Shown here: in pieces, positions 1 through 64,000 of the stretch | How positions within the stretch are numbered: the stretch's first letter is position 1 | Layout of the letters: each line of letters begins with the position of its first letter | Assembly (NCBI GenBank): GCA_016777225.1 | Contig: JADHRW010000002.1 | Location: 257,284 to 321,283, forward strand | DNA from: Candidatus Thalassarchaeum sp. | GTDB lineage: Archaea; Thermoplasmatota; Poseidoniia; Poseidoniales; Thalassarchaeaceae | Direction: 5' to 3' | Length of the DNA stretch: 64,000 nucleotides | The notes under the pieces: model-generated | The model's input: only the letters and a program-made list of their open reading frames with translations | The model's database searches: none | What the model was told of the DNA's origin: nothing | Position numbers and translations under genes: made by a program

Positions 1-483
1 CCTCATCCAACAAGAGGTGGTTTTGCTTGGTGGTTGCGTTCTGATAAACCAACAAAATCTTTAGATGAGGAATCATTGAGACAGGTTGATGAATCAATAT
101 CTAAAGTTGTCTCAGAGATTCCGGATGGACCGATAATCATTGGAGGCTTCTCACAAGGTGCGGCAATTGCCTCTGCTATGTTAGAACATGAAATACAGAA
201 TAGAATAATTGGCTTAGTTCTACTAGGTACAAAAACGGTTAGGCCACAAAAACTTAGAGAAATATTACCATTCCTGAAGAGTAGAAAAATTGTCTGGATG
301 CATGGCTCTAGAGATCATCTAGTCCCATTAGAGCAGGGAATTGAACATATAGAAATTTTTGAGCAAGCGGGATGGGATGTAACAAGACTAGAACATGAAA
401 AAGGGCATATGGTTAATTTAAACCAATTAGATGAATTAATATTAGAAATACAGAATATGGCGGATTTATTAGATTATAAATAA
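1..483 (+). CDS. Alpha/beta-hydrolase (phospholipase/carboxylesterase family), 5'-truncated by window edge
   Basis: The frame is open from base 1, so the gene starts before the window. A TTG at 34 is unlikely to be the real start, because the upstream residues (PHPTRGGFAWW) look like family sequence. The nucleophile elbow GFSQGAA is the classic serine-hydrolase motif of the phospholipase/carboxylesterase (YpfH/acyl-protein thioesterase-like) family. A later GSRDHLVP segment holds the usual acid residue, and the EKGHMVN segment holds the catalytic His. It probably hydrolyses a carboxylic ester in the cytoplasm, and no signal peptide can be judged. The gene ends convergently with the glutaredoxin-like gene and overlaps it by 10 bp. 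The substrate is unknown. The family call is confident from the motif order. Confidence 0.85.
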   Translation, partial: PHPTRGGFAWWLRSDKPTKSLDEESLRQVDESISKVVSEIPDGPIIIGGFSQGAAIASAMLEHEIQNRIIGLVLLGTKTVRPQKLREILPFLKSRKIVWMHGSRDHLVPLEQGIEHIEIFEQAGWDVTRLEHEKGHMVNLNQLDELILEIQNMADLLDYK

Positions 484-740
484 TCCATTAAATGATCAGA
501 ACCACCAATAAAAATTGGCTTATCCCCACGCATATCAAAACAAATAGGCACAGTACGATGGCCAGTAATTCCAACTACTTCTGAGCGAAGATTATCTTCG
601 TGATCCATATTTATTTCAGAAAATGATAAATTTTTAGATTTCAAAACATTCTTTGCTCGAATACAATAACCACATATTGTTTGTGTAAAAAGCAAAAAGT
701 CAGTATTACATTCTTCTAAAATTTCGGTGAATCTTTCCAT
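474..740 (-). CDS. Glutaredoxin-like thiol-disulfide protein
   Basis: This 88-residue cytoplasmic protein has a thioredoxin fold of glutaredoxin size. It shows an N-terminal CGYC redox motif at about residues 23-26, a TVP cis-proline segment near residue 64 and a C-terminal GGSDHL segment. These three elements form the glutathione- or thiol-binding groove in glutaredoxins. It probably reduces disulfides or glutathione-like mixed disulfides. A thioredoxin reductase lies about 6 kb away at 6781-7710, but there is no operon link. The gene stands alone on the minus strand. It overlaps the convergent esterase by 10 bp and is separated from the downstream MFS gene start. Start at ATG 740. Confidence 0.85.
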   Translation of the reverse strand: MERFTEILEECNTDFLLFTQTICGYCIRAKNVLKSKNLSFSEINMDHEDNLRSEVVGITGHRTVPICFDMRGDKPIFIGGSDHLMDYL

Positions 741-813
741 ATATGCACTTCCTGTAAATTAATCTGATAGAGCGTTACTAATTAACCTGAGGAAATAATT
801 AGATAGATTCAAT

Positions 814-3477
814 CTAAGAGGTAGAAGGCTGAAGATCTTCATCTTTCCACCATTCAGGCCTCTCGCCAAGATCAGTATCTGGATCTTCTTCTTCCCATAT
901 CTCGCCATCTTTAATTCGTCCTTCTAGAACTCTGTCGATCTCATCTTCATCTATAAAAATCAACATTATTACTGTAGCCATAGTTAAGACAGCCCCTAAG
1001 TAAATCGCCGTAGAGTAATCAAATATTGCAATCATTCTTCCAGTCATGGTGTAAGCAAATACTCCTGATAAATTAAATAATGACATGTATGCAGTAAATT
1101 GAGTCCCACCAACTTTACTCCACGTAAGCCTCATGGTCAATGATATAACACAAATCCAAGCAATTCCAGCGATAAAAGCCTGAAGAATAAGGAAAGTTGT
1201 CATTATGGTAGTATTGGTCCACAAAGGCTCTAGGAATGCTAGACAGGCATTTGCGAAAGCAAGTGCTAAAAAGAACACCATTGCAACTCTTCTTGTTCCA
1301 AAGCGATCACCCAAAAATCCACCAATTATCTGACCAAACATTGCTCCAAATACAACTATTCCACCAACTATACCATTATACTTTTGTTGTGACCAACCGG
1401 CACCATTAATGAAGATATCAAATGTAATTGGGACCACAAAGTAATACAAATCAGCCAACAGACAAAGTCCAATTAATAAGAAGGCAGATCTGACAGAAAA
1501 TGCTTTGACAAGATAAAACGAAGTTCTGGCTACGGTGTTCTTAGTCCCTACAGGCAATACTGAAAATGGATTGGGGACTTGTGGTAAAGTAGGGCCTTCA
1601 TTACCCAAGTATTTCATAATAAAATTAAATGAGAATAGTAATAGCGCTATGGACAAACAGACATAACTAATTGGATTAGTAATCTTCCTTATATCGGCAC
1701 CAAACGACCAATCAATAGAAAATACATCAATAGCAAATCCAGTAAACCATATTGAAAGACCTATTATTGTAAAGAATGCTATGATGGAAATACGCGCTTC
1801 GGAAACGCTGTATCCTACATTCTTAGCAGTCATGAACTTTTCCTCATCAATCCAAGGAGTTTCTGTTTCATCATCATCTATGGCTTCTTCATTAGATTCT
1901 GAATCTATAAGGATTGCATCTACTTTTGACCATGGGAATAACTTAATTCCTGGTTTTTCTCTCAAAGTAAGGGGTATCCACATAATTAACAATAGTAGAG
2001 CTAATTGTGCTATAATAACTCCTGAAATACCAATTACACCAATGAGAACCCCTAATCCGGCACCTCCAATAATTATTCCAAGCCTCTTGGCAGCGAACAT
2101 GAACCCATTTACTTTAGCCACCTCATCTGGTTGAAGAATCTCTACAGCTAGGGCGTCTGTAGCAACATCTTGTAGAGATGCAAATATATTATGAACAAAT
2201 AATACTCTAGTTACTAGATCTACTTGCTCATTAAGATCGTCAACAAGAATCAAACTTCCTAGTGTCAATGCCATTCCAGCTTGAGCGAAAAGCACCCACT
2301 GTCTTCGAGGTCCATATTTCTCAATAAATATAGCATCTACAACAGGGCCCCAAATCCACTTAAATGTCCAAGGAAGAGCTACTGTTGCGAATAATATTGC
2401 AATATCTTCTACAGGGGTTCCGTTGTCAATTAGATAAGCAGCAAATGTAACACTGGCAAATCCCCAAGGAAGTCCTTGGGCGAAGTACATCAAACAAAGT
2501 GTTACTACTCTACGTGTTTTATTTTCAGTTAATGCTCCACCCTTTCTCCATTCTTTTGAGGCTTTTTTAGTACCAGAGATTGCTTCAGGACCCCAGATTG
2601 TTGGATTAATTTTATTCAAACTGTTTGAAGTCCAATTACCCATATCAAATGGTTCCGAAGATTCTTGTTTTGACATCCAATCTTCACGATATGCAACCCA
2701 TCCCAAAAGAGCCATTACTGCAAGGAATGGAATAATAAATAAAATTGGACCAAAAGATGTTTTACCCAAATTAGCTTCTGAATCTAATAATGAAACATAG
2801 ATTGGGAACTCAGCATAAACATCGCCAGGAGAACCTCCCTCATCGGAATAATACATCCTAAAACTACCAGAGCAATCTTGATCAATCGGTGCGCCGGGGA
2901 AAGGGGGTTCACATAGAGGACCTCCTTGGGCAGGAACCGAATAAGAAACTGTAATTGTTGTAGAGGTATCTTTCGACCAACTCTGGAAAGAATCACTTAC
3001 AACAATATCCCAGTTAGTAGTGAAATCATTACCATTGTTAACTGAGTTAGCAGGCTCTGTATGCTGAGAAATCTCTTCATCACCTCTGAGGAGTGTCAGT
3101 GTTAAATCACATTCTGCTCCACCACAATTTCCAGATTCGATATTAAATTTCATCCTAACAGATATTGTTTCATTAAGTTCAAGAATGAAGCCTTCAGAAA
3201 ATCCTGTTTGTAGTTCACAAGAGAAATCTACTACTACATCTTGACCTTCAGGGAATATTATCTCTCCATAACCTTCTGATGCAGAGCCTTGGGATAGATT
3301 ATCAAAATTATTCCAGCAATCCTCTAAATTCTCAGAACCCCAGAAATACATGTATGGATCATCATTGGTAGGATAATTCTCAACTGAATCAGATTGAGCA
3401 GTAACGGGCATAGACAAATAACTGAATGTTAATAGTAACACTACGCCAATAGTTAGACTTCGACGTGTGGATTGCAT
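814..3477 (-). CDS. MFS transporter (AmpG/acetyl-CoA transporter-like) with N-terminal secreted ectodomain
   Basis: The 887-residue protein has an unusual layout. Residues 1-27 are a signal peptide ending near VTAQS. Residues 28 to about 240 form an extracytoplasmic, Cys-containing beta-rich domain. A single helix follows at about 245-263, and then a 12-helix MFS body that starts near YFAQGLPWGFASVTF at about residue 330. That YFxQGLP opening is typical of the AmpG/SLC33-like branch, which moves muropeptides or acetyl-CoA in other organisms. An acidic cytoplasmic loop at about 530-550 splits the two six-helix bundles, and the tail is acidic. Family members are usually 400-550 residues, so the ectodomain is an addition. 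The substrate cannot be inferred. The gene looks monocistronic. Confidence 0.8.
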   Translation of the reverse strand: MQSTRRSLTIGVVLLLTFSYLSMPVTAQSDSVENYPTNDDPYMYFWGSENLEDCWNNFDNLSQGSASEGYGEIIFPEGQDVVVDFSCELQTGFSEGFILELNETISVRMKFNIESGNCGGAECDLTLTLLRGDEEISQHTEPANSVNNGNDFTTNWDIVVSDSFQSWSKDTSTTITVSYSVPAQGGPLCEPPFPGAPIDQDCSGSFRMYYSDEGGSPGDVYAEFPIYVSLLDSEANLGKTSFGPILFIIPFLAVMALLGWVAYREDWMSKQESSEPFDMGNWTSNSLNKINPTIWGPEAISGTKKASKEWRKGGALTENKTRRVVTLCLMYFAQGLPWGFASVTFAAYLIDNGTPVEDIAILFATVALPWTFKWIWGPVVDAIFIEKYGPRRQWVLFAQAGMALTLGSLILVDDLNEQVDLVTRVLFVHNIFASLQDVATDALAVEILQPDEVAKVNGFMFAAKRLGIIIGGAGLGVLIGVIGISGVIIAQLALLLLIMWIPLTLREKPGIKLFPWSKVDAILIDSESNEEAIDDDETETPWIDEEKFMTAKNVGYSVSEARISIIAFFTIIGLSIWFTGFAIDVFSIDWSFGADIRKITNPISYVCLSIALLLFSFNFIMKYLGNEGPTLPQVPNPFSVLPVGTKNTVARTSFYLVKAFSVRSAFLLIGLCLLADLYYFVVPITFDIFINGAGWSQQKYNGIVGGIVVFGAMFGQIIGGFLGDRFGTRRVAMVFFLALAFANACLAFLEPLWTNTTIMTTFLILQAFIAGIAWICVISLTMRLTWSKVGGTQFTAYMSLFNLSGVFAYTMTGRMIAIFDYSTAIYLGAVLTMATVIMLIFIDEDEIDRVLEGRIKDGEIWEEEDPDTDLGERPEWWKDEDLQPSTS

Positions 3478-3530
3478 AAGTTGTGGGATGATTGGTGACG
3501 TTTGAGTGTTTACCCGATAGGTGTGATAAA

Positions 3531-4409
3531 TTATTTGTCAGAAACTATGCGCATTCCTTGCTCCTCATAATCCCAATCAATAATTTCCCAACCTTCTTTT
3601 TCTAAATTCTCAATAACACTCTTTCTAGAAACAGGCGAACAAAGTAAACCTACAGTACCTCCTGCACCAGCACCTAATGCTTTCCAAGCAATTACAGACT
3701 TAGATTCAACTAATGGATTAATTATTGAATGGAAAGGTTCGTGTAATGAAGGATCCATCAAATCTACACCCTCACAGCTATCTCTCAGAGACTCAACAAC
3801 CAACTCTCTTCTATCTCTTTGAATCCCATCAGACATTTTCCTTGCAGCAGCTCTAATTTTATGTAATCCATTTATGACATCTTCATCGCCGGAAGCATAT
3901 CTTTCCCATATCGAGGTATGTAATTCACCAGAATTATGCTCAATTTTAGAATCTGCAATTATCAAATGCTTTTTCAACCAATTTTTTGATGATTTCATGG
4001 GTTCAAAAGGAAGAATCTCGACACTGTCACCAATAAACATTAGATGGTTAAAACCACCATGTGCAGAGGCCCATTGATCTTGGCGGCCGCCTTTATTCTC
4101 TAATATTGATTCAAATTGAAAAGCCATTTCTGCAATTTTCTCTGGAGATTTATTATGTCCTAATATAGTCGCAATAAGGCCTACATTTAATGCACCACTA
4201 GTACCCAAACCAGAACCACTTGGTACCTCACTTGAATATTCTACTTTTATCCTACCAGATTCATCTTTTTCCATCGTAGCATGGATGTATTTATTTATTG
4301 TAAAGTTAACCACTTCTCCACCAAAATCAGTACAATATGGATTGACATCAGTCCATCCCCCTGCTAGATCTACACGGACTGGAACTATGACTTCGAAGCG
4401 TTCGACCAT
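3531..4409 (-). CDS. GHMP-family sugar kinase (HddA/fucokinase-like)
   Basis: At 292 residues this is a normal length for a small-molecule GHMP kinase. The N-terminus carries RVDLAGGWTDVNPY, the substrate-binding start of the D-glycero-D-manno-heptose 7-phosphate kinase/L-fucose kinase subgroup. The ATP-binding motif 2, PSGSGLGTSGAL, lies at about 64-75. The GGRQDQWASAHGG segment matches the sugar-kinase acidic loop, and GAGAGGTVGLL near residue 247 is motif 3. It likely phosphorylates a sugar or sugar phosphate, perhaps for nucleotide-sugar synthesis. It is divergent from the riboflavin genes across an 86-bp gap. I cannot choose between heptose-7-phosphate and fucose or galactose as substrate. 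Confidence 0.85.
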   Translation of the reverse strand: MVERFEVIVPVRVDLAGGWTDVNPYCTDFGGEVVNFTINKYIHATMEKDESGRIKVEYSSEVPSGSGLGTSGALNVGLIATILGHNKSPEKIAEMAFQFESILENKGGRQDQWASAHGGFNHLMFIGDSVEILPFEPMKSSKNWLKKHLIIADSKIEHNSGELHTSIWERYASGDEDVINGLHKIRAAARKMSDGIQRDRRELVVESLRDSCEGVDLMDPSLHEPFHSIINPLVESKSVIAWKALGAGAGGTVGLLCSPVSRKSVIENLEKEGWEIIDWDYEEQGMRIVSDK

Positions 4410-4495
4410 GAATGACCCGAGACTCGGTTACATGAGAACCCTCCGCTAAAGTCTAATCGTTTGACCGAAAATAACCCATATGAGTACCTCCTCCG

Positions 4496-5215
4496 ATGTG
4501 TATGGCTGACGCAGTAGATGATGCAATCTTGGCATTTTCTGAAGGAAAACCGGTAATGGTCTTTGACTCAGATTTTAGAGAAAAAGAAACTGACTTATTA
4601 TGGCCCGCTACAGCAGCAACACCAGCTGTAATGAGGCGTCTGAGAATTGATTGTGGTGGTTTACTATTCTTAGCAATAGGTGATGAAATAGGTCAAATGT
4701 TTGACCTACCATGGTTACAAGATTTACACACACACAAGCAATTAGTAAACGATAACCCAGTATTGTCTCATTTAATCACAAATGATTTGCAGTATGATAC
4801 CAGATCTGCATTCACTTTATCTATTAATCATCGAGATACATACACAGGAATTACAGATAGAGATAGGTCATTAACTACAAGAAGATTTGGAGAATTAGCG
4901 GGTGAATTGATGGAAAAATCAATCAAAGGTGAAGAAGCCTACAAATCACTAGGTAATGAATTCCGCACTCCAGGTCACATACCTGTATGTAGAGAATCAC
5001 CAGGTGGTTTAACTGCCAGACAGGGACATACAGAATTAGCAGTGGCTATTGCTAGACTTGCAGGACATGTCCCCGCTACAATTGGGGCTGAAATGCTCCA
5101 ACCTGATGGAGATGGTGCACTTTCAGTAGAAGACGCAAGAATCTATGCTGCTAAACACGATATACCAATGATTACAGGTGATGATTTAATCAGAGCCCTA
5201 AACATAGATAAATAA
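4496..5215 (+). CDS. ribB: 3,4-dihydroxy-2-butanone 4-phosphate synthase
   Basis: RibB converts ribulose 5-phosphate to 3,4-dihydroxy-2-butanone 4-phosphate plus formate, the four-carbon branch of riboflavin synthesis. The 239-residue protein shows the acidic Mg-binding FDSDFREKETD segment early, corresponding to the DDExRENEGD loop of bacterial enzymes in divergent form. It also has the RDRSLTTRRFG segment, the FRTPGHIPVCR segment that binds the substrate phosphate, and GLTARQGHTELAVAIARLAG. No GTP cyclohydrolase II domain is fused. It is first in a four-gene flavin cluster. Start ATG 4496 gives MCMADAV; a second ATG at 4502 is equally possible. Confidence 0.93.
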   Translation: MCMADAVDDAILAFSEGKPVMVFDSDFREKETDLLWPATAATPAVMRRLRIDCGGLLFLAIGDEIGQMFDLPWLQDLHTHKQLVNDNPVLSHLITNDLQYDTRSAFTLSINHRDTYTGITDRDRSLTTRRFGELAGELMEKSIKGEEAYKSLGNEFRTPGHIPVCRESPGGLTARQGHTELAVAIARLAGHVPATIGAEMLQPDGDGALSVEDARIYAAKHDIPMITGDDLIRALNIDK

Positions 5216-5251
5216 ATAAAAATAGATTGAAATATTATTAGAGGAATTAAA

Positions 5252-5710
5252 ATGGTTCGTGTAATGGCAGTAGGTGTTTTTGATTTACTTCATGCGGGCC
5301 ATCTACATTATGTTGAACAAGCTAAGTCCTTAGGAGACGAACTAATTGTTGTTGTTGCACATGACGATACTGTACGTAAGCAAAAGCATGAACCTGTGAC
5401 AAATCAAGAACTGAGAAGAAGAATGGTTGAAGGATTGAAACCAGTTGATACAGCGATAGTAGGCAACCCTCCTAGTGAACCGATATTTGATATTTTAAAC
5501 ATTGTAAAACCAGATATTATTGCTCTAGGATATGATCAAAAACATTCACGAGACTCAATAAAGAGTGGACTGGAGGACAATGGCTGGGGACAAGTGCAGG
5601 TCATTCGAGTAGAAGGTCTAGCAGATGATTTAGATGGAACACGTAAAATAATTGCGAGAATACTTAGTTTGTGGTCTGGAGAGACCGGCGGCCCCTACGA
5701 GGAAGATTGA
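5252..5710 (+). CDS. ribL: Archaeal FAD synthetase (cytidylyltransferase-like)
   Basis: A 152-residue nucleotidyltransferase. It has the GVFDLLHAGHLHYVEQAKSLG signature with the HxGH motif of the glycerol-3-phosphate cytidylyltransferase superfamily, and a C-terminal RTRKI-like segment seen here as GTRKIIARI. In archaea this small fold supplies FAD synthetase (RibL), which adenylates FMN. Placement directly between ribB and riboflavin synthase supports that role over a lipid or sugar cytidylyltransferase. An AGAGGAATT ribosome-binding site sits about 8 nt before ATG 5252. The stop is one base before the next start, indicating translational coupling. Confidence in the FAD role comes largely from context. 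Confidence 0.88.
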   Translation: MVRVMAVGVFDLLHAGHLHYVEQAKSLGDELIVVVAHDDTVRKQKHEPVTNQELRRRMVEGLKPVDTAIVGNPPSEPIFDILNIVKPDIIALGYDQKHSRDSIKSGLEDNGWGQVQVIRVEGLADDLDGTRKIIARILSLWSGETGGPYEED

Positions 5711-5711
5711 G

Positions 5712-6317
5712 ATGTATACAGGAATTGTTGCAGGCACTGCACCAGTCGTAGAAATTATAGACGGAGATATTATTCGCAGTTTTACAATTAATTTAGATGG
5801 ATATATAGATGGCTTACAAATAGGCGCAAGTGTAGCTCTAGATGGAGTATGTATGACAGTTGTTTCTATAGATGGTGCTCTTGTTCGATTTGATGCGATA
5901 GAGGAGACACTCAGTCGCACAACTTTAGGGCGATTAGAAGTTGGTTCAATAGTTAATATAGAAAGATCACTCAAAATGGGAGATGAATTAGGAGGTCATA
6001 TGATTTCAGGACATGTATGGATGGCCGCAAAAATTATTGAAAGAAAAGAAAGAGGTGAAGGTACTGATTTCTTAATCGAAAATCCACAAGAGGCGAGACC
6101 ATATATTCTTGAAAAAGGTTTTATTTCGATAGATGGAATGTCTTTAACAATTGGAAAAATTACAGAGAATAATTTCTCATTACACATCATACCTGAAACA
6201 TTGAGAATTACAACAATTGGTGGAAAAAAAGTAGGTGACTATGTTAATATTGAAATTGATTCTCGAACTCAAGCAGTAGTAGATACAATTCGAAGAAGTA
6301 TGGAGGCGAGTAAATGA
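5712..6317 (+). CDS. ribE: Riboflavin synthase, bacterial/eukaryotic trimeric (alpha-chain) type
   Basis: This enzyme dismutates two 6,7-dimethyl-8-ribityllumazines to riboflavin. The 201-residue protein opens with MYTGIV and has two repeated lumazine-binding domains. The first includes GVCMTVVSI and GGHMISGHVW. The second includes KGFISIDGMSLTIG and ends with a short C-terminal trimerisation helix. Many archaea instead use an unrelated pentameric riboflavin synthase derived from lumazine synthase, so the bacterial-type enzyme next to archaeal ribL is notable. A longer frame opens at 5652 inside ribL, but ATG 5712, one base after the ribL stop, matches the family N-terminus exactly. The stop overlaps ribH by an ATGA. 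Confidence 0.95.
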   Translation: MYTGIVAGTAPVVEIIDGDIIRSFTINLDGYIDGLQIGASVALDGVCMTVVSIDGALVRFDAIEETLSRTTLGRLEVGSIVNIERSLKMGDELGGHMISGHVWMAAKIIERKERGEGTDFLIENPQEARPYILEKGFISIDGMSLTIGKITENNFSLHIIPETLRITTIGGKKVGDYVNIEIDSRTQAVVDTIRRSMEASK

Positions 6318-6709
6318 AGATTGCAGCAGTATGTGGTTCATTCCACAAAGAGGAAATTCAAAAAATGCTTGAATATGCCACAGAGGAGGCAAATTCAAAG
6401 AATTCAGAAATATTTGAGATAGTATGGGTACCTGGATCTATGGAAGTACCATTAGCTCTAGAACGTCTTTTAGAAAGAAATGATATTGATGCCGCTATTA
6501 CCTTAGGAATTATTGAACGAGGCGAAACTAAACATGGTCTAGTTATGGGGCAAGCAGTTATTAGTGCTATTATTGAATTACAAATAAAACATAACAAACC
6601 AATTGGATTAGGAATTATTGGTCCTGGTGCAGAAGCGCATCATATTGAACCTAGATTAGAGCCTCATGCAAGAGCCGCTGTTGCAGCAGTAATTACAATG
6701 TTTGAATAA
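6314..6709 (+). CDS. ribH: 6,7-dimethyl-8-ribityllumazine synthase
   Basis: Lumazine synthase condenses the ribB product with the pyrimidine intermediate. The 131-residue protein has the expected size and order. An N-terminal strand ends in CGSFH, followed by WVPGSMEVPLALERLL (substrate site), an AITLGIIERGETKHG loop with the catalytic His and the phosphate-binding segment, and then PIGLGIIGPGAEAH. The start codon overlaps the riboflavin synthase stop by four bases, so the two genes are translationally coupled. Together with ribB and ribL this covers four steps. The pyrimidine branch (GTP cyclohydrolase, deaminase/reductase) is not in the window. Confidence 0.95.
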   Translation: MKIAAVCGSFHKEEIQKMLEYATEEANSKNSEIFEIVWVPGSMEVPLALERLLERNDIDAAITLGIIERGETKHGLVMGQAVISAIIELQIKHNKPIGLGIIGPGAEAHHIEPRLEPHARAAVAAVITMFE

Positions 6710-6780
6710 GATACACTTGTATCTCGCTTTACTGCCGGGTTCAAGTTAATGTTCAAAGCATTCCTATCACTCCGAGAGTC

Positions 6781-7710
6781 ATGACTGATGAAGTGCGCAA
6801 TGTGATTATCATAGGCTCAGGACCTGCAGGTTACACGGCCGGTCTATACTCCGCTAGAGCATTGTTAGAGCCACTGATGTTTGCAGGATATATGTCAGGT
6901 GGCCAGTTAATGTTAACATCGGATATTGAAAACTTTCCAGGATATCCAGAAGGAATAGGTGGTCCTGAGATGATGATTCAATTGAGAGAGCAAGCTGAAA
7001 GATTTGGTTTAGAAGTTCAAGATAAAAATGTAGAAAAAGTAGATTTCTCAGAAAAACCTTTCAAAATATGGGTGGAAGGTGAATTATTCTTATCAAAATC
7101 AGTAATCATTTGTACAGGTGCTGAGTCTATTTGGCTAGGAGCCGAAGGTGAAGAAGAACAGAAAGGAAGAGGAATTAGTACATGTGCAACATGTGATGGA
7201 GCATTTTTTAGAGAACAAGAAGTATTGGTAATAGGAGGCGGGGATTCTGCCATGGAAGAAGCTACATTTTTGACTAGATTCGCTAGTAAAGTCACAGTTT
7301 TACACAGAAGAGATGTGTTTAGGGCATCTAAAGTCATGTATGAAAGAGCTGCAAATAATCCAAAGATAGAGATTAGACCTTTTAGATCAGTAAAAAGTTG
7401 GCTTTCAGACGATAGTGGACTGAGTGGTGCAATTCTCGAAGATCCAAGGGATGGGAGTACAGAAGAAATTTCATGCACAGGGGCATTCATAGCAATTGGG
7501 CATAAACCAATCACGACATTCCTAGGTGGGCAAATTGAAACAGATAATTCTGGCTATATTTTACCTAAAACTCATACAATGACAAGCGTTTCAGGCGTAT
7601 TTGCAGCAGGAGATGTTGTTGATACTCGATATCGCCAGGCAATTACTGCTGCTGGAATGGGATGTCAAGCAGCAATAGATGCTGAAAAATGGCTAGAAGA
7701 ACAGCATTGA
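6781..7710 (+). CDS. trxB: Thioredoxin-disulfide reductase (FAD)
   Basis: This low-molecular-weight thioredoxin reductase of 309 residues uses FAD and NAD(P)H to reduce thioredoxin-like proteins in the cytoplasm. The N-terminal FAD motif IIGSGPAGYTAGLYSARA, the redox pair C135-A-T-C138 followed by DG, the NAD(P)H Rossmann motif VIGGGDSAMEEATFL with the HRRD segment, and the C-terminal FAAGDVVDTRYRQAITAAGMGCQAA are all in the right order. The HRRDxFRAS pattern is typical of NADPH-using members. It sits 71 bp after ribH and 8 bp before the sulfur-transfer gene, so it may begin a two-gene redox/sulfur unit. Confidence 0.96.
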   Translation: MTDEVRNVIIIGSGPAGYTAGLYSARALLEPLMFAGYMSGGQLMLTSDIENFPGYPEGIGGPEMMIQLREQAERFGLEVQDKNVEKVDFSEKPFKIWVEGELFLSKSVIICTGAESIWLGAEGEEEQKGRGISTCATCDGAFFREQEVLVIGGGDSAMEEATFLTRFASKVTVLHRRDVFRASKVMYERAANNPKIEIRPFRSVKSWLSDDSGLSGAILEDPRDGSTEEISCTGAFIAIGHKPITTFLGGQIETDNSGYILPKTHTMTSVSGVFAAGDVVDTRYRQAITAAGMGCQAAIDAEKWLEEQH

Positions 7711-7718
7711 GGGAAAAA

Positions 7719-8891
7719 ATGACTGAAAATATTACTGATAGGAGTTTAACTACTAATCAGAAAGCAAGATTTGCTAGACATATAATGTTGCCACAGGTTG
7801 GTGAAGAGGGGCAGAAAAAGATTATTTCATCTTCTGTATTAGTGGTAGGTGCAGGAGGTTTAGGTTCACCCGTATTGATGTATTTAGCTGCAGCCGGTAT
7901 TGGTAAAATCGGAATTATTGATGATGATATAGTTGATATTACAAATTTACAACGTCAAATCATACATTCAACTTCATCTATCGGAGAATTAAAGGTAGAT
8001 TCAGCTAAAAAAAGAATATCTCAAATAAATCCTGATATCGAGGTTGAAATATTTAATTTCAGATTAGGAATAGAGAATATTGAAAATATAGTCAAAAATT
8101 ATGACATTGTCGTAGACGGTACGGATAATTTCGCTACAAGATATACAATTAGTGATTGTTGTGAAATATTAGGGAAACCTTGGGTTTTTGGCAGTATCCA
8201 TCGATTCGAAGGTCAAGTTTCTGTTTTTAATCTAAATGGTAGTCCGAATTATAGAGATCTATTTCCAAAAGCACCGCCTCCAGAATTAGCTCCAAATTGT
8301 GCAGAAGCCGGTGTATTGGGAGTTTTACCAGGTATGATTGGTTCATACCAGGCTAATGAAGTTCTGAAAATAGTCCTAGATATTGGAGATACACTAGATA
8401 GTGAATTATTATTAATTGATGCATTATCAATGAATATTAGAAAACTAAGTTATACTGCAGATAAAGATAGACAAAAAATTACTGAGCTAACAGAAGAAGC
8501 AATATCTTGTGCAGTAAGTCAAGATGAGGAACAATCATTAGATGCCCCACAAATCGAAGAAAACATGAAGGAAATCAATCCATCAGATTATCTTAAAAAA
8601 GTAGAACAAGGTTGGAATCCATTTTTCTTAGACGTTAGGGGGGAAGCTGAAGAGATGATTGTTAGCCTTCCAAATACTGATCTTAGAATTACACATACAG
8701 AAATACCCTCTAGAATTGAAGAAATACCAACTGACAGAGATATTGTAGTTTACTGCAGAAGTGGAATGAGATCTGCCATGGTAGTTAAATTTCTTGAAAA
8801 CTCGGGTGATTATAATAATGAATTATATAATCTATCAGGAGGAATTCATCTGTGGTCGAATACAGTAGATTCAAGTATACCTAAATATTAG
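7719..8891 (+). CDS. MoeB/ThiF-type E1-like adenylyltransferase fused to rhodanese (Uba4-like)
   Basis: Residues 1 to about 245 are an E1-like domain. It has a GAGGLGSPVLMYLAAAG nucleotide loop, the DDD...NLQRQI segment, VDGTDNFATRY, and CAEAGVLGVLPGMIG. Residues about 280-390 form a rhodanese domain with the active-site loop YCRSGMRSA. Such fusions adenylate the C-terminal Gly-Gly of MoaD/ThiS/SAMP-like proteins and load sulfur for molybdopterin, thiamin or tRNA thiolation. The molybdenum enzyme genes further along need such a supply. The usual zinc-binding CxxC pairs appear lost: the normal CYRC position reads NYRD, and no C-terminal CPxC is present. The start at 7719 is preferred over 7689, which lies inside trxB. 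Confidence 0.9.
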   Translation: MTENITDRSLTTNQKARFARHIMLPQVGEEGQKKIISSSVLVVGAGGLGSPVLMYLAAAGIGKIGIIDDDIVDITNLQRQIIHSTSSIGELKVDSAKKRISQINPDIEVEIFNFRLGIENIENIVKNYDIVVDGTDNFATRYTISDCCEILGKPWVFGSIHRFEGQVSVFNLNGSPNYRDLFPKAPPPELAPNCAEAGVLGVLPGMIGSYQANEVLKIVLDIGDTLDSELLLIDALSMNIRKLSYTADKDRQKITELTEEAISCAVSQDEEQSLDAPQIEENMKEINPSDYLKKVEQGWNPFFLDVRGEAEEMIVSLPNTDLRITHTEIPSRIEEIPTDRDIVVYCRSGMRSAMVVKFLENSGDYNNELYNLSGGIHLWSNTVDSSIPKY

Positions 8892-9154
8892 CCTTTATTT
8901 TTCAATATTATGGTTTTATTTATCGCAGTCATTCATTTAATTGTGGTATGAAGATATTTTGAGCCAATATTGTCAACTATATGTGGCATTTAACATTAAT
9001 TAAGGTAAAAAAATTAGCAGTCTACTTTTTAATAATGGTAAAAAGGAAAAAAGAGAGAGTTTAAGGGCGTAAAATACCACAATTACGGAAGAAATACCAC
9101 ATTTGTACTCTATGAAGCGATTAGTTGTAGTACTTATACAGATTCCGTAGAGAT
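8892..9154. promoter_or_regulatory. 263-bp AT-rich intergenic region with spaced AAATACCACA repeats
   Basis: No gene or tRNA is seen here. Two identical 10-mers AAATACCACA lie at 9072-9081 and 9092-9101, 20 bp apart, which is about two helical turns on the same face. An inverted related copy (TTGTGGTAT) lies at 8941-8949, and a weaker one (TGTGGCAT) near 8982. The cluster sits 53-83 bp upstream of the E1 gene and could be an operator or activator site. The regulator is unknown. Confidence 0.4.
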
Positions 9155-12034
9155 ATGACTATAGCGCGACAGGGCATTTGGCAGTGCCCTGATTGTAATA
9201 ATCATGAAGTTTGGAAGACTAGAGATGAGAGCACAAACCAGATTGACAGAAAATGCACTAATTGCAATAAAAGAGTGAGAATGACACTAGATCGCTCAGA
9301 TTCAGGGAAAGGTAGGAAAAGAGGATTTCGGATATGGGAGAGAGATTTGAGTATCGATTTCGCAGAAATCATAGAGGAGGCAAAGAGGAGGAATTACAAT
9401 CAATCTAATGAATCGGAATACGTTGAAATCACAGCACCTTCTGAAAAAAAACCTAGTCAAGAAGAACTTTCACCGATTTGGGGAGCTAATTGGTCTCCGA
9501 AAAAACCATTGAGATTCACTAAAAAGATTGACGAATTAAACGTGCGTAAAGAAATTTTACGTTTCGTAACTGAAAGACATGATGGGTATTTGGAATTTAT
9601 AGCAAAAGAATGGAATAAACAGAAACCACCACTTAATTTTACAGGCAATACATATCATGAGTTCTCAATAAGATTCTGTAGAGAACTTTCTAAATCATTG
9701 AAAGAGAGAATATGGACGCCTGAACTAGCGATAATAGGCAGAGATGAAGTAATCCCTAGAAGAAAATCAGACTTGTTTTTAGAAAGAAGGAATATTCGTT
9801 TTTTAAGAGATATTTCATTGTGCCTAAGAAGAATAGCCCACTCATCAAGCGCTGATTTAGATATGCATTTACTATGGCAAAGGTGGATGATTAGGACTAG
9901 AGCAATTGATGAACACTTGAAAGATCTTTTCAGTAATGGAATTAGCACCCCTGATGGGAAGAAATTCGGAGGTAAAGGATTTAGATCAACTTGGCAAGAA
10001 GGAGTAGTTGGTTGTGCCACACCACTTACAAGAGCAATTGACCTCCAACCTGATCAAAAGTATCGAGCAGATATAATCGCACCGATGATTAGAGATGTAG
10101 GGCTAGCTCTTGCTGTAGGTCAAACTCCTTTAGAGATATTTGCCGCTCAAATGGGGAAGTCAGGATCGTACATGGATGGAGGGAATATTGACTCAGGAGG
10201 TAGAGACTTGCATATTGGAAATTGGGAAAAGGGAGTTCTTCCACCAACGGCACCTCTACCGATAGCAAGTGCAACCGCCACTGGAGTTGCTTTAGCCGCA
10301 AATTTGTTAGAAATTGAAAGATTCCATCTGGCACCCGTAGGAGAAGGAACTAGTAGTAATGGAGAGTTTTGGGAGGCTATGAATTTAGCAGGAGCAAGAG
10401 GATTGCCAATAGCATTTATGATTCAAAATAATCAAATCGCCTTAGACACCTTCACAGTGGGGCAATCAGGAGCTGAAACCTTTGGAGATAAAGGGTATGC
10501 AATGGGCATTCCTTCATGGTCTATAGATGGATCAGACCCTTTACAATTCCATGCATCTACAGCAACTTCTAGAGAATATGCATTAGACGGAGGAGGTGCG
10601 ACCTTGATACATGTAGAAACAATGAGAGGATGTGGACATGCACATCACCACGATGATCTATATCTTGGTTCAGTAACGGGGAACCCCCCCGGATATGTAG
10701 GTAGAGATTTATTGAAATATTGGGCCGAAAAAGATCCTTTGCCAAATCATAGAGAATATTGTATATCCTTAGGAGCGAGTGAAAAGCAACTATTAGCCAT
10801 AGAAAAGGAAGAGCAGTATTATGTCGACAGTGCAAGGAATGAAATGGAAAAAATGCCTTGGCCAGAGGGATATACAGTAACCAAGGGTATTACATCAAAA
10901 CTTGATGCAGAATCTCATTCACAACAATATGACAGATTTGAGAAAGAGACTAGAGATATCACCCCAGGGCCACTTAAGGATGGAGAATTATCAATACAGT
11001 TTTCTGATGCTTCGAATTCTTCAACATATAGTAGAGCTATTCAGAATGCGATGGTTGCTTTAGCAGAGAAATACGGTGAAAAAATAGTATTCATGGGAGA
11101 AGATATGGAAGTAGCAGGTGCTTTTGGAATGAATATTCCTCTAAAGGCAAAAGGACATTCTGATAAATTATTAGATATGCCTCTCTCAGAGTCGATAATA
11201 ATTCATTCAGCGACAGGAGCTGCTCTCGGAGGCATGAGGCCAATGGCAGAAATACAGTTTGGAGGATTCGCCGCACTGGCAATGAATGCCTTGGTGAATA
11301 ATGCTGCACAATTAAGATGGAGATGGGGAGCAGAAGTCCCCCTAACAGTTAGGATACCTCTCGGTGCGAAAATAAGAAGTGGGCCGTTTCATGCAAACAT
11401 GATTGAATCATGGTTTATGAACGATCCAGGGCTAACGATAGTATTCCCGAGTAATCCTCAAGATGCATACGACTTACTCATAGAATCACATGAAATGAAT
11501 GACCCAGTGGTTTTCCTTGAGCACTTGGGATTATATGGTTTAGGTGGTGGCAAGACTGGTTGGGGCGATTCGATTAATCAAGTGATTGATACAGAATCAG
11601 TCAAGAAGAGATTAGAAAATAATATATCATCTATCGGTCAAGCGAAAATAATCAGAGGAGGAAGTGACTTGACAATTATAACATGGGGTGCAATGGTACA
11701 TGTTGCCTTAAAAACTGCTGAAGAATTAGCAAAAGAAGATATTGAAATAGAGATAGTAGATTTGCGTACAATATTACCATTTGATTCAAGTACTTGTGTA
11801 GAATCAATTATGAGAACAAAGAAAATGATAGTACTCCAAGAGTCGCAATATACAGGAGGATTAGGACACACCGTTAGTAGCAGGATACTAGAAGAAACTT
11901 TTTGGGACATGGAATCTCCACCCGTAGTTATAGGAGCACTCGATACACCAGTTCCATTTTCACCAACATTGGAAGATCATACAATACCATCCGTAGATCT
12001 AGTATCAAGGCATGTTAGAAGAATGTGTAAATAA
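9155..12034 (+). CDS. Fused 2-oxoacid dehydrogenase E1 (alpha-beta in one chain) with N-terminal zinc ribbon
   Basis: The thiamin-diphosphate E1 component decarboxylates pyruvate or branched-chain 2-oxoacids in the 2-oxoacid dehydrogenase complex. The 959-residue chain has a zinc-ribbon-like start (C11, C14, C34, C37). A basic linker of about 160 residues follows. The E1-alpha domain, about 230-600, has the ThDP motif GEGTSSNGEFW...QNNQ and an HAHHHDD segment. The E1-beta domain, about 625-959, has FMGEDMEVAGAFG and GGMRPMAEIQFGGF. E1-alpha and beta are normally separate genes of about 330-400 residues each. No E2 or E3 gene is nearby. Start ATG 9155. The substrate (pyruvate or branched-chain acid) is uncertain. 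Confidence 0.9.
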   Translation: MTIARQGIWQCPDCNNHEVWKTRDESTNQIDRKCTNCNKRVRMTLDRSDSGKGRKRGFRIWERDLSIDFAEIIEEAKRRNYNQSNESEYVEITAPSEKKPSQEELSPIWGANWSPKKPLRFTKKIDELNVRKEILRFVTERHDGYLEFIAKEWNKQKPPLNFTGNTYHEFSIRFCRELSKSLKERIWTPELAIIGRDEVIPRRKSDLFLERRNIRFLRDISLCLRRIAHSSSADLDMHLLWQRWMIRTRAIDEHLKDLFSNGISTPDGKKFGGKGFRSTWQEGVVGCATPLTRAIDLQPDQKYRADIIAPMIRDVGLALAVGQTPLEIFAAQMGKSGSYMDGGNIDSGGRDLHIGNWEKGVLPPTAPLPIASATATGVALAANLLEIERFHLAPVGEGTSSNGEFWEAMNLAGARGLPIAFMIQNNQIALDTFTVGQSGAETFGDKGYAMGIPSWSIDGSDPLQFHASTATSREYALDGGGATLIHVETMRGCGHAHHHDDLYLGSVTGNPPGYVGRDLLKYWAEKDPLPNHREYCISLGASEKQLLAIEKEEQYYVDSARNEMEKMPWPEGYTVTKGITSKLDAESHSQQYDRFEKETRDITPGPLKDGELSIQFSDASNSSTYSRAIQNAMVALAEKYGEKIVFMGEDMEVAGAFGMNIPLKAKGHSDKLLDMPLSESIIIHSATGAALGGMRPMAEIQFGGFAALAMNALVNNAAQLRWRWGAEVPLTVRIPLGAKIRSGPFHANMIESWFMNDPGLTIVFPSNPQDAYDLLIESHEMNDPVVFLEHLGLYGLGGGKTGWGDSINQVIDTESVKKRLENNISSIGQAKIIRGGSDLTIITWGAMVHVALKTAEELAKEDIEIEIVDLRTILPFDSSTCVESIMRTKKMIVLQESQYTGGLGHTVSSRILEETFWDMESPPVVIGALDTPVPFSPTLEDHTIPSVDLVSRHVRRMCK

Positions 12035-12051
12035 ATAAAAGGAGAATTAGA

Positions 12052-13017
12052 ATGTTAGGATTTTTATTATCATTACCTGATTTAATCCTGGTAATACTAG
12101 GATTTATTTGCCTGATTTGGGGAGGAGAAAGTGTCGTCCAAGGAGCTATCACACTAGCTAGAAAGATGAATGTTTCACCTCTATTAATTGGCTTTACTAT
12201 TGTAGCAGTGGGGACCTCGCTTCCTGAATTAGCAGTGACAATTAAAGCAGTTAGCAGTAATAGTCAAGAATTAGTAGATTTAGCAGTTGGCGGTGTTTTA
12301 GGTTCAAATGTAGCTAATGTAATGCTAGTTTTGGGTACTGCTGCAATGCTTGGTGCCTGTAGTGAGCCAGAGATGGGAATCAAGAAAGATGCAATAGCAG
12401 TAATACTTGCATCTATTATTCTGTTAATTACGGTAATGCTGGGAGAAATTAGTACATTAATTGGTGCTATGATGTTAATATCTCTAATACTGTATTACAT
12501 TTATTCATACAATTATTCTAAGAAATTAGGATTGGATGAAGACCTTGAAGAAACTTGGATAGGAGAGAATATTCCTCTAGCCATAATGGTTACAATTTTT
12601 GGAGGATTTTTGATATTCCTAGGAGCAGAATTTTTGATAGAAGGGTCAATTGGAATCGCAGATGAAATGGGAATCTCTGAAACAATCGTAGGACTCAGCG
12701 TAATCGCCCTAGGAACCTCATTACCAGAATTAGCAGTGACAGTAATTGCAGCGGTCAGAGGACATAAAGGAGTTGCAATAGGAAATGTTCTTGGTTCAAA
12801 TGTAATCAATATTTTAGGTATTTTAGGTGTTTCTTCAGTTTATGCGGGAGGAATTTTGATTTCTGAAGAATTTGCAGGAAGAGACATTTGGGTAGTCATG
12901 GCCACATCAGGTTTAGTGGCTGCTATGTTACTAGATAATCGGAGAATTGGAAAAAGAGTTGGACTAGTTATGGTCATTGGATATCTGTTATATATGGCTT
13001 TTCTTTATTCGTCTTGA
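12052..13017 (+). CDS. Ca2+/Na+ antiporter, CaCA family (YrbG-like)
   Basis: The 321-residue membrane protein has about ten helices and the hallmark internal duplication of cation/Ca2+ exchangers. The first alpha repeat reads VAVGTSLPELAVT with GSNVANVMLVLG. The second reads IALGTSLPELAVT with GSNVINILGILG. The acidic residues in the two GTSLPE motifs bind the ions. An acidic cytoplasmic loop separates the halves near residue 165. It probably extrudes Ca2+ against Na+ in a marine cell. It starts 18 bp after the E1 stop with a GGAGAATT ribosome-binding site, so it may be cotranscribed without sharing function. Confidence 0.94.
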   Translation: MLGFLLSLPDLILVILGFICLIWGGESVVQGAITLARKMNVSPLLIGFTIVAVGTSLPELAVTIKAVSSNSQELVDLAVGGVLGSNVANVMLVLGTAAMLGACSEPEMGIKKDAIAVILASIILLITVMLGEISTLIGAMMLISLILYYIYSYNYSKKLGLDEDLEETWIGENIPLAIMVTIFGGFLIFLGAEFLIEGSIGIADEMGISETIVGLSVIALGTSLPELAVTVIAAVRGHKGVAIGNVLGSNVINILGILGVSSVYAGGILISEEFAGRDIWVVMATSGLVAAMLLDNRRIGKRVGLVMVIGYLLYMAFLYSS

Positions 13018-13068
13018 AAGTATATTCACAAGGCGAACGGCTAAGTCTGAATGCCACCTGCGATACTC

Positions 13069-14214
13069 ATGGTTAACTTCGAATTGAGTGATGAACAACT
13101 GATGTTACAAGAGTTAGCACGTGATTTCGCTAATGAAGAAATCAAATCAAATGCGGGTTCTTGGGATAAAGAAAGTGTTTTTCCAAGAGAGGCTATTGCT
13201 AAAGCAAATGAGTTAGGTCTTCTGACGCTCAAAATACCTGAAAAATATGGAGGAGGAGGAATGGGTTCTTTCGAAGAAGTAATTGTTCTTGAGGAATTAG
13301 GCTGTGGAGATCCTGGTTTCGCTACTGCTGCTGGAAGTTCCATGCTATCATCATACCCAATAATTACTGGTGGAACTGAACAACAAAAAGAAAAGTATCT
13401 TCGAAAGATTACTGATGGTAAAATTGCTGCCTATTGCGTCACTGAGCCGGGAGCAGGAAGTGACGTTCAAGCAATAAAAACAGAAGCAGTAAAAGATGGA
13501 AATGAATATATCATCAATGGTCAAAAGATGTGGATTACTGGAGCGGGGTATGCAGACTGGTTTTTCGTGCTAGCTTATACAAATAAAGAGGCAGGATATA
13601 AGGGAATGAGTGGATTTATTGTAGATTCTGATTTAGAAGGCGTTGAATTGGGTAAGAAGGAAGAAAATATGGGCCAACGTTGTTCAGATACTCGCTCTGT
13701 GACTTTCAATAATGTCAGAGTTCCAATTGAAAATCTAATTGGAGGTAAGGAAAATGATGGATGGATTAATGCCATGAAAGCATTCGATCTTTCTAGACCT
13801 AGCATCTCAGCACATGCCGTAGGAAATGCCAGAGGTGCCATGGAAGAAGCGATTAATTATGCCAGTGAAAGAAATGCATTCAACAAACCAATCATCAGAC
13901 ATCAAGCTATTTCATTCATGTTAGCAGATATGGCGACAAAAATTGAAGCAGCTAGAATGCTTGTATGGAAAGCAGCACTGAAGGCAGATTCAGGAGAAAG
14001 AAATACACTAGATGCAGCACATGCAAAGAGATTCGCAGCAGACATAGCGATGGAAGTTACAACCGATGCAGTACAAATATTTGGAGGATATGGATATTCA
14101 GAAGAATATCCCGTCGCTAGAAGGATGAGAGGCGCTAAAGTAGTTCAAATTTTTGAAGGTTCAAGCCAAATCCAACGACTCATAATTAGTAGAGAAATTC
14201 TACAAAATCATTAA
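13069..14214 (+). CDS. Acyl-CoA dehydrogenase
   Basis: The 381-residue FAD enzyme of the acyl-CoA dehydrogenase family introduces the alpha-beta double bond in acyl-CoA. Family landmarks are the opening NFELSDEQ, the AYCVTEPGAGSDVQAI signature, KMWITGAGYADWFFV, ARGAMEEAINYASER, the IFGGYGYSEEYPVAR signature and the C-terminal EGSSQIQRLIISREIL with the catalytic-base Glu position. It is probably used in fatty-acid or branched-chain amino-acid breakdown, which fits the upstream E1 if that enzyme handles branched-chain 2-oxoacids (inference). The MVNFELSDE start at 13069 matches the family; ATG 13051 would add six residues. Confidence 0.94.
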   Translation: MVNFELSDEQLMLQELARDFANEEIKSNAGSWDKESVFPREAIAKANELGLLTLKIPEKYGGGGMGSFEEVIVLEELGCGDPGFATAAGSSMLSSYPIITGGTEQQKEKYLRKITDGKIAAYCVTEPGAGSDVQAIKTEAVKDGNEYIINGQKMWITGAGYADWFFVLAYTNKEAGYKGMSGFIVDSDLEGVELGKKEENMGQRCSDTRSVTFNNVRVPIENLIGGKENDGWINAMKAFDLSRPSISAHAVGNARGAMEEAINYASERNAFNKPIIRHQAISFMLADMATKIEAARMLVWKAALKADSGERNTLDAAHAKRFAADIAMEVTTDAVQIFGGYGYSEEYPVARRMRGAKVVQIFEGSSQIQRLIISREILQNH

Positions 14215-14275
14215 ATTTTAAATTGTTTACTGGAAATCAGACGACCGTTTGATTCAAGTCTAAGTTCTTACACGG

Positions 14276-16246
14276 ATGTATGATAATATGCGTAATAAGG
14301 TTGGTTTACTGAAGAGACTTACTGCAATGATGATCCTAGGATTAATGCTATTGCCCGTATTATCTACAGCAATGCCATTAGAAAATAGTATTGAAGTACA
14401 AAATCAAGTCGATGAAGTTCCTTGGTGGGAAAATACAAATATGGATGCAAATAACGATTATATTCATGATGCTATATGGAAAGCATCTGAGAGTCTGCAC
14501 TATGACTATGTAGATGAAAATAACATGATAAGCGTGATTGTTGACTTTGATCATACCCCGACAATTGATGATGAAATTATGCTTGAAAAGAATGTTCTAT
14601 TCGAAGTTCAATTCAGATATTGGTTAATCGATAGTATTGCCGGAAAAGTAAACATAAATCTAATTCCACAAATCGTTGAATTACCTGGAGTTGTATTTGT
14701 AGAACTAGATGGCCGCTTAGAAATACAAATGAATGATGTTAATGAAGTTCATGATGTAAATCTAGTATGGCAAGAAACAGGATACACTGGAGCTGGTAGC
14801 GTAGTGGCAATTATCGATACAGGAATTGATAGTGACCATGTAGGCTTGGACGATATTGATGATTCAAATTATACTAATGATTCAAAGGTAATCGCATTTT
14901 ATGATGCTGTGAATACTCCTGAATTAACAAATGGAACCGAAATTAAAGCATATGATGATCAAGGTCACGGCACACATTGCGCAGGAATCACAGCTGGAAC
15001 TGGAGCGCCTGATTTCCAGTATATTGGAGTAGCACCTAAGGCTCAATTAGTAGGAGTTAAAGTTCTAGATTCAGGAGGCTCTGGATCATTTGCTACAGTT
15101 ATGGCAGGTATGGAATGGACTGTTGAGAAAAGACATGTTTTCAATATTCGTGCAGCAAGTATGAGTTTAGGAGGGCCGGGAGCTATTGAATGGACATCTT
15201 CGGAAGAAGAATCAGTTAATCGAATGGGTAATGAAATGATGCGAGAAGGTGTAGCACTATTTATTGCGGCAGGAAATAGTGCTTTTAGTGCACAGATAGG
15301 GACTCCAGGCTCTGCTGAAGATGTAATTACTGTCGGCGCTCTAGATAAGAATACTGCAATAGCAGTTTATTCAAGCCAGGGGCCTACTGAAGAAGGTAGA
15401 GTGAAACCAAACATAGCATTTGTAGGAAGTAGTGTCATGGCTCCGGATTTTAATACAGGAGATGGTTATACGAGTAAATCAGGAACAAGTATGGCAACAC
15501 CCGGTGCAGCAGGATTAGCCGCATTAATGTATCAGGCTAATCCTGATTTATCACCCTTTGATATTAGAAATATCATGCAAGAAACTGCAACTTACAGGAG
15601 GTGTGAATATATGGGTGCAAACGAGCCATGTGCTGAAGATTTAATACCTAAAAATAGACAGAATAACGTTTATGGGCATGGACATGTAAATTCTGTACCT
15701 TCTGTAATGGAAGCTGCAAACAAAGTTTATGAGTTATCTCTAACGCTAAATGTCACTCTAGAAAGTGATTATGATGTTGATAATAGAGTTACTCTAAATC
15801 AAGAAGATGGAGTTCTATTCAATGTAGAGGGAGGTGCGACAAGAGTTCAATGGCGCACATGGGATATGAGAGATAATTGGATGGATCTTGCAGGATTTGA
15901 CGAAGATGATACTACCTTTATGGTAACACATTCGTTACTTGTTGATAGATTACAATACCTTCCAAATAATACCGTAGAAGGTGAACAAGTATTGCTGGTA
16001 AGAGCAATTACAAATGATAAATCCTCCACTAATTTAGCAGTTGATATCAATATAGTTGGAGCAGAGAAAATAGACTCAGAGAGTGAAATTTCAAGTAATT
16101 CATCGATAATTATTGGTATTTTGTCAATATTAGTATTAATCTTATTCACAGGACTAACAATTGTCACTATGAAATTTAAACAAACAGGTCTTTGGGATGA
16201 AGATGAGTATTCAAGAGAGTATGTTTTTCCTGAAAACATTAGATGA
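14276..16246 (+). CDS. Membrane-anchored subtilisin-like serine protease (S8)
   Basis: The 656-residue exported protease has an N-terminal hydrophobic signal (about 14-33) and a propeptide-like region to about residue 160. The S8 catalytic domain carries D181 (AIIDTGID), H231 (GHGTHCAG), oxyanion N334 (AAGNS) and S405 (GTSMATP). A beta-rich stalk follows, then a single helix at about 603-625 and a short acidic cytoplasmic tail. It should act outside the cell on proteins, in line with a heterotrophic, protein-degrading marine archaeon. The first ATG (14276) gives MYDNM; ATG 14288 is an alternative. A second subtilase, a lipoprotein, lies 1.5 kb downstream. Confidence 0.93.
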   Translation: MYDNMRNKVGLLKRLTAMMILGLMLLPVLSTAMPLENSIEVQNQVDEVPWWENTNMDANNDYIHDAIWKASESLHYDYVDENNMISVIVDFDHTPTIDDEIMLEKNVLFEVQFRYWLIDSIAGKVNINLIPQIVELPGVVFVELDGRLEIQMNDVNEVHDVNLVWQETGYTGAGSVVAIIDTGIDSDHVGLDDIDDSNYTNDSKVIAFYDAVNTPELTNGTEIKAYDDQGHGTHCAGITAGTGAPDFQYIGVAPKAQLVGVKVLDSGGSGSFATVMAGMEWTVEKRHVFNIRAASMSLGGPGAIEWTSSEEESVNRMGNEMMREGVALFIAAGNSAFSAQIGTPGSAEDVITVGALDKNTAIAVYSSQGPTEEGRVKPNIAFVGSSVMAPDFNTGDGYTSKSGTSMATPGAAGLAALMYQANPDLSPFDIRNIMQETATYRRCEYMGANEPCAEDLIPKNRQNNVYGHGHVNSVPSVMEAANKVYELSLTLNVTLESDYDVDNRVTLNQEDGVLFNVEGGATRVQWRTWDMRDNWMDLAGFDEDDTTFMVTHSLLVDRLQYLPNNTVEGEQVLLVRAITNDKSSTNLAVDINIVGAEKIDSESEISSNSSIIIGILSILVLILFTGLTIVTMKFKQTGLWDEDEYSREYVFPENIR

Positions 16247-16269
16247 AAATTATGATATTGTAGAACAAG

Positions 16270-16842
16270 ATGAAAGTAGTGATTAGTCTGTATCTAGAAA
16301 ATGCAATCATACTTGCGGCTGGAGCCAGTAGAAGATTGGGGCAGCCAAAAGCATTGGTTGAACTAAATGGAAAAACTTTAATTGAGATATTAATAACAAG
16401 ATTAAAGAAATTTAATCTAAATATAGTCATAGTAACTAGACCAGATTTAGAGGAAGAAATGCGCGCTTTTGGTGAAAAAATCATCGTTAACACAGAACCA
16501 GATAGAGGTAGAACTGGAAGTATCCAATGTGGATTGAGAGAATTAAATGGACAGAGTTGTCTGATTGTACCTGTAGATAGACCAGGTTTTTCTGATAAAA
16601 CGATTAAAAAATTATTAGAAGCAAAAACTACATGTTGCCCGAGTAAAAATGGAAAAGGAGGGCATCCAGTAGTACTCAATATAGCAGATTGTAAAAAAAT
16701 TCTGTCAAGTAGAGCGTCAACACCACTTAGAAATATTATTAATCCATTAAAGATAGAAGTAGATGATGATTTTTTACACTTAAATATAGATTATCAAGAA
16801 GATATCAATAAACTAAGAGATATAAATATGGATTATTATTGA
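16270..16842 (+). CDS. mocA: Molybdenum cofactor nucleotidyltransferase, MocA-like
   Basis: The 190-residue MobA-like NTP transferase has the signature AIILAAGASRRLGQPKAL. It also has a VPVDRPGF segment in place of the usual DxPx metal motif, and a GGHPVVL segment that MocA enzymes share. MocA attaches CMP to molybdopterin to make the cytosine dinucleotide cofactor used by xanthine-dehydrogenase-family hydroxylases. XdhC follows directly and the hydroxylase subunits come 3 kb later, which supports this over a sugar nucleotidyltransferase. An upstream in-frame ATG at 16288 does not exist; the listed ATG is preceded by a weak ribosome-binding region just after the protease stop. Confidence 0.85.
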   Translation: MKVVISLYLENAIILAAGASRRLGQPKALVELNGKTLIEILITRLKKFNLNIVIVTRPDLEEEMRAFGEKIIVNTEPDRGRTGSIQCGLRELNGQSCLIVPVDRPGFSDKTIKKLLEAKTTCCPSKNGKGGHPVVLNIADCKKILSSRASTPLRNIINPLKIEVDDDFLHLNIDYQEDINKLRDINMDYY

Positions 16843-16901
16843 CCTAGTAATTCAGAGCACACATTACGAAATTAAGAATAGTGAAACCTTTTCTCAGGTT
16901 C

Positions 16902-17732
16902 ATGTCTGTTCCGGTCCTGACTTGGTCTTTATCTCAAGTAGAACTGGGACAGAGAGTTGCTATAGCAACCGTAATTTCGGCTAAAGGTAGTGTTCCAGGA
17001 AAACCTGGTGCAAGACTAGCCATTACTTCTGATAACCAACACTTTGGCACTGTAGGTGGCGCAGGTTTAGAGTTAAGAATCCAAAATAATCTAAAAAAAT
17101 TATTAAATAAAGACCCAAAATTAAATCGTAAAGAAGGTGGTATTATTGAAACATTCCATCTATATAAGGATGCGAAGGGAAAAGAAGTAACAGCCCTTGA
17201 CAGCCTATGTGGTGGCCAAGTGACAGTGAGTATGGAAGTGATTGAGCCAATGCCACACATATTAATCGCAGGAGGAGGGCATGTTGGTAGATGCGTCGCT
17301 CTCGTAGCAGATTCATTAGGTTGGAATTATTCAATATTTGATGTAAGAGAAGAATATTCAAATTCAGAAAAATATCCATTTGCAGTAGATACTATCTCTA
17401 TGAATGCAGACAAATTTCTAGATTTAGAGACTAATGAATCGATACAAAGATTCTCCGATATTTTACTATTAGGCCATGATTGGGCAATTGATCAAAAACT
17501 ATTATTGGGATTATTAAAAATCAGAGAAAATGAAAACAGACCTAGAATAGGAGCAATTGGCTCAACTTCAAAATGGAAATCATTCAAGACTGCTGCGATC
17601 AGTAACGGAGTGAAGGAAGAATGGTTTAATTCAGCTAGATGCCCTATAGGTATTGATATCGGTGCAGAAACACCAGAAGAAATTGGCTTGGCAGTATGTG
17701 CAGAAATATTACTGTTCGAGAAAACAACATAG
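16902..17732 (+). CDS. XdhC/CoxI-family molybdenum enzyme maturation factor
   Basis: XdhC-type proteins bind molybdenum cofactor, promote its sulfuration and hand it to xanthine-dehydrogenase-family enzymes. The N-terminal domain shows VAIATVISAKGSVPGKPGARLAI and GTVGGAGLE. The C-terminal Rossmann domain begins HILIAGGGHVGRCVALVADSLGW and ends with a CPIGIDIGAETPEEIGLAVCAEIL segment, both standard for the family. The length of 277 residues is normal. I chose ATG 16902 because 18 residues before the first family strand is typical; a GTG at 16881 would add seven residues. It is 60 bp after mocA and points to the hydroxylase genes downstream. Confidence 0.9.
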   Translation: MSVPVLTWSLSQVELGQRVAIATVISAKGSVPGKPGARLAITSDNQHFGTVGGAGLELRIQNNLKKLLNKDPKLNRKEGGIIETFHLYKDAKGKEVTALDSLCGGQVTVSMEVIEPMPHILIAGGGHVGRCVALVADSLGWNYSIFDVREEYSNSEKYPFAVDTISMNADKFLDLETNESIQRFSDILLLGHDWAIDQKLLLGLLKIRENENRPRIGAIGSTSKWKSFKTAAISNGVKEEWFNSARCPIGIDIGAETPEEIGLAVCAEILLFEKTT

Positions 17733-17772
17733 ACACGGAGAACTGAAAAAGAGATTATCTCTCGGTAGTATA

Positions 17773-18987
17773 ATGAAACATCTATCTGTGACCCTTGTGT
17801 TGATTATTACACTGGCATCATTTAGTGGATGTTTAGCTGATGAAATAGAAAAAGAAGAAGTAATTATATCAGATAATGACTTTCGTACATATTCTGTAGT
17901 TGCACCAGTAGACACTGGAATTAACGTATACCATGACCATTTCAGAACAAATGAAACATTCCCAGATTGGTTGATAGATGGATTGGGAGTAACAATGACT
18001 TGCGAACTGACATTTGAAGGTACATGGCAAGAAAGATATGAAGCTGACAAAGAATCATGTTGGGATACTATAAATTCAACTGATATCGTATATTTCCCAG
18101 GTACAAAAATTATTGGAACTACTCCGGATGATAATACAGATATCCCAATACTTGATGACCCTTCAGATGGACATGGAACAGCAGTTACTGGAGCAGTTCT
18201 TGATGCAAATCCTGATGCAATAATCTTCTTTGTTGAAGGTTTTAGTGATGCAGCAGTATTAGCTGCAGCAAATCAGCCATTAGTGGATATAATTACCACA
18301 AGTTTCGGACCTATTGGTTCAATACCTGTACCTGGAATTGAGGATGCTACAAAAGTTGCAGTAGTACAAGAAAAGAAAATCCATACTGGTGCAGCAGATA
18401 ATTCACCTTCTCCTGCAGTCCAAGATTCTACTGCAGGACCCCCATGGAGCATAGGAGTTTCAGGATATGCAGAAGAAGGAGATGATCAAAAAGAAACAAT
18501 GAGTGGATCTTACCCAGATATAGCTGCAGATTGGACTCAAGTTTTACCGAATCATGACGATATCGATGGTTACCATGAAACAAGTGGAACTTCTTTTGCA
18601 ACTCCTAGAACTGCAGGACTACTTTCTAAGATAATTCAGCACCTTAGATCTGAATCTGGCGATTATTCATCTGGAGCCGACCCTGAACTCAGAGGGGGAT
18701 TCTTAGTAAATGGAGTAGACCTAAATATAACTCAGGCTGACATAAGAGATGCGCTAAATCTTTCTGCCTGGTATCCATCTTTCAGTACATGGGACCCATT
18801 ATCAGGAACAACCCCCGTATCACCAGTTGCTCCTTGTACACAACTTGGATGGGGAGTTGTTAATGAATCAAATGTAGAGCCAATTATTAACCATCTGAAT
18901 GGCACTAGTGCACAGCCTAGCAGACCATCAGATGTGACTATGTGTATGGAAACAAATCAACAAATTAGAGAATCTTATTGGAACTGA
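17773..18987 (+). CDS. Subtilisin-like lipoprotein (S8-family protease)
   Basis: A 404-residue exported protein. The N-terminus has a hydrophobic signal ending in SFSGC20, a lipobox-like site, so it is probably lipid-anchored outside the membrane. The subtilase triad can be traced in a divergent frame: D47 (APVDTGIN), H134 (DGHGTAVTG), N210 (GAADNS) and S274 (SGTSFATP). The Asp lies unusually close to the N-terminus and no propeptide is evident, which differs from typical secreted subtilisins. It interrupts the molybdenum-enzyme locus. Whether it is functionally linked is unknown. The open frame extends back to 17653 inside xdhC, but ATG 17773 begins the signal peptide. Confidence 0.85.
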   Translation: MKHLSVTLVLIITLASFSGCLADEIEKEEVIISDNDFRTYSVVAPVDTGINVYHDHFRTNETFPDWLIDGLGVTMTCELTFEGTWQERYEADKESCWDTINSTDIVYFPGTKIIGTTPDDNTDIPILDDPSDGHGTAVTGAVLDANPDAIIFFVEGFSDAAVLAAANQPLVDIITTSFGPIGSIPVPGIEDATKVAVVQEKKIHTGAADNSPSPAVQDSTAGPPWSIGVSGYAEEGDDQKETMSGSYPDIAADWTQVLPNHDDIDGYHETSGTSFATPRTAGLLSKIIQHLRSESGDYSSGADPELRGGFLVNGVDLNITQADIRDALNLSAWYPSFSTWDPLSGTTPVSPVAPCTQLGWGVVNESNVEPIINHLNGTSAQPSRPSDVTMCMETNQQIRESYWN

Positions 18988-19030
18988 ATAATATCGACGG
19001 ATTCAATAAGACAGTGGCACTGCACTGTAT

Positions 19031-19681
19031 ATGCGTAAGGTAGTCCTCAAATGGAAAACTAATTCTTTGCGCGGTTCTAAAGAAATATCAGAGATTTTAC
19101 AAATCTGTGAAAGAATGGAAATTTTAGGGCATCTTTCAATAAATGAAGAAGGAGTCACTCAACTTGCTGAGATTAAATTGAAAGAAGGTAAAACTATAGA
19201 AGAATTAGATAATTTAGATAATTTCAAAGTTGTTACTGTACATGAAGAAAATGAAGATGGTGTCTTAGTTAGTCTTTTTTGCACACATCCATTGGCTATC
19301 ACAGCAATAGAATTATCGAATATCCATATCCAACCACCCTATGGAATTTCTGAAAAGAATGGTATGGAAATGAGAATTTCAGGGTTATCTAATTCAATTA
19401 GAAGATTTATCAGTTTAATTCGAATTGTACTGCCTCCAGATAATATCTCAGTACAATCATTTCAAAGAGAAAATAATGATAATATCTGGGAAACTATTCT
19501 TACTGAAAGGCAAGTACAAGTTTTATCACATGCAATAAGAAAAGGATTCTATAGCATGGATAGAAATGTGACTCTAAAACAACTTGCAGATGAGATGGAA
19601 ATGGCTAGGAGTACATATGGCGAACATATACGAAGAGCAGAGGTTGAAATAATGAATAAAATATTCAATGATTTGAACTAA
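19031..19681 (+). CDS. Bacterio-opsin-activator (Bat) type HTH transcriptional regulator
   Basis: A 216-residue cytoplasmic DNA-binding protein. The C-terminus, about 155-216, is an HTH_10 domain of the Bat family. It opens with LTERQVQVLSHAIRKGFYS and contains TLKQLADEMEMARSTYGEHIRRAE, the helix-turn-helix. The N-terminal 150 residues resemble the sensor/GAF-like half of archaeal Bat relatives without a clear ligand motif. Such regulators often control neighbouring metabolic genes in archaea. The hydroxylase structural genes begin 58 bp after its stop, so it is a candidate regulator of them (inference). Confidence 0.88.
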   Translation: MRKVVLKWKTNSLRGSKEISEILQICERMEILGHLSINEEGVTQLAEIKLKEGKTIEELDNLDNFKVVTVHEENEDGVLVSLFCTHPLAITAIELSNIHIQPPYGISEKNGMEMRISGLSNSIRRFISLIRIVLPPDNISVQSFQRENNDNIWETILTERQVQVLSHAIRKGFYSMDRNVTLKQLADEMEMARSTYGEHIRRAEVEIMNKIFNDLN

Positions 19682-19739
19682 GTCAGAAAGTCTTGAACCT
19701 AATACTAAAATGCAAACCTCGGTTGGTAGGGATGTTAGC

Positions 19740-20306
19740 ATGAGTGTCATACGTCTTCCAATGCTCCCGGGGTCAGAAAAAATACCTTGGAAAGCAAGTA
19801 TAAATGGCAAACTAATTTCTAAACCAATTGAAAGTAATGCAATACTTCTTGATGTATTAAGAGATCAAGTTGGGACTCTAGGAGTAAAAAGAGGATGTGA
19901 CATGGGGACGTGCGGTTGTTGTTCAGTATTAATTGATGGAAAACCAAAACTTTCTTGCTTAGTTTTAGCTCAAGAAGTGAGTGAAAGTGAGATTACAACT
20001 GTTGAAGGTTTAGCAGATGGACACCATCTACATCCCATTCAAGAAATGTTTGGAGAGTATGGAGGAAGTCAATGCGGATTTTGCACCCCTGGTTTCCTAG
20101 TAGTAATATCTGCATTATTAGAAGAAAATCCTACACCTAATGATTCAGAAATTAAAAATGCTATTGAAGGAAATCTATGTAGATGTACCGGTTATCAGCA
20201 AATTGTAGATTCGGTTAGAGCCGCGAGTGAATTACTAAATTCAGGAAATACTGTAAGTAATTCTACCGAACCTAAAAGCAATCCTAATCCAGGATTTGAC
20301 GAATGA
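19740..20306 (+). CDS. Molybdenum hydroxylase 2Fe-2S subunit (HcrC/CoxS/XdhA-small type)
   Basis: The 188-residue small subunit transfers electrons between the molybdenum site and FAD. The plant-type ferredoxin half has the CDMGTCGCC cluster motif and a fourth Cys at LSC. The helical half has QCGFCTPG and CRCTGY for the second 2Fe-2S cluster. The N-terminus carries about 20 extra residues before the ferredoxin fold and the C-terminus has a short Ser/Asn/Pro-rich tail. The start may be ATG 19740 (MSVIRLP) or ATG 19710. It is the first of three structural genes in the order small, large, medium. The next start is 9 bp after its stop with a GAGG ribosome-binding site. Confidence 0.93.
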   Translation: MSVIRLPMLPGSEKIPWKASINGKLISKPIESNAILLDVLRDQVGTLGVKRGCDMGTCGCCSVLIDGKPKLSCLVLAQEVSESEITTVEGLADGHHLHPIQEMFGEYGGSQCGFCTPGFLVVISALLEENPTPNDSEIKNAIEGNLCRCTGYQQIVDSVRAASELLNSGNTVSNSTEPKSNPNPGFDE

Positions 20307-20315
20307 GGAATTATT

Positions 20316-23093
20316 ATGTCAGAAAAAGAAAAGAAAGAGATGGTTGGTTATAGACAGCAACCAGGAAAAATTCCATTCTCACGCCCGGGTTCAGGAGGTA
20401 AAAGCCCATTCAGTGAACCTAGAGATGAAGAAATGATACCGGAAAGTCAAGGTGGAAAGAAAAATCAACCTTGGGGAGGCCATAGACATGATAAGTTGAT
20501 TACTGGAAGAGTAGTAGGTAAATCTACATCATTAGTTGATAGTAAATGGAAGGTCACTGGAAGAGCAAAATATGGCGATGACATAAGATTACCCAATGAA
20601 CTAATAGGTAAAATTGTCAGATCACCTCATCATTATGCAAGAGTATTATCTATTGATTTATCTAAAGCATTGGATTTACCCGGTGTTATCTCTATAGCTA
20701 CAGGAGATGATGCAAAAAACAAATTTGGAGTACTTCCTGTGACTAAGGATGAACATGCTATGGCTGTAGATAGAGTGAGGCATATTGGAGATTTAGTCGC
20801 ATGCGTAGCGGCCGAAGATGAAGGCACCGCACTGGAAGCAGTTCGGCTAATCAATGTGGAATATGAAATTCTCGAATCAATACATGATATGAAAGATGGT
20901 TTGAATGATTCTGAAAAACCGATTCATGACAGAGGAGAGTACCATATCGGCGAGGCAAATGTTCAAAAAAGAGTTTTTCAAGAATTTGGGAATATAGATT
21001 CAATGCAGGAAAATGCAATTGCTAGTCACAAAAATAATTGGTTTTTTAATGGAGTAAATCATGCTGCTACAGAACCTCATGCAGTAGTTGCAGATTGGGA
21101 TCCGTCTGGTAGATTGACACTATACACACCACAGCAAGTACCTCATTATGTACATAGAGCATTAGCAGATGTTCTCGAAATTCCTATGCATCAAATAAAT
21201 GTACATAGAACATTCGTAGGAGGTGGATTTGGAGGGAAATCAGATCCATTCCCACATGAGATGTGTGCATCGATTTTAGCACGAAAATCAGGTCGTCCAG
21301 TGAGAATTACATTCGATAGAGAAGAAGTATATTGGATAAATAGAGGAAGACACCCCTCCCATATTGAAATGAATCTACATGCTGATGAAAAGGGAAGACT
21401 TTGTGGCATTGAAACTGATGCTCTAATCGACGGGGGGGCATTTGCATCTTTTGGACACGTCACCACATATTACAATGGAGTACTTCATACTGCACCTTAT
21501 GAGATTGGAGCATTTCATTACACAGGAGCAAGAGTTTGGACCAATAAGCCAGCAAGTGGAGCAATGCGAGGCCATGGAGCAGTAAACTCTAGATGTGCAG
21601 TGGAGGTAGGTATTGATGACTTATCTGAACAATTACAAGTCGATCCAATTTCATTCAGACTGGCCAATTTACTACCACCAAATTCTGCAACAATTACTGG
21701 ATTCAGAGTTACAAGTATAGGCATGAGAGAATGTTTAGAAAGAGTGATGGAAGAATCAGACTGGAAAAATAAATTCAGAAAAATGCCATTGGGTCATGGC
21801 ATAGGCATAGGATGTGGATTCTTCATATCTGGAAGCGGCTTACCGATACATTGGGACCCGAATAAATTCCCTCATGCTACTGTACATTTGAAGATAGATA
21901 TGGATGGTGGAGTAACAGTACATACTGGCGCAGCAGATATAGGTCAAGGTTCAGATACTGTAGTAGCTCAATCTGTAGCAGAAGTTCTCGGTTTACCACT
22001 TGATATGATAAGAATAAAATCTAGAGAAACTGATACTTCACCTGTAGATTTAGGATCATATTCCTCTAGAGTAACCTTCATGAATGCGAATGCAGCAATC
22101 TCTGCTGCAATGAAAATAAGAGAAGATTTACTTAATGCCACATCAGAAATAACTGATTCTCCTATTGAGAAATTAGTTATTGGAGATAGAAGAATTTTCA
22201 GAAAAGATGACCCGGCAGTTGGTGTATCATACCTAGAAGCGTTACACAAAGCACAAGAAGAAAGAGGGGCATTAGTCGCATCAGGAGCATATAGAACGCC
22301 CCCAATGGGGCGGGCTCACAAAGGCGCAGCAGCAGGATTAGCTCCAGCCTATTCATTTTCAGCGTATGTTGCTGAAGTAAAAGTTGATGTAGAAACTGGA
22401 CAAACAAAAGTAGAGAAAGTTTGGGCAGCGCATGATTGTGGCAAGGCATTAAATCCATTAGCAGTAAAGGGGCAGATAATTGGTTCATGCCATATGGGAA
22501 TGGGACAGGTTTTATCTGAAGAAATGAGATATGGAAGAACTGGAAATTTGATGAATACGGACCTTCTTGACTATAAAATTCCAAGCGTACATGAAATGCC
22601 AGAGGTGACACCAATTATTGTCGAGTCAAATGATCCGGAAGGACCATTTGGAGCTAAAGAAGCAGGAGAAGGCCCACTTTTACCGATTTTGCCGGCTGTA
22701 TGTAATGCCGTGTATGACGCTATAGGTGTCAGAAGTAATGAATTACCGATAACTCCAGATAGACTATACAAGAATATTGAGAAAAAATGTAGGAAGTTGA
22801 AGATTGATGATCCTATGGATTTACCATCGCCTAGATTAGAATATTCAGAATTACAAGAAATATTAGAAAAAAGGTCACAAGAACATTCAATAAGAGATAG
22901 AGATAGAAGATTGAAATCTGATATCAAACCCTATCATAATGGTGCATTATTTGGAATGGACCCTACAATTCCTCCTGATGAAGTAGACGAATCTTGGAAG
23001 GTAACTGTAATTCCATCAGAAGAGTATCTAGAATCACCTCGATTAGCTGGAAGTGCATGGCTCCATACTGAAAGAAGAAAGAGAGGTGAATAA
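20316..23093 (+). CDS. Molybdenum hydroxylase large (Mo-cofactor) subunit, 4-hydroxybenzoyl-CoA-reductase-like
   Basis: The 925-residue catalytic subunit of the xanthine dehydrogenase superfamily binds molybdopterin cytosine dinucleotide. Landmarks are GGGFGGKSDPFPHE, HRGR-like NRGRHPSH, SGAMRGHGAVNSR, the HTGAADIGQGSDTV Gln loop, and GAKEAGEGPLLP with the catalytic Glu. The SGAMRGHG stretch matches, from memory, the alpha subunit of 4-hydroxybenzoyl-CoA reductase. The AYRCSFR loop of form I CO dehydrogenase is absent, so it is not a CO oxidiser of that type. About 70 polar residues precede the first domain and about 90 charged residues extend the C-terminus. The substrate is unproven; an aromatic CoA ester or a purine/aldehyde remain possible. 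Confidence 0.92.
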   Translation: MSEKEKKEMVGYRQQPGKIPFSRPGSGGKSPFSEPRDEEMIPESQGGKKNQPWGGHRHDKLITGRVVGKSTSLVDSKWKVTGRAKYGDDIRLPNELIGKIVRSPHHYARVLSIDLSKALDLPGVISIATGDDAKNKFGVLPVTKDEHAMAVDRVRHIGDLVACVAAEDEGTALEAVRLINVEYEILESIHDMKDGLNDSEKPIHDRGEYHIGEANVQKRVFQEFGNIDSMQENAIASHKNNWFFNGVNHAATEPHAVVADWDPSGRLTLYTPQQVPHYVHRALADVLEIPMHQINVHRTFVGGGFGGKSDPFPHEMCASILARKSGRPVRITFDREEVYWINRGRHPSHIEMNLHADEKGRLCGIETDALIDGGAFASFGHVTTYYNGVLHTAPYEIGAFHYTGARVWTNKPASGAMRGHGAVNSRCAVEVGIDDLSEQLQVDPISFRLANLLPPNSATITGFRVTSIGMRECLERVMEESDWKNKFRKMPLGHGIGIGCGFFISGSGLPIHWDPNKFPHATVHLKIDMDGGVTVHTGAADIGQGSDTVVAQSVAEVLGLPLDMIRIKSRETDTSPVDLGSYSSRVTFMNANAAISAAMKIREDLLNATSEITDSPIEKLVIGDRRIFRKDDPAVGVSYLEALHKAQEERGALVASGAYRTPPMGRAHKGAAAGLAPAYSFSAYVAEVKVDVETGQTKVEKVWAAHDCGKALNPLAVKGQIIGSCHMGMGQVLSEEMRYGRTGNLMNTDLLDYKIPSVHEMPEVTPIIVESNDPEGPFGAKEAGEGPLLPILPAVCNAVYDAIGVRSNELPITPDRLYKNIEKKCRKLKIDDPMDLPSPRLEYSELQEILEKRSQEHSIRDRDRRLKSDIKPYHNGALFGMDPTIPPDEVDESWKVTVIPSEEYLESPRLAGSAWLHTERRKRGE

Positions 23094-23094
23094 T

Positions 23095-24075
23095 ATGAAG
23101 ATGCCTCCATTCAAACTACATACGCCAAATAGCTTAGATGAGGCATTGGAAATTGCTAGAAATATTCAATCTAATGAAGAAGACTTTGATTGGATTGCAG
23201 GAGGTACTGACTTACTCCCAAACTATAAATGGCATCTTAATTCAAAGAAAAATGTAATCTCTCTAGCCAAGATACCAACATTAACTGAACTCTCAGACAC
23301 ACATATTGGAGCCATGGTGAGATTACAAGATTTGGCAGAATCTAAAACAACCCATCCAGTTCTTGCTAAATCTGCTAATTCAATCGCCAGTATAATGATT
23401 AGACGATCAGGAACGGTAGGAGGCAATATTTGTCTCGATACACGTTGCTATTGGTTTAATCAAACAGAAGATTGGAGAGAATCTATTGATTGGTGCCATA
23501 AATGTGATTGTGGTACAGGAGCAGATTGTAGAGTTATACCAAATCAAAATACACTATGTGTAGCCACATATCAAGCAGACTTAGCGCCTGTTTTGATGTG
23601 CATGGAGGCTAAAGTACATCTGATTTCTACTTCAGGAAAGAGAGAAATGTTGTTGAATGATTTCTTTGAACTAGATGGCATGACAAGGAATAAATTACAA
23701 CCAGGAGAATTATTAACTCATATTTCTATACCAAAGGAAATTTCAAACTGGAGTGGAGACTATCAAAAGTTACGTCAACGAGAATCTTGGGATTTCCCAG
23801 AAGCAGGAGTTGCAGTTTTGTGGAAGAAAGAAGGAGATACTCTCAAAGAATTAAGAGTTGCAACAACGGGACTGGAATCAATACCTGGATATCACGAAGA
23901 CTTATCTGCACAATTAGTTGAAAACTGGAATGGAAAGGAAAGCATAACTGCCCTATCTGAACAAATAAGAAGAGCGGTTAAGCCGGTACAAAACACATGG
24001 TTTACACCGTCTTACAGAAGAAAGATGGTGAAGGTATTAACAAAGAGGGCCTGCAAGGGCCTATTGGGTGAGTAG
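23095..24075 (+). CDS. Molybdenum hydroxylase FAD subunit with HcrB-type extra [4Fe-4S] insertion
   Basis: The 326-residue FAD-binding medium subunit has the FAD motif AGGTDLLPNYKW at about 35-46 and the second FAD motif IRRSGTVGGNICLDTRC. It then carries a Cys-rich insertion: C118, C134, C137, C139, C145 and C155. From memory, the beta subunit of Thauera 4-hydroxybenzoyl-CoA reductase has four cluster cysteines in the same place, in a similar LDTRC...C...C...C frame with a 16-residue first spacing as here. Ordinary CoxM/XdhB subunits lack this. It likely relays electrons through a 4Fe-4S cluster to a ferredoxin-like partner. It starts one base after the large-subunit stop. Confidence 0.92.
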   Translation: MKMPPFKLHTPNSLDEALEIARNIQSNEEDFDWIAGGTDLLPNYKWHLNSKKNVISLAKIPTLTELSDTHIGAMVRLQDLAESKTTHPVLAKSANSIASIMIRRSGTVGGNICLDTRCYWFNQTEDWRESIDWCHKCDCGTGADCRVIPNQNTLCVATYQADLAPVLMCMEAKVHLISTSGKREMLLNDFFELDGMTRNKLQPGELLTHISIPKEISNWSGDYQKLRQRESWDFPEAGVAVLWKKEGDTLKELRVATTGLESIPGYHEDLSAQLVENWNGKESITALSEQIRRAVKPVQNTWFTPSYRRKMVKVLTKRACKGLLGE

Positions 24076-24076
24076 G

Positions 24077-25024
24077 ATGAACAAATTTGCTTATTTCGTA
24101 GTATTCATATTTTTATTCTCGCATTCTGCAATGCTTACATCTGCACAACAGGAGCCTGAATTAGGGAATTGGCAACTGGGAATAAAATATATTGGAGATA
24201 ATGATGCTACCGCTTTTGTCATTAGTGAAAACGGTGAAAGAGCAATAGAATTCTACGTACATAATACTGAAATGTTCGAAGTTGAAGTTAGTTTCGAATA
24301 TGAATTACCTTTTGAAGGATCAGCTGATGGTCCAGAAACTGAGAAAATACAAGCAGGAGATAATGAAACATTTACACTTAATATTGAAAATATTGATGTT
24401 TTTAATTTTGATGCTAATTCTAAAGAAGAGATGAAAATCACTGCGAGTTTAGTGACTAGAGCAGGGATTGCAGTATTGATTCCAGAGAATCAAGAATCTA
24501 CAGCGGATCTAGAAATCCCTACCGTTCATTCAATATCTGTTGATTTAGCAGAACCTGCGGGAGCAATGAATGCAGGTACAGATATGATTTTGAGAGTGAC
24601 TGTGACAAATAATGGAAACATTAAAGACAAAGTTGGCGAAATTGATTTGTCAGATAATTGTCCTTTAATGACATTAGATAATGGATTAGATAAGTTACTT
24701 GTTACAGATCTTGAGAAGGGGCAGTCATCAAATGCAGATTTGAAGATTACAGCATCTGAAAGCCATCCTAGGAAAAATTGTAAGTTAGAAATTACGGTTC
24801 ATTCAAATGGTGCAATGAATTCTGGAAAATCAAAAATATCAGAAGATGAAACTTCAATCACAGTAGAACCGCCGCTTACTAAACCAGTAGATAATCAGGA
24901 TTCTAATGATGACGAAGAAAGTATTACACAGGTAGTTGATTCGAGTCTTCCTGCTTCTGGGATAAGTGTTATTTTGTTTTCTTCCTGTATGGCTCTATTT
25001 TACACCTCTAGAAATAAGAAATAA
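24077..25024 (+). CDS. Secreted surface protein with C-terminal anchor, function unknown
   Basis: The 315-residue protein has an N-terminal signal (about 4-24, ending TSAQQ) and an extracellular beta-sandwich region. Residues about 150-260 resemble a CARDB/NEW3-like adhesion module, with a VTVTNNGNIKDKVGEIDLS segment. An acidic linker leads to a terminal helix preceded by SLPASGI and followed by YTSRNKK. That ending closely resembles the one on the secreted protein at 45569-47566 and may be a sorting signal. The ATG lies one base after the FAD-subunit stop, so it may be cotranscribed with the hydroxylase. No enzymatic motif is seen. Confidence 0.75.
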   Translation: MNKFAYFVVFIFLFSHSAMLTSAQQEPELGNWQLGIKYIGDNDATAFVISENGERAIEFYVHNTEMFEVEVSFEYELPFEGSADGPETEKIQAGDNETFTLNIENIDVFNFDANSKEEMKITASLVTRAGIAVLIPENQESTADLEIPTVHSISVDLAEPAGAMNAGTDMILRVTVTNNGNIKDKVGEIDLSDNCPLMTLDNGLDKLLVTDLEKGQSSNADLKITASESHPRKNCKLEITVHSNGAMNSGKSKISEDETSITVEPPLTKPVDNQDSNDDEESITQVVDSSLPASGISVILFSSCMALFYTSRNKK

Positions 25025-25199
25025 AAAAATTAATTAAGAAAAAATGTCATACTAGTCCAGTGTTTAAAATACAGTTGAAAATATTGTAAGAAGTTGATGA
25101 CCTGAACTAATAGCAGCAACATATAACTGTCATTCATCGCTCGGTTGAGTTACTGTTAGGGTTTGCTATGTTCTATATCAGATAAAGGGATTGATTATT

Positions 25200-26795
25200 G
25201 TGGTCGAAGAAAATGAAAGTAGATTCGATTTCAATACAGTTATCATCGGATCAATGGCAGTAACTGTAGTACTGCTTCTATTAGCGCCAATGATGATGGT
25301 CATTGGGAAAGATACATCTTATTCAGCATATGAATCAGATAGCTTAGCTCAACTAAGTGAAATGAGAGATGATATGTTAGACCCTACAGGATTACCAGAT
25401 GGGTATTTCATTGCTAACACAATGTCTACTCCGATGCTTGTCAACGATTGGAAAGATCCACACCGTACTATGCTAGTAATTGTGTCGCCCGAAAAACCAA
25501 TAGACGAAACTGCTGCTGATGCAATTTATGATTTCGTCACTGAAAAAGGAGGTAAGGTAATAGTTGCAGCAGATAACACAAATGCAAATAGATTAGCCTC
25601 AAAATTTGGAGTATCATATTTTGATTCTCCGCTATTAGACCAAAATCAACATTGGTTAGAATATAATGACGATGATTCAGTGCAAGATCCAGTATGGCAG
25701 AATGTTTGGAGTGTAGCGAGTATTCAAAACGATGTCAATGAAATGGAAGCAGGTGCAGCCAGAAAAGGGTGTTCAGATTTCCAAATATCAAATAATGACC
25801 CTAAATCATGTAGAATACCTGTAATGTTCCGTTCCCCAACTGGAATTAGATTTGAACCTACATCAGAGGATTTAGCACAAAATAACCCTGATGATCAAAG
25901 AGAAGTTAATGTTCTTGCAGCAGCTTCATCATCAGCATTCATAGATATCATCGGAAATGGAGATTCAAGTGATGCTAGAAATCCAGCACCCGGTGATTTA
26001 TCTCTAATGATTCGCGTAGATTATCCAAATATTGCAGTTTATGACAAAGTCACAGGCAAAGGTGGATTTAGCGATTTGGAAGAAATTAGTGTCACAGGAA
26101 GTATTGTTTTTGTAGCAGATGATGAAGCATTTTCAAATCGATTATGGGATTTCTCTACAGCAGCAGGTACTGGCATGAGAAGTTCTTGTGAAGGTGTCGT
26201 AGAATCCAAATGTTGGATGAATGAAATTAATGACAATAATGACTGGAATGGAAATAGCGTATATTTCCAAATGTTGATACACTCAATGATGGAATTTGAT
26301 AATACTCAACTTTCTAGTCAAATTAGACAAGATACGAGTAATTTTCAAATTGTATTTGATGAAAGCAGACATGCAACTGGGACTATATCAGCACCATTCG
26401 TAGCTACAATGTCGACAGTAGTGCTGCTTACCTCGAATACTTTTCTCAAGTGGCTAGTGGTCCTAAACGTGGGACTACTATTGCTTGTTTCAATGATGGT
26501 CGTACCAAAGAAAGAAAATTGGAGACACGTATTTGATTTAACTAGATTTAATCAACGCCCTAACAAACTTGATTCTAGCACATATAGATTGAGAGTCAAA
26601 CAGGCATTATTTACCAAAGTCAGAGTACATCATGACCTGACGCGTGACCAAATGGCTTCAAAACCACCTGCAGATGTCCAAGCAATGATAGGCGACCCTA
26701 GGCTAGTAGAATTAGCTTACAGCCAAACCCGAACATACTCACCCCAAGAACTAAGGCAACTAATGGTAGCAATTAGGAAATGGGGTAAGATTTAG
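25200..26795 (+). CDS. DUF4350-like membrane protein of a MoxR/DUF58 operon
   Basis: The protein of about 530 residues has one N-terminal helix (about 15-33), a large extracytoplasmic domain and a second helix near residue 415. A cytoplasmic basic tail follows, with a RVKQALFTKVRVHHDLT segment. The ectodomain begins with a TMLVIVSPEKPIDETAADAIYDFV stretch typical of DUF4350 (ThuA/GATase1-like) proteins that accompany MoxR-type ATPases. Neighbours downstream are MoxR, DUF58 and a multi-helix protein, all with tight spacing. The start is either GTG 25200 or TTG 25191. The role is probably in assembly or maturation of a surface complex; the substrate is unknown. Confidence 0.8.
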   Translation: MVEENESRFDFNTVIIGSMAVTVVLLLLAPMMMVIGKDTSYSAYESDSLAQLSEMRDDMLDPTGLPDGYFIANTMSTPMLVNDWKDPHRTMLVIVSPEKPIDETAADAIYDFVTEKGGKVIVAADNTNANRLASKFGVSYFDSPLLDQNQHWLEYNDDDSVQDPVWQNVWSVASIQNDVNEMEAGAARKGCSDFQISNNDPKSCRIPVMFRSPTGIRFEPTSEDLAQNNPDDQREVNVLAAASSSAFIDIIGNGDSSDARNPAPGDLSLMIRVDYPNIAVYDKVTGKGGFSDLEEISVTGSIVFVADDEAFSNRLWDFSTAAGTGMRSSCEGVVESKCWMNEINDNNDWNGNSVYFQMLIHSMMEFDNTQLSSQIRQDTSNFQIVFDESRHATGTISAPFVATMSTVVLLTSNTFLKWLVVLNVGLLLLVSMMVVPKKENWRHVFDLTRFNQRPNKLDSSTYRLRVKQALFTKVRVHHDLTRDQMASKPPADVQAMIGDPRLVELAYSQTRTYSPQELRQLMVAIRKWGKI

Positions 26796-26814
26796 AACAA
26801 TGGAGAGATGAAAA

Positions 26815-27870
26815 ATGAATGCAACACCACCAGCAGAAAAACCACCAGCACCGCAAGCAGACGCGGTCAGCCAGGGTTATGCAAAGAAAGCCGAAACCAT
26901 TCGTGGATCTAAGAAAATGAGTGACAAACTAGAAGCTGTAGGAGCAATCGCAGAAGCGATTAGCCTAGAGGTTCAGAAAGTTATTATTGGAAAGGCACAC
27001 GTAATTGACAATGTTATGGTTAATATTTTGGCAAATGGTAATCTTCTATTCGAAGATTATCCAGGACTTGCAAAAACACTGATGACCAACACTTTCGCAG
27101 ATGCGTTAGGATGTGATTTCAAGCGAGTACAGTTTACACCAGATTTGCTTCCTGCAGATATCACAGGAACAAACATCTATGATGCGAAGAAAGGAGAATT
27201 TAGTTTCAAACCGGGACCTATTTTCTGTAATTTACTACTATCTGATGAGATAAATAGAGCACCTCCGAAAACACAAGCGGCTTTGCTTGAAGCTATGCAG
27301 GAGAAACAAGTTACTATTGGAGTAATTACTCATAAACTACCTGCTCCTTTCTTGACAATGGCGACACAGAACCCTGTGGAACAAGAGGGAACCTATCCTC
27401 TGCCTGAAGCTCAATTAGACCGATTCATGTTTAAGATGTCAGTAGGTTATCCAGACAGAGCTGATGAAGACGAAATTCTAAGAAGAAGAATCGATAGAAA
27501 GAAAGATGAGGTTGAGGTTGACATAATTACAGACCCGGCTAGAGTTGTTGCTATGCAGCAAGCGATAGAGGACGTATATGTAGACCCCGCTGTAAGAATG
27601 TACATGGTTGAAATTGTATCAAGAACTAGAGAAGACCCTCGTGTATTAGTTGGTTCGTCCCCTCGTGGTTCTCAAGCATTACTGAAGACAAGCCGTGCAG
27701 CAGCAGCAATGCGTGGAAGAGACTTCGTTACACCTGATGATGTAAAAGCAGTGGCCACATTAGCAGTTGCTCACAGATTAATATTGAAACCGGAACATCA
27801 AATCAAAGGTTTAGAGACTGATCAAGTTGTCTCCGATATCCTTAGACAAGTTCCTGTCCCAACGGTCTGA
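26815..27870 (+). CDS. MoxR-family AAA+ ATPase
   Basis: The 351-residue AAA+ ATPase has a Walker A-like NLLFEDYPGLAKT loop, Walker B LLSDEINRAPPKTQAALLEAMQE, sensor MATQNPVEQEGTYPLPEAQLDRF, and a C-terminal lid with SSPRGSQALLKTSRAAA. All are MoxR hallmarks. The usual GxxGxGKT loop is reduced to PGLAKT, as in many MoxR proteins. A proline-rich tail of about 25 residues precedes the core. MoxR ATPases act with DUF58/vWA proteins as chaperones that mature or insert metal into partners. The DUF58 gene follows 31 bp on with a strong ribosome-binding site. Confidence 0.95.
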   Translation: MNATPPAEKPPAPQADAVSQGYAKKAETIRGSKKMSDKLEAVGAIAEAISLEVQKVIIGKAHVIDNVMVNILANGNLLFEDYPGLAKTLMTNTFADALGCDFKRVQFTPDLLPADITGTNIYDAKKGEFSFKPGPIFCNLLLSDEINRAPPKTQAALLEAMQEKQVTIGVITHKLPAPFLTMATQNPVEQEGTYPLPEAQLDRFMFKMSVGYPDRADEDEILRRRIDRKKDEVEVDIITDPARVVAMQQAIEDVYVDPAVRMYMVEIVSRTREDPRVLVGSSPRGSQALLKTSRAAAAMRGRDFVTPDDVKAVATLAVAHRLILKPEHQIKGLETDQVVSDILRQVPVPTV

Positions 27871-27887
27871 AATCAGAATACTGATTT

Positions 27888-27895
27888 AAGGAGGT
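27888..27895 (+). promoter_or_regulatory. Strong Shine-Dalgarno site before DUF58 gene
   Basis: AAGGAGGT, a near-perfect anti-16S match, ends six bases before ATG 27902 and fixes that start. It shows that this genome uses Shine-Dalgarno initiation inside operons. Confidence 0.8.
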
Positions 27896-27901
27896 TTACT
27901 T

Positions 27902-29221
27902 ATGGCATGGAGTAGAAAATCAGCGATGTTTGCCTCGCTGGCGGTAGCTCTGTACCTTCTAGGTCTAGTTTTACGTAATCAGCAACTAGTAACTGTAGCA
28001 GTGGTTCTCTTATCTTTCCTTACATGGGCAGCATTTAGGACTACAAATGCAGACGTATCCTCATCAGGAAGAAGAATGGATGAAGATGTCAGCGCTGGCG
28101 GTGTCGCATTACAAAATCTCGTAGCACTTAGGAAACTTTCTTCTGCTCGAGTTTTTGAAGATGGTGAAATCGATGTTTCTATAAGAATCCAGAACAAATC
28201 AAATCTCTCCAAAGTTCTGGAAGTTAGGGACAGAGTACCAGAAGTAATGAGAATAAAGAAAGGCGCGAATTATGTATTAATGGAATTAGGACCTCAGAGA
28301 GAAACTGAAATTGCTTATACAATTGAAGCACCATTAAGAGGATTCTATACAATTGGCCCAGTATGTATCAGAATACAAGATACCTTTGGATTATTCCACA
28401 ATGAAAGAGAAATACACTTGTATGACGATTTCCTTGTATTCCCAAAGATGGAAGACATCAAAGATGCTTTAATCAAGAGTCGTGTACCGAAGATTTTTAC
28501 TGGTGCAGTAAACATTAGAAATCCAGGAGAAGGTTCAAACTTCTATAACCTAAGGGAATATGTCCCAGGAGATGCAATGAAGAAAGTTAACTGGAAAGCT
28601 ACCGCACGTTCGGGTGGTAAATTAATGGTTAATGAATTCGAAAGAGATGCAGTTAGCGATATTATATTATTAGTTGATAGTAGATCTGTTTCAGAAACAG
28701 GTCCAGTGAGTAGAAACTCATTAGTATACAGCACTAGAGCTGCAGCAAGTCTATCGCAATATTTCCTATCAAGAAGAGATTCTGTGGGTTTGGTAGTTTA
28801 TGGTGATGAAATTGTATCAGTAGACAGAGATACCGGTAAAAAACAATTATATGTCATATTAACAAAATTAGCAGGTGCTATGGCAAAAGGAAATACACCT
28901 CTTAAAGTGGTAACAAATAGAATCATGCCTCATATCAATAGAGGGAGTCCTATCATTATCCTAAGTCCACTAGAAGAAGATCCAACCATTATCGAAGCAG
29001 TCAGAGATTTAAGATCTAGAAATTTCGATGTTACAATACTATCACCAAGTAGTTTGGAATTCGAGTTTGATGCAAGAAGGTTAGATAGAACTGGCTATGA
29101 GCTACTAAAAACAGAAAGAGATATTCTAATGAGCGAATTAAGAGGATTAGGAGCAAATGTGATGGATTGGGAGCCAGATATGCTACTGAATACCGCTTTG
29201 TCAGGTGCAAGAGGATTTTGA
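27902..29221 (+). CDS. DUF58 protein (vWA-like, MoxR partner)
   Basis: The 439-residue protein has two adjacent N-terminal helices (about 8-45), an immunoglobulin-like region, then the DUF58 core. The core reads NPGEGSNFYNLREYVPGDAMKKVNWKATARSGG, with the conserved FxxLREYxxGDxxRxIxWxxxAR pattern. A von Willebrand A-like domain follows, with the LLVDSRS metal-site variant of DxSxS. Such proteins partner MoxR ATPases on the membrane. The gene sits in the middle of the DUF4350-MoxR-DUF58-membrane-protein unit and is 11 bp from the next start. The client of the complex is not evident from the window. Confidence 0.93.
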   Translation: MAWSRKSAMFASLAVALYLLGLVLRNQQLVTVAVVLLSFLTWAAFRTTNADVSSSGRRMDEDVSAGGVALQNLVALRKLSSARVFEDGEIDVSIRIQNKSNLSKVLEVRDRVPEVMRIKKGANYVLMELGPQRETEIAYTIEAPLRGFYTIGPVCIRIQDTFGLFHNEREIHLYDDFLVFPKMEDIKDALIKSRVPKIFTGAVNIRNPGEGSNFYNLREYVPGDAMKKVNWKATARSGGKLMVNEFERDAVSDIILLVDSRSVSETGPVSRNSLVYSTRAAASLSQYFLSRRDSVGLVVYGDEIVSVDRDTGKKQLYVILTKLAGAMAKGNTPLKVVTNRIMPHINRGSPIIILSPLEEDPTIIEAVRDLRSRNFDVTILSPSSLEFEFDARRLDRTGYELLKTERDILMSELRGLGANVMDWEPDMLLNTALSGARGF

Positions 29222-29232
29222 GGGGCGATTAG

Positions 29233-30156
29233 ATGGTAGGAGAAAAATCAGATACTGCTCATCTATATGATGGTAAAACTATCAGGTCATCTGCACCTAG
29301 TAGGAAAAAAGCAGCCGGAAGAATGAAGGGAAGTACTGTAATTCCTAAAGATGCAATACCTGAAGTGCATGTACCATCGGTAATTGAATCATTCTTTGGC
29401 GGTCCTATAGTAACTAAAACTAAATTCTTACCTCCAGATAGAGTAGTTCAAACATTACAAATGTCTGCCGCAATTATACTGACTTTGTTATCTATCGTTA
29501 CGTTTACAGTTACACCAGTTTCAGGTACTGCATGGTTCTGGTTAAGTGATTTGATGGATTTACCGACGTTAGGAGTTGTGATTCATTTATTGTTAATAGG
29601 AATTGGTTTTATTGGAGGGATGTATGGAATATTTCAAAGAGAACAACGTGCAATTCTAATATCTTATGTTGTCCTAATATTAGTTACAATTCGATTTGCA
29701 GGAAGTAAGGTAGAATTTGGTATAGATTTACTTCCAGATGGTGAAATATCACAAAAATTATTACTCATTTCATATGCTCTATTTCTAGTAATGTACATAG
29801 AACTAACTAGTGGAGTAATTAGATTTTCAATGCTAGATAAATCTATTAGAACTGGAGAAGTTTATGTAATGAATGTCAAAAAGATAACATCTCAATATTA
29901 TAGATCATTATTAATCACACCAGTAGTTGCAGGTTTAGTTGCATTAGTCACTCTTATGATTAATCTAATTATACCATCTATTGTTGGGCTACTTGGCAGC
30001 GATGCTGCAGCAGATAGACTTGCAGAAAGTGTAGAATTAACATCTGTTTATGGTGTAGCGTTAGGGACCGCTGTTGTATTCATGATTGTGGCATCAGCAT
30101 TTGCAGTAAACCTACCAGTAAGATTAGCACAGATGAGAGAAAATGGCAATAAATAA
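29233..30156 (+). CDS. Multi-helix membrane protein in MoxR operon, function unknown
   Basis: The 307-residue protein starts with about 75 hydrophilic residues. At least six membrane segments follow, near residues 76-96, 112-132, 140-156, 174-192, 230-252 and 275-297. No recognised motif is seen. The position as last gene of the DUF4350-MoxR-DUF58 unit, 11 bp after DUF58, suggests a membrane partner of that complex, as in other archaea where a hydrophobic protein closes such operons. It ends four bases from the convergent chorismate synthase stop. Confidence 0.75.
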   Translation: MVGEKSDTAHLYDGKTIRSSAPSRKKAAGRMKGSTVIPKDAIPEVHVPSVIESFFGGPIVTKTKFLPPDRVVQTLQMSAAIILTLLSIVTFTVTPVSGTAWFWLSDLMDLPTLGVVIHLLLIGIGFIGGMYGIFQREQRAILISYVVLILVTIRFAGSKVEFGIDLLPDGEISQKLLLISYALFLVMYIELTSGVIRFSMLDKSIRTGEVYVMNVKKITSQYYRSLLITPVVAGLVALVTLMINLIIPSIVGLLGSDAAADRLAESVELTSVYGVALGTAVVFMIVASAFAVNLPVRLAQMRENGNK

Positions 30157-30159
30157 ATT

Positions 30160-31257
30160 CTATCCTATATATCCACCAATAAGGCCTAAGTCAGAAATTA
30201 CCAATATAGCTACTGATTCAACTACAGGAACTGCCCGAGGACCTAGCACAGGATCATGCCTCCCATGTACTCTAAGTGGCCTTTGTTCGCCACTTGGCAG
30301 ATGTAATGTAGATTGTTCTCTAGCAAGACTACTTGGTGGTTTGAAATGAACTACGGCTCTAATTGCAGCACTAGTTGAACGCCCACCCAATGAACCATCT
30401 GCATTTCCAATATCAGAACCTTCCAAAGAGGGTTTATTTTCGTTTAATTCCCATGCATCATTATTTTCTGAACCACGCATCTTAGAGGTTTCAAATCCAT
30501 GAGAAAACTCCACCGCTCTGGCTCCGGGTATAGCCATAAGACCCCTAGCTAATGCGGGTTCAATTCCATCAAACCATGGCTCTCCAACTCCGATGGGTAA
30601 GCCTTCAATTAGTAGTTCAACTGAAGACCCTATAGAATCAAGATCGCGCCGTACACTATCTAATAGTTCTGACATTCTTACTACTGCATCAGAGTCCCTA
30701 CAATTCAAACGAGACATATCAGTACCATCTTTCAATGAAGATTTACGATCTAATTCGAATAATGGTTTGGAATGAATATCACCCACGCTAGCCAAATGGG
30801 CTGAACAAGACCAACCTACTGAATCTAATAAAGTTCGAGCTTGACTACCCGCAGCTACAAGACCAAAAGTTAGTCTTGCTGATTGTGAGCCACCACCTCT
30901 CAAATCACTTGCTCCATCTGATCTAATATGTTCAACCATATCTGCATGTCCTGGTCTAGGGTGATCTGGGAGGAATGAGTAATCTTTAGAACGCACATCT
31001 GAATTATGAGTTAGTAAAAGAATTGGCCAGCCAGTAGCAACACCTTGATGAACGCCAGACATAATCTCGCATTGATCTATTTCTGCTCTCGAGGATAACC
31101 CTTTCCGGCCTGGCTTTCGGCGATCAATGAAATCTAATAATGCATCGTTATCGATAGGAGTCCCTACAGGTAATCCTTCTAACAATGCACCAACACATCG
31201 TCCATGACTCTCACCAAAAAGAGTTACTCGAAGACGCTCCCCTAGTTTCATACTCAT
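30160..31257 (-). CDS. aroC: Chorismate synthase
   Basis: This enzyme makes chorismate from EPSP using reduced FMN, the last shikimate-pathway step. The 365-residue protein has the opening FGESHGRCVGALLEGLPVG, RRKPGRKGLSSRAEIDQCEIMSG, RPGHADMVEHIR, DLRGGGSQSARLT and the C-terminal FKPPSSLAREQ and RHDPVLGPRAVPVVE blocks, in the family order. The GHAD and GRxSxR-like segments bind flavin and substrate. It is last in a four-gene minus-strand operon, and its ATG overlaps the shikimate kinase stop by four bases. ATG 31251 two codons in is an alternative start. Confidence 0.97.
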   Translation of the reverse strand: MSMKLGERLRVTLFGESHGRCVGALLEGLPVGTPIDNDALLDFIDRRKPGRKGLSSRAEIDQCEIMSGVHQGVATGWPILLLTHNSDVRSKDYSFLPDHPRPGHADMVEHIRSDGASDLRGGGSQSARLTFGLVAAGSQARTLLDSVGWSCSAHLASVGDIHSKPLFELDRKSSLKDGTDMSRLNCRDSDAVVRMSELLDSVRRDLDSIGSSVELLIEGLPIGVGEPWFDGIEPALARGLMAIPGARAVEFSHGFETSKMRGSENNDAWELNENKPSLEGSDIGNADGSLGGRSTSAAIRAVVHFKPPSSLAREQSTLHLPSGEQRPLRVHGRHDPVLGPRAVPVVESVAILVISDLGLIGGYIG

Positions 31258-32108
31258 TCAATCACCTCTATCAAATCTGATTTTATGAAATTAGTTTCAA
31301 TGATTTCATAATGCGTCTTACGAAGGACATCTTCAATTAATGCTTTGTCTTCAATGAAACAAACAATAGAGATAGCAGGACCGGACCCGGTTATAGCAGC
31401 AGAAAGAGCACCATTCGCTATAGCATTATTACATATTCTAAGTGCTTCATCATCTCCTGTTGCTGCAGCAACAGCCATACCATTGGCAGACATCGCATGG
31501 AAAATTGACCCACTAGAAAGAGAACTTAAAGCGCGTTCGAAAATTGTTAATTGAGTTCGAAAATTTTGAGTAATTATTTCATTGGAACGCTTTCCTCTGA
31601 GAATTATAAAAACGCAAAAATCATCTTTTATCTCTCCCTTAATTAAGACAGATTGTTCAGCCGGTTGTTGTGGATCAACGAGTTTCCAACCAGAAGAAAT
31701 TGAAGCCCAAGAATCATCCATACTTCCCGTCACAGTACAACCAGCATGACGCTGGGAAGAAACGGATAAATCAATTATCTCTGAATCATTCAATCCAGCC
31801 CATGTAGCTAAATTTAGAGATTTAAGGGCAGCACATGAAATAGCAGAACTAGACTTAAGACCTTGCCCAATTGGTATATTTGACAATATTTGCCATCCAA
31901 AGTTATCAGGTAAGGGAAGGTTATTTTCTCTCCAAATAAATACTACAGACTGTAACAAGGAATGAAAATCATCTTCAATTTCTTGTGGTTCAGATACTAA
32001 TCTAACTGTTACTTTCAAATCAATCCCTACAGAGCAACCTTTCCCCAATCCTAGAGCATGTAGGACAGAAATTGCTGCATTAGCCTCGGCCTCAGCAAGG
32101 ATTTTCAT
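31254..32108 (-). CDS. aroK: Archaeal shikimate kinase (GHMP type)
   Basis: Archaea replace the bacterial P-loop shikimate kinase with a GHMP-family enzyme. The 284-residue protein has the N-terminal AEANAAISVLHALGLGKGCSVGIDL segment, the ATP motif PIGQGLKSSSAISCAAL, and a C-terminal AAITGSGPAISIVCF motif 3. It phosphorylates shikimate in the cytoplasm with ATP. Both ends overlap neighbours by four bases (ATGA), so translation is coupled with dehydroquinate synthase and chorismate synthase. GHMP relatives such as homoserine kinase are excluded by the operon context and by the archaeal-type QGLKSSSA motif. Confidence 0.95.
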   Translation of the reverse strand: MKILAEAEANAAISVLHALGLGKGCSVGIDLKVTVRLVSEPQEIEDDFHSLLQSVVFIWRENNLPLPDNFGWQILSNIPIGQGLKSSSAISCAALKSLNLATWAGLNDSEIIDLSVSSQRHAGCTVTGSMDDSWASISSGWKLVDPQQPAEQSVLIKGEIKDDFCVFIILRGKRSNEIITQNFRTQLTIFERALSSLSSGSIFHAMSANGMAVAAATGDDEALRICNNAIANGALSAAITGSGPAISIVCFIEDKALIEDVLRKTHYEIIETNFIKSDLIEVIE

Positions 32109-33043
32109 TTCTCATTCATCTCCCCATCAAGTGATTTTCCGATATGTCTCATCTGATTTTCAATACGGACAATAATTTCATCATCTATCTCTAGATCAGT
32201 AACAGAAATTACACCACCTGAAGTATCAACAAGTCTTACTGTCTCTGCTTGTTGTAAAATTATTTGTCCATCCTCGCCAGATTTAGATTTGAATCGTATT
32301 ATCAAAAATGGTCTTTTTTCTATTTTTAGTCTGCCAATAATAGATTTCCTTATTTTACCAGAATAAGAGATTATAGCGACCTCGTCGCCAGCAGATAATT
32401 CAGAAAGATATTTTGTTGATTTATCTGCCATCAAAACATAAGAATGAATAGAGCCTGCATTAACTCTGAATGGCCTAGATGGGACATATTCTGATTCAAT
32501 AGTCTCCCCATGAACTAAAGCTAGAGATGAGGATGTAGAACCTATCACCATCCCTTCACCAATTTCTAATCTTTCTATTAGATCTATACAGACCCTCTCT
32601 CCAATTCCACTGGAATTGATTGACAATATTTTAGCAGGAGATAATCGAACAACAGTTTCATTAGCCTTATTTACTGAATTTTTATTTGAAAAGATTATTT
32701 CTGCTTCTTCCCATAAATCTACATTTTGAGGTGGTAGAAGTAGAGCGTCTACCCCATGTTCAAGAGCAAAAGCAGCACCATTAAGTTCTACAATATCACT
32801 TATTGCTGCTACGATTTTTGTACCACTACCCGATGAATAAGAAATCAAATTCTCTAAAGGAATCATAGTCCAATCAGAACACCTGACAAGAATCCAAGGT
32901 ATCATCCCAATAAGAGATATTGCTTCTTTTTGAGATACTGCATCATCAAGATTAACCTCTGCTACATCAGGAGCAGAACCTTTCCAAATTCTAGAACATG
33001 AATCACGAGAAGGTTCGGCACCTGAATCTTGCCAAAGTTCCAC
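32105..33043 (-). CDS. aroB': 3-dehydroquinate synthase II (archaeal)
   Basis: The archaeal enzyme forms 3-dehydroquinate by NAD-dependent oxidative deamination and cyclisation of 2-amino-3,7-dideoxy-D-threo-hept-6-ulosonate. The 312-residue protein shows the family segments IVAAISDIVELNGAAFALEHGVDALLLPP, GEGMVIGSTSSSLALVHGETIESEYVPSRPFRVNAG (start GEGMVIGS) and AGDEVAI. It is not related to bacterial AroB. A GTG at 33043 is the start, preceded by AGAGGTGA. It overlaps the shikimate kinase gene by four bases and follows the ADH synthase gene by four bases. Confidence 0.93.
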   Translation of the reverse strand: MELWQDSGAEPSRDSCSRIWKGSAPDVAEVNLDDAVSQKEAISLIGMIPWILVRCSDWTMIPLENLISYSSGSGTKIVAAISDIVELNGAAFALEHGVDALLLPPQNVDLWEEAEIIFSNKNSVNKANETVVRLSPAKILSINSSGIGERVCIDLIERLEIGEGMVIGSTSSSLALVHGETIESEYVPSRPFRVNAGSIHSYVLMADKSTKYLSELSAGDEVAIISYSGKIRKSIIGRLKIEKRPFLIIRFKSKSGEDGQIILQQAETVRLVDTSGGVISVTDLEIDDEIIVRIENQMRHIGKSLDGEMNEK

Positions 33044-33047
33044 GGTC

Positions 33048-33845
33048 TCACCTCTCTAATAATTTTGAAGCTTCATCAGCGGTTGAAGAATCATGAACAA
33101 TAGCCCTAAGTGCGCGAATACATGACTCAGGGTCATCTGAACCGAATACCTGACGTCCAATGCAAACGCCTGAACCACCAGCAGAAATTGCTAACTCTAC
33201 GATTTGTAACAAATCTGTAAATGAAATTCCTCTTGGACCGCCTGAAATAAGAACTGGAATAGGGACTGCTTGACATACTAATTTGAATGAATCAATATCT
33301 CCAGTCCAAGGTACCTTGACTACATCGCATCCTAACTCCCATGCAACTCTTGCTGCATGAGCTATACCTCCGGTGATATCATCTTGACCTATTTTTAGAT
33401 GAGGACCTCGAGGATATATCATCCCTAATGTAGGTAGACCTAATGGTAAAGCCTCACTAGTCAACATCCCCATATCTTCAATCATCTCTGGCTCATTATC
33501 ATTACCAAGATTAATTTGGGCAGAAACACCATTTGCACCTCTGATTAAGCATTCTTCTGCATTTGCTACCCTTACCTTATACTGATCTCTAGGTCCAGCA
33601 TTTACTGTAGATACCGAGACATGACAAACAAAGTTACCCCAGCCAGTAGTTTCTACATAGTGACTCAAAGCCCCTTTCTGTAAAACTATGGCATCAGCAC
33701 CACCAGAGATACAAGATGATACTACATCATCCATACGTTCCAAGCCTTTTTCAGGATAACCAGAGATACCATGATCTATTGGTACCCATACCCCTTTACC
33801 CTCTGGAAGAATTCGAGCAAGACGGTCTACAAGCCCTTCGCTCAT
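33048..33845 (-). CDS. aroA': 2-amino-3,7-dideoxy-D-threo-hept-6-ulosonate (ADH) synthase
   Basis: A class I aldolase-like TIM barrel (DeoC/FbaB family) that makes ADH, the first intermediate of the archaeal aromatic pathway. The 265-residue protein shows VWVPIDHGISGYPEKGL, a VQKGALSHY segment, NAGPRDQYKVRVANAEECLIRGANGVSAQINLG, VVKVPWTGD with the Schiff-base Lys, LISGGPRGI and GVCIGRQVFG. It leads the minus-strand aro operon, directly before dehydroquinate synthase II, and this distinguishes it from fructose-bisphosphate aldolase. Dehydroquinase, shikimate dehydrogenase and EPSP synthase are not in the window. Confidence 0.93.
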   Translation of the reverse strand: MSEGLVDRLARILPEGKGVWVPIDHGISGYPEKGLERMDDVVSSCISGGADAIVLQKGALSHYVETTGWGNFVCHVSVSTVNAGPRDQYKVRVANAEECLIRGANGVSAQINLGNDNEPEMIEDMGMLTSEALPLGLPTLGMIYPRGPHLKIGQDDITGGIAHAARVAWELGCDVVKVPWTGDIDSFKLVCQAVPIPVLISGGPRGISFTDLLQIVELAISAGGSGVCIGRQVFGSDDPESCIRALRAIVHDSSTADEASKLLER

Positions 33846-33920
33846 GATTAACCGCCTACTCTCTTACTCTTGAAAGGTATCGTATAGAAATAATAGACAA
33901 ACTACAAGAAAAACTAGTAA

Positions 33921-34700
33921 TTAAAGGTCTAAATCAATGATAAGTGGGGCGTGATCTGAAACTACGAGTCCGCCCTCTCTCAATACATTTGCAGATTTGA
34001 ATATCTTTAATGCCGCTTCATTTGCAAGTGCATAGTCAATTCTCCAGCCTCTATTTAGGGCTCTAGCTTGACCTCTATTAGACCACCAAGAATATGGTCC
34101 CTTAATGTCACCAACTTCAATTCTGAGTAAATCATGCCAACCAGTAGATAAGAGTCTAGAAAACCATTCACGCTCATGAATAAGAAATCCAGAAGTATTC
34201 TTATTACCTGAAGGATTCCAAATATCATTTTCAGTATGTGCAATATTAAGATCTCCACACAAAAGTACCGGTTCATCAATATCTATAAATTTATTAGCCC
34301 AGATAAGCAAATCTTCCAACCACTTATCTTTGAATCTCTGCCTCTCAATATTAGCTCCACCATTTGGGAGATATATGTTGATACAATGTAGAATACCATG
34401 TTTAGTATAAAGAACTCTGCCTTCAGAATCCCCTATATCGACATCAGTTGAAATTCCACGTCCTTCTTCCGACATCTCAACTCTAGACCAAGTCGACACC
34501 CCAGAATATCCCTTCTTCTGAGCAGGATGCCAAATTACTTCATGGTTATCAGCAGGTTTCCAATTATCCGGCATTTGCTCAGGTAAAGCCCTGACTTCTT
34601 GAAATAGCCAAATATCAGCATCAATTTTATCTATAAAATTATCAAGGCCTTTTCGATGAGCTGCTCTTAATCCATTTAAATTCCAAGTTACAATACGCAT
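33921..34700 (-). CDS. xth: Exodeoxyribonuclease III / AP endonuclease
   Basis: The 259-residue Mg-dependent endonuclease/exonuclease/phosphatase-fold enzyme repairs abasic sites. Catalytic segments are the N-terminal TWNLNGLRAAHRKGL, WLFQEVRA with the metal-binding Glu, GYSGVSTWSR, INIYLPNGG, LCGDLNIAH with the Asp/Asn pair, WRIDYALAN and the terminal VSDHAPLIIDL with the catalytic His. This order is standard for ExoIII. It starts 12 bp after the stop of the upstream ABC permease and may be cotranscribed with it, without an obvious functional link. Confidence 0.96.
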   Translation of the reverse strand: MRIVTWNLNGLRAAHRKGLDNFIDKIDADIWLFQEVRALPEQMPDNWKPADNHEVIWHPAQKKGYSGVSTWSRVEMSEEGRGISTDVDIGDSEGRVLYTKHGILHCINIYLPNGGANIERQRFKDKWLEDLLIWANKFIDIDEPVLLCGDLNIAHTENDIWNPSGNKNTSGFLIHEREWFSRLLSTGWHDLLRIEVGDIKGPYSWWSNRGQARALNRGWRIDYALANEAALKIFKSANVLREGGLVVSDHAPLIIDLDL

Positions 34701-34712
34701 ATTACACCTTCA

Positions 34713-37121
34713 TTATGATAAGTCTTTAACTTTCTCAACCAAATTCATGTTTCTAAGTCTAAAAATACCTATTGGAACCATCGCTATTGAAATTAATAAA
34801 ACAATAATCATTAGTTGTATAGCAATACTTGGGACAAGAACTACTGGGAAGTAGAATTGCCAACTGGAAAAAGATGAAGCGAGACTAATAGCCCCTCCGA
34901 ATGCAAAAATTATTCCGATTATTCCGCCGATTATTCCTATTAATATACTCTCAAAGAGAAGCATAGTTCCAAGACTGGAAGTAGAAGCACCTAATACTCT
35001 CAATGTAGCAAGTTCGAAGTCTCTCTCTGCAAGGTTCATGACCATTGTATTGAACATTACGGCTAAGGTGAAAAGAATGCCTAATCCCATTATTGCACCA
35101 AGGACCTGAGTTTGCTTTTCTAGCAAATTTTCTATTCCGCGTATCAGAGATTCTCTTTCTTGAATACCATTAGAGATTTCACCAAGACTCTCATCTATTT
35201 GAATATCTGCTGGTAAATCTAGGTATACTGATGTGGCATTAATTCCTGTAGCACTAGCTAAATCTGATTGTAAAAAGAATATCGTACGAGATATTTCTCC
35301 TCTAGCAGAACCTACTACCTCAACTTCTATTCCTGAATCTCCAACTAAAACTAAATATCGCTGATTTATTGACCAACCACTCATTTCTAAAGATCCTTCA
35401 TCCATAATAACTTGGGGAACTGAACTATCAGGAATTGGTATTTTCCCATCAATTAGTTCTATATTACGCATTGATTCCGACTCAGAATAACTATTTAGAC
35501 CCACGAGAGTAATACTTCTTTGCATACCTGAAGAGTCTGTTATAGTTCCAATCGACGTCTCAATAATAATTTCATAAGAAGCCCCATTTTCTTCCGCCCA
35601 ATCTATTACTGAAGATTCTCCATCTGATTGGATATATACTTGAGCATCCCAAGACTGTCCATCTCGTAACCCACCAACTATTGTATCTTGTAGGCTTACA
35701 GTCATCATTTGAATGGAACCTGCAAGCATCAACGAAACTCCAACTGCCAGAAAAGTCATACTTAATCTGACAGGTTTTCTAAGGCTCGAACGAATTGATA
35801 GGCCTAGAAGAGAAGGGAGCCAACTAGTAAGTGAACGTAATCGGTCTGAACCAACTCGAATTTCCGAGTTTCCTCCAAGAACCTCTAGTGGATCAATGCG
35901 TGTCGCTTTCCATGCTGGAAAAACTCCTGAAATAAAGACAATAATCATTGTTAAACCAATTATTGAGATATATATTTCCAATGGTATTGATCTATCAATA
36001 ATTGGTATACCCACAATTCCTTCATAGTAATCTAGCATACCATTCATCCCATAAGGACCTGCCAATGCACCTAGTAGACTTCCAACAAAACCTATACCAA
36101 TAGGTGCAATTAGATATCCAGTCATTATAGATTTCCGCGGTATTCCAAGTGTTCTTAATATTGCAATCTCACGAGTTTGACTCTGGACTAATCTCTGTAA
36201 ACTAAGCGCGATTGTTATAGCAGCTATAAATTGAATTAAGATAGTGAATGGAGCAGACATTTTTTTAGCACCTTCAAGATCTTGTCTCATTATTTCTACA
36301 GAATCGACCTGCCCCCGGTCACGTATTCTTCCATCTAATCCACTCTCATCCATAGATTCAATCAATGAAGATTTAGCAATATCTAATTCATTACCTTCAT
36401 AATTTTCAGTATTTGGAAGATCGAATGAGGGTGTACCTTCGATATCAAACATTATTGTATTTGCTGAACCAAGAGATTCTCCAGTCAACCTTTGCATACC
36501 AAGATGGGATAAATAACCAGTAACATACTGACCTGATTCAGGAGGGAAAAGAGAACCCTCGGGTGCCATATAAATATGTAATGGATGGTAAGCAAAACCT
36601 ACAACAGTGAAGTTCATACTTCCATTTCCAACCCCTATAAGGATTATATCATCCAATTCTAAAGACAATGCCTCTTTGACATGTGCATCAATCACTATTT
36701 CATCAGCATTAGATGCAGGATAGCCTGCTGAATGACCTTCGGGGAACCATAATCTATCGATATCATCATCTGGAGATATTCCATGCCACACCGAATTGAT
36801 AACATTCTCTTCTGAATTGTGACCAGTGTGGAACATTGCTCCGTTAATTATCATCCTTCCCTCACAAGAATCTAGAACATTATATTCGGTAGGCCATATG
36901 GATTCTACTTCAATACAAAGTGATTGAACTTGTTCTTTGGACCATACTGTAGTTTTGTTATCTATCCACAAATCAGCAAGATTTGCCCCCGTATCAGAAT
37001 CTTCGTATACAGAATCATACATAGGCCCTAGGTTAGCTGAATATCCACCAAAAGTAATTCCTGCAAAAACTCCAACAAATATCATTCCAATGACAGCTAC
37101 TAATCGTAACTTTGTCCCCAA
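34713..37121 (-). CDS. MacB/FtsX-type ABC transporter permease (start possibly frameshifted)
   Basis: The 802-residue permease has one N-terminal helix, a large ectodomain (about 35-270), three central helices, a helix that opens the second half (near LSMTFLAVGVSLMLAGSIQ), a second ectodomain, and three terminal helices with the FtsX signature RDFELATLRVLGAS. Two such repeats are typical of archaeal and Gram-positive FtsX/MacB permeases. The only start in this frame is TTG 37121. However, the frame remains open upstream to about 37227 and reads like a native N-terminus (SPLNLLTKRLARSLLG). An ATG at 37222 is out of frame by one base across an 8-A tract at 37200-37207. Cargo is unknown, perhaps lipid or surface protein. 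Confidence 0.85.
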   Translation of the reverse strand: MGTKLRLVAVIGMIFVGVFAGITFGGYSANLGPMYDSVYEDSDTGANLADLWIDNKTTVWSKEQVQSLCIEVESIWPTEYNVLDSCEGRMIINGAMFHTGHNSEENVINSVWHGISPDDDIDRLWFPEGHSAGYPASNADEIVIDAHVKEALSLELDDIILIGVGNGSMNFTVVGFAYHPLHIYMAPEGSLFPPESGQYVTGYLSHLGMQRLTGESLGSANTIMFDIEGTPSFDLPNTENYEGNELDIAKSSLIESMDESGLDGRIRDRGQVDSVEIMRQDLEGAKKMSAPFTILIQFIAAITIALSLQRLVQSQTREIAILRTLGIPRKSIMTGYLIAPIGIGFVGSLLGALAGPYGMNGMLDYYEGIVGIPIIDRSIPLEIYISIIGLTMIIVFISGVFPAWKATRIDPLEVLGGNSEIRVGSDRLRSLTSWLPSLLGLSIRSSLRKPVRLSMTFLAVGVSLMLAGSIQMMTVSLQDTIVGGLRDGQSWDAQVYIQSDGESSVIDWAEENGASYEIIIETSIGTITDSSGMQRSITLVGLNSYSESESMRNIELIDGKIPIPDSSVPQVIMDEGSLEMSGWSINQRYLVLVGDSGIEVEVVGSARGEISRTIFFLQSDLASATGINATSVYLDLPADIQIDESLGEISNGIQERESLIRGIENLLEKQTQVLGAIMGLGILFTLAVMFNTMVMNLAERDFELATLRVLGASTSSLGTMLLFESILIGIIGGIIGIIFAFGGAISLASSFSSWQFYFPVVLVPSIAIQLMIIVLLISIAMVPIGIFRLRNMNLVEKVKDLS

Positions 37122-37230
37122 TAAGCTCCTTGCGAGTCTTTTTGTAAGGAGATTAAGAGGTGATTTGTCAATAAGAAAGTTAGATATTAATCCGAAAACA
37201 AAAAAAAGTCGTAGAATATCATCACCTCAT

Positions 37231-37920
37231 CTAGAGAACAGTATTGACTTTTTCATCAGAGATTATCTGGCCACTATCAATCCTTATGACTCTAGTTGCA
37301 TACTTAACAAGAGACTCATCATGTGTAACAAATATTGCAGTAATCTCTTCATTCGAACAAGCCTCAACCAATACCTGCATGACTTTGTCGGAGGTTTCAG
37401 TATCAAGATTACCTGTCAATTCATCCCCTAAAAGAAGAGTTGGTTTCTTTGCAATACTACGTGCTATCGCTACTCGCTGCTGCTGACCCCCACTAATTTC
37501 TCCAGGAAATCGATTTTTTTCAGATTCGAGACCAACCAAAGAAAGTAATTGCTCAGCTCGCATAGGATCTTTTTTTCCTGCTAATTCTTGTATTAACAAT
37601 ATATTTTCCATCACAGTTAAATCTTGAAGAAGATTGAAGAATTGAAATACATATCCTATATTTTCTCTTCTAAATGTCGTCATTTTTTCTGAGTGATTTC
37701 GAGGCACTTCATTACCATTAAACATATATTTGCCATTAGTTGGACTATCTAAAGCTGACAAACAGTTCAGAAGTGTTGTTTTTCCTGAACCAGAGGGACC
37801 GAGGAGAATAACTCTCTCACCCTCATGAATCTCAATATTAATTCCATCTAATGCTTTTACAACACCTGCTGGTGTTTCATAATGTCGTTCTAAATTAATC
37901 ATTTCAAATAATTTATTCAT
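37231..37920 (-). CDS. ABC transporter ATP-binding protein, LolD/MacB type
   Basis: A 229-residue ATPase with Walker A GPSGSGKTTLLNCLSALDSPTNG, a Q loop in YVFQFFNLLQDLTVMENILL, signature SGGQQQRVAIARSI, Walker B LLLGDELTGNLD and H-loop FVTHDESL. The DE-x-TGNLD form and the FQFFNLL Q loop are characteristic of the LolD/MacB/FtsE branch that works with FtsX-type permeases. The permease follows directly. It probably powers mechanotransmission or extrusion at the membrane rather than import. The start lies 12 bp after the upstream membrane protein stop, so the three genes form one unit. Confidence 0.95.
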   Translation of the reverse strand: MNKLFEMINLERHYETPAGVVKALDGINIEIHEGERVILLGPSGSGKTTLLNCLSALDSPTNGKYMFNGNEVPRNHSEKMTTFRRENIGYVFQFFNLLQDLTVMENILLIQELAGKKDPMRAEQLLSLVGLESEKNRFPGEISGGQQQRVAIARSIAKKPTLLLGDELTGNLDTETSDKVMQVLVEACSNEEITAIFVTHDESLVKYATRVIRIDSGQIISDEKVNTVL

Positions 37921-37932
37921 ACTAGTTACCTT

Positions 37933-39999
37933 CTATTCATTTGACCCAACTGCATGATTGGAGAAGAAGTTCATTGATTCTCTAAATAATTCCTCTCGAC
38001 GTCTCCTTTTATTTCTTCTTAAGTGAAGAGTAGTTAATACTAATGCTAGTAAAATAACGAAAGGAATGAAAGTTTGTGCTTGATACTTCTCCATAAATTC
38101 AATAATTCCTCTGGCGGTATAAGCCCAAGTAATAGATGCGGCTGAACCACCAATTAGACAAGCGAGGAGAACTCTACGGAAACGCATTCTAGCGACTAAA
38201 CCTAACATAGCACCAACCAAAACTCCACTAGCCATGAATGGAATCCATACAAAAACAATTAATCCCCAGAACCCATATTTATCAATCCTTGAACGGTTAG
38301 AATATGCAACATATTCTACTGACGAAAGAATATCGCCCATAAATGGATTTTGTAATAAAACTCCGGTCAATCCAGGCTGCTTAGCAACCATAGCTTCACC
38401 TACTAAATCATCTTGATTCGACCCTAATTCAACCCTACCAGCTACAGCTCTGTCTGAAAGTGATGCTTTCTCATTTCTGGCACTAATTATTAATTCACGA
38501 GAACCTAACGAATGATTTATCCCTTCAATTATGTATTTTGTCAAATCGTCTTGCATATCAATATACGATTTACGATAAAAGAAATATGAAAAGCGTATTA
38601 CAGGAGTATATATAACTCTAATTAACACTGAATCTTGATCGACTATTATGGCTGTCCCATAATCAATAAGATTATGTTTTTTAAACCATTTATTTAATAA
38701 TTGATTTACTTCTTCTTCTAAATTACCATTAGATCCAAGCCCCGCAAAAAATGTACTATAATCTTCAGATAAAATACTTCTTTCAGAACTAATAATTGAG
38801 AGATCACTAGAAATCATAAATTCATTATTCAAATTACTACTCAAATCCCGTCCAGAAATTGATTTAATTTGAAGAGGCCTCATTTCATTAAATATTGCGA
38901 ACTCTTCAAGTAAATCTTTAGTAAATCCAGCACGAATGTCCGTAGCTTCTGCAATAGTTTTACTAGTAACTTCATAAGGAATTATAACATCAATTGATAT
39001 CGCTCTTTCTTGCATTTTCAATTCTTCAAATATAATCGACACCCTAAGATTTTCCTCAGATTTTCTTAGTGTCCTTTCGATAAGTCTACGAAGTTGTTTT
39101 TCGGTAAGCAAATCATCGGTGTCACGATGATACATGCGGTGCATTAGCGGATATTGTACGCATAAGAAAAATATTGACATCCCTAGAGAAATGAATGCCA
39201 TCCACCATGCTGGTACATTCGCACTACCTCCTGTGAGCATAGCTGTTTCTCTGCCGCCTGCCCATTCAAGAGCCATCAAACCCCATCCCCATTGCCCAAG
39301 AAGTTCCATAGTGAAACATGGTCTTGGTTCTGAATCATATATGTAAATTGATGAATGTGTAGTGACTTCTAAATCTACTTGTTTCTCACTTCCTATGATT
39401 CTGAGTTGGTCAGATACTTCGGAGAAAGTGGTAGAATTTACCACAGATAGTACTGAATCATTATATCCTTGATAAAAACTAACAACTAACAAATAATTCC
39501 CTGGATTTATCTCATCACTTAGTTCGAATGAATTTTCAACATTCCCTATTCCACTCTGATAGTATACTTCCCCTATATTCGATTGATTTAAATCTGTTAA
39601 TTCTACAACTAAAACTGAAGAATTATCTGCTAAAGCATTGTGAGTAACGACTACAATTTCAAGATGGTCGGAATAAATTTGAAACCATAATTCACCCTTC
39701 ACATCTTGACATTCACCTCCAGTATCTAGAGGGGTTTTAGATAGTGTCTGATCAAGTAAAATTGAGTCTCCCGCAAATATTCCTGAAGATAGTAGTATAA
39801 CACCTCCAAAAAATACGATTCCAGCAACTAAACCAAAAATTAAAACAACATCATCAAATGTCTTAGGGAATCTTTTATCCTTATCAGTTCTCCTAGATCT
39901 TATTCTATCGAGTTGTTTATCGAGACTATCTTTATCTGATTTATTTGTAATTTCAGCCGAGTCTTCAGTCTCCCTCAATGAGCCCTCCTCAACCGACAT
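37933..39999 (-). CDS. Large membrane protein with ectodomain and cytoplasmic domain, function unknown
   Basis: The 688-residue protein starts at ATG 39999 (MSVEEGSLRE); the frame extends to 40083 but without a matching start context. It has about 45 charged residues, a helix near 52-75, and an extracytoplasmic domain of about 180 residues. Helices follow near 265 and a long cytoplasmic region of about 290-560 includes a coiled-coil-like ERTLRKSEENLRV segment. The C-terminus has two or three more helices and a basic end with RRNKRRRREELF. No known family was recognised. It precedes the LolD/MacB-type ABC pair in the same direction and may be an accessory of that transporter. Confidence 0.7.
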   Translation of the reverse strand: MSVEEGSLRETEDSAEITNKSDKDSLDKQLDRIRSRRTDKDKRFPKTFDDVVLIFGLVAGIVFFGGVILLSSGIFAGDSILLDQTLSKTPLDTGGECQDVKGELWFQIYSDHLEIVVVTHNALADNSSVLVVELTDLNQSNIGEVYYQSGIGNVENSFELSDEINPGNYLLVVSFYQGYNDSVLSVVNSTTFSEVSDQLRIIGSEKQVDLEVTTHSSIYIYDSEPRPCFTMELLGQWGWGLMALEWAGGRETAMLTGGSANVPAWWMAFISLGMSIFFLCVQYPLMHRMYHRDTDDLLTEKQLRRLIERTLRKSEENLRVSIIFEELKMQERAISIDVIIPYEVTSKTIAEATDIRAGFTKDLLEEFAIFNEMRPLQIKSISGRDLSSNLNNEFMISSDLSIISSERSILSEDYSTFFAGLGSNGNLEEEVNQLLNKWFKKHNLIDYGTAIIVDQDSVLIRVIYTPVIRFSYFFYRKSYIDMQDDLTKYIIEGINHSLGSRELIISARNEKASLSDRAVAGRVELGSNQDDLVGEAMVAKQPGLTGVLLQNPFMGDILSSVEYVAYSNRSRIDKYGFWGLIVFVWIPFMASGVLVGAMLGLVARMRFRRVLLACLIGGSAASITWAYTARGIIEFMEKYQAQTFIPFVILLALVLTTLHLRRNKRRRREELFRESMNFFSNHAVGSNE

Positions 40000-40088
40000 A
40001 ATACTACATGAGAAGGAGTGGGACATTAAGTCAACGGTATAGAGTAACAATATGTGAGAGATAAATCTAGCACCAACAAACAAAAAAA

Positions 40089-40173
40089 TGGTGCAGGGGA
40101 CAGGATTTGAACCTGCGAAGCACTACGCACTGGGACCTAAACCCAGCCCCTTTGACCACTCGGGTACCCCTGC
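40089..40173 (-). tRNA. tRNA-Leu (anticodon UAG)
   Basis: The minus strand from 40173 reads as a complete class II tRNA. It has the acceptor GCAGGGG paired with CCCCTGC, and a D arm with GAGTGGTCAAAGG. The anticodon stem CTGGG/CCCAG encloses TTTAGGT, so the anticodon is TAG, reading CUA/CUG-type Leu codons. A long variable arm and a T arm with GGTTCGAATCC follow. The 3' CCA is encoded at 40089-40091. No intron is seen. It is divergent from gpsA. Confidence 0.96.
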
Positions 40174-40277
40174 TTAGTTCTGCCCGAGAGCATTTGAGTC
40201 AAGAATGCAACGGATGGCGTCTTCTCATACCCAAGGGTCTTAACAGGGAGTTAAAGCGACTGAAATAGAGTGGTACT

Positions 40278-41288
40278 ATGGCTCGTATAGGTATAATCGG
40301 TTTGGGTAATTGGGGAACAGCACTGGCGAAAGTCTGGTGCGATGATGGACATAATGTAATGGGATGGACAGTAGAACAAGAAGTATATGAATCCATAATG
40401 ACTGAAAATATCAATAAAAAATACTTACCACACACTGTAATTCCAGATTTACAAGCGACAATGCAAATCCAAGATATCACTACTGAATGTGAAATTATCG
40501 TATTAGCTGTACCCAGTGGAGTGATATTAGGAGTAGTAGATGACCTTATACCTAGTTTACGACCATCCCATGTTTTGATAGATTTAGCCAAAGGTTTAGC
40601 TCCCGAGGAAGAAGGAGGTTCTGGAATAATTTCAAAGGCAATTATTAGGAGATTGAATGAAGCAAAAAAAGCAAATCCGTTAGTTGTCATGACTGGTCCA
40701 ACAATAGCTCCCGAAGTAGCAAGAGGAGTGATGACAACTGCATTAGTAGCATGCCACGATAGATCTGTTGCAGAAAGAATTGCAGATAGGTTGTCTACAA
40801 AAACACTCATTCTAACGCCAGCAGATGATCCAGAGGGTGCTGAATTATGGGGCGCATTCAAGAATACAGTTGCACTTGCTTGTGGCTTGGTAGATGGACT
40901 AAGAAACAGTATTGGTGGAGATAATCTGAAAGCCGCATTAGTTCTAGCAGGATTTAGTGAAGGGATTAGCCTTCTGAATGCAATGGGGGCAGAACCAGGG
41001 ACTGCATTTGGACCCGCAGGATTAGGAGATCTATATGTTACTGCAACAAGTCCGAGAAGTCGTAATAGAACCCTAGGTGAAATGCTTGGTTATGGTAAAT
41101 CATTAGAACAAGCTTTGGAAGAAATGCACATGGTAGCAGAAGGAGTTAGAGCAACTCGAATGTTTGTGAAAATAGCCCCTAAATTAGGTGTAGAGATACC
41201 TTTTCTAACCTCTCTAAGCCAGCTTTTAAATGGAGAAATCCCTGTAGAAGAAGCAGTTCGAGCTATGGTAGCATCATATCAAGAATAA
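40278..41288 (+). CDS. gpsA: NAD(P)-dependent sn-glycerol-3-phosphate dehydrogenase, bacterial type
   Basis: GpsA reduces dihydroxyacetone phosphate to sn-glycerol 3-phosphate. The 336-residue protein opens with IGIIGLGNWGTALAKVW (nucleotide site). It has LAVPSGV, DLAKGLAPEE, MTGPTIAPEVARG, the catalytic WGAFKNTVALACGLVDGL Lys segment and GLGDLYVTATSPRSRNRTLG, all in bacterial order. Most archaea use the unrelated sn-glycerol-1-phosphate dehydrogenase to make archaeal lipids. A bacterial-type G3P enzyme is therefore unusual and bears on lipid stereochemistry in this lineage, though it could also serve glycerol metabolism. Start ATG 40278. It is divergent from the tRNA. Confidence 0.95.
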   Translation: MARIGIIGLGNWGTALAKVWCDDGHNVMGWTVEQEVYESIMTENINKKYLPHTVIPDLQATMQIQDITTECEIIVLAVPSGVILGVVDDLIPSLRPSHVLIDLAKGLAPEEEGGSGIISKAIIRRLNEAKKANPLVVMTGPTIAPEVARGVMTTALVACHDRSVAERIADRLSTKTLILTPADDPEGAELWGAFKNTVALACGLVDGLRNSIGGDNLKAALVLAGFSEGISLLNAMGAEPGTAFGPAGLGDLYVTATSPRSRNRTLGEMLGYGKSLEQALEEMHMVAEGVRATRMFVKIAPKLGVEIPFLTSLSQLLNGEIPVEEAVRAMVASYQE

Positions 41289-41316
41289 TTTATTAGAGAA
41301 TATAGAGGAAAAAAAT

Positions 41317-41541
41317 ATGGTAGCGGACGAACTTACTGAATTGGAAGAAAAGGTATTGAAATGGATTTCAAAATCTGATTTCGAACAAATTCCTTGGTCT
41401 ACATCGAGAGCTGCCGATGCATTCAAAGTAAGTGAGAAAGAGATATATGAAGCGTTAGCTGCAATAACAGCGAAAGTGAAAGATAATATTCAAATATATT
41501 ATGAAGATGGTAATATTCGTATAATAGCTGATGATGTCTAA
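41317..41541 (+). CDS. Small winged-helix-like protein
   Basis: The 74-residue acidic protein starts with a GAGGAAAAA ribosome-binding site and ATG 41317. The sequence TSRAADAFKVSEKEIYEALAAITAKV looks like a helix-turn-helix, followed by a two-strand wing (IQIYYEDGNIRIIADD). It could be a small DNA- or protein-binding adaptor. It is 28 bp after gpsA and may be cotranscribed with it. It ends directly beside the convergent ABC permease. No specific family was recognised. Confidence 0.7.
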   Translation: MVADELTELEEKVLKWISKSDFEQIPWSTSRAADAFKVSEKEIYEALAAITAKVKDNIQIYYEDGNIRIIADDV

Positions 41542-42444
41542 TCATTTCTTAATCATGCTTGCAGGTAAAATTACATGGAACCAAGAAGGTTTTGGCATAT
41601 CTCCTTCTTCTGTAAAAAATGAACGAGCAAATATAGAAATCATATCTATTAATAATACTACTATGAAAATAATAATTAAATATGCAATTACTTTATCATA
41701 TTGTAAAAACTTAAGGTATAAATTGATGTAATATCCAATACCTCCTGCCCCTACAATACCTATTACAGTACCATGTCTAAAATTATATTCAAACATGAAA
41801 ATTGCCTGAGAAATTAAATCATTTGCAGATTCAGGAATAACTACTTGAAACGCTGTTTCAAATCTAGAAAGCCCCATGGCTTCAGCAGCATAAAGTGGAG
41901 TTTTATTCATACCTTCTATCGCTTCATACTGAAGTTTACCTAAATATCCGATTGTATAAACAGTCATTGCAAGGACACCAGACAAAGGACCAAAACCCAC
42001 CAATATTACGAAAAATATTGCCCATATAATGCTCGGCAGACTTCTAAATGCTGCTAGTATAAACCTAGAACTGTACGACAACCACCAAGGATTAAGATTA
42101 CGTGCTGCAAGTAGAGAAATAGGTAGCGATAATATCATGCCAAAAACAGTTGAAACAAATGCTATCTTAAGTGTTTCAAGTAAACCTATCCAAGCAGTTG
42201 AGCAGGTGAAATCAATAAGTGGATAGGCGGTACAAATTGGGTAAGCTTGTGGTTCTATAACACTCCAATCGGGAGGCCATAGAGATTCTCTAATAAAAAC
42301 AAAAAGGTTGTCAATACTTCCGGACAATCTTCCCCAATCATCAACCATTCCATTGAAAACGACAATAGAAGAGATAAATATTAAAAATGGAGTAGCTTTT
42401 ATCAAGAAATTACCTCTAATCGATAAAATCTCATTGAATTTCAT
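41542..42444 (-). CDS. PhnE-type ABC permease, probable iron-import partner of the transferrin-like lipoprotein
   Basis: The 300-residue integral permease has about six helices and the BPD_transp_1 core. PhnE-like features are LPISLLAARNLNP, the FRSLPSIIWAIFFVILVGFGP stretch, and the cytoplasmic EAA loop region YEAIEGMNKTPLYAAEAMGLSRFE with VVIPES, then FRHGTVIGIVGAGGIGYYI. These are normally annotated as phosphonate permeases. Here the solute-binding protein is transferrin-like and the promoter carries an iron-box-like palindrome, so I infer an iron substrate. The start overlaps the ATPase stop by four bases. Phosphonate transport remains the alternative. Confidence 0.85.
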   Translation of the reverse strand: MKFNEILSIRGNFLIKATPFLIFISSIVVFNGMVDDWGRLSGSIDNLFVFIRESLWPPDWSVIEPQAYPICTAYPLIDFTCSTAWIGLLETLKIAFVSTVFGMILSLPISLLAARNLNPWWLSYSSRFILAAFRSLPSIIWAIFFVILVGFGPLSGVLAMTVYTIGYLGKLQYEAIEGMNKTPLYAAEAMGLSRFETAFQVVIPESANDLISQAIFMFEYNFRHGTVIGIVGAGGIGYYINLYLKFLQYDKVIAYLIIIFIVVLLIDMISIFARSFFTEEGDMPKPSWFHVILPASMIKK

Positions 42445-43178
42445 ATTTTAACCTCCATCGCAGTGGCCTCTGTAATGAAAGGGTTTACACGTCCATCATC
42501 AATTACTAATAAACGATCAGCCATTGACTTCGCTCGGGATACGTCATGTTCAACTACAAGTAGCGCGGCTCCACTTTGACGTACATATTGAGTAACTGCT
42601 GTCAATACCATATCCATAGTATCTTCATCTAATTCACTTAGAAATTCATCAGCCATTATCAAAGAAGGTCGTTGAGCAAGAGTTCTAGCAGTAGCAACTC
42701 TTCTTTGTTGACCGCCAGAAAGTCTCCTTATTGGTTCTCTTAATTTATCTGAAAGACCCATTGAATTAATAGCCTCAGAAGCATATTTCTTAGCCAAAGA
42801 AGAAGGTAGAATAGACCACAAAGACTTGTTGTGACCCGCATTGGCGCCTATCATGACATTATGCATAACACTAGTATGGCGAATCAACCCAAGACGCTGA
42901 GGCACATATCCTAGGATTCCTTTAGAAGGTTTAGATGGACTAACTGCACCACAAACCTCTACAGAACCTGAAATAGGTCGAACTAAACCCGCAATTGTTC
43001 TCAAAAGAGTTGTTTTTCCAACTCCAGAAGGACCTGCAATTGCGACTATTTCGCCGGGAAAAATTTCTAGATTTGGGATCTTGACTAGTGGCTCCGTTTT
43101 TTTATAGCCGATTTCAACATCTAATAGCCTCACAATTGGATTTCTATAAACTTCAATTTCTTTCGAATCTCCAGTCAT
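42441..43178 (-). CDS. PhnC-type ABC ATPase, probable iron-import partner
   Basis: The 245-residue ATPase has Walker A GPSGVGKTTLLRTIAGLVRP, a Q loop in LGYVPQRLGLIRHTSVMHNVMIG, signature LSGGQQRRVATARTLAQRPS, Walker B LIMADEFLSELD and an H-loop VVEHDVSRA. The RHTSVMHNVMIG block and the length are characteristic of the PhnC branch. It is the first gene of a two-gene unit with the permease, 145 bp downstream of the lipoprotein gene. It carries its own palindromic operator at 43206-43223 and a hairpin between it and the lipoprotein gene, so it may be expressed at a different level. Confidence 0.9.
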   Translation of the reverse strand: MTGDSKEIEVYRNPIVRLLDVEIGYKKTEPLVKIPNLEIFPGEIVAIAGPSGVGKTTLLRTIAGLVRPISGSVEVCGAVSPSKPSKGILGYVPQRLGLIRHTSVMHNVMIGANAGHNKSLWSILPSSLAKKYASEAINSMGLSDKLREPIRRLSGGQQRRVATARTLAQRPSLIMADEFLSELDEDTMDMVLTAVTQYVRQSGAALLVVEHDVSRAKSMADRLLVIDDGRVNPFITEATAMEVKI

Positions 43179-43205
43179 AGGTCATTCACCACGGTTAGAT
43201 GATAA

Positions 43206-43223
43206 GTTTAGGGGCGGCTAAAC
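43206..43223. promoter_or_regulatory. DtxR/IdeR-like palindromic operator upstream of ABC ATPase
   Basis: GTTTAGGGGCGGCTAAAC is an 18-bp dyad 28-45 bp before the ATPase start. Over the inner 16 bp it matches the site at 45499-45516 at 12 positions, sharing TTTAGG and CTAAA arms. The pattern resembles the TTAGG...CCTAA arms of DtxR-family iron boxes (known consensus). The regulator itself is not in the window. Confidence 0.55.
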
Positions 43224-43234
43224 CCTTATTTGGT

Positions 43235-43313
43235 ATTGCCGGGAGAAAATTCAAATTTTGAATTTGAATTATGATGCCGTTAACATGAATGATGAATACT
43301 CTCTCCCGGCAAT
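43235..43313. terminator. Long inverted repeat between lipoprotein and ABC genes (terminator/stability hairpin)
   Basis: Two perfect 12-bp arms, ATTGCCGGGAGA (43235-43246) and TCTCCCGGCAAT (43302-43313), enclose 55 nt. That interior contains a second palindrome, AAATTCAAA / TTTGAATTT (43247-43265). It begins 10 nt after the stop of the lipoprotein gene on the minus strand. It could end or stabilise the abundant binding-protein transcript relative to the transporter genes. No target-site duplication was seen, which argues against a small transposon. Confidence 0.5.
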
Positions 43314-43322
43314 TTAATTATG

Positions 43323-45434
43323 TTAATCTTCGATATCAAACTTATCGCTATAGTAAGAAGATATACCTGGGATATTACTGATTAATTCAGAATAACTCCC
43401 CATATGCTCTTGAGATGTAACTCTTACTAACCCTGGAGTATTGAGTACATTTTCTAAAATCTCAGAACCACAAGTATTCTTTGGAGAATCTTCATCGATT
43501 ACATGTACGGAAATGTCGTAACAACCAGTATATGTGTTCCCCATAACAGTATAATTCTCAACATAGGTTTCATAATTTAATGTCATTAAAGCATTAAGAA
43601 TCGCAGTCCTAGTTTGAACATCTAAAGACTCGGGATTATACATTATCGGATGACTAGGAGCTTGTCCAAACGTAGGCAGTGCGACATATTGATCTCTCTC
43701 TAAACACCAATCTTCATTGTCTTCAGAGACCTCATTACCACAATACGAATCAATGGTGCTATCTTTAGCAAAGGCAACATCCCCTGTACCATCTGATAAA
43801 CATTTCACAGCCCCTGAATAACTATAATATGGAGTCCCTGAATCAGGAATAGATGCATCCGAATTAAAGAATCCATAGATAGTATTTCTTAATGACTCGA
43901 TATCATCGCTATCTCCGATTACAGGGGCGTATTCATTAGCAATTAGATAACCCATTGGCAAAAGCATACCTGCTGATTTTAACCAGCCCGTATGACATGA
44001 AGTTTTACCCTCTAAAAGAGTAAATGGATCAGTTTCCGGATCATCATCTAGGTGGGCTAATGCGATTTCACTATCTGCCTTCACCCAAGCGTGGGCATTG
44101 TAGTATGTACGGCCATCTGATTTCTGATCGGCTGCCATGGCAGCTAACCCATATTCTTTCCAACCTACCCATGCTGCCCCGCCATCCATGAATGCAATAT
44201 CTGCATTACCAAATCTCAATGCTTCGATAATAGCTCCTTCTGAATCTACGCTATAAAGTTCAACTGTTACCCCTAAAACTTCCTCTAGGTAATCTGCTAA
44301 AATTTGTGGATTTTCATCAATATTGTCATAATCCGCCTTAATTTCGTAAGCAATTCTGACTTTCTCTATAGTGATTGAGACAGTTCCATTAATAGTGAAC
44401 TTATCATTATAATAAGCAGATATCCCTGGTATATTGGAGATTAATGATGAATAACTACTCAAATGATCTTCGGCATTCGTTGCGACAATTCCAGGTGTAT
44501 TAAGGACATTGTTCAATATGCTACTAGCCTCTGAATCAGCACTCATTTCTACAAGTACTTCTGTAATTAGATCTGCGAGATTTGAGTCCATTAATTCAGG
44601 ATTATACATTACAGGATGACTAGGGGATTTACCAAATGCAGGGAGAGCAACATATTGATCTCTGGAAAGACACCAATCGCTATTTTCTTGTAATACTTCA
44701 TTGTTACAATAAGTATCCACAGTATTATCTTTAGCGAAAGCTACATCTCCAGTTCCATCGGATAAACATTTAATTGCTCCTTCATAACCATAATATGGAG
44801 TTCCTGAATCTGGTATCGAAGCATTCTCATTAAAATATTCAAAAATTGTATTTCTAATTGTTTCTACGTCATTAGGGTCACCAACAACATTAGCATAACC
44901 ATGTCCAATTAGAAAACCCATAGGGAGTAACATTCCAGCTGATTTAAGCCATCCAGTATGGCAAGAAGTCTTACCAGAAAGTAGTGCAAATGGGTCAGTA
45001 TATGGATCATCATCTAGGTGTGCTGATGCCATTTCACTGTCTGCTCTAACCCATGCATGAGCATTATAGTAAGTACGGCCATCGCTTTTCTGATCAGCAC
45101 CTAATGCACCTAAATCATACTGTTGCCATCCGACCCATGCAGCACCGCCATCCATTATTCCAATATCTGCATTACCGAATCTCAGGGCCTCAATCATTGC
45201 CCCTTCAGAGTCAACACTATATAGCGAAACATCATAATTTAATTTCTCAGTAAGATAATCTGCTAACTGCTGAGGATTTTCATCAATATTGTCATAATCG
45301 GATTGGATTTCATAGGCAATTATAAGGCTACCCAATTTCCCACCTTTTTCATCATTATTATCTAGGCATCCAGCAAGAGCAGTTGTTAAGAAAAGCATTG
45401 AAATTAAGTATGTCATCATTTTTTTGTTATTCAT
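43323..45434 (-). CDS. Bilobal transferrin-like iron-binding lipoprotein (solute-binding protein)
   Basis: The 703-residue lipoprotein (lipobox ALAGC23) holds two tandem homologous lobes, about 38-345 and 360-700. Each lobe carries transferrin signatures. The lobe-one ligands are D95 (MDGG), Y122/Y123 (TYYNAHAW), Y217 (YYGYEGA) and H273 (PSHP). The lobe-two ligands are D417, Y444/Y445, Y539 and H595. The anion-site motif CHTGWLKSAG places T160 and K164, then T482 and K486, where vertebrate transferrins have Thr and Arg. KCLSDGTGDVAFAKD follows Y217 and Y539. C158 and C223 (and C480 and C545) match a conserved transferrin disulfide. Default annotation would be PhnD-like; transferrins share that fold. 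AAGGTGA at 45440-45446 supports ATG 45434. It likely binds ferric iron with carbonate outside the cell for the ABC importer. Confidence 0.85.
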   Translation of the reverse strand: MNNKKMMTYLISMLFLTTALAGCLDNNDEKGGKLGSLIIAYEIQSDYDNIDENPQQLADYLTEKLNYDVSLYSVDSEGAMIEALRFGNADIGIMDGGAAWVGWQQYDLGALGADQKSDGRTYYNAHAWVRADSEMASAHLDDDPYTDPFALLSGKTSCHTGWLKSAGMLLPMGFLIGHGYANVVGDPNDVETIRNTIFEYFNENASIPDSGTPYYGYEGAIKCLSDGTGDVAFAKDNTVDTYCNNEVLQENSDWCLSRDQYVALPAFGKSPSHPVMYNPELMDSNLADLITEVLVEMSADSEASSILNNVLNTPGIVATNAEDHLSSYSSLISNIPGISAYYNDKFTINGTVSITIEKVRIAYEIKADYDNIDENPQILADYLEEVLGVTVELYSVDSEGAIIEALRFGNADIAFMDGGAAWVGWKEYGLAAMAADQKSDGRTYYNAHAWVKADSEIALAHLDDDPETDPFTLLEGKTSCHTGWLKSAGMLLPMGYLIANEYAPVIGDSDDIESLRNTIYGFFNSDASIPDSGTPYYSYSGAVKCLSDGTGDVAFAKDSTIDSYCGNEVSEDNEDWCLERDQYVALPTFGQAPSHPIMYNPESLDVQTRTAILNALMTLNYETYVENYTVMGNTYTGCYDISVHVIDEDSPKNTCGSEILENVLNTPGLVRVTSQEHMGSYSELISNIPGISSYYSDKFDIED

Positions 45435-45498
45435 ATATATCACCTTATTAAAATTTTTAGGGTCTCATAAAACTTCCGAGAGAGGGGGGTTATATTAA

Positions 45499-45516
45499 AT
45501 TTAGGTCAGCCTAAAT
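45499..45516. promoter_or_regulatory. DtxR/IdeR-like palindromic operator in divergent promoter
   Basis: ATTTAGGTCAGCCTAAAT is a perfect-arm dyad in the 134-bp region between the transferrin-like gene (minus) and the secreted protein gene (plus). The core AGGTCAGCCTAA is close to the known DtxR box AGGTTAGCCTAA. AT-rich TATA-like stretches flank both sides (TATATTAAA and AAATATAAAA), so a bound repressor could block both promoters. Confidence 0.6.
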
Positions 45517-45568
45517 ATAAAATCAAAGAAGGGATAGAATCATGTTGCTATGCCTATGTCGATAACTT

Positions 45569-47566
45569 GTGAAGACTACGTTCTCTAAGCAGGTTTTTTC
45601 ATTAATCATAATTTTAATGATAATTTTAATGACATATTCGCTACCTGAAAATAACACTACAATAGAAGAAGAAAACTCTCCGAAGTATCAATTAGGAGGA
45701 GGGGGTGGAAGCATTGAAGAAAGGTGTAGTTCAATTACTTTCGAAGACATCCTTCCTTACACACATGCACATTTTGACATTGTAATTGATGATGATTGGA
45801 ATTCCGCAGCAGTAGAAGCGCGTGCTTGGGTAAATGGAAGCAGTGTTGACGGATTGAGAGAATTGCTAGATACATATCTAGAAGAATTATACCCAAGTGG
45901 AGGAGATGGTTGGATTTCAACTGACGAAAAGTCAGCTGTTGAAGCGGTCGCATCGGAATGTATTGAATATGCATTGACAAGGATTGGTATGAGAGAAGCA
46001 GCACCGCACAGAGGAGGAGTTGGGTTAGATTGGAAGAATGCTACTTGGCAAGATGGAGTCATTATTGAAGAATGGAATTTAGTCCCGTCTAATCATGCAG
46101 ATATACGAGACTGTACAGCTATGGGTTCGAGTAATGATTGCGTAGAAGTACCAGTGTATCCAAACTCTGAAAGAGATTGTAACACACTTATCCAGACTAT
46201 TGAAGGAATTGATGAATGTAGATTAGAATTATGGATGAATGCGACGATGGTGATACCCAATATAGAGCAAGGAGATCAATTTACGCTTGCTTTCAATACA
46301 TCTAACATGACCAATGCAGTCCTAGATTTTACATTCCCAAATAATCCAGACTTAAGACTGGATATGTGGGAAGAATGTGAAGGGAGAGATGTTGAATTTG
46401 AGCCAACTACTCATGAAGATGCCCCTCTGAGAGGGACGTGTATAGGAGACGGTTCGTCCACTTATACATTTGAAAACATAGTAAATGAAGAAGTGAAGTA
46501 TACCTTAATTCCGCACAGAAGTATGGAAATGTGGCCAAGTGGAGAAGATATATTTGCAGACTTTACGACAGCACCTATACCTATTGATGAACCACCTACT
46601 TGGACTGAAATTGCTCCTAAAAATCAAGCCTGGTTCCCATCGCTAGAAAGTGGAGAAAAAATATGGGCAGACTGGAATAGCGTCTCTTCATGGTTTACTG
46701 ATGAAAATCCTATTTCACAATTACAAATTAACTGCGAAGGGACTGATTCACTGAATATTTATCAATCTACAGATAAATCATTCTGGGGGACCATAGAAGA
46801 AGCTGAGGTTGGTGAAGTTACATGCGAGGCAATAGATAATTCGGGACAAAGTTCAGGGAATAGAACGTGGCATCTAGGAGTGCCATTTTCAGTATCAACC
46901 TCAAATAATATTCTTTTGAACCCACACCCAATACTAATTGAATTGAATGAAGGATGGCCTGAATTAACTTTAGAATATGGATTTACACAGAGTGAGAATT
47001 TTAATTCTGGAACGATGGATACTGTATCTCTAACTTCAAGTGGAATTATGATGGTAGATTCATTAGGAATGATCCCTGGAAATGTCAATTTATGGGTCAG
47101 AACTTATGCAGAAAATGTATACTCGATAGATAAATTGTTTTATCTAGACATAATAAAAGAAAGTTCCCCACCTCTGATTAGTCTTTCTGAGTATGGCTGG
47201 GAAGTTGATACATGGAAAGCGCAGGGGCAATTTAGTGACCCTGATGGAGAAGAAGTTTTATTCTCATTATCTATAAACAATTTATCTGCAGGAAGTATAT
47301 CAGTTTCTGGCAATTCTTGGAGTACACCAATAATTAATTTCGGATTATGGGAAGAAGGCATCCATGAAGTGAAAATTATTGGTTGCGATATTTCTATGAA
47401 ATGTAACGATGTAATATTAATGGTCAATAATACCCATTTATATGAAAGTGATGAAATATCTCTCCCGCCAAGTCAAGATGATAACGGGTCATTACCAGGT
47501 CCAGGTATTGTTTTAACAATTTTATCTTTAACTATCGGTCTCATATACTCAACCCGACGCGATTGA
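45569..47566 (+). CDS. Large secreted surface protein sharing the iron-box promoter, function unknown
   Basis: The 665-residue protein starts at GTG 45569. It has a signal segment (about 8-24) and a low-complexity GGGGGS linker. A Cys-containing N-terminal domain follows, with several cysteines between about 180 and 280. The later Ig-like region has DNSGQSSGNRTW and a cadherin-like QGQFSDPDGEEVLFSLSINN stretch. A terminal helix is preceded by SLPGPGI and followed by YSTRRD. No enzymatic motif is seen. It is divergent from the transferrin-like gene with a single shared operator, so it may belong to the same metal-responsive set, for example as a surface receptor or binding scaffold (inference). 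Confidence 0.75.
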   Translation: MKTTFSKQVFSLIIILMIILMTYSLPENNTTIEEENSPKYQLGGGGGSIEERCSSITFEDILPYTHAHFDIVIDDDWNSAAVEARAWVNGSSVDGLRELLDTYLEELYPSGGDGWISTDEKSAVEAVASECIEYALTRIGMREAAPHRGGVGLDWKNATWQDGVIIEEWNLVPSNHADIRDCTAMGSSNDCVEVPVYPNSERDCNTLIQTIEGIDECRLELWMNATMVIPNIEQGDQFTLAFNTSNMTNAVLDFTFPNNPDLRLDMWEECEGRDVEFEPTTHEDAPLRGTCIGDGSSTYTFENIVNEEVKYTLIPHRSMEMWPSGEDIFADFTTAPIPIDEPPTWTEIAPKNQAWFPSLESGEKIWADWNSVSSWFTDENPISQLQINCEGTDSLNIYQSTDKSFWGTIEEAEVGEVTCEAIDNSGQSSGNRTWHLGVPFSVSTSNNILLNPHPILIELNEGWPELTLEYGFTQSENFNSGTMDTVSLTSSGIMMVDSLGMIPGNVNLWVRTYAENVYSIDKLFYLDIIKESSPPLISLSEYGWEVDTWKAQGQFSDPDGEEVLFSLSINNLSAGSISVSGNSWSTPIINFGLWEEGIHEVKIIGCDISMKCNDVILMVNNTHLYESDEISLPPSQDDNGSLPGPGIVLTILSLTIGLIYSTRRD

Positions 47567-47569
47567 TAC

Positions 47570-48400
47570 ATGAGTTTCTCCGGGAGTGTCAGTCGGCCGT
47601 CTCATGAAGGAGGCTTACTTATTTCATTCCAAGGTAGAGCACCTGGCCTATATACAGGCATCAGAGTAGTTGGTGGGAAGTTCCTAGGGAGAGTAGATTC
47701 AGTCATAGGATCAATAGATGGAGCTTATATCCATATCAAGCCATTAGCAGAAGGTGTTGTTGCTGAAAAGGCTGTTGGCTCACCTGTAGAAATAGCCCCA
47801 AGAGATAGAAGACCTCGTGATGATAGAAGAAGTAATGATAGAAGAGGTAACGATAGAAGGGGTAACGATAGACGTAGTTCTGATAGAGACATTCACATGA
47901 AACCTGGTGATTGGCGTTGTCCAAAATGTAAGAATCATAATTATGCCAATAAACAATTTTGTAATAGATCTACTTGTAATGAAAAGAAGCCAAGTGGAAA
48001 TTACAACCAAGGAAGAGATAATAATCGAGGCAGAGATAATAATCGAGGCAGAGATAATAATCGAGGCAGAGATAATAATCGTAGTAGAGATAGAAATGAA
48101 GAGCCTAATATCAAACCAGGAGATTGGATTTGTCCAAAATGTAAGAATCATAACTATGCAAGTAAAGATTTCTGTAATCGTTCATCTTGTGACGTTAGAA
48201 AACCAGGAGGAACTTCAAGTTCCAAAGGTAGTAGAAATACACCTGCTAGGTCCAGAAGACCAGACCGAAAGGGTACTGAGAGGCGAGGGAATAATAATTC
48301 AAATCGAAGACAGACTAGTAGGCAAAGTTCAACTGGCTCTAGAAATAGCAGTAGGTCAAATAATAATAGAAGTGGAAATAAATTCAATTCTCGTAGATAA
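47570..48400 (+). CDS. Gar1-like domain protein with two RanBP2-type zinc fingers and RGG/RD-rich linkers
   Basis: The 276-residue basic protein has a Gar1-like beta-barrel at about 3-80. Its segments VVGGKFLGRVDSVIGSIDGAYIHIKP and VGSPVEI follow the archaeal Gar1 pattern of H/ACA RNPs. Arg-rich repeats of the DRRGN type come next. Zinc finger one has C117, C120, C131 and C136 within GDWRCPKCKNHNYANKQFC. A four-fold GRDNNR repeat follows, then zinc finger two with the same GDWICPKC...FCNRSSC pattern, and a long Ser/Arg/Asn-rich tail. The W-x-C-x2-C-x3-N form matches eukaryotic RanBP2-type RNA-binding fingers, with x4 rather than x2 between the last cysteines. It likely binds RNA and may act in pseudouridylation or another RNP. 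Confidence 0.8.
   Translation: MSFSGSVSRPSHEGGLLISFQGRAPGLYTGIRVVGGKFLGRVDSVIGSIDGAYIHIKPLAEGVVAEKAVGSPVEIAPRDRRPRDDRRSNDRRGNDRRGNDRRSSDRDIHMKPGDWRCPKCKNHNYANKQFCNRSTCNEKKPSGNYNQGRDNNRGRDNNRGRDNNRGRDNNRSRDRNEEPNIKPGDWICPKCKNHNYASKDFCNRSSCDVRKPGGTSSSKGSRNTPARSRRPDRKGTERRGNNNSNRRQTSRQSSTGSRNSSRSNNNRSGNKFNSRR
48011..48082 (+). repeat. 18-bp in-frame tandem repeat, four units
   Basis: Four consecutive 18-bp units of the form GGCAGAGATAATAATCGA encode the GRDNNR hexapeptide in the linker between the two zinc fingers. Units two and three are identical, and units one and four each differ by one base. Copy number could vary between strains by slippage. Confidence 0.85.
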
Positions 48401-48463
48401 ACCTGAATTAAACAGACCTTGACGTACCCGAGGCTTAATTTCTTAGAACTCTCACCGCTGTTT

Positions 48464-49507
48464 ATGGCGAAGAGTGCGGAAATGATTTGGCTTGACGCTT
48501 TAGATTCAAGAGAAAATGGAGATATTGAATCTGCAATTGAACAGGCTAAAGATGCAGTTCACATTGATGAAACTCATACAGATGCTTGGATGGCAATAGC
48601 CACATGGTCTTTACCTCCACCGACTAGAGGTAAGCAAACACAGCCATCACTCGAAGAATCTGCTAAAGCTATGGCGGCTCTAAGAAAAGTAATCTTGTAT
48701 GATCCAAAAAATACCGAAGCATGGAAAATTGGAGGTTGGTTATTAATAGATAATCTTGGCATGCTTGAGGATGCTCTACAATGGTGGGAGGAATATAGAG
48801 ATGAATTCCCAACAGACGTTACTCCAATAATTGAACAGATATCAATATTAGTCAGACTTGGTTTATATGAAGAATGTCGTGGAAGATTGTTGGAATTATA
48901 TAGTGAAGAAATGGATGCACCATCTAATCAACAAACTATGAGAATGGATGGCGTGAGGAAGATGGTTGAAAGAGCAGCGAAAATGGAAAAAGATGAAATC
49001 TTTACTCCTCAAGATTCTGAACATCCCAGGTGGGAAGTAATAGAGAAAATGAAAACTGTAAAGCCGCTTAGTTCTACATTCTGGTTAGTTGCGTTCATTG
49101 CTCCTTTGGTTTTCATATTCGGGAGTATTTGTATGACCTTTTTAGGAGGATCAATATTTGGCTTCATACTTGTATTCTTACTGATCCTTGGTGCTTTTGG
49201 AGTTCTTACAAGAGCATCAATGGGATTATTGCAAAAAAGAAATCGGCATGCATTAGACATGGATAGAGCCATTGATTATGAAACCTCATCAGGGAAAATT
49301 TGCATTCCTGAATCGATAAGAGGTAGTGTTGTGTATAATTCAATGATGAAAAATAGAACTCCAGCAGTGACTTACAGACTAAGTCTTCTTGTTGAGTCCG
49401 ATGATAAAATGAGTTCTAAATACAAATTAAAAATGCCAGTTTGGAGTATTAATGATGAAAAAACATGTATTATTGATGATAATACTGAATTAGAAGCACT
49501 ATCTTAA
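48464..49507 (+). CDS. TPR-like protein with membrane hairpin, function unknown
   Basis: The 347-residue protein starts at ATG 48464 (MAKSAEMIWLD). Its N-terminal half has helical repeats that look like tetratricopeptide units, such as AEMIWLDALDSRENGDIESAIEQAKDAV and AMAALRKVILYDPKNTEAWKIGG. Two adjacent membrane helices follow at about 208-260. A cytoplasmic C-terminal domain of about 85 residues ends the chain. It may be a membrane-tethered scaffold. It ends convergently with adenosylhomocysteinase, and the two stop codons overlap. No partner is evident. Confidence 0.75.
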   Translation: MAKSAEMIWLDALDSRENGDIESAIEQAKDAVHIDETHTDAWMAIATWSLPPPTRGKQTQPSLEESAKAMAALRKVILYDPKNTEAWKIGGWLLIDNLGMLEDALQWWEEYRDEFPTDVTPIIEQISILVRLGLYEECRGRLLELYSEEMDAPSNQQTMRMDGVRKMVERAAKMEKDEIFTPQDSEHPRWEVIEKMKTVKPLSSTFWLVAFIAPLVFIFGSICMTFLGGSIFGFILVFLLILGAFGVLTRASMGLLQKRNRHALDMDRAIDYETSSGKICIPESIRGSVVYNSMMKNRTPAVTYRLSLLVESDDKMSSKYKLKMPVWSINDEKTCIIDDNTELEALS

Positions 49508-50769
49508 GTTCCTGCACTGTAATCTGTTGAATACTTAATTTGAGCGTCAGTAAGTTCATCGATAACAATACCAGTTGTAGATAATTTGAGTGCAGCTAAT
49601 TCTCTATCTTGTTCAGTTGAAATATCATACACAGTATTAGAATAAGATGGGCCTTCTTCAGCAAGCCTGCATAATGCAAGAAATTGGTTTGCAAATGACA
49701 TGTCCATTACTTCACTTGGATGACCTTCTGCTGCAGCCAAATTTACTAGACGACCACGAGCAAGTAGGTGGATTGTCCTTCCATTATTTAGTTTAAAAGC
49801 TTCATTATTTTCACGAATAGTGAATATTTCTATGGATCTTTCTTCAAGATCGGGGATGTTAATTTCACAATCATAATGTCCTGTATTACTGATAATTGCT
49901 CCTTCTTTCATTGAATCAATGTGCTTACCAACAATTACATCTTTCATTCCAGTTGCCGTGCAAAATATATCTCCAATCGAGGCAGCATCATCCATTTTCA
50001 TAACTCTGAAACCGTCCATTATCGCTTTTAAGGCACAAATAGGATCTATTTCTGTAATTACTACATTAGCACCTAAACCTCGCGCCCTATTAGCAAGGCC
50101 TCTGCCACAATGACCGTATCCTGCTACAACAAATACTTTACCTGCAAGAAGCACACTTGTTGCTCTAATGATACCATCGATAGTAGACTGGCCAGTACCA
50201 TGAACATTATCGAAGTCCCATTTGGTTTCAGCATCATTAACTGCAATTACTGGATACAATAATTCACCGGCATCAGCCATTGCCCTTAGTCTATGAACTC
50301 CAGTTGTTGTCTCTTCAGTCCCTCCAATAATTCCGTTAGATAACTCAGGATATTTACTATGTACTCGATAAATCAAATCTGCTCCATCATCAAGAGTTAA
50401 AGTCGGTTTGAAATCTAAAGTTCGATCAATACATTCGTAGAAACCGTCGTTACTTTGACCATACCATGCATGGACTCCATAACCTTCTCTTGCTAACCAT
50501 GCAGCAACATCATCCTGCGTGGATAGTGGGTTACAACCAGACCAAGAAACCTCTGCACCAGCAGCAACTATTGTTTCAATCAGTATTGCAGTTTCTTTAG
50601 TAACATGGAGACATCCAGACACTCTTTGCCCCAAAAGTGGTTTATCAATTTCCGCCTTTTCTTTTAATGCTGCCAAAGCTGGCATCCTACTTCTTGCCCA
50701 TGCAACTCTCTTTTCACCAGCATCTGCTAAAGAAAGGTCTGCTACAGTGTAAGGTCCTGAGGTATCCAT
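49504..50769 (-). CDS. ahcY: Adenosylhomocysteinase
   Basis: This enzyme splits S-adenosylhomocysteine into homocysteine and adenosine with bound NAD, relieving methyltransferase inhibition. The 421-residue protein shows VSGCLHVTKETAILIETIVAAGAEVSWSGCNPLSTQD, the FDNVHGTGQSTIDGIIRAT segment, the NAD loop VAGYGHCGRGLANRARGLGANVVITEIDP and a C-terminal LAALKLSTTGIVIDELTDAQIKY. The length and order match archaeal and bacterial homologues. The typical C-terminal KPxxYRY is replaced by KYSTDYSAGT, as in archaeal enzymes. It stands alone on the minus strand. Confidence 0.96.
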   Translation of the reverse strand: MDTSGPYTVADLSLADAGEKRVAWARSRMPALAALKEKAEIDKPLLGQRVSGCLHVTKETAILIETIVAAGAEVSWSGCNPLSTQDDVAAWLAREGYGVHAWYGQSNDGFYECIDRTLDFKPTLTLDDGADLIYRVHSKYPELSNGIIGGTEETTTGVHRLRAMADAGELLYPVIAVNDAETKWDFDNVHGTGQSTIDGIIRATSVLLAGKVFVVAGYGHCGRGLANRARGLGANVVITEIDPICALKAIMDGFRVMKMDDAASIGDIFCTATGMKDVIVGKHIDSMKEGAIISNTGHYDCEINIPDLEERSIEIFTIRENNEAFKLNNGRTIHLLARGRLVNLAAAEGHPSEVMDMSFANQFLALCRLAEEGPSYSNTVYDISTEQDRELAALKLSTTGIVIDELTDAQIKYSTDYSAGT

Positions 50770-50836
50770 AATTTAACGCGTTCGCAACTCACTCTTCAAG
50801 GTACGTTTTAACGCACCCCACTCATTACTTTGTAAG

Positions 50837-53800
50837 TTAGTTCTGGCCTTTTTGTTGGGCATAGTAAGAAGCGTAGTACTGCTCAGCATACTGCCTGGCA
50901 GTTTGTTCATCGTAACCTGATGCTACCATTTGTTGAACATAAGCTTCTACAGGATCCATTTGCTCTACTCCACCAAACTGTTCTACTACATCTGCACCAG
51001 AATCCTTGCCGCCTCTTCCTCTAGCGACTAGAGTAACACCAACAATTGCTAGTATAGCGATAAGACCACCTATTCCGATAATAATTGGACTAACTCCTCC
51101 ACTTGATGAACCACCACAACCAGATGAACTTGGGTCTAAATCACACTCATCTTTAGGTAATAAATTAATTACAATTTCATCACTTAATACATACCGGCTT
51201 CCATCTCCCTCAGTAATTCTGAAGTAAAGAGTCGCACTAACTCCACTGGTCGAGTAAAGTTCTGATATATCTAAAGTCATTGAGAAACCATCTCCATCTC
51301 CTAGGCCATCAGAAACATTGAATTTACCTATTGATTTCTGAGTAATCTTTTGAGTGGGTGTATAGTCCAAAATTAATGGATTTAAGGAAACCTCTATCTT
51401 GACGTCACTATTTTCGGCTCCACCGAATATACTACCAACAATAGTCACATCATCTGATGATTGAGAATCACTAGGTCTCGGAGAGGTAAACGACCATACT
51501 GGCTCTGCATCACCATCATCTTCTCCGACTATTATGAAATACATTCGATATTTATTTTGAGTTTGTTTACCTGCTAAATCGTATACAATTAACTCGACTC
51601 GAACATCTTTCTCAATCGTTGAACTTGCAGTAATATTTCTGAAAGTATAACTCCATTCATCAGTTACTGCAGCTGGATTCTGCCAAACATGTTGTTCATC
51701 ATTAAATTCACCAACTGGCATATCATTGATTACTCTCCATTCATACAACGCGATTCCTGACTCTCCTTCTGGAGCATCGGGATCAGTACTATTTTCACCT
51801 GTAAATTGGATTGTTGTTTCTCCCGTATCAGATAACCTAACTCTGTAGACTGGCCAATCAACTCCTGCGATTGGTTTCGTACCTGCTGGAGTGATAAATT
51901 CAGATGTTAGAGTATCGTGAACAATAGTCGCTGCCGAGATAGGATAGAAATCATCAGCAAGAGTATCATTTGTAATTAAACGAATATAGGTGATTCTAGT
52001 ATGTCCTGCTTCATCGTGAAGGTACAGAGTTAATATCCATTCAGCACCAATTCTGCATGGATCATCAACACCAGCTGCACAGAATGAACCCATGGTTGGT
52101 ATTGATGGGTTGAGTTGGTTAGTATGACTAACTAGGCCTGAATCAAGTACTTCACCGTCCCATCCAGTAACTGAATCATTATTTCCTGATTCTAAATCCC
52201 AATCAGCAATCAGCCCAGGAATTGAAGAAATATAATTAAATTCTAAATCAGCATTACTCTTAATATATTTATCTCGATATGCAGCTGTTGTTGGATTAAT
52301 ATCTACTGATTCCCCGTTAATAATCAAATCAAAATCAGTACCTGCAATACCAAAATCAACAGGATATGGAGTTAAGTGATAAGAAAGCATATTAGATAAT
52401 AGTGGGATATTCTCTCCACCATAAGACTCAGAAACGCTAGGGTTCTCTACATCAATAGTTGTAACGATTAATCCTCCAGCTCCTTTATTGCAAAGCGACA
52501 TTAGAGAATGGCCTTGGTTAGTATCTCTCAGTAAGGTATGGAAAGTCCCTCCAGTAACACTGATTCTGCCACCGCAAGTAGCAGGAATCTGATTCGCTTG
52601 GACTTGAGACGCAACATCTATTCCTGCTATCGCAACATAATCTCCTGCATGGATTCCTGAAAATGTGACTTTATCTATACCAAGTAACATTGGATGGTAT
52701 GGGTCGTCAATTGAAAGGTCATCATAATTAATTCTGTTATCAGTAGAGAAATTATATTGATTCCTGTCTTTAATAGCCATATCAAAGATTAACTTGCCAG
52801 GATCATATTCGTTTTGGTATGGCCCTAAGTGCATTTGAACAGTTCCTCCATTAACCATGAAGTTCTCTAATACATCTACAACACTGAGGCCATCACTTTC
52901 TCTTGTACTATCCATTATGCCATAATAATCTCCATAAACTACATTATAATCAGTTTGCCAAGGAAGTAATACCTTGTTATAGTGCTCAATCCAATCTGGA
53001 GTAGCATAGGTATTCCAATCACTTACCCTTAATTGAGTATAGGTCAAATTCATTGCATCAAGATCTTTCTTTACTTGCTGAAGACGATTTTGGTCAGTTG
53101 GATTAGATAAAATTGCTACATCAACTTGATCGAAGAATTTTATTACAAAGAACCTTTCATTTCCGGAACTATTACCATCATCTGTAAATGTTGCAAAGAA
53201 ACTAATATTGTAAGTATGGCCATCATACCAGGAGGAATAAGGTGCTGTCCAATTCGCCCAAGACCTCTCATGAGGTACTAAGTCAAATGGTCCATTATCT
53301 GAATTCTCTTGGTATACAATTTGTCCAGTATTCTCATCTAATATCTGCATAGTCAGCTGATACTCGGCTTCTATGACTCCATTCAATAATGGCAAGACAA
53401 AGTTATGAGATGATGCTCCATAAACTCCTTGTTGATTCTTGTTTGTAGTATATACACATGCATAGGTTATATCAGTTGTACAATCTAGAATATCTGGTTG
53501 CATCAGAGTAATATCTGCACTAGCAATACTAAACATTATAGTAGTAAAATTATTTGCTAGATTGACTTCACTTTGATTATACCATTTATCTAGAGGATTC
53601 GTATTATTGAATAAAGTCTTAACATCAATTCTATAAATACCGCTCTGGAAATCATGATTTGCAATTGTAACTAATTGTCTTTCATCAGCATCCATACCAG
53701 TGACATCAACAGTGTAAGTACCATCATCTTCAAAAGTAAATTCTTCGATTCTTATGTTATCTATGGCAAATCCTGCCGAACCAGCATTTCCATTAACGCC

Positions 53801-56800
53801 GTCGTCATTTGATAAGAATCTCCAAGTCAAAGATACATCAGAGCCAGAAAGTGAAGTGCATTCATCTCCCCATTCGAATGTATTTTCACTAGTCTGATTT
53901 TGTAAGAAAATATTTGACATATCAACGGTTACAGATTTAACAATTTGTTCAGAATCATACCAAACAACTGAATCATATTTATCAGAGAAATCACCAAAGT
54001 ACTCTACTTCATCATAACCATTATTGTCGAAATCTTCGCATCTATCAAAAGGGCGGGGGCCATTTTCATTAAGATCGGTCCAACTTCCGAATATAATTCC
54101 ATTGAAGTTTTCCCCATTCTTTGTCCATGAGACTTCTAATTGAGCTGCATCTCTAATTGCAAGAATATTGCCATTACTATCTTTCAAATAGTCTCCTTCG
54201 GCATAATAATCAAATGTCAGATAAGTGAAATCTGCACCATCTGCCCCAACTGGAATATCTGCAATTGTTAAGGTTTCATTCCAATTATCGCCATAACCAG
54301 TATCGGGATGACCTAACCAGTAGGCATGATTGTTGAAAACCCCTTGATTTTGTGGTAACATGCCATTAGAACCGCTCGAATCATCAAGACGGCTACCATT
54401 TTCATTGCCATCATCTTCCCATATCTGGTCTGCTGGATTACCAAAAGAGAAATCCTCTATAGCAACTAGATCAGGAAGAGCATTTCTCACCCTAGCTTCA
54501 ACTTGGAAATCGGTGACTGTATTTCCATAATTCTGAACCTTGACATTAATATCCCTTAGACCTGATGCATATCTTACACCATTTTCTAAATCTATCCATG
54601 GTTCTTCTGCAACTCCAGGATCGTAAAGATTGTTTACAGTTAACTGGAATTTCACCTCATCATTTGTTGCATCTAAATTTGAGAACCCACTAGGATTTTC
54701 TAAAGTTGTAGAAATATAATATGTCTTATTGTCAACGAAATCAGAGTTTAGTGAAACATCACGAGAAGCACCAGCACCTAAATCTGTGAATGAAATTTCC
54801 TGACTAACAATCTCTTCAGTTCCAAATATAACATCTACCTTTCTAATAGAAATATTATCGAAGGCAAAACCATCGAAACCAGTATCATAAGATGCCCCAT
54901 CTGGACCGACTGAGCCAACAAGTCCACTTCTAAATCTAAATCTGATATCAATTACTTGGCCAGCATAAGGAGTTAAATCAATTGAATCTATTTTTTCTGG
55001 ATCTTCAGAGGCAGTTCCGTCTTCAGTGAAATTCAACCAACCGGTTACAGTTTGACTGGAAATATCACCGTTGTATGTATTAAATTCTGGGTCGACACCT
55101 TGAGTATATAACCTGAAATATCTATCATTATCCCATCCTCCGGAGAAGAATACTTGTTCCCAACCACTACCATCACTCCATACTTCTATACTGCATGAAT
55201 CTTCATATAACCATCTTTCAACTACATCGAACTGTTCCGCTAAATATAATTGGAAGAAAGACGCACTGCACATAGCCCACATGTCAAGATAGGCAGCATC
55301 TGAACCCGTAAGATCGACATTCTCAAGAATAATTGCCTCATCTTGATGATTAAAATATCCTGAATCAGATTCATCAGTACCTTCATAATCTAGACCAGCC
55401 CAATAATAATCAGTAGGGTTAGAGTCAGCCTCATACCATGAAGCATTCTGCCCTACAGTGGAATTTGTTTCTTCATGCCAAGAAGATTGACCTTCTGGGT
55501 ATTCTCCAGTGTATGAATATTTCACCCAATTACATGTACTGCATTCAGATTTATCTTCATTACCGTCGAAATCATTCGCGTAGACAATTGTATCTGTCCC
55601 CCCTAAAACTTCTTTCACTTCTAAATCAACATCTATACTACCTGAAATAGGATTCAAACCCGTATTCTTAATTGTGACATTAACGTATCTGTTCCCTTCG
55701 CCCAGTTGAGCGGCTCCAGTTGCGGGATTGAATGATGCAGGAGCTACAGTCACATCAGTAATACCAACATCCTCGTTATCAAGTGATAGAACTGAGAGGA
55801 AATCCCCTGCTCCCGGCCATCCTTGAGTATCAAGCCACATTGCGTTATTTGCAAATCTATATGCATAATCACGTTGCCCTATTACGATTTCAAAGGCGCT
55901 ATCATCTCCTCCCTGTAATTGTCCAGGTTGAGCCATTGTAGGCCTTCTTCCTACATCAAAAGATAGCCCTGGCAAATAGCCGGGGGCATTGGGGTCTCCA
56001 AGAATAATTTCTACAGAATTAATCTCTCTCAAATTTTCAAGTAAGAGGAAAGTTTGGTTCTGAGAACTAGAATCTTGAGTTCTTGTCAAAGTTAATTCTG
56101 TTGGAACGAAGAAGTCATACTTACCATCATTATTAACATCTTCAATTGTTATTGATGCCCCTTTAAAATCACCTAAATATGCATAATTTTGAGTGTCCCA
56201 AGAAGTCCCTGAACCAAAAGCATAGGATATATTACCTGTTAGACCATCGATAGCAGCAATTAAGTCAATTTCTCCGTTACCGTCGGTATCTTTGATATCG
56301 ATCCCATATAATGGTTCATTATGCTCGGCATCTAATTTGAATTCATGGACACCAGGTGAAGCAACCATTGGATTAGGATATTGACCCTGTAGACAATCAT
56401 ATTCAAGTACAGTCATATTATCATAATGGCCTACAGAAATTCCCACTCCTGTATTGAAAGGAGGAGTCCTCAATAGCCAAATATCAAGATCTTCACAATC
56501 TCCAATCCCACCACCAGGGAATCCGCCGCCAGTTACAGTTTCACCATAATGGCCGAGCATCATATTTGTGTATAGACCATTAGTGAGAGGTACTGCAAGT
56601 GTTTGTTGAGCAGTAAGTAAAGTTGGATCAGGGCCTTTGTATACCTGAATATATTGATTAGTGGATGTGGCATCTCTGACTACCATGACAATATCTGCAT
56701 TACCATCACCATCAATATCTGCAACATCCATATCAGAAAGGAATGGATTTGAAACTGTTATTTCTGAATCGCTCCAAAGATTGACTCTCTCGCTACAATC

Positions 56801-57259
56801 ACCCCATAGGACTGTGAGATTCCCTGGTCGTACGAAAGATTCGCCTACAAATCTAATATTTTGCTGGTAATATACAAGATCGTTTACACCATCGCCATCA
56901 ATATCTGCAACTTCAACACGCGTTCCATCGGCTGTGTCAATGAAACCTGCCCTTCTTGAATCATTGTTTGAAATAAATACATCTTGCCTATCTGCAAAAC
57001 CACCTGAACCATCATTATACAGAACGGTTATGAATAATCCCATTGTACTAGCAGAGGCGATATCATTATCTCCATCGCAGTCTAAATCTCCTATCGAAAT
57101 ATAAGAAGGGTCTCTTTGTACAGCATACTGAGTAATGTGTGACGCTGATACCGCAGGAACCAAAGATACGAATAGAGAACTCACAAATAAGAAGACGAGT
57201 AACAAAGCCTTCCGGCTCTTCGCGGATTGATTATTCGTATTGTTCTGGTTATACAACAT
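50837..57259 (-). CDS. Giant cell-surface protein with FG-GAP calcium repeats and C-terminal anchor
   Basis: The 2,140-residue exported protein starts at ATG 57259 (MLYNQNN); a GTG at 57301 would add 14 residues. After a signal peptide ending near VSAS come FG-GAP/VCBS repeats with calcium loops such as DLDCDGDND, DIDGDGVND, DIDGDGNAD, DTDGNGEID and DVNNDGKYD. Several CARDB-like and MAM-like beta-sandwich modules follow, two of them holding a FDN(I) FAFDNISI-type motif. A central region of about 1350-1650 lacks clear repeats and includes a ThuA/GATase-like QVDVAILSNPTDQNRLQQV start. The C-terminus has a Cys pair, one helix (about 2070-2092) and a cytoplasmic tail rich in Gln and Tyr. It is probably a surface adhesin or S-layer-associated protein. 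Confidence 0.85.
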   Translation of the reverse strand: MLYNQNNTNNQSAKSRKALLLVFLFVSSLFVSLVPAVSASHITQYAVQRDPSYISIGDLDCDGDNDIASASTMGLFITVLYNDGSGGFADRQDVFISNNDSRRAGFIDTADGTRVEVADIDGDGVNDLVYYQQNIRFVGESFVRPGNLTVLWGDCSERVNLWSDSEITVSNPFLSDMDVADIDGDGNADIVMVVRDATSTNQYIQVYKGPDPTLLTAQQTLAVPLTNGLYTNMMLGHYGETVTGGGFPGGGIGDCEDLDIWLLRTPPFNTGVGISVGHYDNMTVLEYDCLQGQYPNPMVASPGVHEFKLDAEHNEPLYGIDIKDTDGNGEIDLIAAIDGLTGNISYAFGSGTSWDTQNYAYLGDFKGASITIEDVNNDGKYDFFVPTELTLTRTQDSSSQNQTFLLLENLREINSVEIILGDPNAPGYLPGLSFDVGRRPTMAQPGQLQGGDDSAFEIVIGQRDYAYRFANNAMWLDTQGWPGAGDFLSVLSLDNEDVGITDVTVAPASFNPATGAAQLGEGNRYVNVTIKNTGLNPISGSIDVDLEVKEVLGGTDTIVYANDFDGNEDKSECSTCNWVKYSYTGEYPEGQSSWHEETNSTVGQNASWYEADSNPTDYYWAGLDYEGTDESDSGYFNHQDEAIILENVDLTGSDAAYLDMWAMCSASFFQLYLAEQFDVVERWLYEDSCSIEVWSDGSGWEQVFFSGGWDNDRYFRLYTQGVDPEFNTYNGDISSQTVTGWLNFTEDGTASEDPEKIDSIDLTPYAGQVIDIRFRFRSGLVGSVGPDGASYDTGFDGFAFDNISIRKVDVIFGTEEIVSQEISFTDLGAGASRDVSLNSDFVDNKTYYISTTLENPSGFSNLDATNDEVKFQLTVNNLYDPGVAEEPWIDLENGVRYASGLRDINVKVQNYGNTVTDFQVEARVRNALPDLVAIEDFSFGNPADQIWEDDGNENGSRLDDSSGSNGMLPQNQGVFNNHAYWLGHPDTGYGDNWNETLTIADIPVGADGADFTYLTFDYYAEGDYLKDSNGNILAIRDAAQLEVSWTKNGENFNGIIFGSWTDLNENGPRPFDRCEDFDNNGYDEVEYFGDFSDKYDSVVWYDSEQIVKSVTVDMSNIFLQNQTSENTFEWGDECTSLSGSDVSLTWRFLSNDDGVNGNAGSAGFAIDNIRIEEFTFEDDGTYTVDVTGMDADERQLVTIANHDFQSGIYRIDVKTLFNNTNPLDKWYNQSEVNLANNFTTIMFSIASADITLMQPDILDCTTDITYACVYTTNKNQQGVYGASSHNFVLPLLNGVIEAEYQLTMQILDENTGQIVYQENSDNGPFDLVPHERSWANWTAPYSSWYDGHTYNISFFATFTDDGNSSGNERFFVIKFFDQVDVAILSNPTDQNRLQQVKKDLDAMNLTYTQLRVSDWNTYATPDWIEHYNKVLLPWQTDYNVVYGDYYGIMDSTRESDGLSVVDVLENFMVNGGTVQMHLGPYQNEYDPGKLIFDMAIKDRNQYNFSTDNRINYDDLSIDDPYHPMLLGIDKVTFSGIHAGDYVAIAGIDVASQVQANQIPATCGGRISVTGGTFHTLLRDTNQGHSLMSLCNKGAGGLIVTTIDVENPSVSESYGGENIPLLSNMLSYHLTPYPVDFGIAGTDFDLIINGESVDINPTTAAYRDKYIKSNADLEFNYISSIPGLIADWDLESGNNDSVTGWDGEVLDSGLVSHTNQLNPSIPTMGSFCAAGVDDPCRIGAEWILTLYLHDEAGHTRITYIRLITNDTLADDFYPISAATIVHDTLTSEFITPAGTKPIAGVDWPVYRVRLSDTGETTIQFTGENSTDPDAPEGESGIALYEWRVINDMPVGEFNDEQHVWQNPAAVTDEWSYTFRNITASSTIEKDVRVELIVYDLAGKQTQNKYRMYFIIVGEDDGDAEPVWSFTSPRPSDSQSSDDVTIVGSIFGGAENSDVKIEVSLNPLILDYTPTQKITQKSIGKFNVSDGLGDGDGFSMTLDISELYSTSGVSATLYFRITEGDGSRYVLSDEIVINLLPKDECDLDPSSSGCGGSSSGGVSPIIIGIGGLIAILAIVGVTLVARGRGGKDSGADVVEQFGGVEQMDPVEAYVQQMVASGYDEQTARQYAEQYYASYYAQQKGQN

Positions 57260-57555
57260 ACTCCTTCGGAGTTTCGTTCCATTCTTAGCACTTATTACCA
57301 CTTGATTCCAATTTCATTAGAATAATGTAGGTATAAAATGCTTGATTAGAACAACATCGATATCAAAAAATAAATTACAGAATTAGTAATGGATGTATAA
57401 TTATAATCTGAGAGAATCTAATTGACTACTCAATTTATCCCACAAATTATCTCTCTCTATGCCACTCATACTTCCGTGTTAGTATTACCTGATATAAAGA
57501 AAGGTTTCAAATTAATAAACATTTTTCGCCAATCTTGAGATCTCAAGAATAATAA

Positions 57556-58212
57556 TCATCGAGAAATTAACCAACTGGGATTTGGAGCATAATGTACTTC
57601 TGCGCCGCCATAAATCAGTTCCAACCTTCCCATCATCCATAATCGATTAAGGAATAGTTCTAACTCAGATCCTTCTCGATTAATTTTCTCACCTATAAGT
57701 TCTTCAATTGCACTGATTGAAAGAGAGGTTTGTCCATGTTCACGTACTACAAGAGTAAGTAAAATTTGCAACCAAGCCTCTGCCATAGGATCACCAGATA
57801 GATTGTTAGAAAGGGGTTCTGGAGTATCTATTGACTCAAGAAATTCTCTGATATACTCTAATTGAGGTTCGGTTCGAGAAGGGCCAACTAACTCAGAAAT
57901 TTTAGCCTTGATATCAAGATCACCAATTCGACGAACTACAGCTGGAATACTAGTAGGGTCAGGCGTAGGCCCAGGTAGTTTATTGACATCATCTAAAGAT
58001 TCTAATTGTTTATCATTACCCATAGCAGGCCGGGATTGAGGTTCTTTACCATCAACTAATCTAGCAGAAAGTGGTTGGACAAAACCGACTCTACCTTGTA
58101 ACCCTAGTTCTTGACGCAAAGAATCAACAACATGAGATTCCCCCTCTATAAGAACGTCAATACCATTTTCAGGTGAACGAAATCTGAACCTAACTGTGCC
58201 TCTCATCTGCAT
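57556..58212 (-). CDS. Uncharacterised cytoplasmic protein with winged-helix-like C-terminus
   Basis: The 218-residue soluble protein has a short beta-rich N-terminus (GTVRFRFRSPENGIDVLIEG). A low-complexity Pro-rich linker lies at about 70-95. The C-terminal alpha-helical region includes SISAIEELIGEKINREGSELELFLNRLWMMGRLELIYGG, which looks like a winged helix. No family was recognised. Two adjacent ATG codons (58212 and 58206) are possible starts. It lies 47 bp downstream of aconitase on the same strand and could be cotranscribed. The 254-bp gap between it and the giant surface protein start holds only AT-rich sequence. Confidence 0.65.
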   Translation of the reverse strand: MQMRGTVRFRFRSPENGIDVLIEGESHVVDSLRQELGLQGRVGFVQPLSARLVDGKEPQSRPAMGNDKQLESLDDVNKLPGPTPDPTSIPAVVRRIGDLDIKAKISELVGPSRTEPQLEYIREFLESIDTPEPLSNNLSGDPMAEAWLQILLTLVVREHGQTSLSISAIEELIGEKINREGSELELFLNRLWMMGRLELIYGGAEVHYAPNPSWLISR

Positions 58213-58259
58213 ATGCTATTCTCCTACATCACTCACAGGTAAAACATCATGTTTCAACT

Positions 58260-60947
58260 TCACTCTTTTGCTAATTTGCGTAAAACGGTTTGTAGAATAC
58301 CACCATTATTGTAATAATCAACTTCGACAGGAGTATCTAAACGGATTACTGCACTGAAATTAATTATCTCACCATCGGTTCTTTTTGCAACTATATCTAT
58401 AGTAGACAGAGGTACAAGTTTGTCATTCGCAGGTATGTTGAAACTCTCGGTTCCGTCAAAGCCAAGAGTATCTGCACTCTGTCCATCAATGAATGTTAAA
58501 GGAAGAACGCCCATACCTACAAGATTGGAACGATGAATACGTTCGAAAGAGGTTGCAATTACAGCCTTTACTCCGAGTAAGAGGGTTCCTTTGGCTGCCC
58601 AATCTCTACTACTGCCTGTGCCGTATTGTGAACCTGCTAAAACTACCAAATCAGTTTCATCAGATTGATATCTTTGACTTGCCTCAAAAATTGAAAGTAC
58701 ATCGCCAGTTGGGAAATGAGTAGTCCAGCCCCCTTCAGTTCCTGCGGCTATTTGATTCTTAATTCTAATATTTGCAAAGGTTCCTCTCATCATAACTTCA
58801 TGATTGCCTCTTCGACTACCAAATGAATTAAAATCTCTAGGATTTACACCATTATCGACTAAATATTTTCCTGCAGGGCCGTGATGAGGAAATGCGCCAG
58901 CAGGGGAAATATGGTCAGTAGTTACTGAATCGCCGAGTTTCAATAAAACACGAGCATTTTCGATTGGATCAATAGGAGAAGGATGCGCTTTTATTCCTTC
59001 AAAGAATGATGGCAGCCTCACATAAGTAGAGTCATCATCCCAGGGATACAAAGCAGAGGGCTCGGTTGGAATTGAATCCCATCTTGGTTCTTCTAACACA
59101 TCCGAATATCTATCTCTAAACATTTCTGGAGTTAATGAATTGAGTAATGTTTCGCGAATTTCCTCATCTTTAGGCCATATGTCAGAGAGCATTACTGGTT
59201 CATCTTCAGAGGTATATCCTATTGGATCATTTTGTAAATCTATATTCAATGTTCCAGCAAGAGCATAGGCTACAACTAATGGTGGACTTGCAAGATAGTT
59301 CGCTTTGATTTTTTGATGAATGCGCCCCTCAAAATTACGATTTCCAGAAAGAACACTGCCTACAATAAGATCGGACGCATCAATTGCTGCTTCAATATCT
59401 TCATCGAGAGGACCTGAATTACCTATGCAAGTAGTACAGCCATAACCAACCACATTAAATCCCAAAGCAGACAAATCTTCAGTCAGCCCAGCGGCATCAA
59501 AATATTCTGTAACTACTCGGCTACCTGGAGCTAAACTAGGCCTTACCCAAGGTTTGATTTCAAGACCTTTTAATCGAGCATTTCTAGCCAATAGACCCGC
59601 TGCTAGCATTACACTAGGATTACTTGTATTTGTACAACTTGTTATTGCTGCAATAACGATATCTCCATGTTGTAATTCTACTTCACGTCCTTCAATGTAT
59701 GAAGATGAATCATTGTCACTAGAATCAATCCCATGACCATGATGACCTGAGGGGAGATTAAGACTTTCCAGCCAGTGACGTTTCATATCTGATAAATCAA
59801 CACGATCTTGTGGTCTTTTTGGACCTGCTAGAGCAGGTTCAACTGTGCCCAAATCTAGAGATATTGAAGAAGTAAAATTTGGAACTGGAGTTTCGTTAGT
59901 ATGGAACATTCCTTGTGCACTCATATATCTTTTAACATTCTCAATATGAGAACTGTCACGACCCGATAGGTGCATATAATCAAGAGTTGTTTGATCTACT
60001 GGGAAAAAACCACATGTAGCCCCATATTCCGGAGCCATATTAGCAATAGTTGCTCTATCTGGGAGACTGAGATTAGCCATTCCTGAACCATAAAATTCTA
60101 CAAATTTGGACACTACTCCATGCTCTCTAAGCATTTCTACTATTCTTAACGTCATATCAGTAGCAGTTACTCCTGCATTCAAAGAACCTGTTAATTCGAA
60201 ACCTACTACTTCTGGTAAAAGCATATAGATTGGCTGCCCAAGCATTACTGCTTCTGCTTCTATTCCGCCAACTCCCCATCCTAAAACGCCGAGACCATTT
60301 ATCATAGTAGTATGAGAATCCGTACCAACCAGAGAATCAGGTATCCATAAATCGTTTTCTAAACGAGCGACACTAGCAATCCATTCAAGATTAACTTGAT
60401 GAACTATTCCTCTCCCAGGAGGTACTGCACGGAAATTATCAAGACTCATTTGACCCCATTTGAGAAATTTATATCTCTCCATATTACGCTTATATTCTAT
60501 CTCAAGGTTACGCTCTCTAGCATCTGAAAATAACCCTGAGACGTCTACTTGAACGGAATGATCTATGACTAAATCTACTGGAACTTGAGGGTTGACTTTC
60601 TCGGGATCGCCTCCTAATTCAACCATAGCATCTCTCAATGCAGCAATGTCTACTACTGCAGGAACGCCTGTGAAGTCCTGAAGAATTACTCTGCTAGGAT
60701 TGAAAGGTATTTCTTCTGGTTTCATAGTTGGGGACCAAGAGGCTATTCTTTTCACATCATCTTTAGTCACCAAAAAGCCATCACATTTCCTGAGTGCTGA
60801 CTCTAATAATATTCGAATAGTGAATGGAAGTTTATCTAATTCACATAGGCCCTGAGTTTCAAGTTTTTTAAGAGACATGAAGGATGCTTTTTCACCAGAA
60901 AATGTATCAAATTCTGACTTCGCAGAGAACAAGTCACTGGTTGACAT
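58260..60947 (-). CDS. acnA: Aconitate hydratase A
   Basis: Aconitase interconverts citrate and isocitrate in the citric acid cycle with a [4Fe-4S] cluster. The 895-residue protein has VILQDFTGVPAVVDIAALRDA, the DLVIDHSVQVD segment, TDSHTTMINGLGVLGWGVGGIEAE, the cluster cysteines in AITSCTNTSNPSVM and GYGCTTCIGNSGPL, and the swivel domain with YGTGSSRDWAAKG and SFERIHRSNLVGMGVLPL. This is the bacterial/cytosolic IRP-like AcnA branch at normal length. MSTSDLF at ATG 60947 is preferred; an upstream start at 60974 gives a Cys-containing extension. The 2-oxoacid:ferredoxin oxidoreductase downstream serves the same cycle. Confidence 0.96.
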   Translation of the reverse strand: MSTSDLFSAKSEFDTFSGEKASFMSLKKLETQGLCELDKLPFTIRILLESALRKCDGFLVTKDDVKRIASWSPTMKPEEIPFNPSRVILQDFTGVPAVVDIAALRDAMVELGGDPEKVNPQVPVDLVIDHSVQVDVSGLFSDARERNLEIEYKRNMERYKFLKWGQMSLDNFRAVPPGRGIVHQVNLEWIASVARLENDLWIPDSLVGTDSHTTMINGLGVLGWGVGGIEAEAVMLGQPIYMLLPEVVGFELTGSLNAGVTATDMTLRIVEMLREHGVVSKFVEFYGSGMANLSLPDRATIANMAPEYGATCGFFPVDQTTLDYMHLSGRDSSHIENVKRYMSAQGMFHTNETPVPNFTSSISLDLGTVEPALAGPKRPQDRVDLSDMKRHWLESLNLPSGHHGHGIDSSDNDSSSYIEGREVELQHGDIVIAAITSCTNTSNPSVMLAAGLLARNARLKGLEIKPWVRPSLAPGSRVVTEYFDAAGLTEDLSALGFNVVGYGCTTCIGNSGPLDEDIEAAIDASDLIVGSVLSGNRNFEGRIHQKIKANYLASPPLVVAYALAGTLNIDLQNDPIGYTSEDEPVMLSDIWPKDEEIRETLLNSLTPEMFRDRYSDVLEEPRWDSIPTEPSALYPWDDDSTYVRLPSFFEGIKAHPSPIDPIENARVLLKLGDSVTTDHISPAGAFPHHGPAGKYLVDNGVNPRDFNSFGSRRGNHEVMMRGTFANIRIKNQIAAGTEGGWTTHFPTGDVLSIFEASQRYQSDETDLVVLAGSQYGTGSSRDWAAKGTLLLGVKAVIATSFERIHRSNLVGMGVLPLTFIDGQSADTLGFDGTESFNIPANDKLVPLSTIDIVAKRTDGEIINFSAVIRLDTPVEVDYYNNGGILQTVLRKLAKE

Positions 60948-61012
60948 ACTATCACCCGCTAAGATAGAGCACAAGAATATGTCTAATCTATGAGTTTAAG
61001 ATAATGATAAAA

Positions 61013-62041
61013 TCAGGATATAGAAACTGAAAGAAGACGGACTTCGTATAGTGGATTATCGTTACCTTCTTGTGTTTGTACTTCACTGATTTCTGTAACT
61101 GAACTAAGTCCGCTTGAAACTTTACCAAATACTGTATGGACGCCATCAAGATGACTAGGATTACTGTCTTCTGGAACAATGAAGAACTGACTTCCTCCTG
61201 TATTTGCAGCAGATGTCTTAGCCATCGATAGAGCTCCAGGTTCATGAGTTAGTCCATTATCTGCTTCATCACCAACCGTCCATCGTTGTTGGGCACAAGA
61301 ATCTGAGTTTTCGGATTGTTCACCATCACAATATCCATACCAATTGTGCGCATATCCACCACTTCCATCTCTTCTTTCAAAATCTCCTCCTTGTATCATA
61401 AAATTATCTATTATTCTGTGAAATACAGTGGCATCATAATTTCCACTGTTAGAATGATCTATGAAGTTTTCAACATGATTAGGAGCTTCTGCAGCATATA
61501 AATCAATAACAATATTAGCAGTAGTTCTATCACTTTCAGTCATTCCGTTAGGTACATACGAGATCTGCATTGTAGCCTGAGATTCAGATGCTGACTCATC
61601 CATGAAATCATCTAAGACTTTTACTGAAGATAATACGAGTAGGATTGCTACTAAACCCACGAGCAAACCTAATGGCGTTGGGCTGCCATTATCCATTACT
61701 TGGAAACTCTGCCCTATAGAAATTCCTTCTTGGTCCATTACAGAGGTTAGTTTACCCCTCACACGAAGAGTTTCTTTTGATTTAGGGTCAAGTTTTAGAG
61801 CATTAGAATAATTCTTATATGCACGCTTCAAATTCGCCTTTCTAGATGCGACTTCTGTATCTGCCTTAACTACATAAATATTAGCGGCTAAAGACAATGT
61901 TTTGGCTCTCTGTACAGCATTTTCGGAAGAATCCCATGCAACAGAACGAAGTATCTCTAATGCCCCGTTTGGGTTATTATTTTTCACTAGTTCATTTTCC
62001 GCATTATCCCAGGCTTTTTGTAGCGTTCCGGATACAGACAT
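61013..62041 (-). CDS. Membrane-anchored cyclophilin-type peptidyl-prolyl isomerase with TPR-like N-terminus
   Basis: The 342-residue protein has a helical TPR-like N-terminal region (about 1-110), a single helix at about 124-141 and an extracytoplasmic cyclophilin domain from about 155 to the end. The cyclophilin signature is clear: VFHRIIDNFMIQGGDF, the GALSMAKTSAANTGGSQFFIV block and HLDGVHTVFGKV. A Cys-bounded insert of about 12 residues (CDGEQSENSDSC) may be a disulfide loop. It probably folds or isomerises secreted proteins, fitting the many exported proteins here. It has no signal peptide; the helix acts as a signal anchor. Confidence 0.9.
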   Translation of the reverse strand: MSVSGTLQKAWDNAENELVKNNNPNGALEILRSVAWDSSENAVQRAKTLSLAANIYVVKADTEVASRKANLKRAYKNYSNALKLDPKSKETLRVRGKLTSVMDQEGISIGQSFQVMDNGSPTPLGLLVGLVAILLVLSSVKVLDDFMDESASESQATMQISYVPNGMTESDRTTANIVIDLYAAEAPNHVENFIDHSNSGNYDATVFHRIIDNFMIQGGDFERRDGSGGYAHNWYGYCDGEQSENSDSCAQQRWTVGDEADNGLTHEPGALSMAKTSAANTGGSQFFIVPEDSNPSHLDGVHTVFGKVSSGLSSVTEISEVQTQEGNDNPLYEVRLLSVSIS

Positions 62042-62109
62042 GACACTTCGGACAACAATCTAATAAAAAACCGCAACGGGTACTGATTAGTAGAAAATTT
62101 CGGATTGTT

Positions 62110-62134
62110 GAACGGGAATACATAAGACCCGTTC
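62110..62134 (+). promoter_or_regulatory. Small hairpin in leader of ferredoxin oxidoreductase gene
   Basis: GAACGGG (62110-62116) pairs with CCCGTTC (62128-62134) across an 11-nt loop, 64-88 bases before the ATG. No T run follows, so it is not an obvious terminator. It may sit in the 5' leader or overlap the promoter. Confidence 0.3.
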
Positions 62135-62197
62135 GCTACGGCAGTTGAATCACGCAAGCACCCAAGGGGCTACGAAACCAATGGAGAATGTGAAGTA

Positions 62198-63985
62198 ATG
62201 AGCCTTAGAGTAAATGATTTTACAATAAATATAGCAACAGCGAATGGTACTGGTTCTCAATCAGCAAATTTAGTCATATTACACTCAATGTACGAGATGG
62301 GAGTCCCAGTAAGCGGAAAGAATTTGTTTCCAAGTAATATTTCAGGATTACCAACTTGGTTCATAATTAGAGCAAGTGATGCAGGTTATCAAGCACCTGG
62401 CGATTACACACACATCCAAGTGATGATGAATAAAGATACATGGGATAAAGACCTGAATAATTTAGAACCTGGGACTGTTATAATTTACAATCAAGATGTC
62501 AAATTACCTGTAGAAAGAGATGATTGTATAGTTCTTCCAATGCCTATGACTAAAATGGCTAGATCAATTAGTCCAAAAATGGCCAAACTTATGGCAAATA
62601 TGTACTATGTTGGAGCATTAGCTCATCTATTAAATATTGACCAAAAGGCAATTGAAGCTGCAGTTTCTAGTCAATTTGGCGGGAAAGAAAAAGCGATCGA
62701 ATGGAACCTTCAGGCTATTGCTGAAGGAAAGACATATGCTGAAGAAAATTGGAATTATGAATCAGGATTTAGGGTAGAATCAAGAGAAAAAGACCCAAAT
62801 ACGTTCCTTATAGAAGGTAATGAAGCCACTGCTTTAGGAGCAATTTATGGTGGAATCAACATGCTTTCATGGTATCCAATTACTCCATCTTCATCTGTAG
62901 CGGAATCAATAATTAGCTGGATTCCTAAATTACGTGAAGCAGAAGATGGAGGAGCCACTTGTGCAGTTGTACAGGCAGAAGATGAATTGGCGGCTGCAGG
63001 TATGGTACTAGGTGCAGGATGGGCAGGAGGTAGAGGGATGACATGTACAAGTGGGCCAGGAATATCACTAATGTCTGAATTTATTGGATTATTTTACTTC
63101 TCTGAAGTCCCAGGTGTAATTTGGGATGTTAATAGAGTGGGGCCATCAACAGGATTGCCAACAAGAACTCAGCAAGGCGATTTGTCTATGCTTTACGAGG
63201 CTAGTCATGGAGATACACAACACATAGTTTTGATCCCAGGAACTGTGGATGAATGTTTTGAATTTGGTTGGAGAGCTTTTGATTTTGCAGATCGATTTCA
63301 AACTATGGTATTCGGTTTTGGAGACTTAGACTTAGGAATGAACAGATGGTCTACAGCAGGATTTGAATATCCCGATATACCGATGGATAGGGGAAAGGTC
63401 ATTAGAAGCCAAGAGCAAATGGATGCTATTTCGAATTATGGCCGTTACAGAGATGTAGACGGTGATGGAATTGCCTATAGAACTCTGCCGGGTAGCGGTT
63501 TAGACCCTATTCTTTATCGAGGTACTGGTCACGATGAAGATGGTATTTATTCAGAAGATCCGCAAGTTTATCACGCTACGATGGAGAGATTGAAAAGAAA
63601 AATTGATGGTGCAAGAGATTTACTACCTGCACCAATAATTAGGGAAGAGAAAGTGAAAACCTTAGGGATTATATTTTATGGTTCAATGGAAAATACAATT
63701 GTAGAAATTGATGATATGTTAGAAGAAACTGGACTTTCAGTAAGTACTTGCCGAGTTCGAGCCCTACCTTATCATTCGGATGTAGAATCGTTTATCGAAG
63801 AACATGATAGAACTATAGTTCTAGAAATTAATCGAGATGGACAACTATTTGGCATATTAAGAAAGGAGTTACCAGTGCAATTACTAACTAAACTACAAAG
63901 TGTAGCATACAGTGATGGGTTACCACCAAGAGCAAGGATTTATGCAGATATGATTCTAGAAACTATGAAAGAGGTGGAATTATGA
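62198..63985 (+). CDS. korA: 2-oxoacid:ferredoxin oxidoreductase, gamma-alpha fused subunit
   Basis: This oxygen-sensitive or tolerant enzyme converts 2-oxoglutarate or another 2-oxoacid to acyl-CoA, reducing ferredoxin. The 595-residue chain joins the gamma domain (about 1-190, starting INIATANGTGSQSANLVILHSM, with GKNLFPSNISGLPTW) to the alpha domain. The alpha domain shows GNEATALGAIYGGINMLSWYPITPSSS, AEDELAAAGMVLGAGWAGGRGMTCTSGPG, NRVGPSTGLPTRTQQGDL and a C-terminal NRDGQLFGILRKE. A GGAGAATG-type site precedes ATG 62198. The beta subunit start overlaps its stop, so the two are coupled. The KorA name is by context with aconitase; pyruvate or branched-chain acids are alternatives. Confidence 0.92.
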   Translation: MSLRVNDFTINIATANGTGSQSANLVILHSMYEMGVPVSGKNLFPSNISGLPTWFIIRASDAGYQAPGDYTHIQVMMNKDTWDKDLNNLEPGTVIIYNQDVKLPVERDDCIVLPMPMTKMARSISPKMAKLMANMYYVGALAHLLNIDQKAIEAAVSSQFGGKEKAIEWNLQAIAEGKTYAEENWNYESGFRVESREKDPNTFLIEGNEATALGAIYGGINMLSWYPITPSSSVAESIISWIPKLREAEDGGATCAVVQAEDELAAAGMVLGAGWAGGRGMTCTSGPGISLMSEFIGLFYFSEVPGVIWDVNRVGPSTGLPTRTQQGDLSMLYEASHGDTQHIVLIPGTVDECFEFGWRAFDFADRFQTMVFGFGDLDLGMNRWSTAGFEYPDIPMDRGKVIRSQEQMDAISNYGRYRDVDGDGIAYRTLPGSGLDPILYRGTGHDEDGIYSEDPQVYHATMERLKRKIDGARDLLPAPIIREEKVKTLGIIFYGSMENTIVEIDDMLEETGLSVSTCRVRALPYHSDVESFIEEHDRTIVLEINRDGQLFGILRKELPVQLLTKLQSVAYSDGLPPRARIYADMILETMKEVEL

Positions 63986-64000
63986 GTATTTTGAAGTTAA
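63982..64000 (+). CDS. korB: Start of 2-oxoacid:ferredoxin oxidoreductase beta subunit (truncated by window edge)
   Basis: ATG 63982 overlaps the TGA of the alpha subunit (ATGA) and reads MSILKL before the window ends. By position it should be the ThDP-binding beta subunit. Only six codons are visible, so this rests on gene order. Confidence 0.6.

Follow-up and report, generated by a model that had tools for sequence, protein, structure and literature searches.

Discussion of transferrins mostly concerns proteins of animals and algae, for which an ancestor among prokaryotic binding proteins is presumed. No archaeal or prokaryotic transferrin is named in the open-licence PMC literature searched, and the words iron, phosphonate and transferrin are absent from PMC6461757 and PMC9723583. 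The animal transferrins and lactoferrins (PF00405) possess two lobes, Asp/Tyr/Tyr/His iron ligands, a Thr anchor and the SCHTG and KCL cysteines, all of which recur in the substrate-binding protein of an ABC transporter locus in the window, the whole 64-kb stretch of DNA that was analysed. In contrast to the animal proteins, it is an archaeal membrane lipoprotein of an ABC importer, with Lys in place of the carbonate Arg. The FEA1/ISIP2a phytotransferrins (PF07692) constitute a separate family; in relatives of the window genome, an FEA1-domain lipoprotein adjoins the transferrin-like protein and shares its operators. The PhnCDE and PtxABC importers have the permease family, ATPase type and binding-protein fold found here, whereas at this locus the PhnC and PhnD cut-offs are missed and the operators are of the iron type.

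The target of the iron repressor IdeR is redefined as TTAGGNNNNCCTAA, a half-site that takes up one dimer, in the passages of PMC8464063 on that box. The motif described here has the identical repeat and 4-bp spacer and likewise lies upstream of iron genes; compared with the box as given in those passages, it is one T/A pair longer on each side. The original prediction for this locus concerned a palindrome and its regulator, and overlooked the nature of the regulated protein, which is the larger result. To judge from the sequence, the palindrome is probably an operator of the DtxR/IdeR family, with both units of the locus repressed by iron and the ABC importer serving Fe(III).

Putative operators and promoters of the locus

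The gene for the two-lobed transferrin-like substrate-binding lipoprotein (43323–45443, minus strand) is accompanied on the same strand by genes for a PhnC-like ABC ATPase (42441–43178) and a PhnE-like ABC permease (41542–42444). The predicted palindrome, GTTTAGGGGCGGCTAAAC, is present at 43206–43223 as a putative operator of the ATPase–permease unit. It has six perfect pairs and is a weaker form of the motif, one half-site of the core TTAGG....CCTAA reading GCTAA instead of CCTAA. The distal putative operator of the binding-protein gene, ATTTAGGTCAGCCTAAAT, is located at 45499–45516. Its distance of 2293 bp and the 12 of 16 inner positions common to both sites agree with the original prediction; the arms, claimed there to be alike, differ slightly, with seven perfect pairs here and six at the ATPase-side site. 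Both predicted sites are thus real, and their count fell short by one: the locus has a third, degenerate site, TTTAGGGTCTCATAAA (45456–45471), which was overlooked. It forms the proximal putative operator of the binding-protein gene and is separated from the distal site by 44 bp. The common core of the three sites, TTTAGGNNNNCCTAAA, includes the published IdeR/DtxR half-site. The TTAGG-N4-CCTAA repeat that distinguishes DtxR/IdeR operators is exact at 45500–45515 and has one mismatch at 43207–43222 and at 45456–45471.

Directly upstream of the ATPase-side palindrome, the TATA-box-like sequence CAATACCAAATA (43227–43238, minus strand), with the consensus caAtacCaaATaagGG over 27 loci, probably serves the ATPase unit as its core promoter. 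Another TATA-like sequence, TTTAATATAA, is found beside the distal operator (45490–45499, minus strand), and its role is suggested by a similar block that follows this operator in the consensus of 51 loci.

The region was compared among 80 relative loci, the best 80 of 241, some of them such close relatives that counts are not independent; the closest named loci belong to Marine group II (MGII)/Ca. Poseidoniales and to Thalassarchaeaceae, and by this relatedness the window genome is that of an MGII archaeon. At least one site with up to two mismatches occurs in 27 of 30 binding-protein loci, most being exact or one-mismatch sites near the gene. Of the 74 loci with sufficient flanking sequence, 52 have a site with at most one mismatch in the 300 bp upstream of the binding-protein match. 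The gap that leads to the following reading frame, presumed to be the ATPase, contains such a site in 25 of 73 loci; a Walker motif is seen in 48 of these 73 frames, and the remaining 25 frames could be incorrect choices or different genes. The reversed control pattern has no match at either place in the same loci. The predicted placement in front of both transcription units is conserved in relatives. Three of the 27 ATPase-side sites (and three of the 25) are doubtful, because in L137–L139 the site coincides with the presumed ATPase start or follows it, and no TATA-like block accompanies it. In 24 of the 27 loci, a conserved CAATACCAWATA-like block precedes the site (by eye), which would give the operator a TATA-like element on one side and the expected start on the other. 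Many loci without an upstream site have a site pair approximately 1.5–2 kb further up, before an FEA1 gene where checked. Of 57 pairs of upstream neighbours, 52 are 32–35, 43–45 or 54 bp apart, and the other five are separated by 15 bp (n = 4) or 22 bp (n = 1); the usual spacings form steps of about one helical turn. The IdeR box described in the relevant passages of PMC8464063 differs in comprising two overlapping half-sites within 19 bp.

In the mechanism that we infer, the ATPase-side palindrome would separate the TATA-like box from the point where the ATPase–permease transcript probably starts, and the other two operators would belong to the binding-protein promoter. In iron-replete cells, the Fe(II)-loaded repressor would occupy all three operators and block both promoters, and in iron-poor cells both units would be expressed. 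The lipoprotein would then capture Fe(III) outside the membrane, probably with carbonate as in transferrin, and pass it to the PhnE-like permease for import by permease and ATPase. Separate operators would give the ATPase unit a promoter of its own, apart from that of the binding protein.

Between the stop codon of the binding-protein gene and the ATPase operator, a hairpin (43235–43313, minus strand) has a 12-bp perfect stem (z −6.2), and it possibly forms the 3′ end of the first transcript, the binding-protein mRNA, or stabilises it. In locus L072, a stem of 12 bp encloses a loop likewise of 55 nt, though the letters differ, and L073 has a stem of 10 bp. No hairpin stem of 6 bp or more was found in L069 or L070, and the hairpin is therefore not a general feature. 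The palindrome itself was considered as a terminator and rejected, having only 6-bp arms, no T run behind it and the stronger, separate hairpin beside it.

It is unlikely, though it deserves to be weighed, that only the two upstream sites work, the one at 43206 decaying and the ATPase being read through from the binding-protein promoter. One half-site is altered at 43206 and also in the two nearest loci, L069 and L070, where the site at the orthologous place reads TTTAGCCTCCCCTAAA; these two loci have perfect copies at the place of the 45456–45471 site (spacing of 43), and other loci have full-consensus versions of the ATPase-side site. Moreover, the gap before the ATPase is mostly devoid of a site in Poseidoniaceae-type loci, making the ATPase operator a lineage-restricted element. 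Against read-through, the adjacent TATA-like block is strongly conserved together with the ATPase-side site, and the strong hairpin stands between the genes. IdeR also accepts a change from C to T at position 1 of each repeat, according to the passages on its target in PMC8464063, although the change in one repeat of the 43206–43223 site is to G, which was untried there.

Candidate regulator and genes behind the motif

Two DtxR-family proteins are encoded in the genome, both on contig C7 and outside the window, and no DtxR gene was found within the 64-kb window. The protein encoded at G000:C7:88106–88954 has Met78, Cys171, Glu174 and His175 at the places of DtxR Met10, Cys102, Glu105 and His106. 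By eye, and by what we take to be the DtxR numbering, it seems to be without the usual ancillary-site histidines. The second protein (C7:36840–37271) consists of three domains, the third of FeoA type, and carries Asp8 and a Glu as metal-site residues. Met and Cys at the primary metal site of DtxR favour Fe(II), and Asp/Asn and Glu mark MntR, in the passages of PMC10317159 on this site; by that rule, the first regulator has a predicted Fe-type set and the other a predicted Mn-type set. The iron-type protein is most likely the repressor of the locus, as far as these residues can indicate. Its relatives are found in 58 of 60 genomes, the two misses being 60–70% complete. No site within one mismatch that would suggest autoregulation of the two DtxR genes was found in L002 or L003. 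Archaeal DtxR regulons were reportedly described by Leyn and Rodionov in 2015, and that work may describe the motif.

In 60 relatives, there are 108 exact sites, compared with 26 for the reversed pattern. The 18 regions examined, of at least 18 such exact-site regions in the relatives, are the listed exact sites away from the covered binding-protein and FEA1 matches, with two binding-protein/FEA1 regions in addition. In 17 of the 18, among the sites listed, an iron, Fe–S, haem or metal-transport gene adjoins the site; the remaining one, L056, has no recognisable metal gene at it. Assignments from Pfam or coordinates comprise a ferrochelatase (L052), a flavodoxin (L053), a ferredoxin (L060), an FTR1 iron permease (L057), FEA1 (L049, L054, L055 and L063), an FecB-type binding protein with an FecCD permease (L058), an M28 peptidase–ZIP metal transporter fusion behind the site (L064:99–2363, minus strand) and an NifU-domain gene opposite an SufC-like ATPase (L051). 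Sequence likeness alone assigns SufC-like genes (L050, L065 and L066), a ferredoxin (L062) and peptidase–ZIP genes (L059, L061 and the second site of L058). The motif marks a predicted iron regulon in the relatives, where the place upstream of iron genes, a trait of DtxR/IdeR operators, is conserved. In the window genome, the remaining five places within one mismatch of the core (L035–L038 and L041) lie in or beside genes with no evident iron link, so that the regulon is seen in the relatives and not here. The motif could be used for tracking the iron stress of uncultured archaea in metatranscriptomes.

The suggestion that one DtxR-type regulator governs both units is well supported: it agrees with the match to the IdeR half-site, as set out in the passages of PMC8464063 on it, with the conservation of the sites and with the predicted iron regulon of the relatives. 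Uptake of manganese or another metal, regulated by the Mn-type protein, would be compatible with the existence of this three-domain regulator and its Asp and Glu metal-site residues. Such uptake is quite improbable: in relatives, the motif is accompanied by iron, Fe–S and haem genes and flavodoxin, the usual iron-starvation set, and the transferrin ligand match of the binding protein points to Fe(III).

Other genes adjoin the operators. A divergent 665-aa predicted extracellular protein with no Pfam match is encoded beside the same operators in the window (45569–47566, plus strand), as well as in L063 and L067. In L067, a lipoprotein with an FEA1 domain (PF07692, phytotransferrin family; 2552–4201, plus strand) is encoded behind the same operators, as is the case in L063, L068 and L055. 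Matches to FEA1 number 17, in 16 of the 60 relatives, and for 11 of them a transferrin-like gene is no more than 2.5 kb away; the window genome has no match to PF07692, and one FEA1 protein searched against PDB sequences gave nothing at 0.01. L067 also encodes a single-lobe transferrin-like binding protein (9717–10787, minus strand; Transferrin 2.3e-17). This gene has an exact operator to itself and runs convergently to the two-lobe operon.

Transferrin homologue and its ABC transporter

The binding protein comprises 706 residues from a GTG codon, with ATG 45434 as the likely start, and is a membrane lipoprotein on account of its lipobox-like G25 C26. It is nominally PhnD-like and matches both the Phosphonate-bd (1.7e-43) and Transferrin (PF00405; 5.6e-40, 138 bits versus a cut-off of 20.3) models of Pfam. 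Of PDB sequences, 95 pass 0.01, and the best 60 of the 95 are all transferrins, headed by bovine lactoferrin (5e-27, single-sequence search). An AlphaFold2 model (mean pLDDT of 82.6 and pTM of 0.72) was searched with Foldseek, and the 50 matches listed are all transferrins. A second structural aligner places the phosphite-binding protein PtxB (Z-score of 23.9) level with an ovotransferrin lobe (Z-score of 23.3), and the fold alone therefore leaves the choice between the two undecided. The orientation of the lobes in the model is unsupported, because whole-protein superpositions have a large r.m.s.d.

The iron-ligand positions are occupied by D98, Y126, Y220 and H276 in lobe 1 and by D420, Y448, Y542 and H598 in lobe 2. 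Of the carbonate-holding residues, Thr is retained (T163 and T485) and Arg is replaced by Lys (K167 and K489), and the protein is therefore described as a PF00405 homologue and not claimed as a canonical transferrin. The corresponding lactoferrin residues are, we assume, Asp60, Tyr92, Tyr192, His253, Thr117 and Arg121. Among 24 aligned proteins, 15 have the full Asp, Tyr, Tyr, His, Thr and Lys set in lobe 1 and 7 have it in lobe 2, and the SCHTG and KCL cysteines are invariant in the binding proteins. In many relatives (L011, L013–L019 and others) the lobe 2 iron ligands have decayed though the lobe is kept, and there are some losses in lobe 1. Sequence identity between the two lobes is 71% (215/304), so their doubling, or a later homogenisation, probably took place independently of that in animals.

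A phosphonate or phosphite importer of the PhnCDE type, with operators under some form of phosphorus control, is a very improbable reading of the locus. The permease passes the PhnE equivalog cut-off (TIGR01097, 225.8 bits versus 216.7), and the Phosphonate-bd matches and PtxB as a top structural match are in keeping with such an importer. Passages of PMC6336850 on the MGII core genome include phosphonate transport, by which the present genes are presumably meant. However, the ATPase (TIGR02315, 139.2 bits versus 266.1) and the binding protein (PhnD, 68 bits versus 261.1) widely miss their equivalog cut-offs. Neither the C–P lyase protein PhnJ nor a phosphonatase above cut-off was detected in any of the 60 relative genomes, the partners of the motif are iron genes, and transferrin ligands are present in both lobes. 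Scavenging of iron is the more likely role of the ‘phosphonate transporter’, because its switches are of the iron-repressor type and its capture protein is a relative of transferrin.

The PF00405 model matches 112 of 389 Thermoplasmatota genomes, of which 106 belong to the order of the window genome, and none of 14 controls. A wider reading is tentative and has somewhat less than an even chance of being right: the MGII archaea would hold a prokaryotic branch of transferrins, DtxR-repressed Fe(III)–carbonate ABC binding proteins often sharing an operon with an FEA1 homologue, that either stands near the source of the eukaryotic proteins or results from ancient exchange with marine eukaryotes, and their core ‘phosphonate’ transporter would be an iron system. 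If this is true, a two-lobed homologue in an iron-repressed archaeal ABC operon offers a concrete place to seek the ancestor or the exchange. A phosphonate-labelled transporter of abundant surface-ocean archaea would likewise be reassigned to iron uptake, which bears on marine competition for iron.

Three genomes outside the class (G101, G123 and G177), all of Thermoplasmatota, also match the Transferrin model. L105, L115 and L147, titled Rhodobacteraceae, Rhodobiaceae and Flavobacteriaceae, carry the archaeal locus and are probably binning errors. No copy was confirmed in the viral contigs scanned with the binding protein.

Frequency of the motif in window and genome

The original prediction held that two such sites in one 4-kb locus, each in front of a transcription unit, are unlikely to arise by chance. 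In its own form, GTTTAG-N6-CTAAAC with up to two mismatches, the pattern supports this weakly, with six matches in the window versus 2.88 expected, a count equalled or exceeded in 9 of 100 shuffles of the window. The claim stands on the core and on conservation: at up to one mismatch, the core has three matches in the window, all at the locus, versus 0.21 expected, and three were reached by 1 of 100 shuffles. With up to two mismatches, the core has 104 matches in the genome versus 165 for the reversed control and is not enriched; with up to one, the genome (1.48 Mb) has only eight places, one exact (the site at 45500) and seven with one mismatch, so that at this stringency the motif is not frequent at random coding positions. 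Three of the eight fall in the transporter locus, and a post hoc Poisson estimate for three sites in 2.3 kb is 3e-7. An origin of the palindromes by chance, in line with the two-mismatch count in the window, has next to no probability and is rejected, given the genome count, the core count in the window and the conservation of the motif in relatives with zero matches of the reversed control.

Follow-up and report, generated by a model that had tools for sequence, protein, structure and literature searches.

The window, by which we mean the whole analysed stretch of 64,000 nucleotides from Candidatus Thalassarchaeum sp., contains a gene for a lipoprotein that resembles both the animal transferrins and the binding proteins of phosphonate transporters, followed by genes for an ABC transporter. 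This raises the question to which family the protein belongs and which substrate the transporter handles.

Two lobes with transferrin-type site residues

The protein consists of a lipid-anchor signal and two lobes, and its features are as follows.

43323-45443, minus strand: coding sequence of a bilobal transferrin-like substrate-binding lipoprotein of 706 aa, start codon GTG at 45443 (ATG at 45434 possible)
45366-45377, minus strand: lipobox LAGC (aa 23-26) with Cys26, read directly from the sequence
44367-45365, minus strand: lobe 1 (N-lobe, aa 27-359) with ligand equivalents D98, Y126, Y220 and H276, anion site T163 and K167, and Cys161/Cys226
43326-44366, minus strand: lobe 2 (C-lobe, aa 360-706) with D420, Y448, Y542 and H598, anion site T485 and K489, and Cys483/Cys548; AF2 pLDDT 91.9

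The two lobes are 64% identical over 341 aligned columns (E = 3e-167), and each contains one copy of the motifs MDGG (aa 97 and 419), TYYNAHAW (aa 124 and 446), CHTGWLKSAG (aa 161 and 483), KCLSDGTGDVAFAKD (aa 225 and 547) and PSHP (aa 274 and 596). Human transferrin binds iron through D63, Y95, Y188 and H249, and T120 and R124 form its anion site. In a HMMER alignment to lactoferrin, the transferrin residues D63, Y95, T120, R124, Y188 and H249 correspond to D98, Y126, T163, K167, Y220 and H276 of lobe 1 and to D420, Y448, T485, K489, Y542 and H598 of lobe 2, Y126 and Y448 being the second tyrosine of TYY. By this alignment the Asp, Tyr, Tyr and His equivalents are complete in both lobes. At the anion site the Thr120 equivalent is kept and Arg124 is replaced by Lys, both here and in every intact lobe among the relatives, suggesting that anion handling may differ. 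Cys161/Cys226 and Cys483/Cys548 are equivalent to C118/C194 of transferrin. The initial annotation had described the tandem lobes with these motifs, their match in order to the transferrin ligands and anion site, the Lys at the R124 position, the cysteines of a conserved transferrin disulfide and the lipobox, all of which we could confirm. The residues it named are real; it had ended the open reading frame at ATG 45434, and its numbering is off by 3 relative to the 706-aa frame.

Homology to two protein families

The protein matches the Pfam Transferrin model (PF00405) with 138 bits against a cut-off of 20.3 (E = 5.6e-40) and, over the whole protein, scores slightly higher with the Pfam Phosphonate-bd model (PF12974), with 149 bits against a cut-off of 27. 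The NCBIfam models TIGR03431 (PhnD; 68 bits, cut-off 261) and TIGR01098 (103.8 bits, cut-off 112.05) stay below their thresholds. Among the Pfam matches of the protein there is none to Fea1 (PF07692) and none to an FbpA/FutA-type ferric substrate-binding protein. Lactoferrin is matched by HMMER at E = 5e-27, and the best 60 PDB sequence matches, obtained with either the single sequence or a lobe profile as query, are all members of the transferrin family (lactoferrin, serotransferrin, ovotransferrin, melanotransferrin, saxiphilin and inhibitor of carbonic anhydrase). A chance resemblance of motifs is ruled out by the PF00405 and lactoferrin E-values and by the invariance of the site residues among lobes. 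PF12974 found matches in 12 of 14 control genomes and PF00405 in none of the 14, indicating that the transferrin signal is not a by-product of homology to phosphonate-binding proteins.

The initial view of a transferrin hidden behind a phosphonate-binding annotation is only half right, because the protein is homologous to the phosphonate-binding family as well as to the transferrins. That view was to be given up if a phosphonate-binding model scored far above PF00405; the scores of 149 and 138 bits, together with best 60 PDB matches that all belong to the transferrin family, leave it standing. AlphaFold models reached a pLDDT of 91.9 for lobe 2 and 85.8 for the whole protein, and their best 50 PDB fold matches in Foldseek all belong to the transferrins. 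For a lobe, E is 4.4e-16, TM is about 0.6 and the rmsd lies at 6-9 A; these TM and rmsd values may stem from domains that are opened to another degree in the predicted structures. As far as the fold is concerned, the structural comparison suggested at the outset thus came out strongly for transferrin; the geometry of the ligands is not covered by it.

Operon, operator and proposed function

The bilobal gene is the first gene of an operon whose next genes encode an ABC ATPase and a permease of the PhnE type, and two putative operators are located in its promoter.

42441-43178, minus strand: ABC ATPase, PhnC-like (TIGR02315, 139 bits, below the cut-off of 266)
41542-42444, minus strand: ABC permease of the PhnE family (TIGR01097, 226 bits, above the cut-off of 216.7)
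45500-45515, minus strand: predicted DtxR/IdeR-type operator TTTAGGCTGACCTAAA, with no other exact copy in the genome, no binding data
45456-45471, minus strand: second predicted operator TTTATGAGACCCTAAA, one mismatch, 44 bp from the first, no binding data
45490-45499, minus strand: TATA-like element TTTAATATAA between both operators, inferred from direct reading of the sequence

In about 40 loci the genes for the binding protein, the ATPase and the PhnE-type permease lie side by side. In 60 genomes of the window's family, strong PhnE-type matches adjoin transferrin-like genes in those loci that were read, and the PF12974 matches listed fall within one- or two-lobed transferrin-like proteins. 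FeoB was found in none of 60 genomes. A divergent gene (45569-47563, plus strand), encoding a 665-aa protein without a Pfam match, accompanies the operon in about 35 loci.

The palindrome TTTAGG-N4-CCTAAA occurs exactly once in the 1.48-Mb genome of the window, where about 0.16 copies are expected, and this copy lies in the promoter of the bilobal gene. Its core, TTAGG-N4-CCTAA, lies within the published DtxR/IdeR consensus TTAGGTTAGCCTAACCTAA (PMC7762939). DtxR-family proteins are encoded in 56 of 60 genomes, and two are encoded in the window genome. Operator pairs 43-45 bp apart recur in relatives. Single-lobe genes have an operator upstream in 22-23 of 28 cases, Fea1 genes in 11 of 12 and bilobal genes in 8 of 23, compared to 0 of 85 control genes; these counts cover related loci and do not represent independent events. 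The bilobal genes without an operator include those located downstream of Fea1 on the same strand. A few copies lie inside genes and may have occurred by chance. In relatives, the operator is also present upstream of sufC (TIGR01978, 316 bits, cut-off 213), of an FdxA-type ferredoxin gene, of a gene for a peptidase-ZIP fusion and of the operon's own ATPase gene. The fusion, a peptidase-like protein joined to a ZupT-like (ZIP) metal transporter with the iron-type operator upstream, was seen in four loci (among them L223, positions 2048-4039). At five further loci the operator is flanked by sufC on one side and by a conserved divergent gene (about 165 aa) on the other; one copy of the latter was searched and gave no NCBIfam match. 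The operator and its regulon, which lie outside the region considered initially, form the strongest evidence for iron, although no binding data are available for the regulator.

We consider it very probable that the bilobal lipoprotein and its ABC partners form a DtxR-regulated ferric-iron importer with a transferrin-type binding protein. The homology to both families, the ligand residues, the fold, the conservation of the operon and the operator with its regulon rest on observation, whereas binding of Fe(III), the direction of transport and the identity of the repressor are inferred. Each lobe, a homologue of a transferrin lobe, would close like a two-domain clamp and bind one Fe(III) at the cell surface via Asp, two Tyr and His, while Thr and Lys would hold a synergistic anion, most likely carbonate. 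Fe(III) would then be handed to the PhnE-type permease and the PhnC-like ATPase encoded downstream, and a DtxR-type repressor is predicted to silence the operon under iron-replete conditions. That carbonate is the partner anion is a likely inference, made without biochemistry, and is held with less confidence because Lys replaces Arg124. The earlier proposal of a surface Fe(III)-carbonate binder agrees with the ligands, the family and the fold; it falls short in that the protein appears to be more than a surface binder, namely the substrate-binding protein of an ABC importer. Against an iron importer count the lack of binding data, the slightly higher score of PF12974 compared to PF00405, and the permease, which is a PhnE-family equivalog.

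The alternative that survives best, and which we still regard as unlikely, is that the protein binds metal in a form other than Fe(III)-carbonate; Fe(III) might, for instance, be held together with phosphate or citrate, or the metal might be Mn or yet another ion. In its favour are the Lys in place of Arg124, a distant bacterial relative that adjoins mntR and the ability of DtxR-family regulators to sense manganese in some cases; against it, the ligands are those with which transferrins bind Fe(III), and the regulon takes in Fe-S assembly and ferredoxin. Weaker still is the reading as annotated, in which the operon imports phosphonate, phosphite or phosphate and the likeness to transferrin reflects mere shared superfamily ancestry. 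It can draw on the PF12974 score of 149 bits, the PhnE equivalog permease, the PhnC-like ATPase and the description of the marine group II (MGII) core genome as including 'transport of phosphonates' (PMC6336850). The family cut-offs speak against it, since the PhnD and TIGR01098 models are not reached and PF00405 is silent in genomes with ordinary PF12974 proteins, as do the operator shared with sufC, ferredoxin and Fea1 and the absence of PhnJ (C-P lyase) from 60 genomes in a search that detected the E. coli control and left out other phosphonate-degrading routes; on these grounds we rejected a phosphonate transporter. That the bilobal protein is a cell-surface iron store or buffer instead of an import component is the least credible, since the lipid anchor, the two binding lobes and the animal and algal transferrins, which to our knowledge work without ABC partners, are outweighed by an ATPase and permease adjacency conserved in about 40 loci and by strong PhnE-type permease matches that adjoin these genes where the loci were read.

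Occurrence in marine archaea and comparison with known systems

In the ocean, growth is limited by iron, and marine group II archaea are abundant there. PF00405 matches were found in 81 of 99 genomes of the family, and homologues in 227 of 293 genomes of the class, which comprises marine group II/III archaea; outside the class, three were found among the genomes sampled from the phylum. Some 20% of genomes have no match, most of these being incomplete, and those relatives that bear a name belong for the most part to marine groups II and III. Because the PF12974 matches listed lie in transferrin-like proteins and the PhnE matches adjoin these, the phosphonate transport published as an MGII core trait (PMC6336850) is probably to be re-read as iron uptake by the importer described here. 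The 78 loci among the matches listed in the genome scan belong to marine archaea, save three with bacterial names. The homologues at these three loci, on contigs with the labels Flavobacteriaceae, Rhodobiaceae and Deltaproteobacteria, are of marine-archaeal type and cluster with archaeal sequences in the lobe tree; the contigs may be mis-binned or mislabelled. Viral carriage was considered as well, and no relative was present among viral contigs or phage records.

In an alignment of 24 lobes, the Tyr, Thr, Lys, Tyr and His positions are invariant and Asp is at least 90% conserved. The four cysteines are invariant in a comparison of 248 lobes, within which all 87 single lobes keep Tyr, Thr, Lys and Tyr, have Asp or Glu at the Asp position, and have His wherever it is readable (2 cells are X). 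Decaying lobes usually lose their ligands together: a non-redundant set of 117 lobes contains 26 changed lobes, 20 altered at 2-6 of the six positions and 6 at one. One of the more distant phylum members keeps all site residues and another has lost two. L166 (positions 1245-2207), from a more distant phylum member, matches both PF00405 and PF12974 and lacks the Tyr188 and Arg124 equivalents. A haloarchaeal homologue (32% identity), unannotated and split over two frames, is present on plasmid 2 of Natronococcus occultus (L245, positions 7752-8925), where it adjoins a metal-dependent regulator, an ABC ATPase and phnE. On a Pseudosulfitobacter plasmid (L246, positions 3857-6320), genes for a phosphonate-type binding protein, in which the PSH and GGY motifs are present and the Asp is missing, and phnE lie beside mntR and a cytochrome c peroxidase gene, which hints at further metal importers annotated as phosphonate transporters.

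A gene with the Fea1 domain PF07692, the domain of the diatom phytotransferrin ISIP2A (PMC7966952), adjoins 12 of 23 bilobal genes. Of 99 genomes, 35 encode Fea1, and each of these is also PF00405-positive (hypergeometric 1.4e-4, kinship ignored). In 11 of the 12 Fea1-adjoining bilobal proteins the C-lobe is without most of its ligands, and several Fea1 loci or genomes also encode an intact single-lobe protein. We infer that the Fea1 loci are a derived arrangement in which iron is bound by Fea1 and the single-lobe protein. No Fea1 match was found in the window genome, whose copy is of the intact type, and as Fea1 neighbours mark a derived sub-group in which 11 of 12 bilobal proteins have lost ligands, they provide only indirect evidence for this copy. 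Ferritin adjoins two single-lobe genes, a ferritin-like gene (PF00210) being located directly upstream of a single-lobe transferrin-like gene at L034 (positions 10934-11365) and at L036.

In a tree of 117 lobes, not rooted against animal transferrins, the N-lobe label changes at least four times on strongly supported branches, suggesting several gains or losses of the two-lobed form. The duplication inferred initially from the likeness of the lobes is lineage-specific as proposed, but not a single event, having occurred more than once in the clade. No earlier report of an archaeal transferrin or its ABC form was found in a partial literature search. A common origin of transferrin and ISIP2a among phosphonate-binding proteins has already been published (McQuaid 2018, as cited in PMC7676907). 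We suggest, as a tentative interpretation with somewhat less than even support, that prokaryotes possess complete transferrin iron sites in the binding proteins of ABC importers, that the archaeal form is the kind of phosphonate-binding-protein offshoot in which eukaryotic transferrin originated or from which it was acquired, and that two-lobed transferrins evolved repeatedly, independently in animals and in marine archaea. With a prokaryotic transferrin, its operon and its regulator now at hand, the descent of transferrin from ABC binding proteins, an idea already put forward for ISIP2a and transferrin (PMC7676907), becomes directly testable.

With the PhnD/phosphonate-binding proteins (PF12974, TIGR01098, TIGR03431) the archaeal protein shares the superfamily, the size of one lobe and the PhnC/PhnE-type partners, but it scores below the NCBIfam cut-offs, carries transferrin ligands and has an iron-type operator instead of a phosphate context. 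FbpA/FutA proteins have the role proposed here, capture of Fe(III) for an ABC importer, and belong to a different family of substrate-binding proteins. The phytotransferrin ISIP2A/FEA1 (PF07692) is a functional analogue from a marine, low-iron context whose Pfam family adjoins related operons, yet that family is a different one and is not matched by the window protein. A further comparison is the transferrin-like protein of Dunaliella (cited in PMC7676907). It has in common with the archaeal protein that it is a membrane-associated transferrin for cellular iron uptake, but it is eukaryotic and is not known to have an ABC partner. Animal transferrins and lactoferrin (PF00405) share with the archaeal protein the Asp, Tyr, Tyr and His ligands in order, the T120 equivalent, the C118-C194 cysteines, the lobe fold and two lobes per chain, whereas the archaeal protein is lipid-anchored, encoded with an ABC ATPase and permease, and has Lys for Arg124; because its lobes are 64% alike yet only about 20% identical to transferrins, its two-lobed form appears to be of independent origin, from a duplication separate from the animal one.

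Follow-up and report, generated by a model that had tools for sequence, protein, structure and literature searches.

RanBP2-type zinc fingers have the consensus W-x-C-x2(4)-C-x3-N-x6-C-x2-C. To our knowledge, the joining of Gar1 to FUS-type fingers and Arg-rich tails is usually regarded as foreign to archaea, and we know of no zinc finger in the arms of eukaryotic Gar1. Eukaryotic Gar1 (GAR1/NOLA1) is described as a Gar1 core with Arg-rich low-complexity arms (PMC8096250, PMC9957100), and RGG arms are presented as a trait that distinguishes it from its archaeal counterpart (PMC8096250). RanBP2-type fingers are found in the FET proteins (FUS, EWS, TAF15) and in ZRANB2. In ZRANB2, residues W79, R81 and R82 are reported to read GG while N76 and N86 read U (PMC5499739), and N435, F438 and R441 are the residues given as acting in the FUS finger (PMC7021683). 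An archaeal protein with a RanBP2-type finger has been described, ArnA of Sulfolobus; it combines the finger with an FHA domain and has been linked to the control of motility, and what is said of its architecture includes no Gar1 part (PMC6509490).

The gene analyzed here lies in a window of 64,000 nucleotides (the whole stretch of DNA examined) from Candidatus Poseidoniales (Marine Group II). Its barrel resembles archaeal Gar1 as known from Pyrococcus furiosus (2ey4/2hvy; PRK13149/NF009629) in fold, profile homology and co-occurrence with cbf5 and nop10. However, 35 plain Gar1 proteins from our phylum sample measure 73-123 aa (start as chosen), whereas the window protein reaches 276 aa and carries fingers and arms. 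It shares with eukaryotic Gar1 the core with Arg-rich low-complexity arms, but those of eukaryotes flank both ends, whereas the Poseidoniales additions are exclusively C-terminal and include RanBP2 fingers. With the FET proteins and ZRANB2 the family has in common RanBP2-type fingers with GGU-reading residues and, in many relatives, RGG-rich disorder beside them, with a Gar1 barrel in place of the RRM of the FET proteins; no RRM was present among the Pfam matches of the window protein up to E 10. The parts are known, and the order-wide archaeal combination of Gar1 with RanBP2 fingers appears to be new: no earlier description of a fingered Gar1 in Poseidoniales or Marine Group II was found in the open-licence PMC literature. 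We estimate at roughly three in four (0.74) the probability that the protein serves as Gar1 in the H/ACA pseudouridylation particle of Poseidoniales and has been extended by fingers that bind single-stranded RNA and by Arg-rich arms.

Domain architecture and identity of the barrel

The preliminary description, made from the sequence alone, had read this gene as a Gar1 barrel joined to two RanBP2-type fingers of the form W-x-C-x2-C-x10-C-x4-C. Fold, profile and Pfam PF00641 evidence agree with this reading, and both fingers display exactly that spacing (Table 1). In the full-length predicted model, disordered linkers separate the confidently predicted parts, namely the barrel (block pLDDT 81-90) and the two fingers (84-90).

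Table 1. Features of the fingered Gar1 gene, in window coordinates.
Feature	Residues	Position	Strand	Evidence and remarks
Whole gene: Gar1 barrel, two RanBP2-type fingers, Arg-rich disordered linkers	276 aa + stop	47570..48400	+	ATG start; ORF, homologues
Gar1 barrel domain	1-78	47570..47803	+	AF2, Foldseek, VIA-align, hhalign
Arg/Asp-rich linker 1	79-113	47804..47908	+	Sequence; disordered, pLDDT <50 at 86-107
Finger 1, C-x2-C-x10-C-x4-C (C117 C120 C131 C136)	114-136	47909..47977	+	Pfam PF00641; finger profile E 1.2e-10 in own genome; block pLDDT 87-90
RDNNRG-type repeat linker, disordered	142-178	47993..48103	+	RDNNRG x3; pLDDT <50 at 144-178
Finger 2, C-x2-C-x10-C-x4-C (C188 C191 C202 C207)	185-207	48122..48190	+	PF00641 best stretch 182-204; finger profile E 2.5e-11; block pLDDT 84-88
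Basic Arg/Ser/Asn C-terminal tail	214-276	48209..48397	+	Sequence; pLDDT <50 at 216-271

When the AF2 model of the barrel (pLDDT 91.8) was submitted to Foldseek, the top matches were the Gar1 chains of 2ey4 and 2hvy (E 1.2e-3, TM 0.74/0.81, rmsd 1.8), and VIA-align likewise placed archaeal Gar1 first (Z 11.3, rmsd 1.8 over 74 aligned residues). Other barrels, namely ATP synthase subunits and RimM, followed lower in both rankings, the first unrelated barrel having a VIA-align Z of 9.3. When PDB sequences were searched with a profile built from an alignment of 59 Poseidoniales barrel domains, archaeal Gar1 came out on top (2hvy_B, E 0.0021), followed by 3mqk, 2rfk and 2ey4, and comparison of the profile by hhalign with 23 plain Thermoplasmatota Gar1 sequences gave a probability of 97.4 (E 1.3e-11). 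The archaeal Gar1 model of NCBIfam, NF009629, matched the window protein marginally (E 0.067, residues 15-93). The search with the Pfam Gar1 model proposed in the preliminary description was unsuccessful, as PF04410 matched neither the window protein nor anything else in its genome, the likeness being below the reach of that model. Since comparable searches of 14 control genomes brought PF04410 above its cut-off in only 2 of them, this miss was taken neither as a refutation nor as a defining test. The Gar1 likeness expected within residues 3-80 is supported instead by hhalign, by the PDB profile search and by the predicted structure; on fold and profile homology, the predicted barrel is a Gar1.

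The only gar1 found in Poseidoniales genomes

The genome that carries the window also possesses a TruB_N/cbf5 gene (E 2.1e-23) and nop10 (E 1.4e-11). A separate, plain gar1, for which a check had been suggested at the outset, was not found: PF04410 gave 0 matches in this 87% complete assembly and the only NF009629 match was the window gene itself. Because of that degree of completeness, the absence of a second gar1 is not proof by itself, and support is added by other genomes of the order. NF009629 was run over 292 genomes of the phylum and matched in 134 of them at E<=0.1; all 23 Poseidoniales genomes with a match had exactly one each, which by its position was the fingered Gar1 gene. It is to be noted that NF009629 is insensitive in Poseidoniales, since many genomes of the order give no match.

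These counts bear on the possibility that the protein no longer belongs to the H/ACA particle, its barrel now being the scaffold of a new FUS-like protein that binds or condenses RNA and acts on mRNA or transcription. Such a departure would suit the weak sequence likeness to the standard Gar1 models, a finger and linker portion that is larger than the barrel, and the position of the gene, which does not adjoin RNA-modification genes. We nevertheless consider it rather unlikely, since the sole gar1 detected belongs to a genome that retains cbf5 and nop10, the same gene is the sole match in 23 of the 23 Poseidoniales genomes mentioned above, and the barrel is constant while the fingers come and go.

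Fingers and arginine-rich linkers

Across the whole window protein, the Pfam family Zn_ribbon_RanBP (PF00641) scored 37.2 bits against a curated cut-off of 27 (E 1.7e-9) in two stretches, thus bearing out the family assignment that had been proposed for the fingers. Taken singly in a genome search with the same model, they scored 24.4 and 23.7, and every other match in the genome had an E-value of 0.047 or worse. The homologues yielded 112 distinct fingers, among which 78 are spaced C-x2-C-x10-C-x2-C, 29 are of the window type C-x2-C-x10-C-x4-C, four have a middle gap of x9 and one has a first gap of x1. The variant spacing claimed earlier therefore holds for the window fingers, which do end in C-x4-C, but not for the order, where 78 of the 112 end in the canonical C-x2-C; the window form is a derived local variant.

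A profile of the canonical finger, built from 35 fingers, was run against PDB chains and ranked FUS first of all (4.5e-13) and ZRANB2 next (4.6e-12), ahead of TAF15, RBM10, Nup153 and RBM5, in agreement with the resemblance to the FUS/ZRANB2 class that had originally been noticed. Positions were matched by our own alignment to ZRANB2 (D68, N76, N78, W79, R82, N86) and FUS (N435, F438, R441). All 78 canonical fingers share the Asp that precedes Trp (D68), an Asn at N78, an aromatic residue at W79/F438 and Arg at R82/R441; Asn occupies the N76/N435 position in 74 and the N86 position also in 74. Judging from these aligned sequences, the residues that read GGU in ZRANB2 and FUS are nearly invariant in canonical Poseidoniales fingers. 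The window-type fingers carry Lys in place of the invariant Arg in 29 of 29 cases and Asn or Ser at the R81 position, and for this reason their affinity for RNA may be weak.

The RanBP2 family also includes protein binders and Nup153 was among the PDB matches, so that the barrel could belong to an H/ACA Gar1 whose fingers bind NZF- or Nup153-like protein partners instead of RNA. This appears quite improbable given that the best PDB matches are RNA-binding members, that the GG- and U-reading residues have been kept and that the fingers are placed among Arg-rich linkers.

As to these linkers, the RGG-like repeats announced in the preliminary description exist in the family but not in the window protein itself. 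The latter contains six RG and zero RGG, without FET-type RGG boxes beside its fingers, and its repeat is RDNNRG, which occurs three times against a mean of 0.0 over 2000 shuffles. In contrast, 69 of 99 homologue rows, which include near-copies from the same species, have at least one RGG and 37 have at least four; the RGG count exceeds that of composition shuffles at p<=0.01 in 23 of the 99 (near-copies included).

Distribution and evolutionary history

A homologue of the window gene was found by genome search in 91 of 97 relatives and in 19 of 19 genera, and the barrel profile matched 287 of 339 genomes of the class at E<=0.1, 279 of these in the two Poseidoniales families. Nearly all of 21 related loci in named genomes are labelled Euryarchaeota, Candidatus Poseidoniales, Thalassarchaeaceae, Thermoplasmatota or Marine Group II; one is carried as Rhodobacteraceae SAT2 and was presumably mis-binned. 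Because the gene is kept in 91 of 97 relatives, chance is ruled out as the source of its architecture, and eukaryotic contamination was rejected because the neighbouring genes on the contig are kept in both Poseidoniales families. The low complexity and variable length of the linkers might recall a chance expansion or an assembly artefact around an ordinary Gar1, but this is hardly credible, as the same architecture recurs in many separate assemblies, among them isolates AG-313-L18 and AG-319-P11, with invariant finger residues, a conservation that already refutes it.

Most gene-bearing relatives have one to four fingers, and the range over the homologue rows, some of which are cut by contig ends, is 0 to 4. 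Run over the 292 phylum genomes at E<=0.001, the finger profile matched 62 genomes, of which 60 belong to Poseidoniales and two, with scores close to the threshold, do not; five matches on contigs lacking the barrel were all located at contig ends. Both matches outside Poseidoniales (E about 6e-4) were discarded, one (G432) being a different sort of protein, short and Cys-rich, and the other (G462) having no finger by pattern. Within the sampled phylum, RanBP2-type fingers are thus nearly restricted to Poseidoniales. The third, sister family of the class, which we take to be Marine Group III, has a plain Gar1 of ~74 aa. In three of its loci (L154, L155 and L196) the plain gar1 directly precedes a TFB-like gene and follows a tRNA pseudouridine synthase-like gene (names assigned by eye).

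Fingers are dispensable for the core role of Gar1, since the homologue rows of four genera (g7, g9, g2 and g19) lack them and in g11 they are degenerate. The decayed g11 finger (L084, L091, L094, L096, L107) reads TWVCxxCRxxNSxTxxCxxC, without the aromatic RNA-reading residue. A conserved motif built around GHAHNRxP, with a basic KARGK-like stretch ahead of it, forms the C-terminus of many homologues in the second family and in g2 and g19 (L059, L064, L068, L079, L090, L092, L102, L103, L108, L112 and L115), though not of the window protein, and is perhaps a docking motif.

A tree of the barrel, computed on 83 columns, has low resolution: 25 of its 66 inner branches are starred, the bootstrap did not settle and long branches come together. 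It therefore allows only broad statements. Canonical fingers occur in both Poseidoniales families and the window type within one; the plain Gar1 sequences group together, apart from the rest (100/99). Three changes on this tree account for the rows without fingers, and only one of the three is forced by well-supported branches. In the simplest reading, fingers would have been gained before the two families split, followed by the change to C-x4-C, decay in g11 and several losses. A parallel gain of Gar1 arms in Poseidoniales and eukaryotes is likewise the simplest reading, because Gar1 is plain in the sister family, as it is in the further Thermoplasmatota that we inspected.

Proposed function

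If the protein is an enlarged H/ACA Gar1, as we favour, its barrel most likely occupies the same place on Cbf5 as its counterparts in other archaea, controlling from there the thumb loop and the release of product. Its fingers, presumably binding zinc, would attach to short single-stranded G-rich (GGU-like) stretches of the substrate RNA or of the guide, and unspecific RNA affinity would be added by the arginine arms, which in relatives are often RGG. Fingers and arms together could in this way hold the H/ACA particle on rRNA or tRNA precursors. Yeast Gar1 deprived of its RGG domains is reported to alter H/ACA activity and product release in a hairpin-specific manner (PMC8096250), and by analogy this deletion might serve as a model for the possible role of the Poseidoniales arms. 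A bolder and unlikely extension would be an independently built, multivalent Gar1 of the FET style that draws G-rich pre-rRNA together with H/ACA particles in a condensate resembling a nucleolus, its finger possibly derived from a eukaryote. A single archaeal order displays arms and GGU-type fingers on Gar1, with natural variation in finger number from 0 to 4, which opens the effect of RNA-binding arms on the H/ACA particle to comparison, and the known range of RNA-type RanBP2 fingers is widened into archaea.

Genomic context

The fingered Gar1 gene (47570-48400) is located between the gene of a secreted ~650-aa protein (45569-47566) and that of a ~340-aa TPR-like protein (48419-49507), an order kept in all six Poseidoniales loci read, from both families (names assigned by eye). 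With these two genes as neighbours, no RNA-modification operon was seen around it, and its gene order offers no clue to function. Elsewhere in the window, an ORF of 706 aa (43323-45443) consists of two similar halves, each resembling by eye a phosphonate-type substrate-binding protein.
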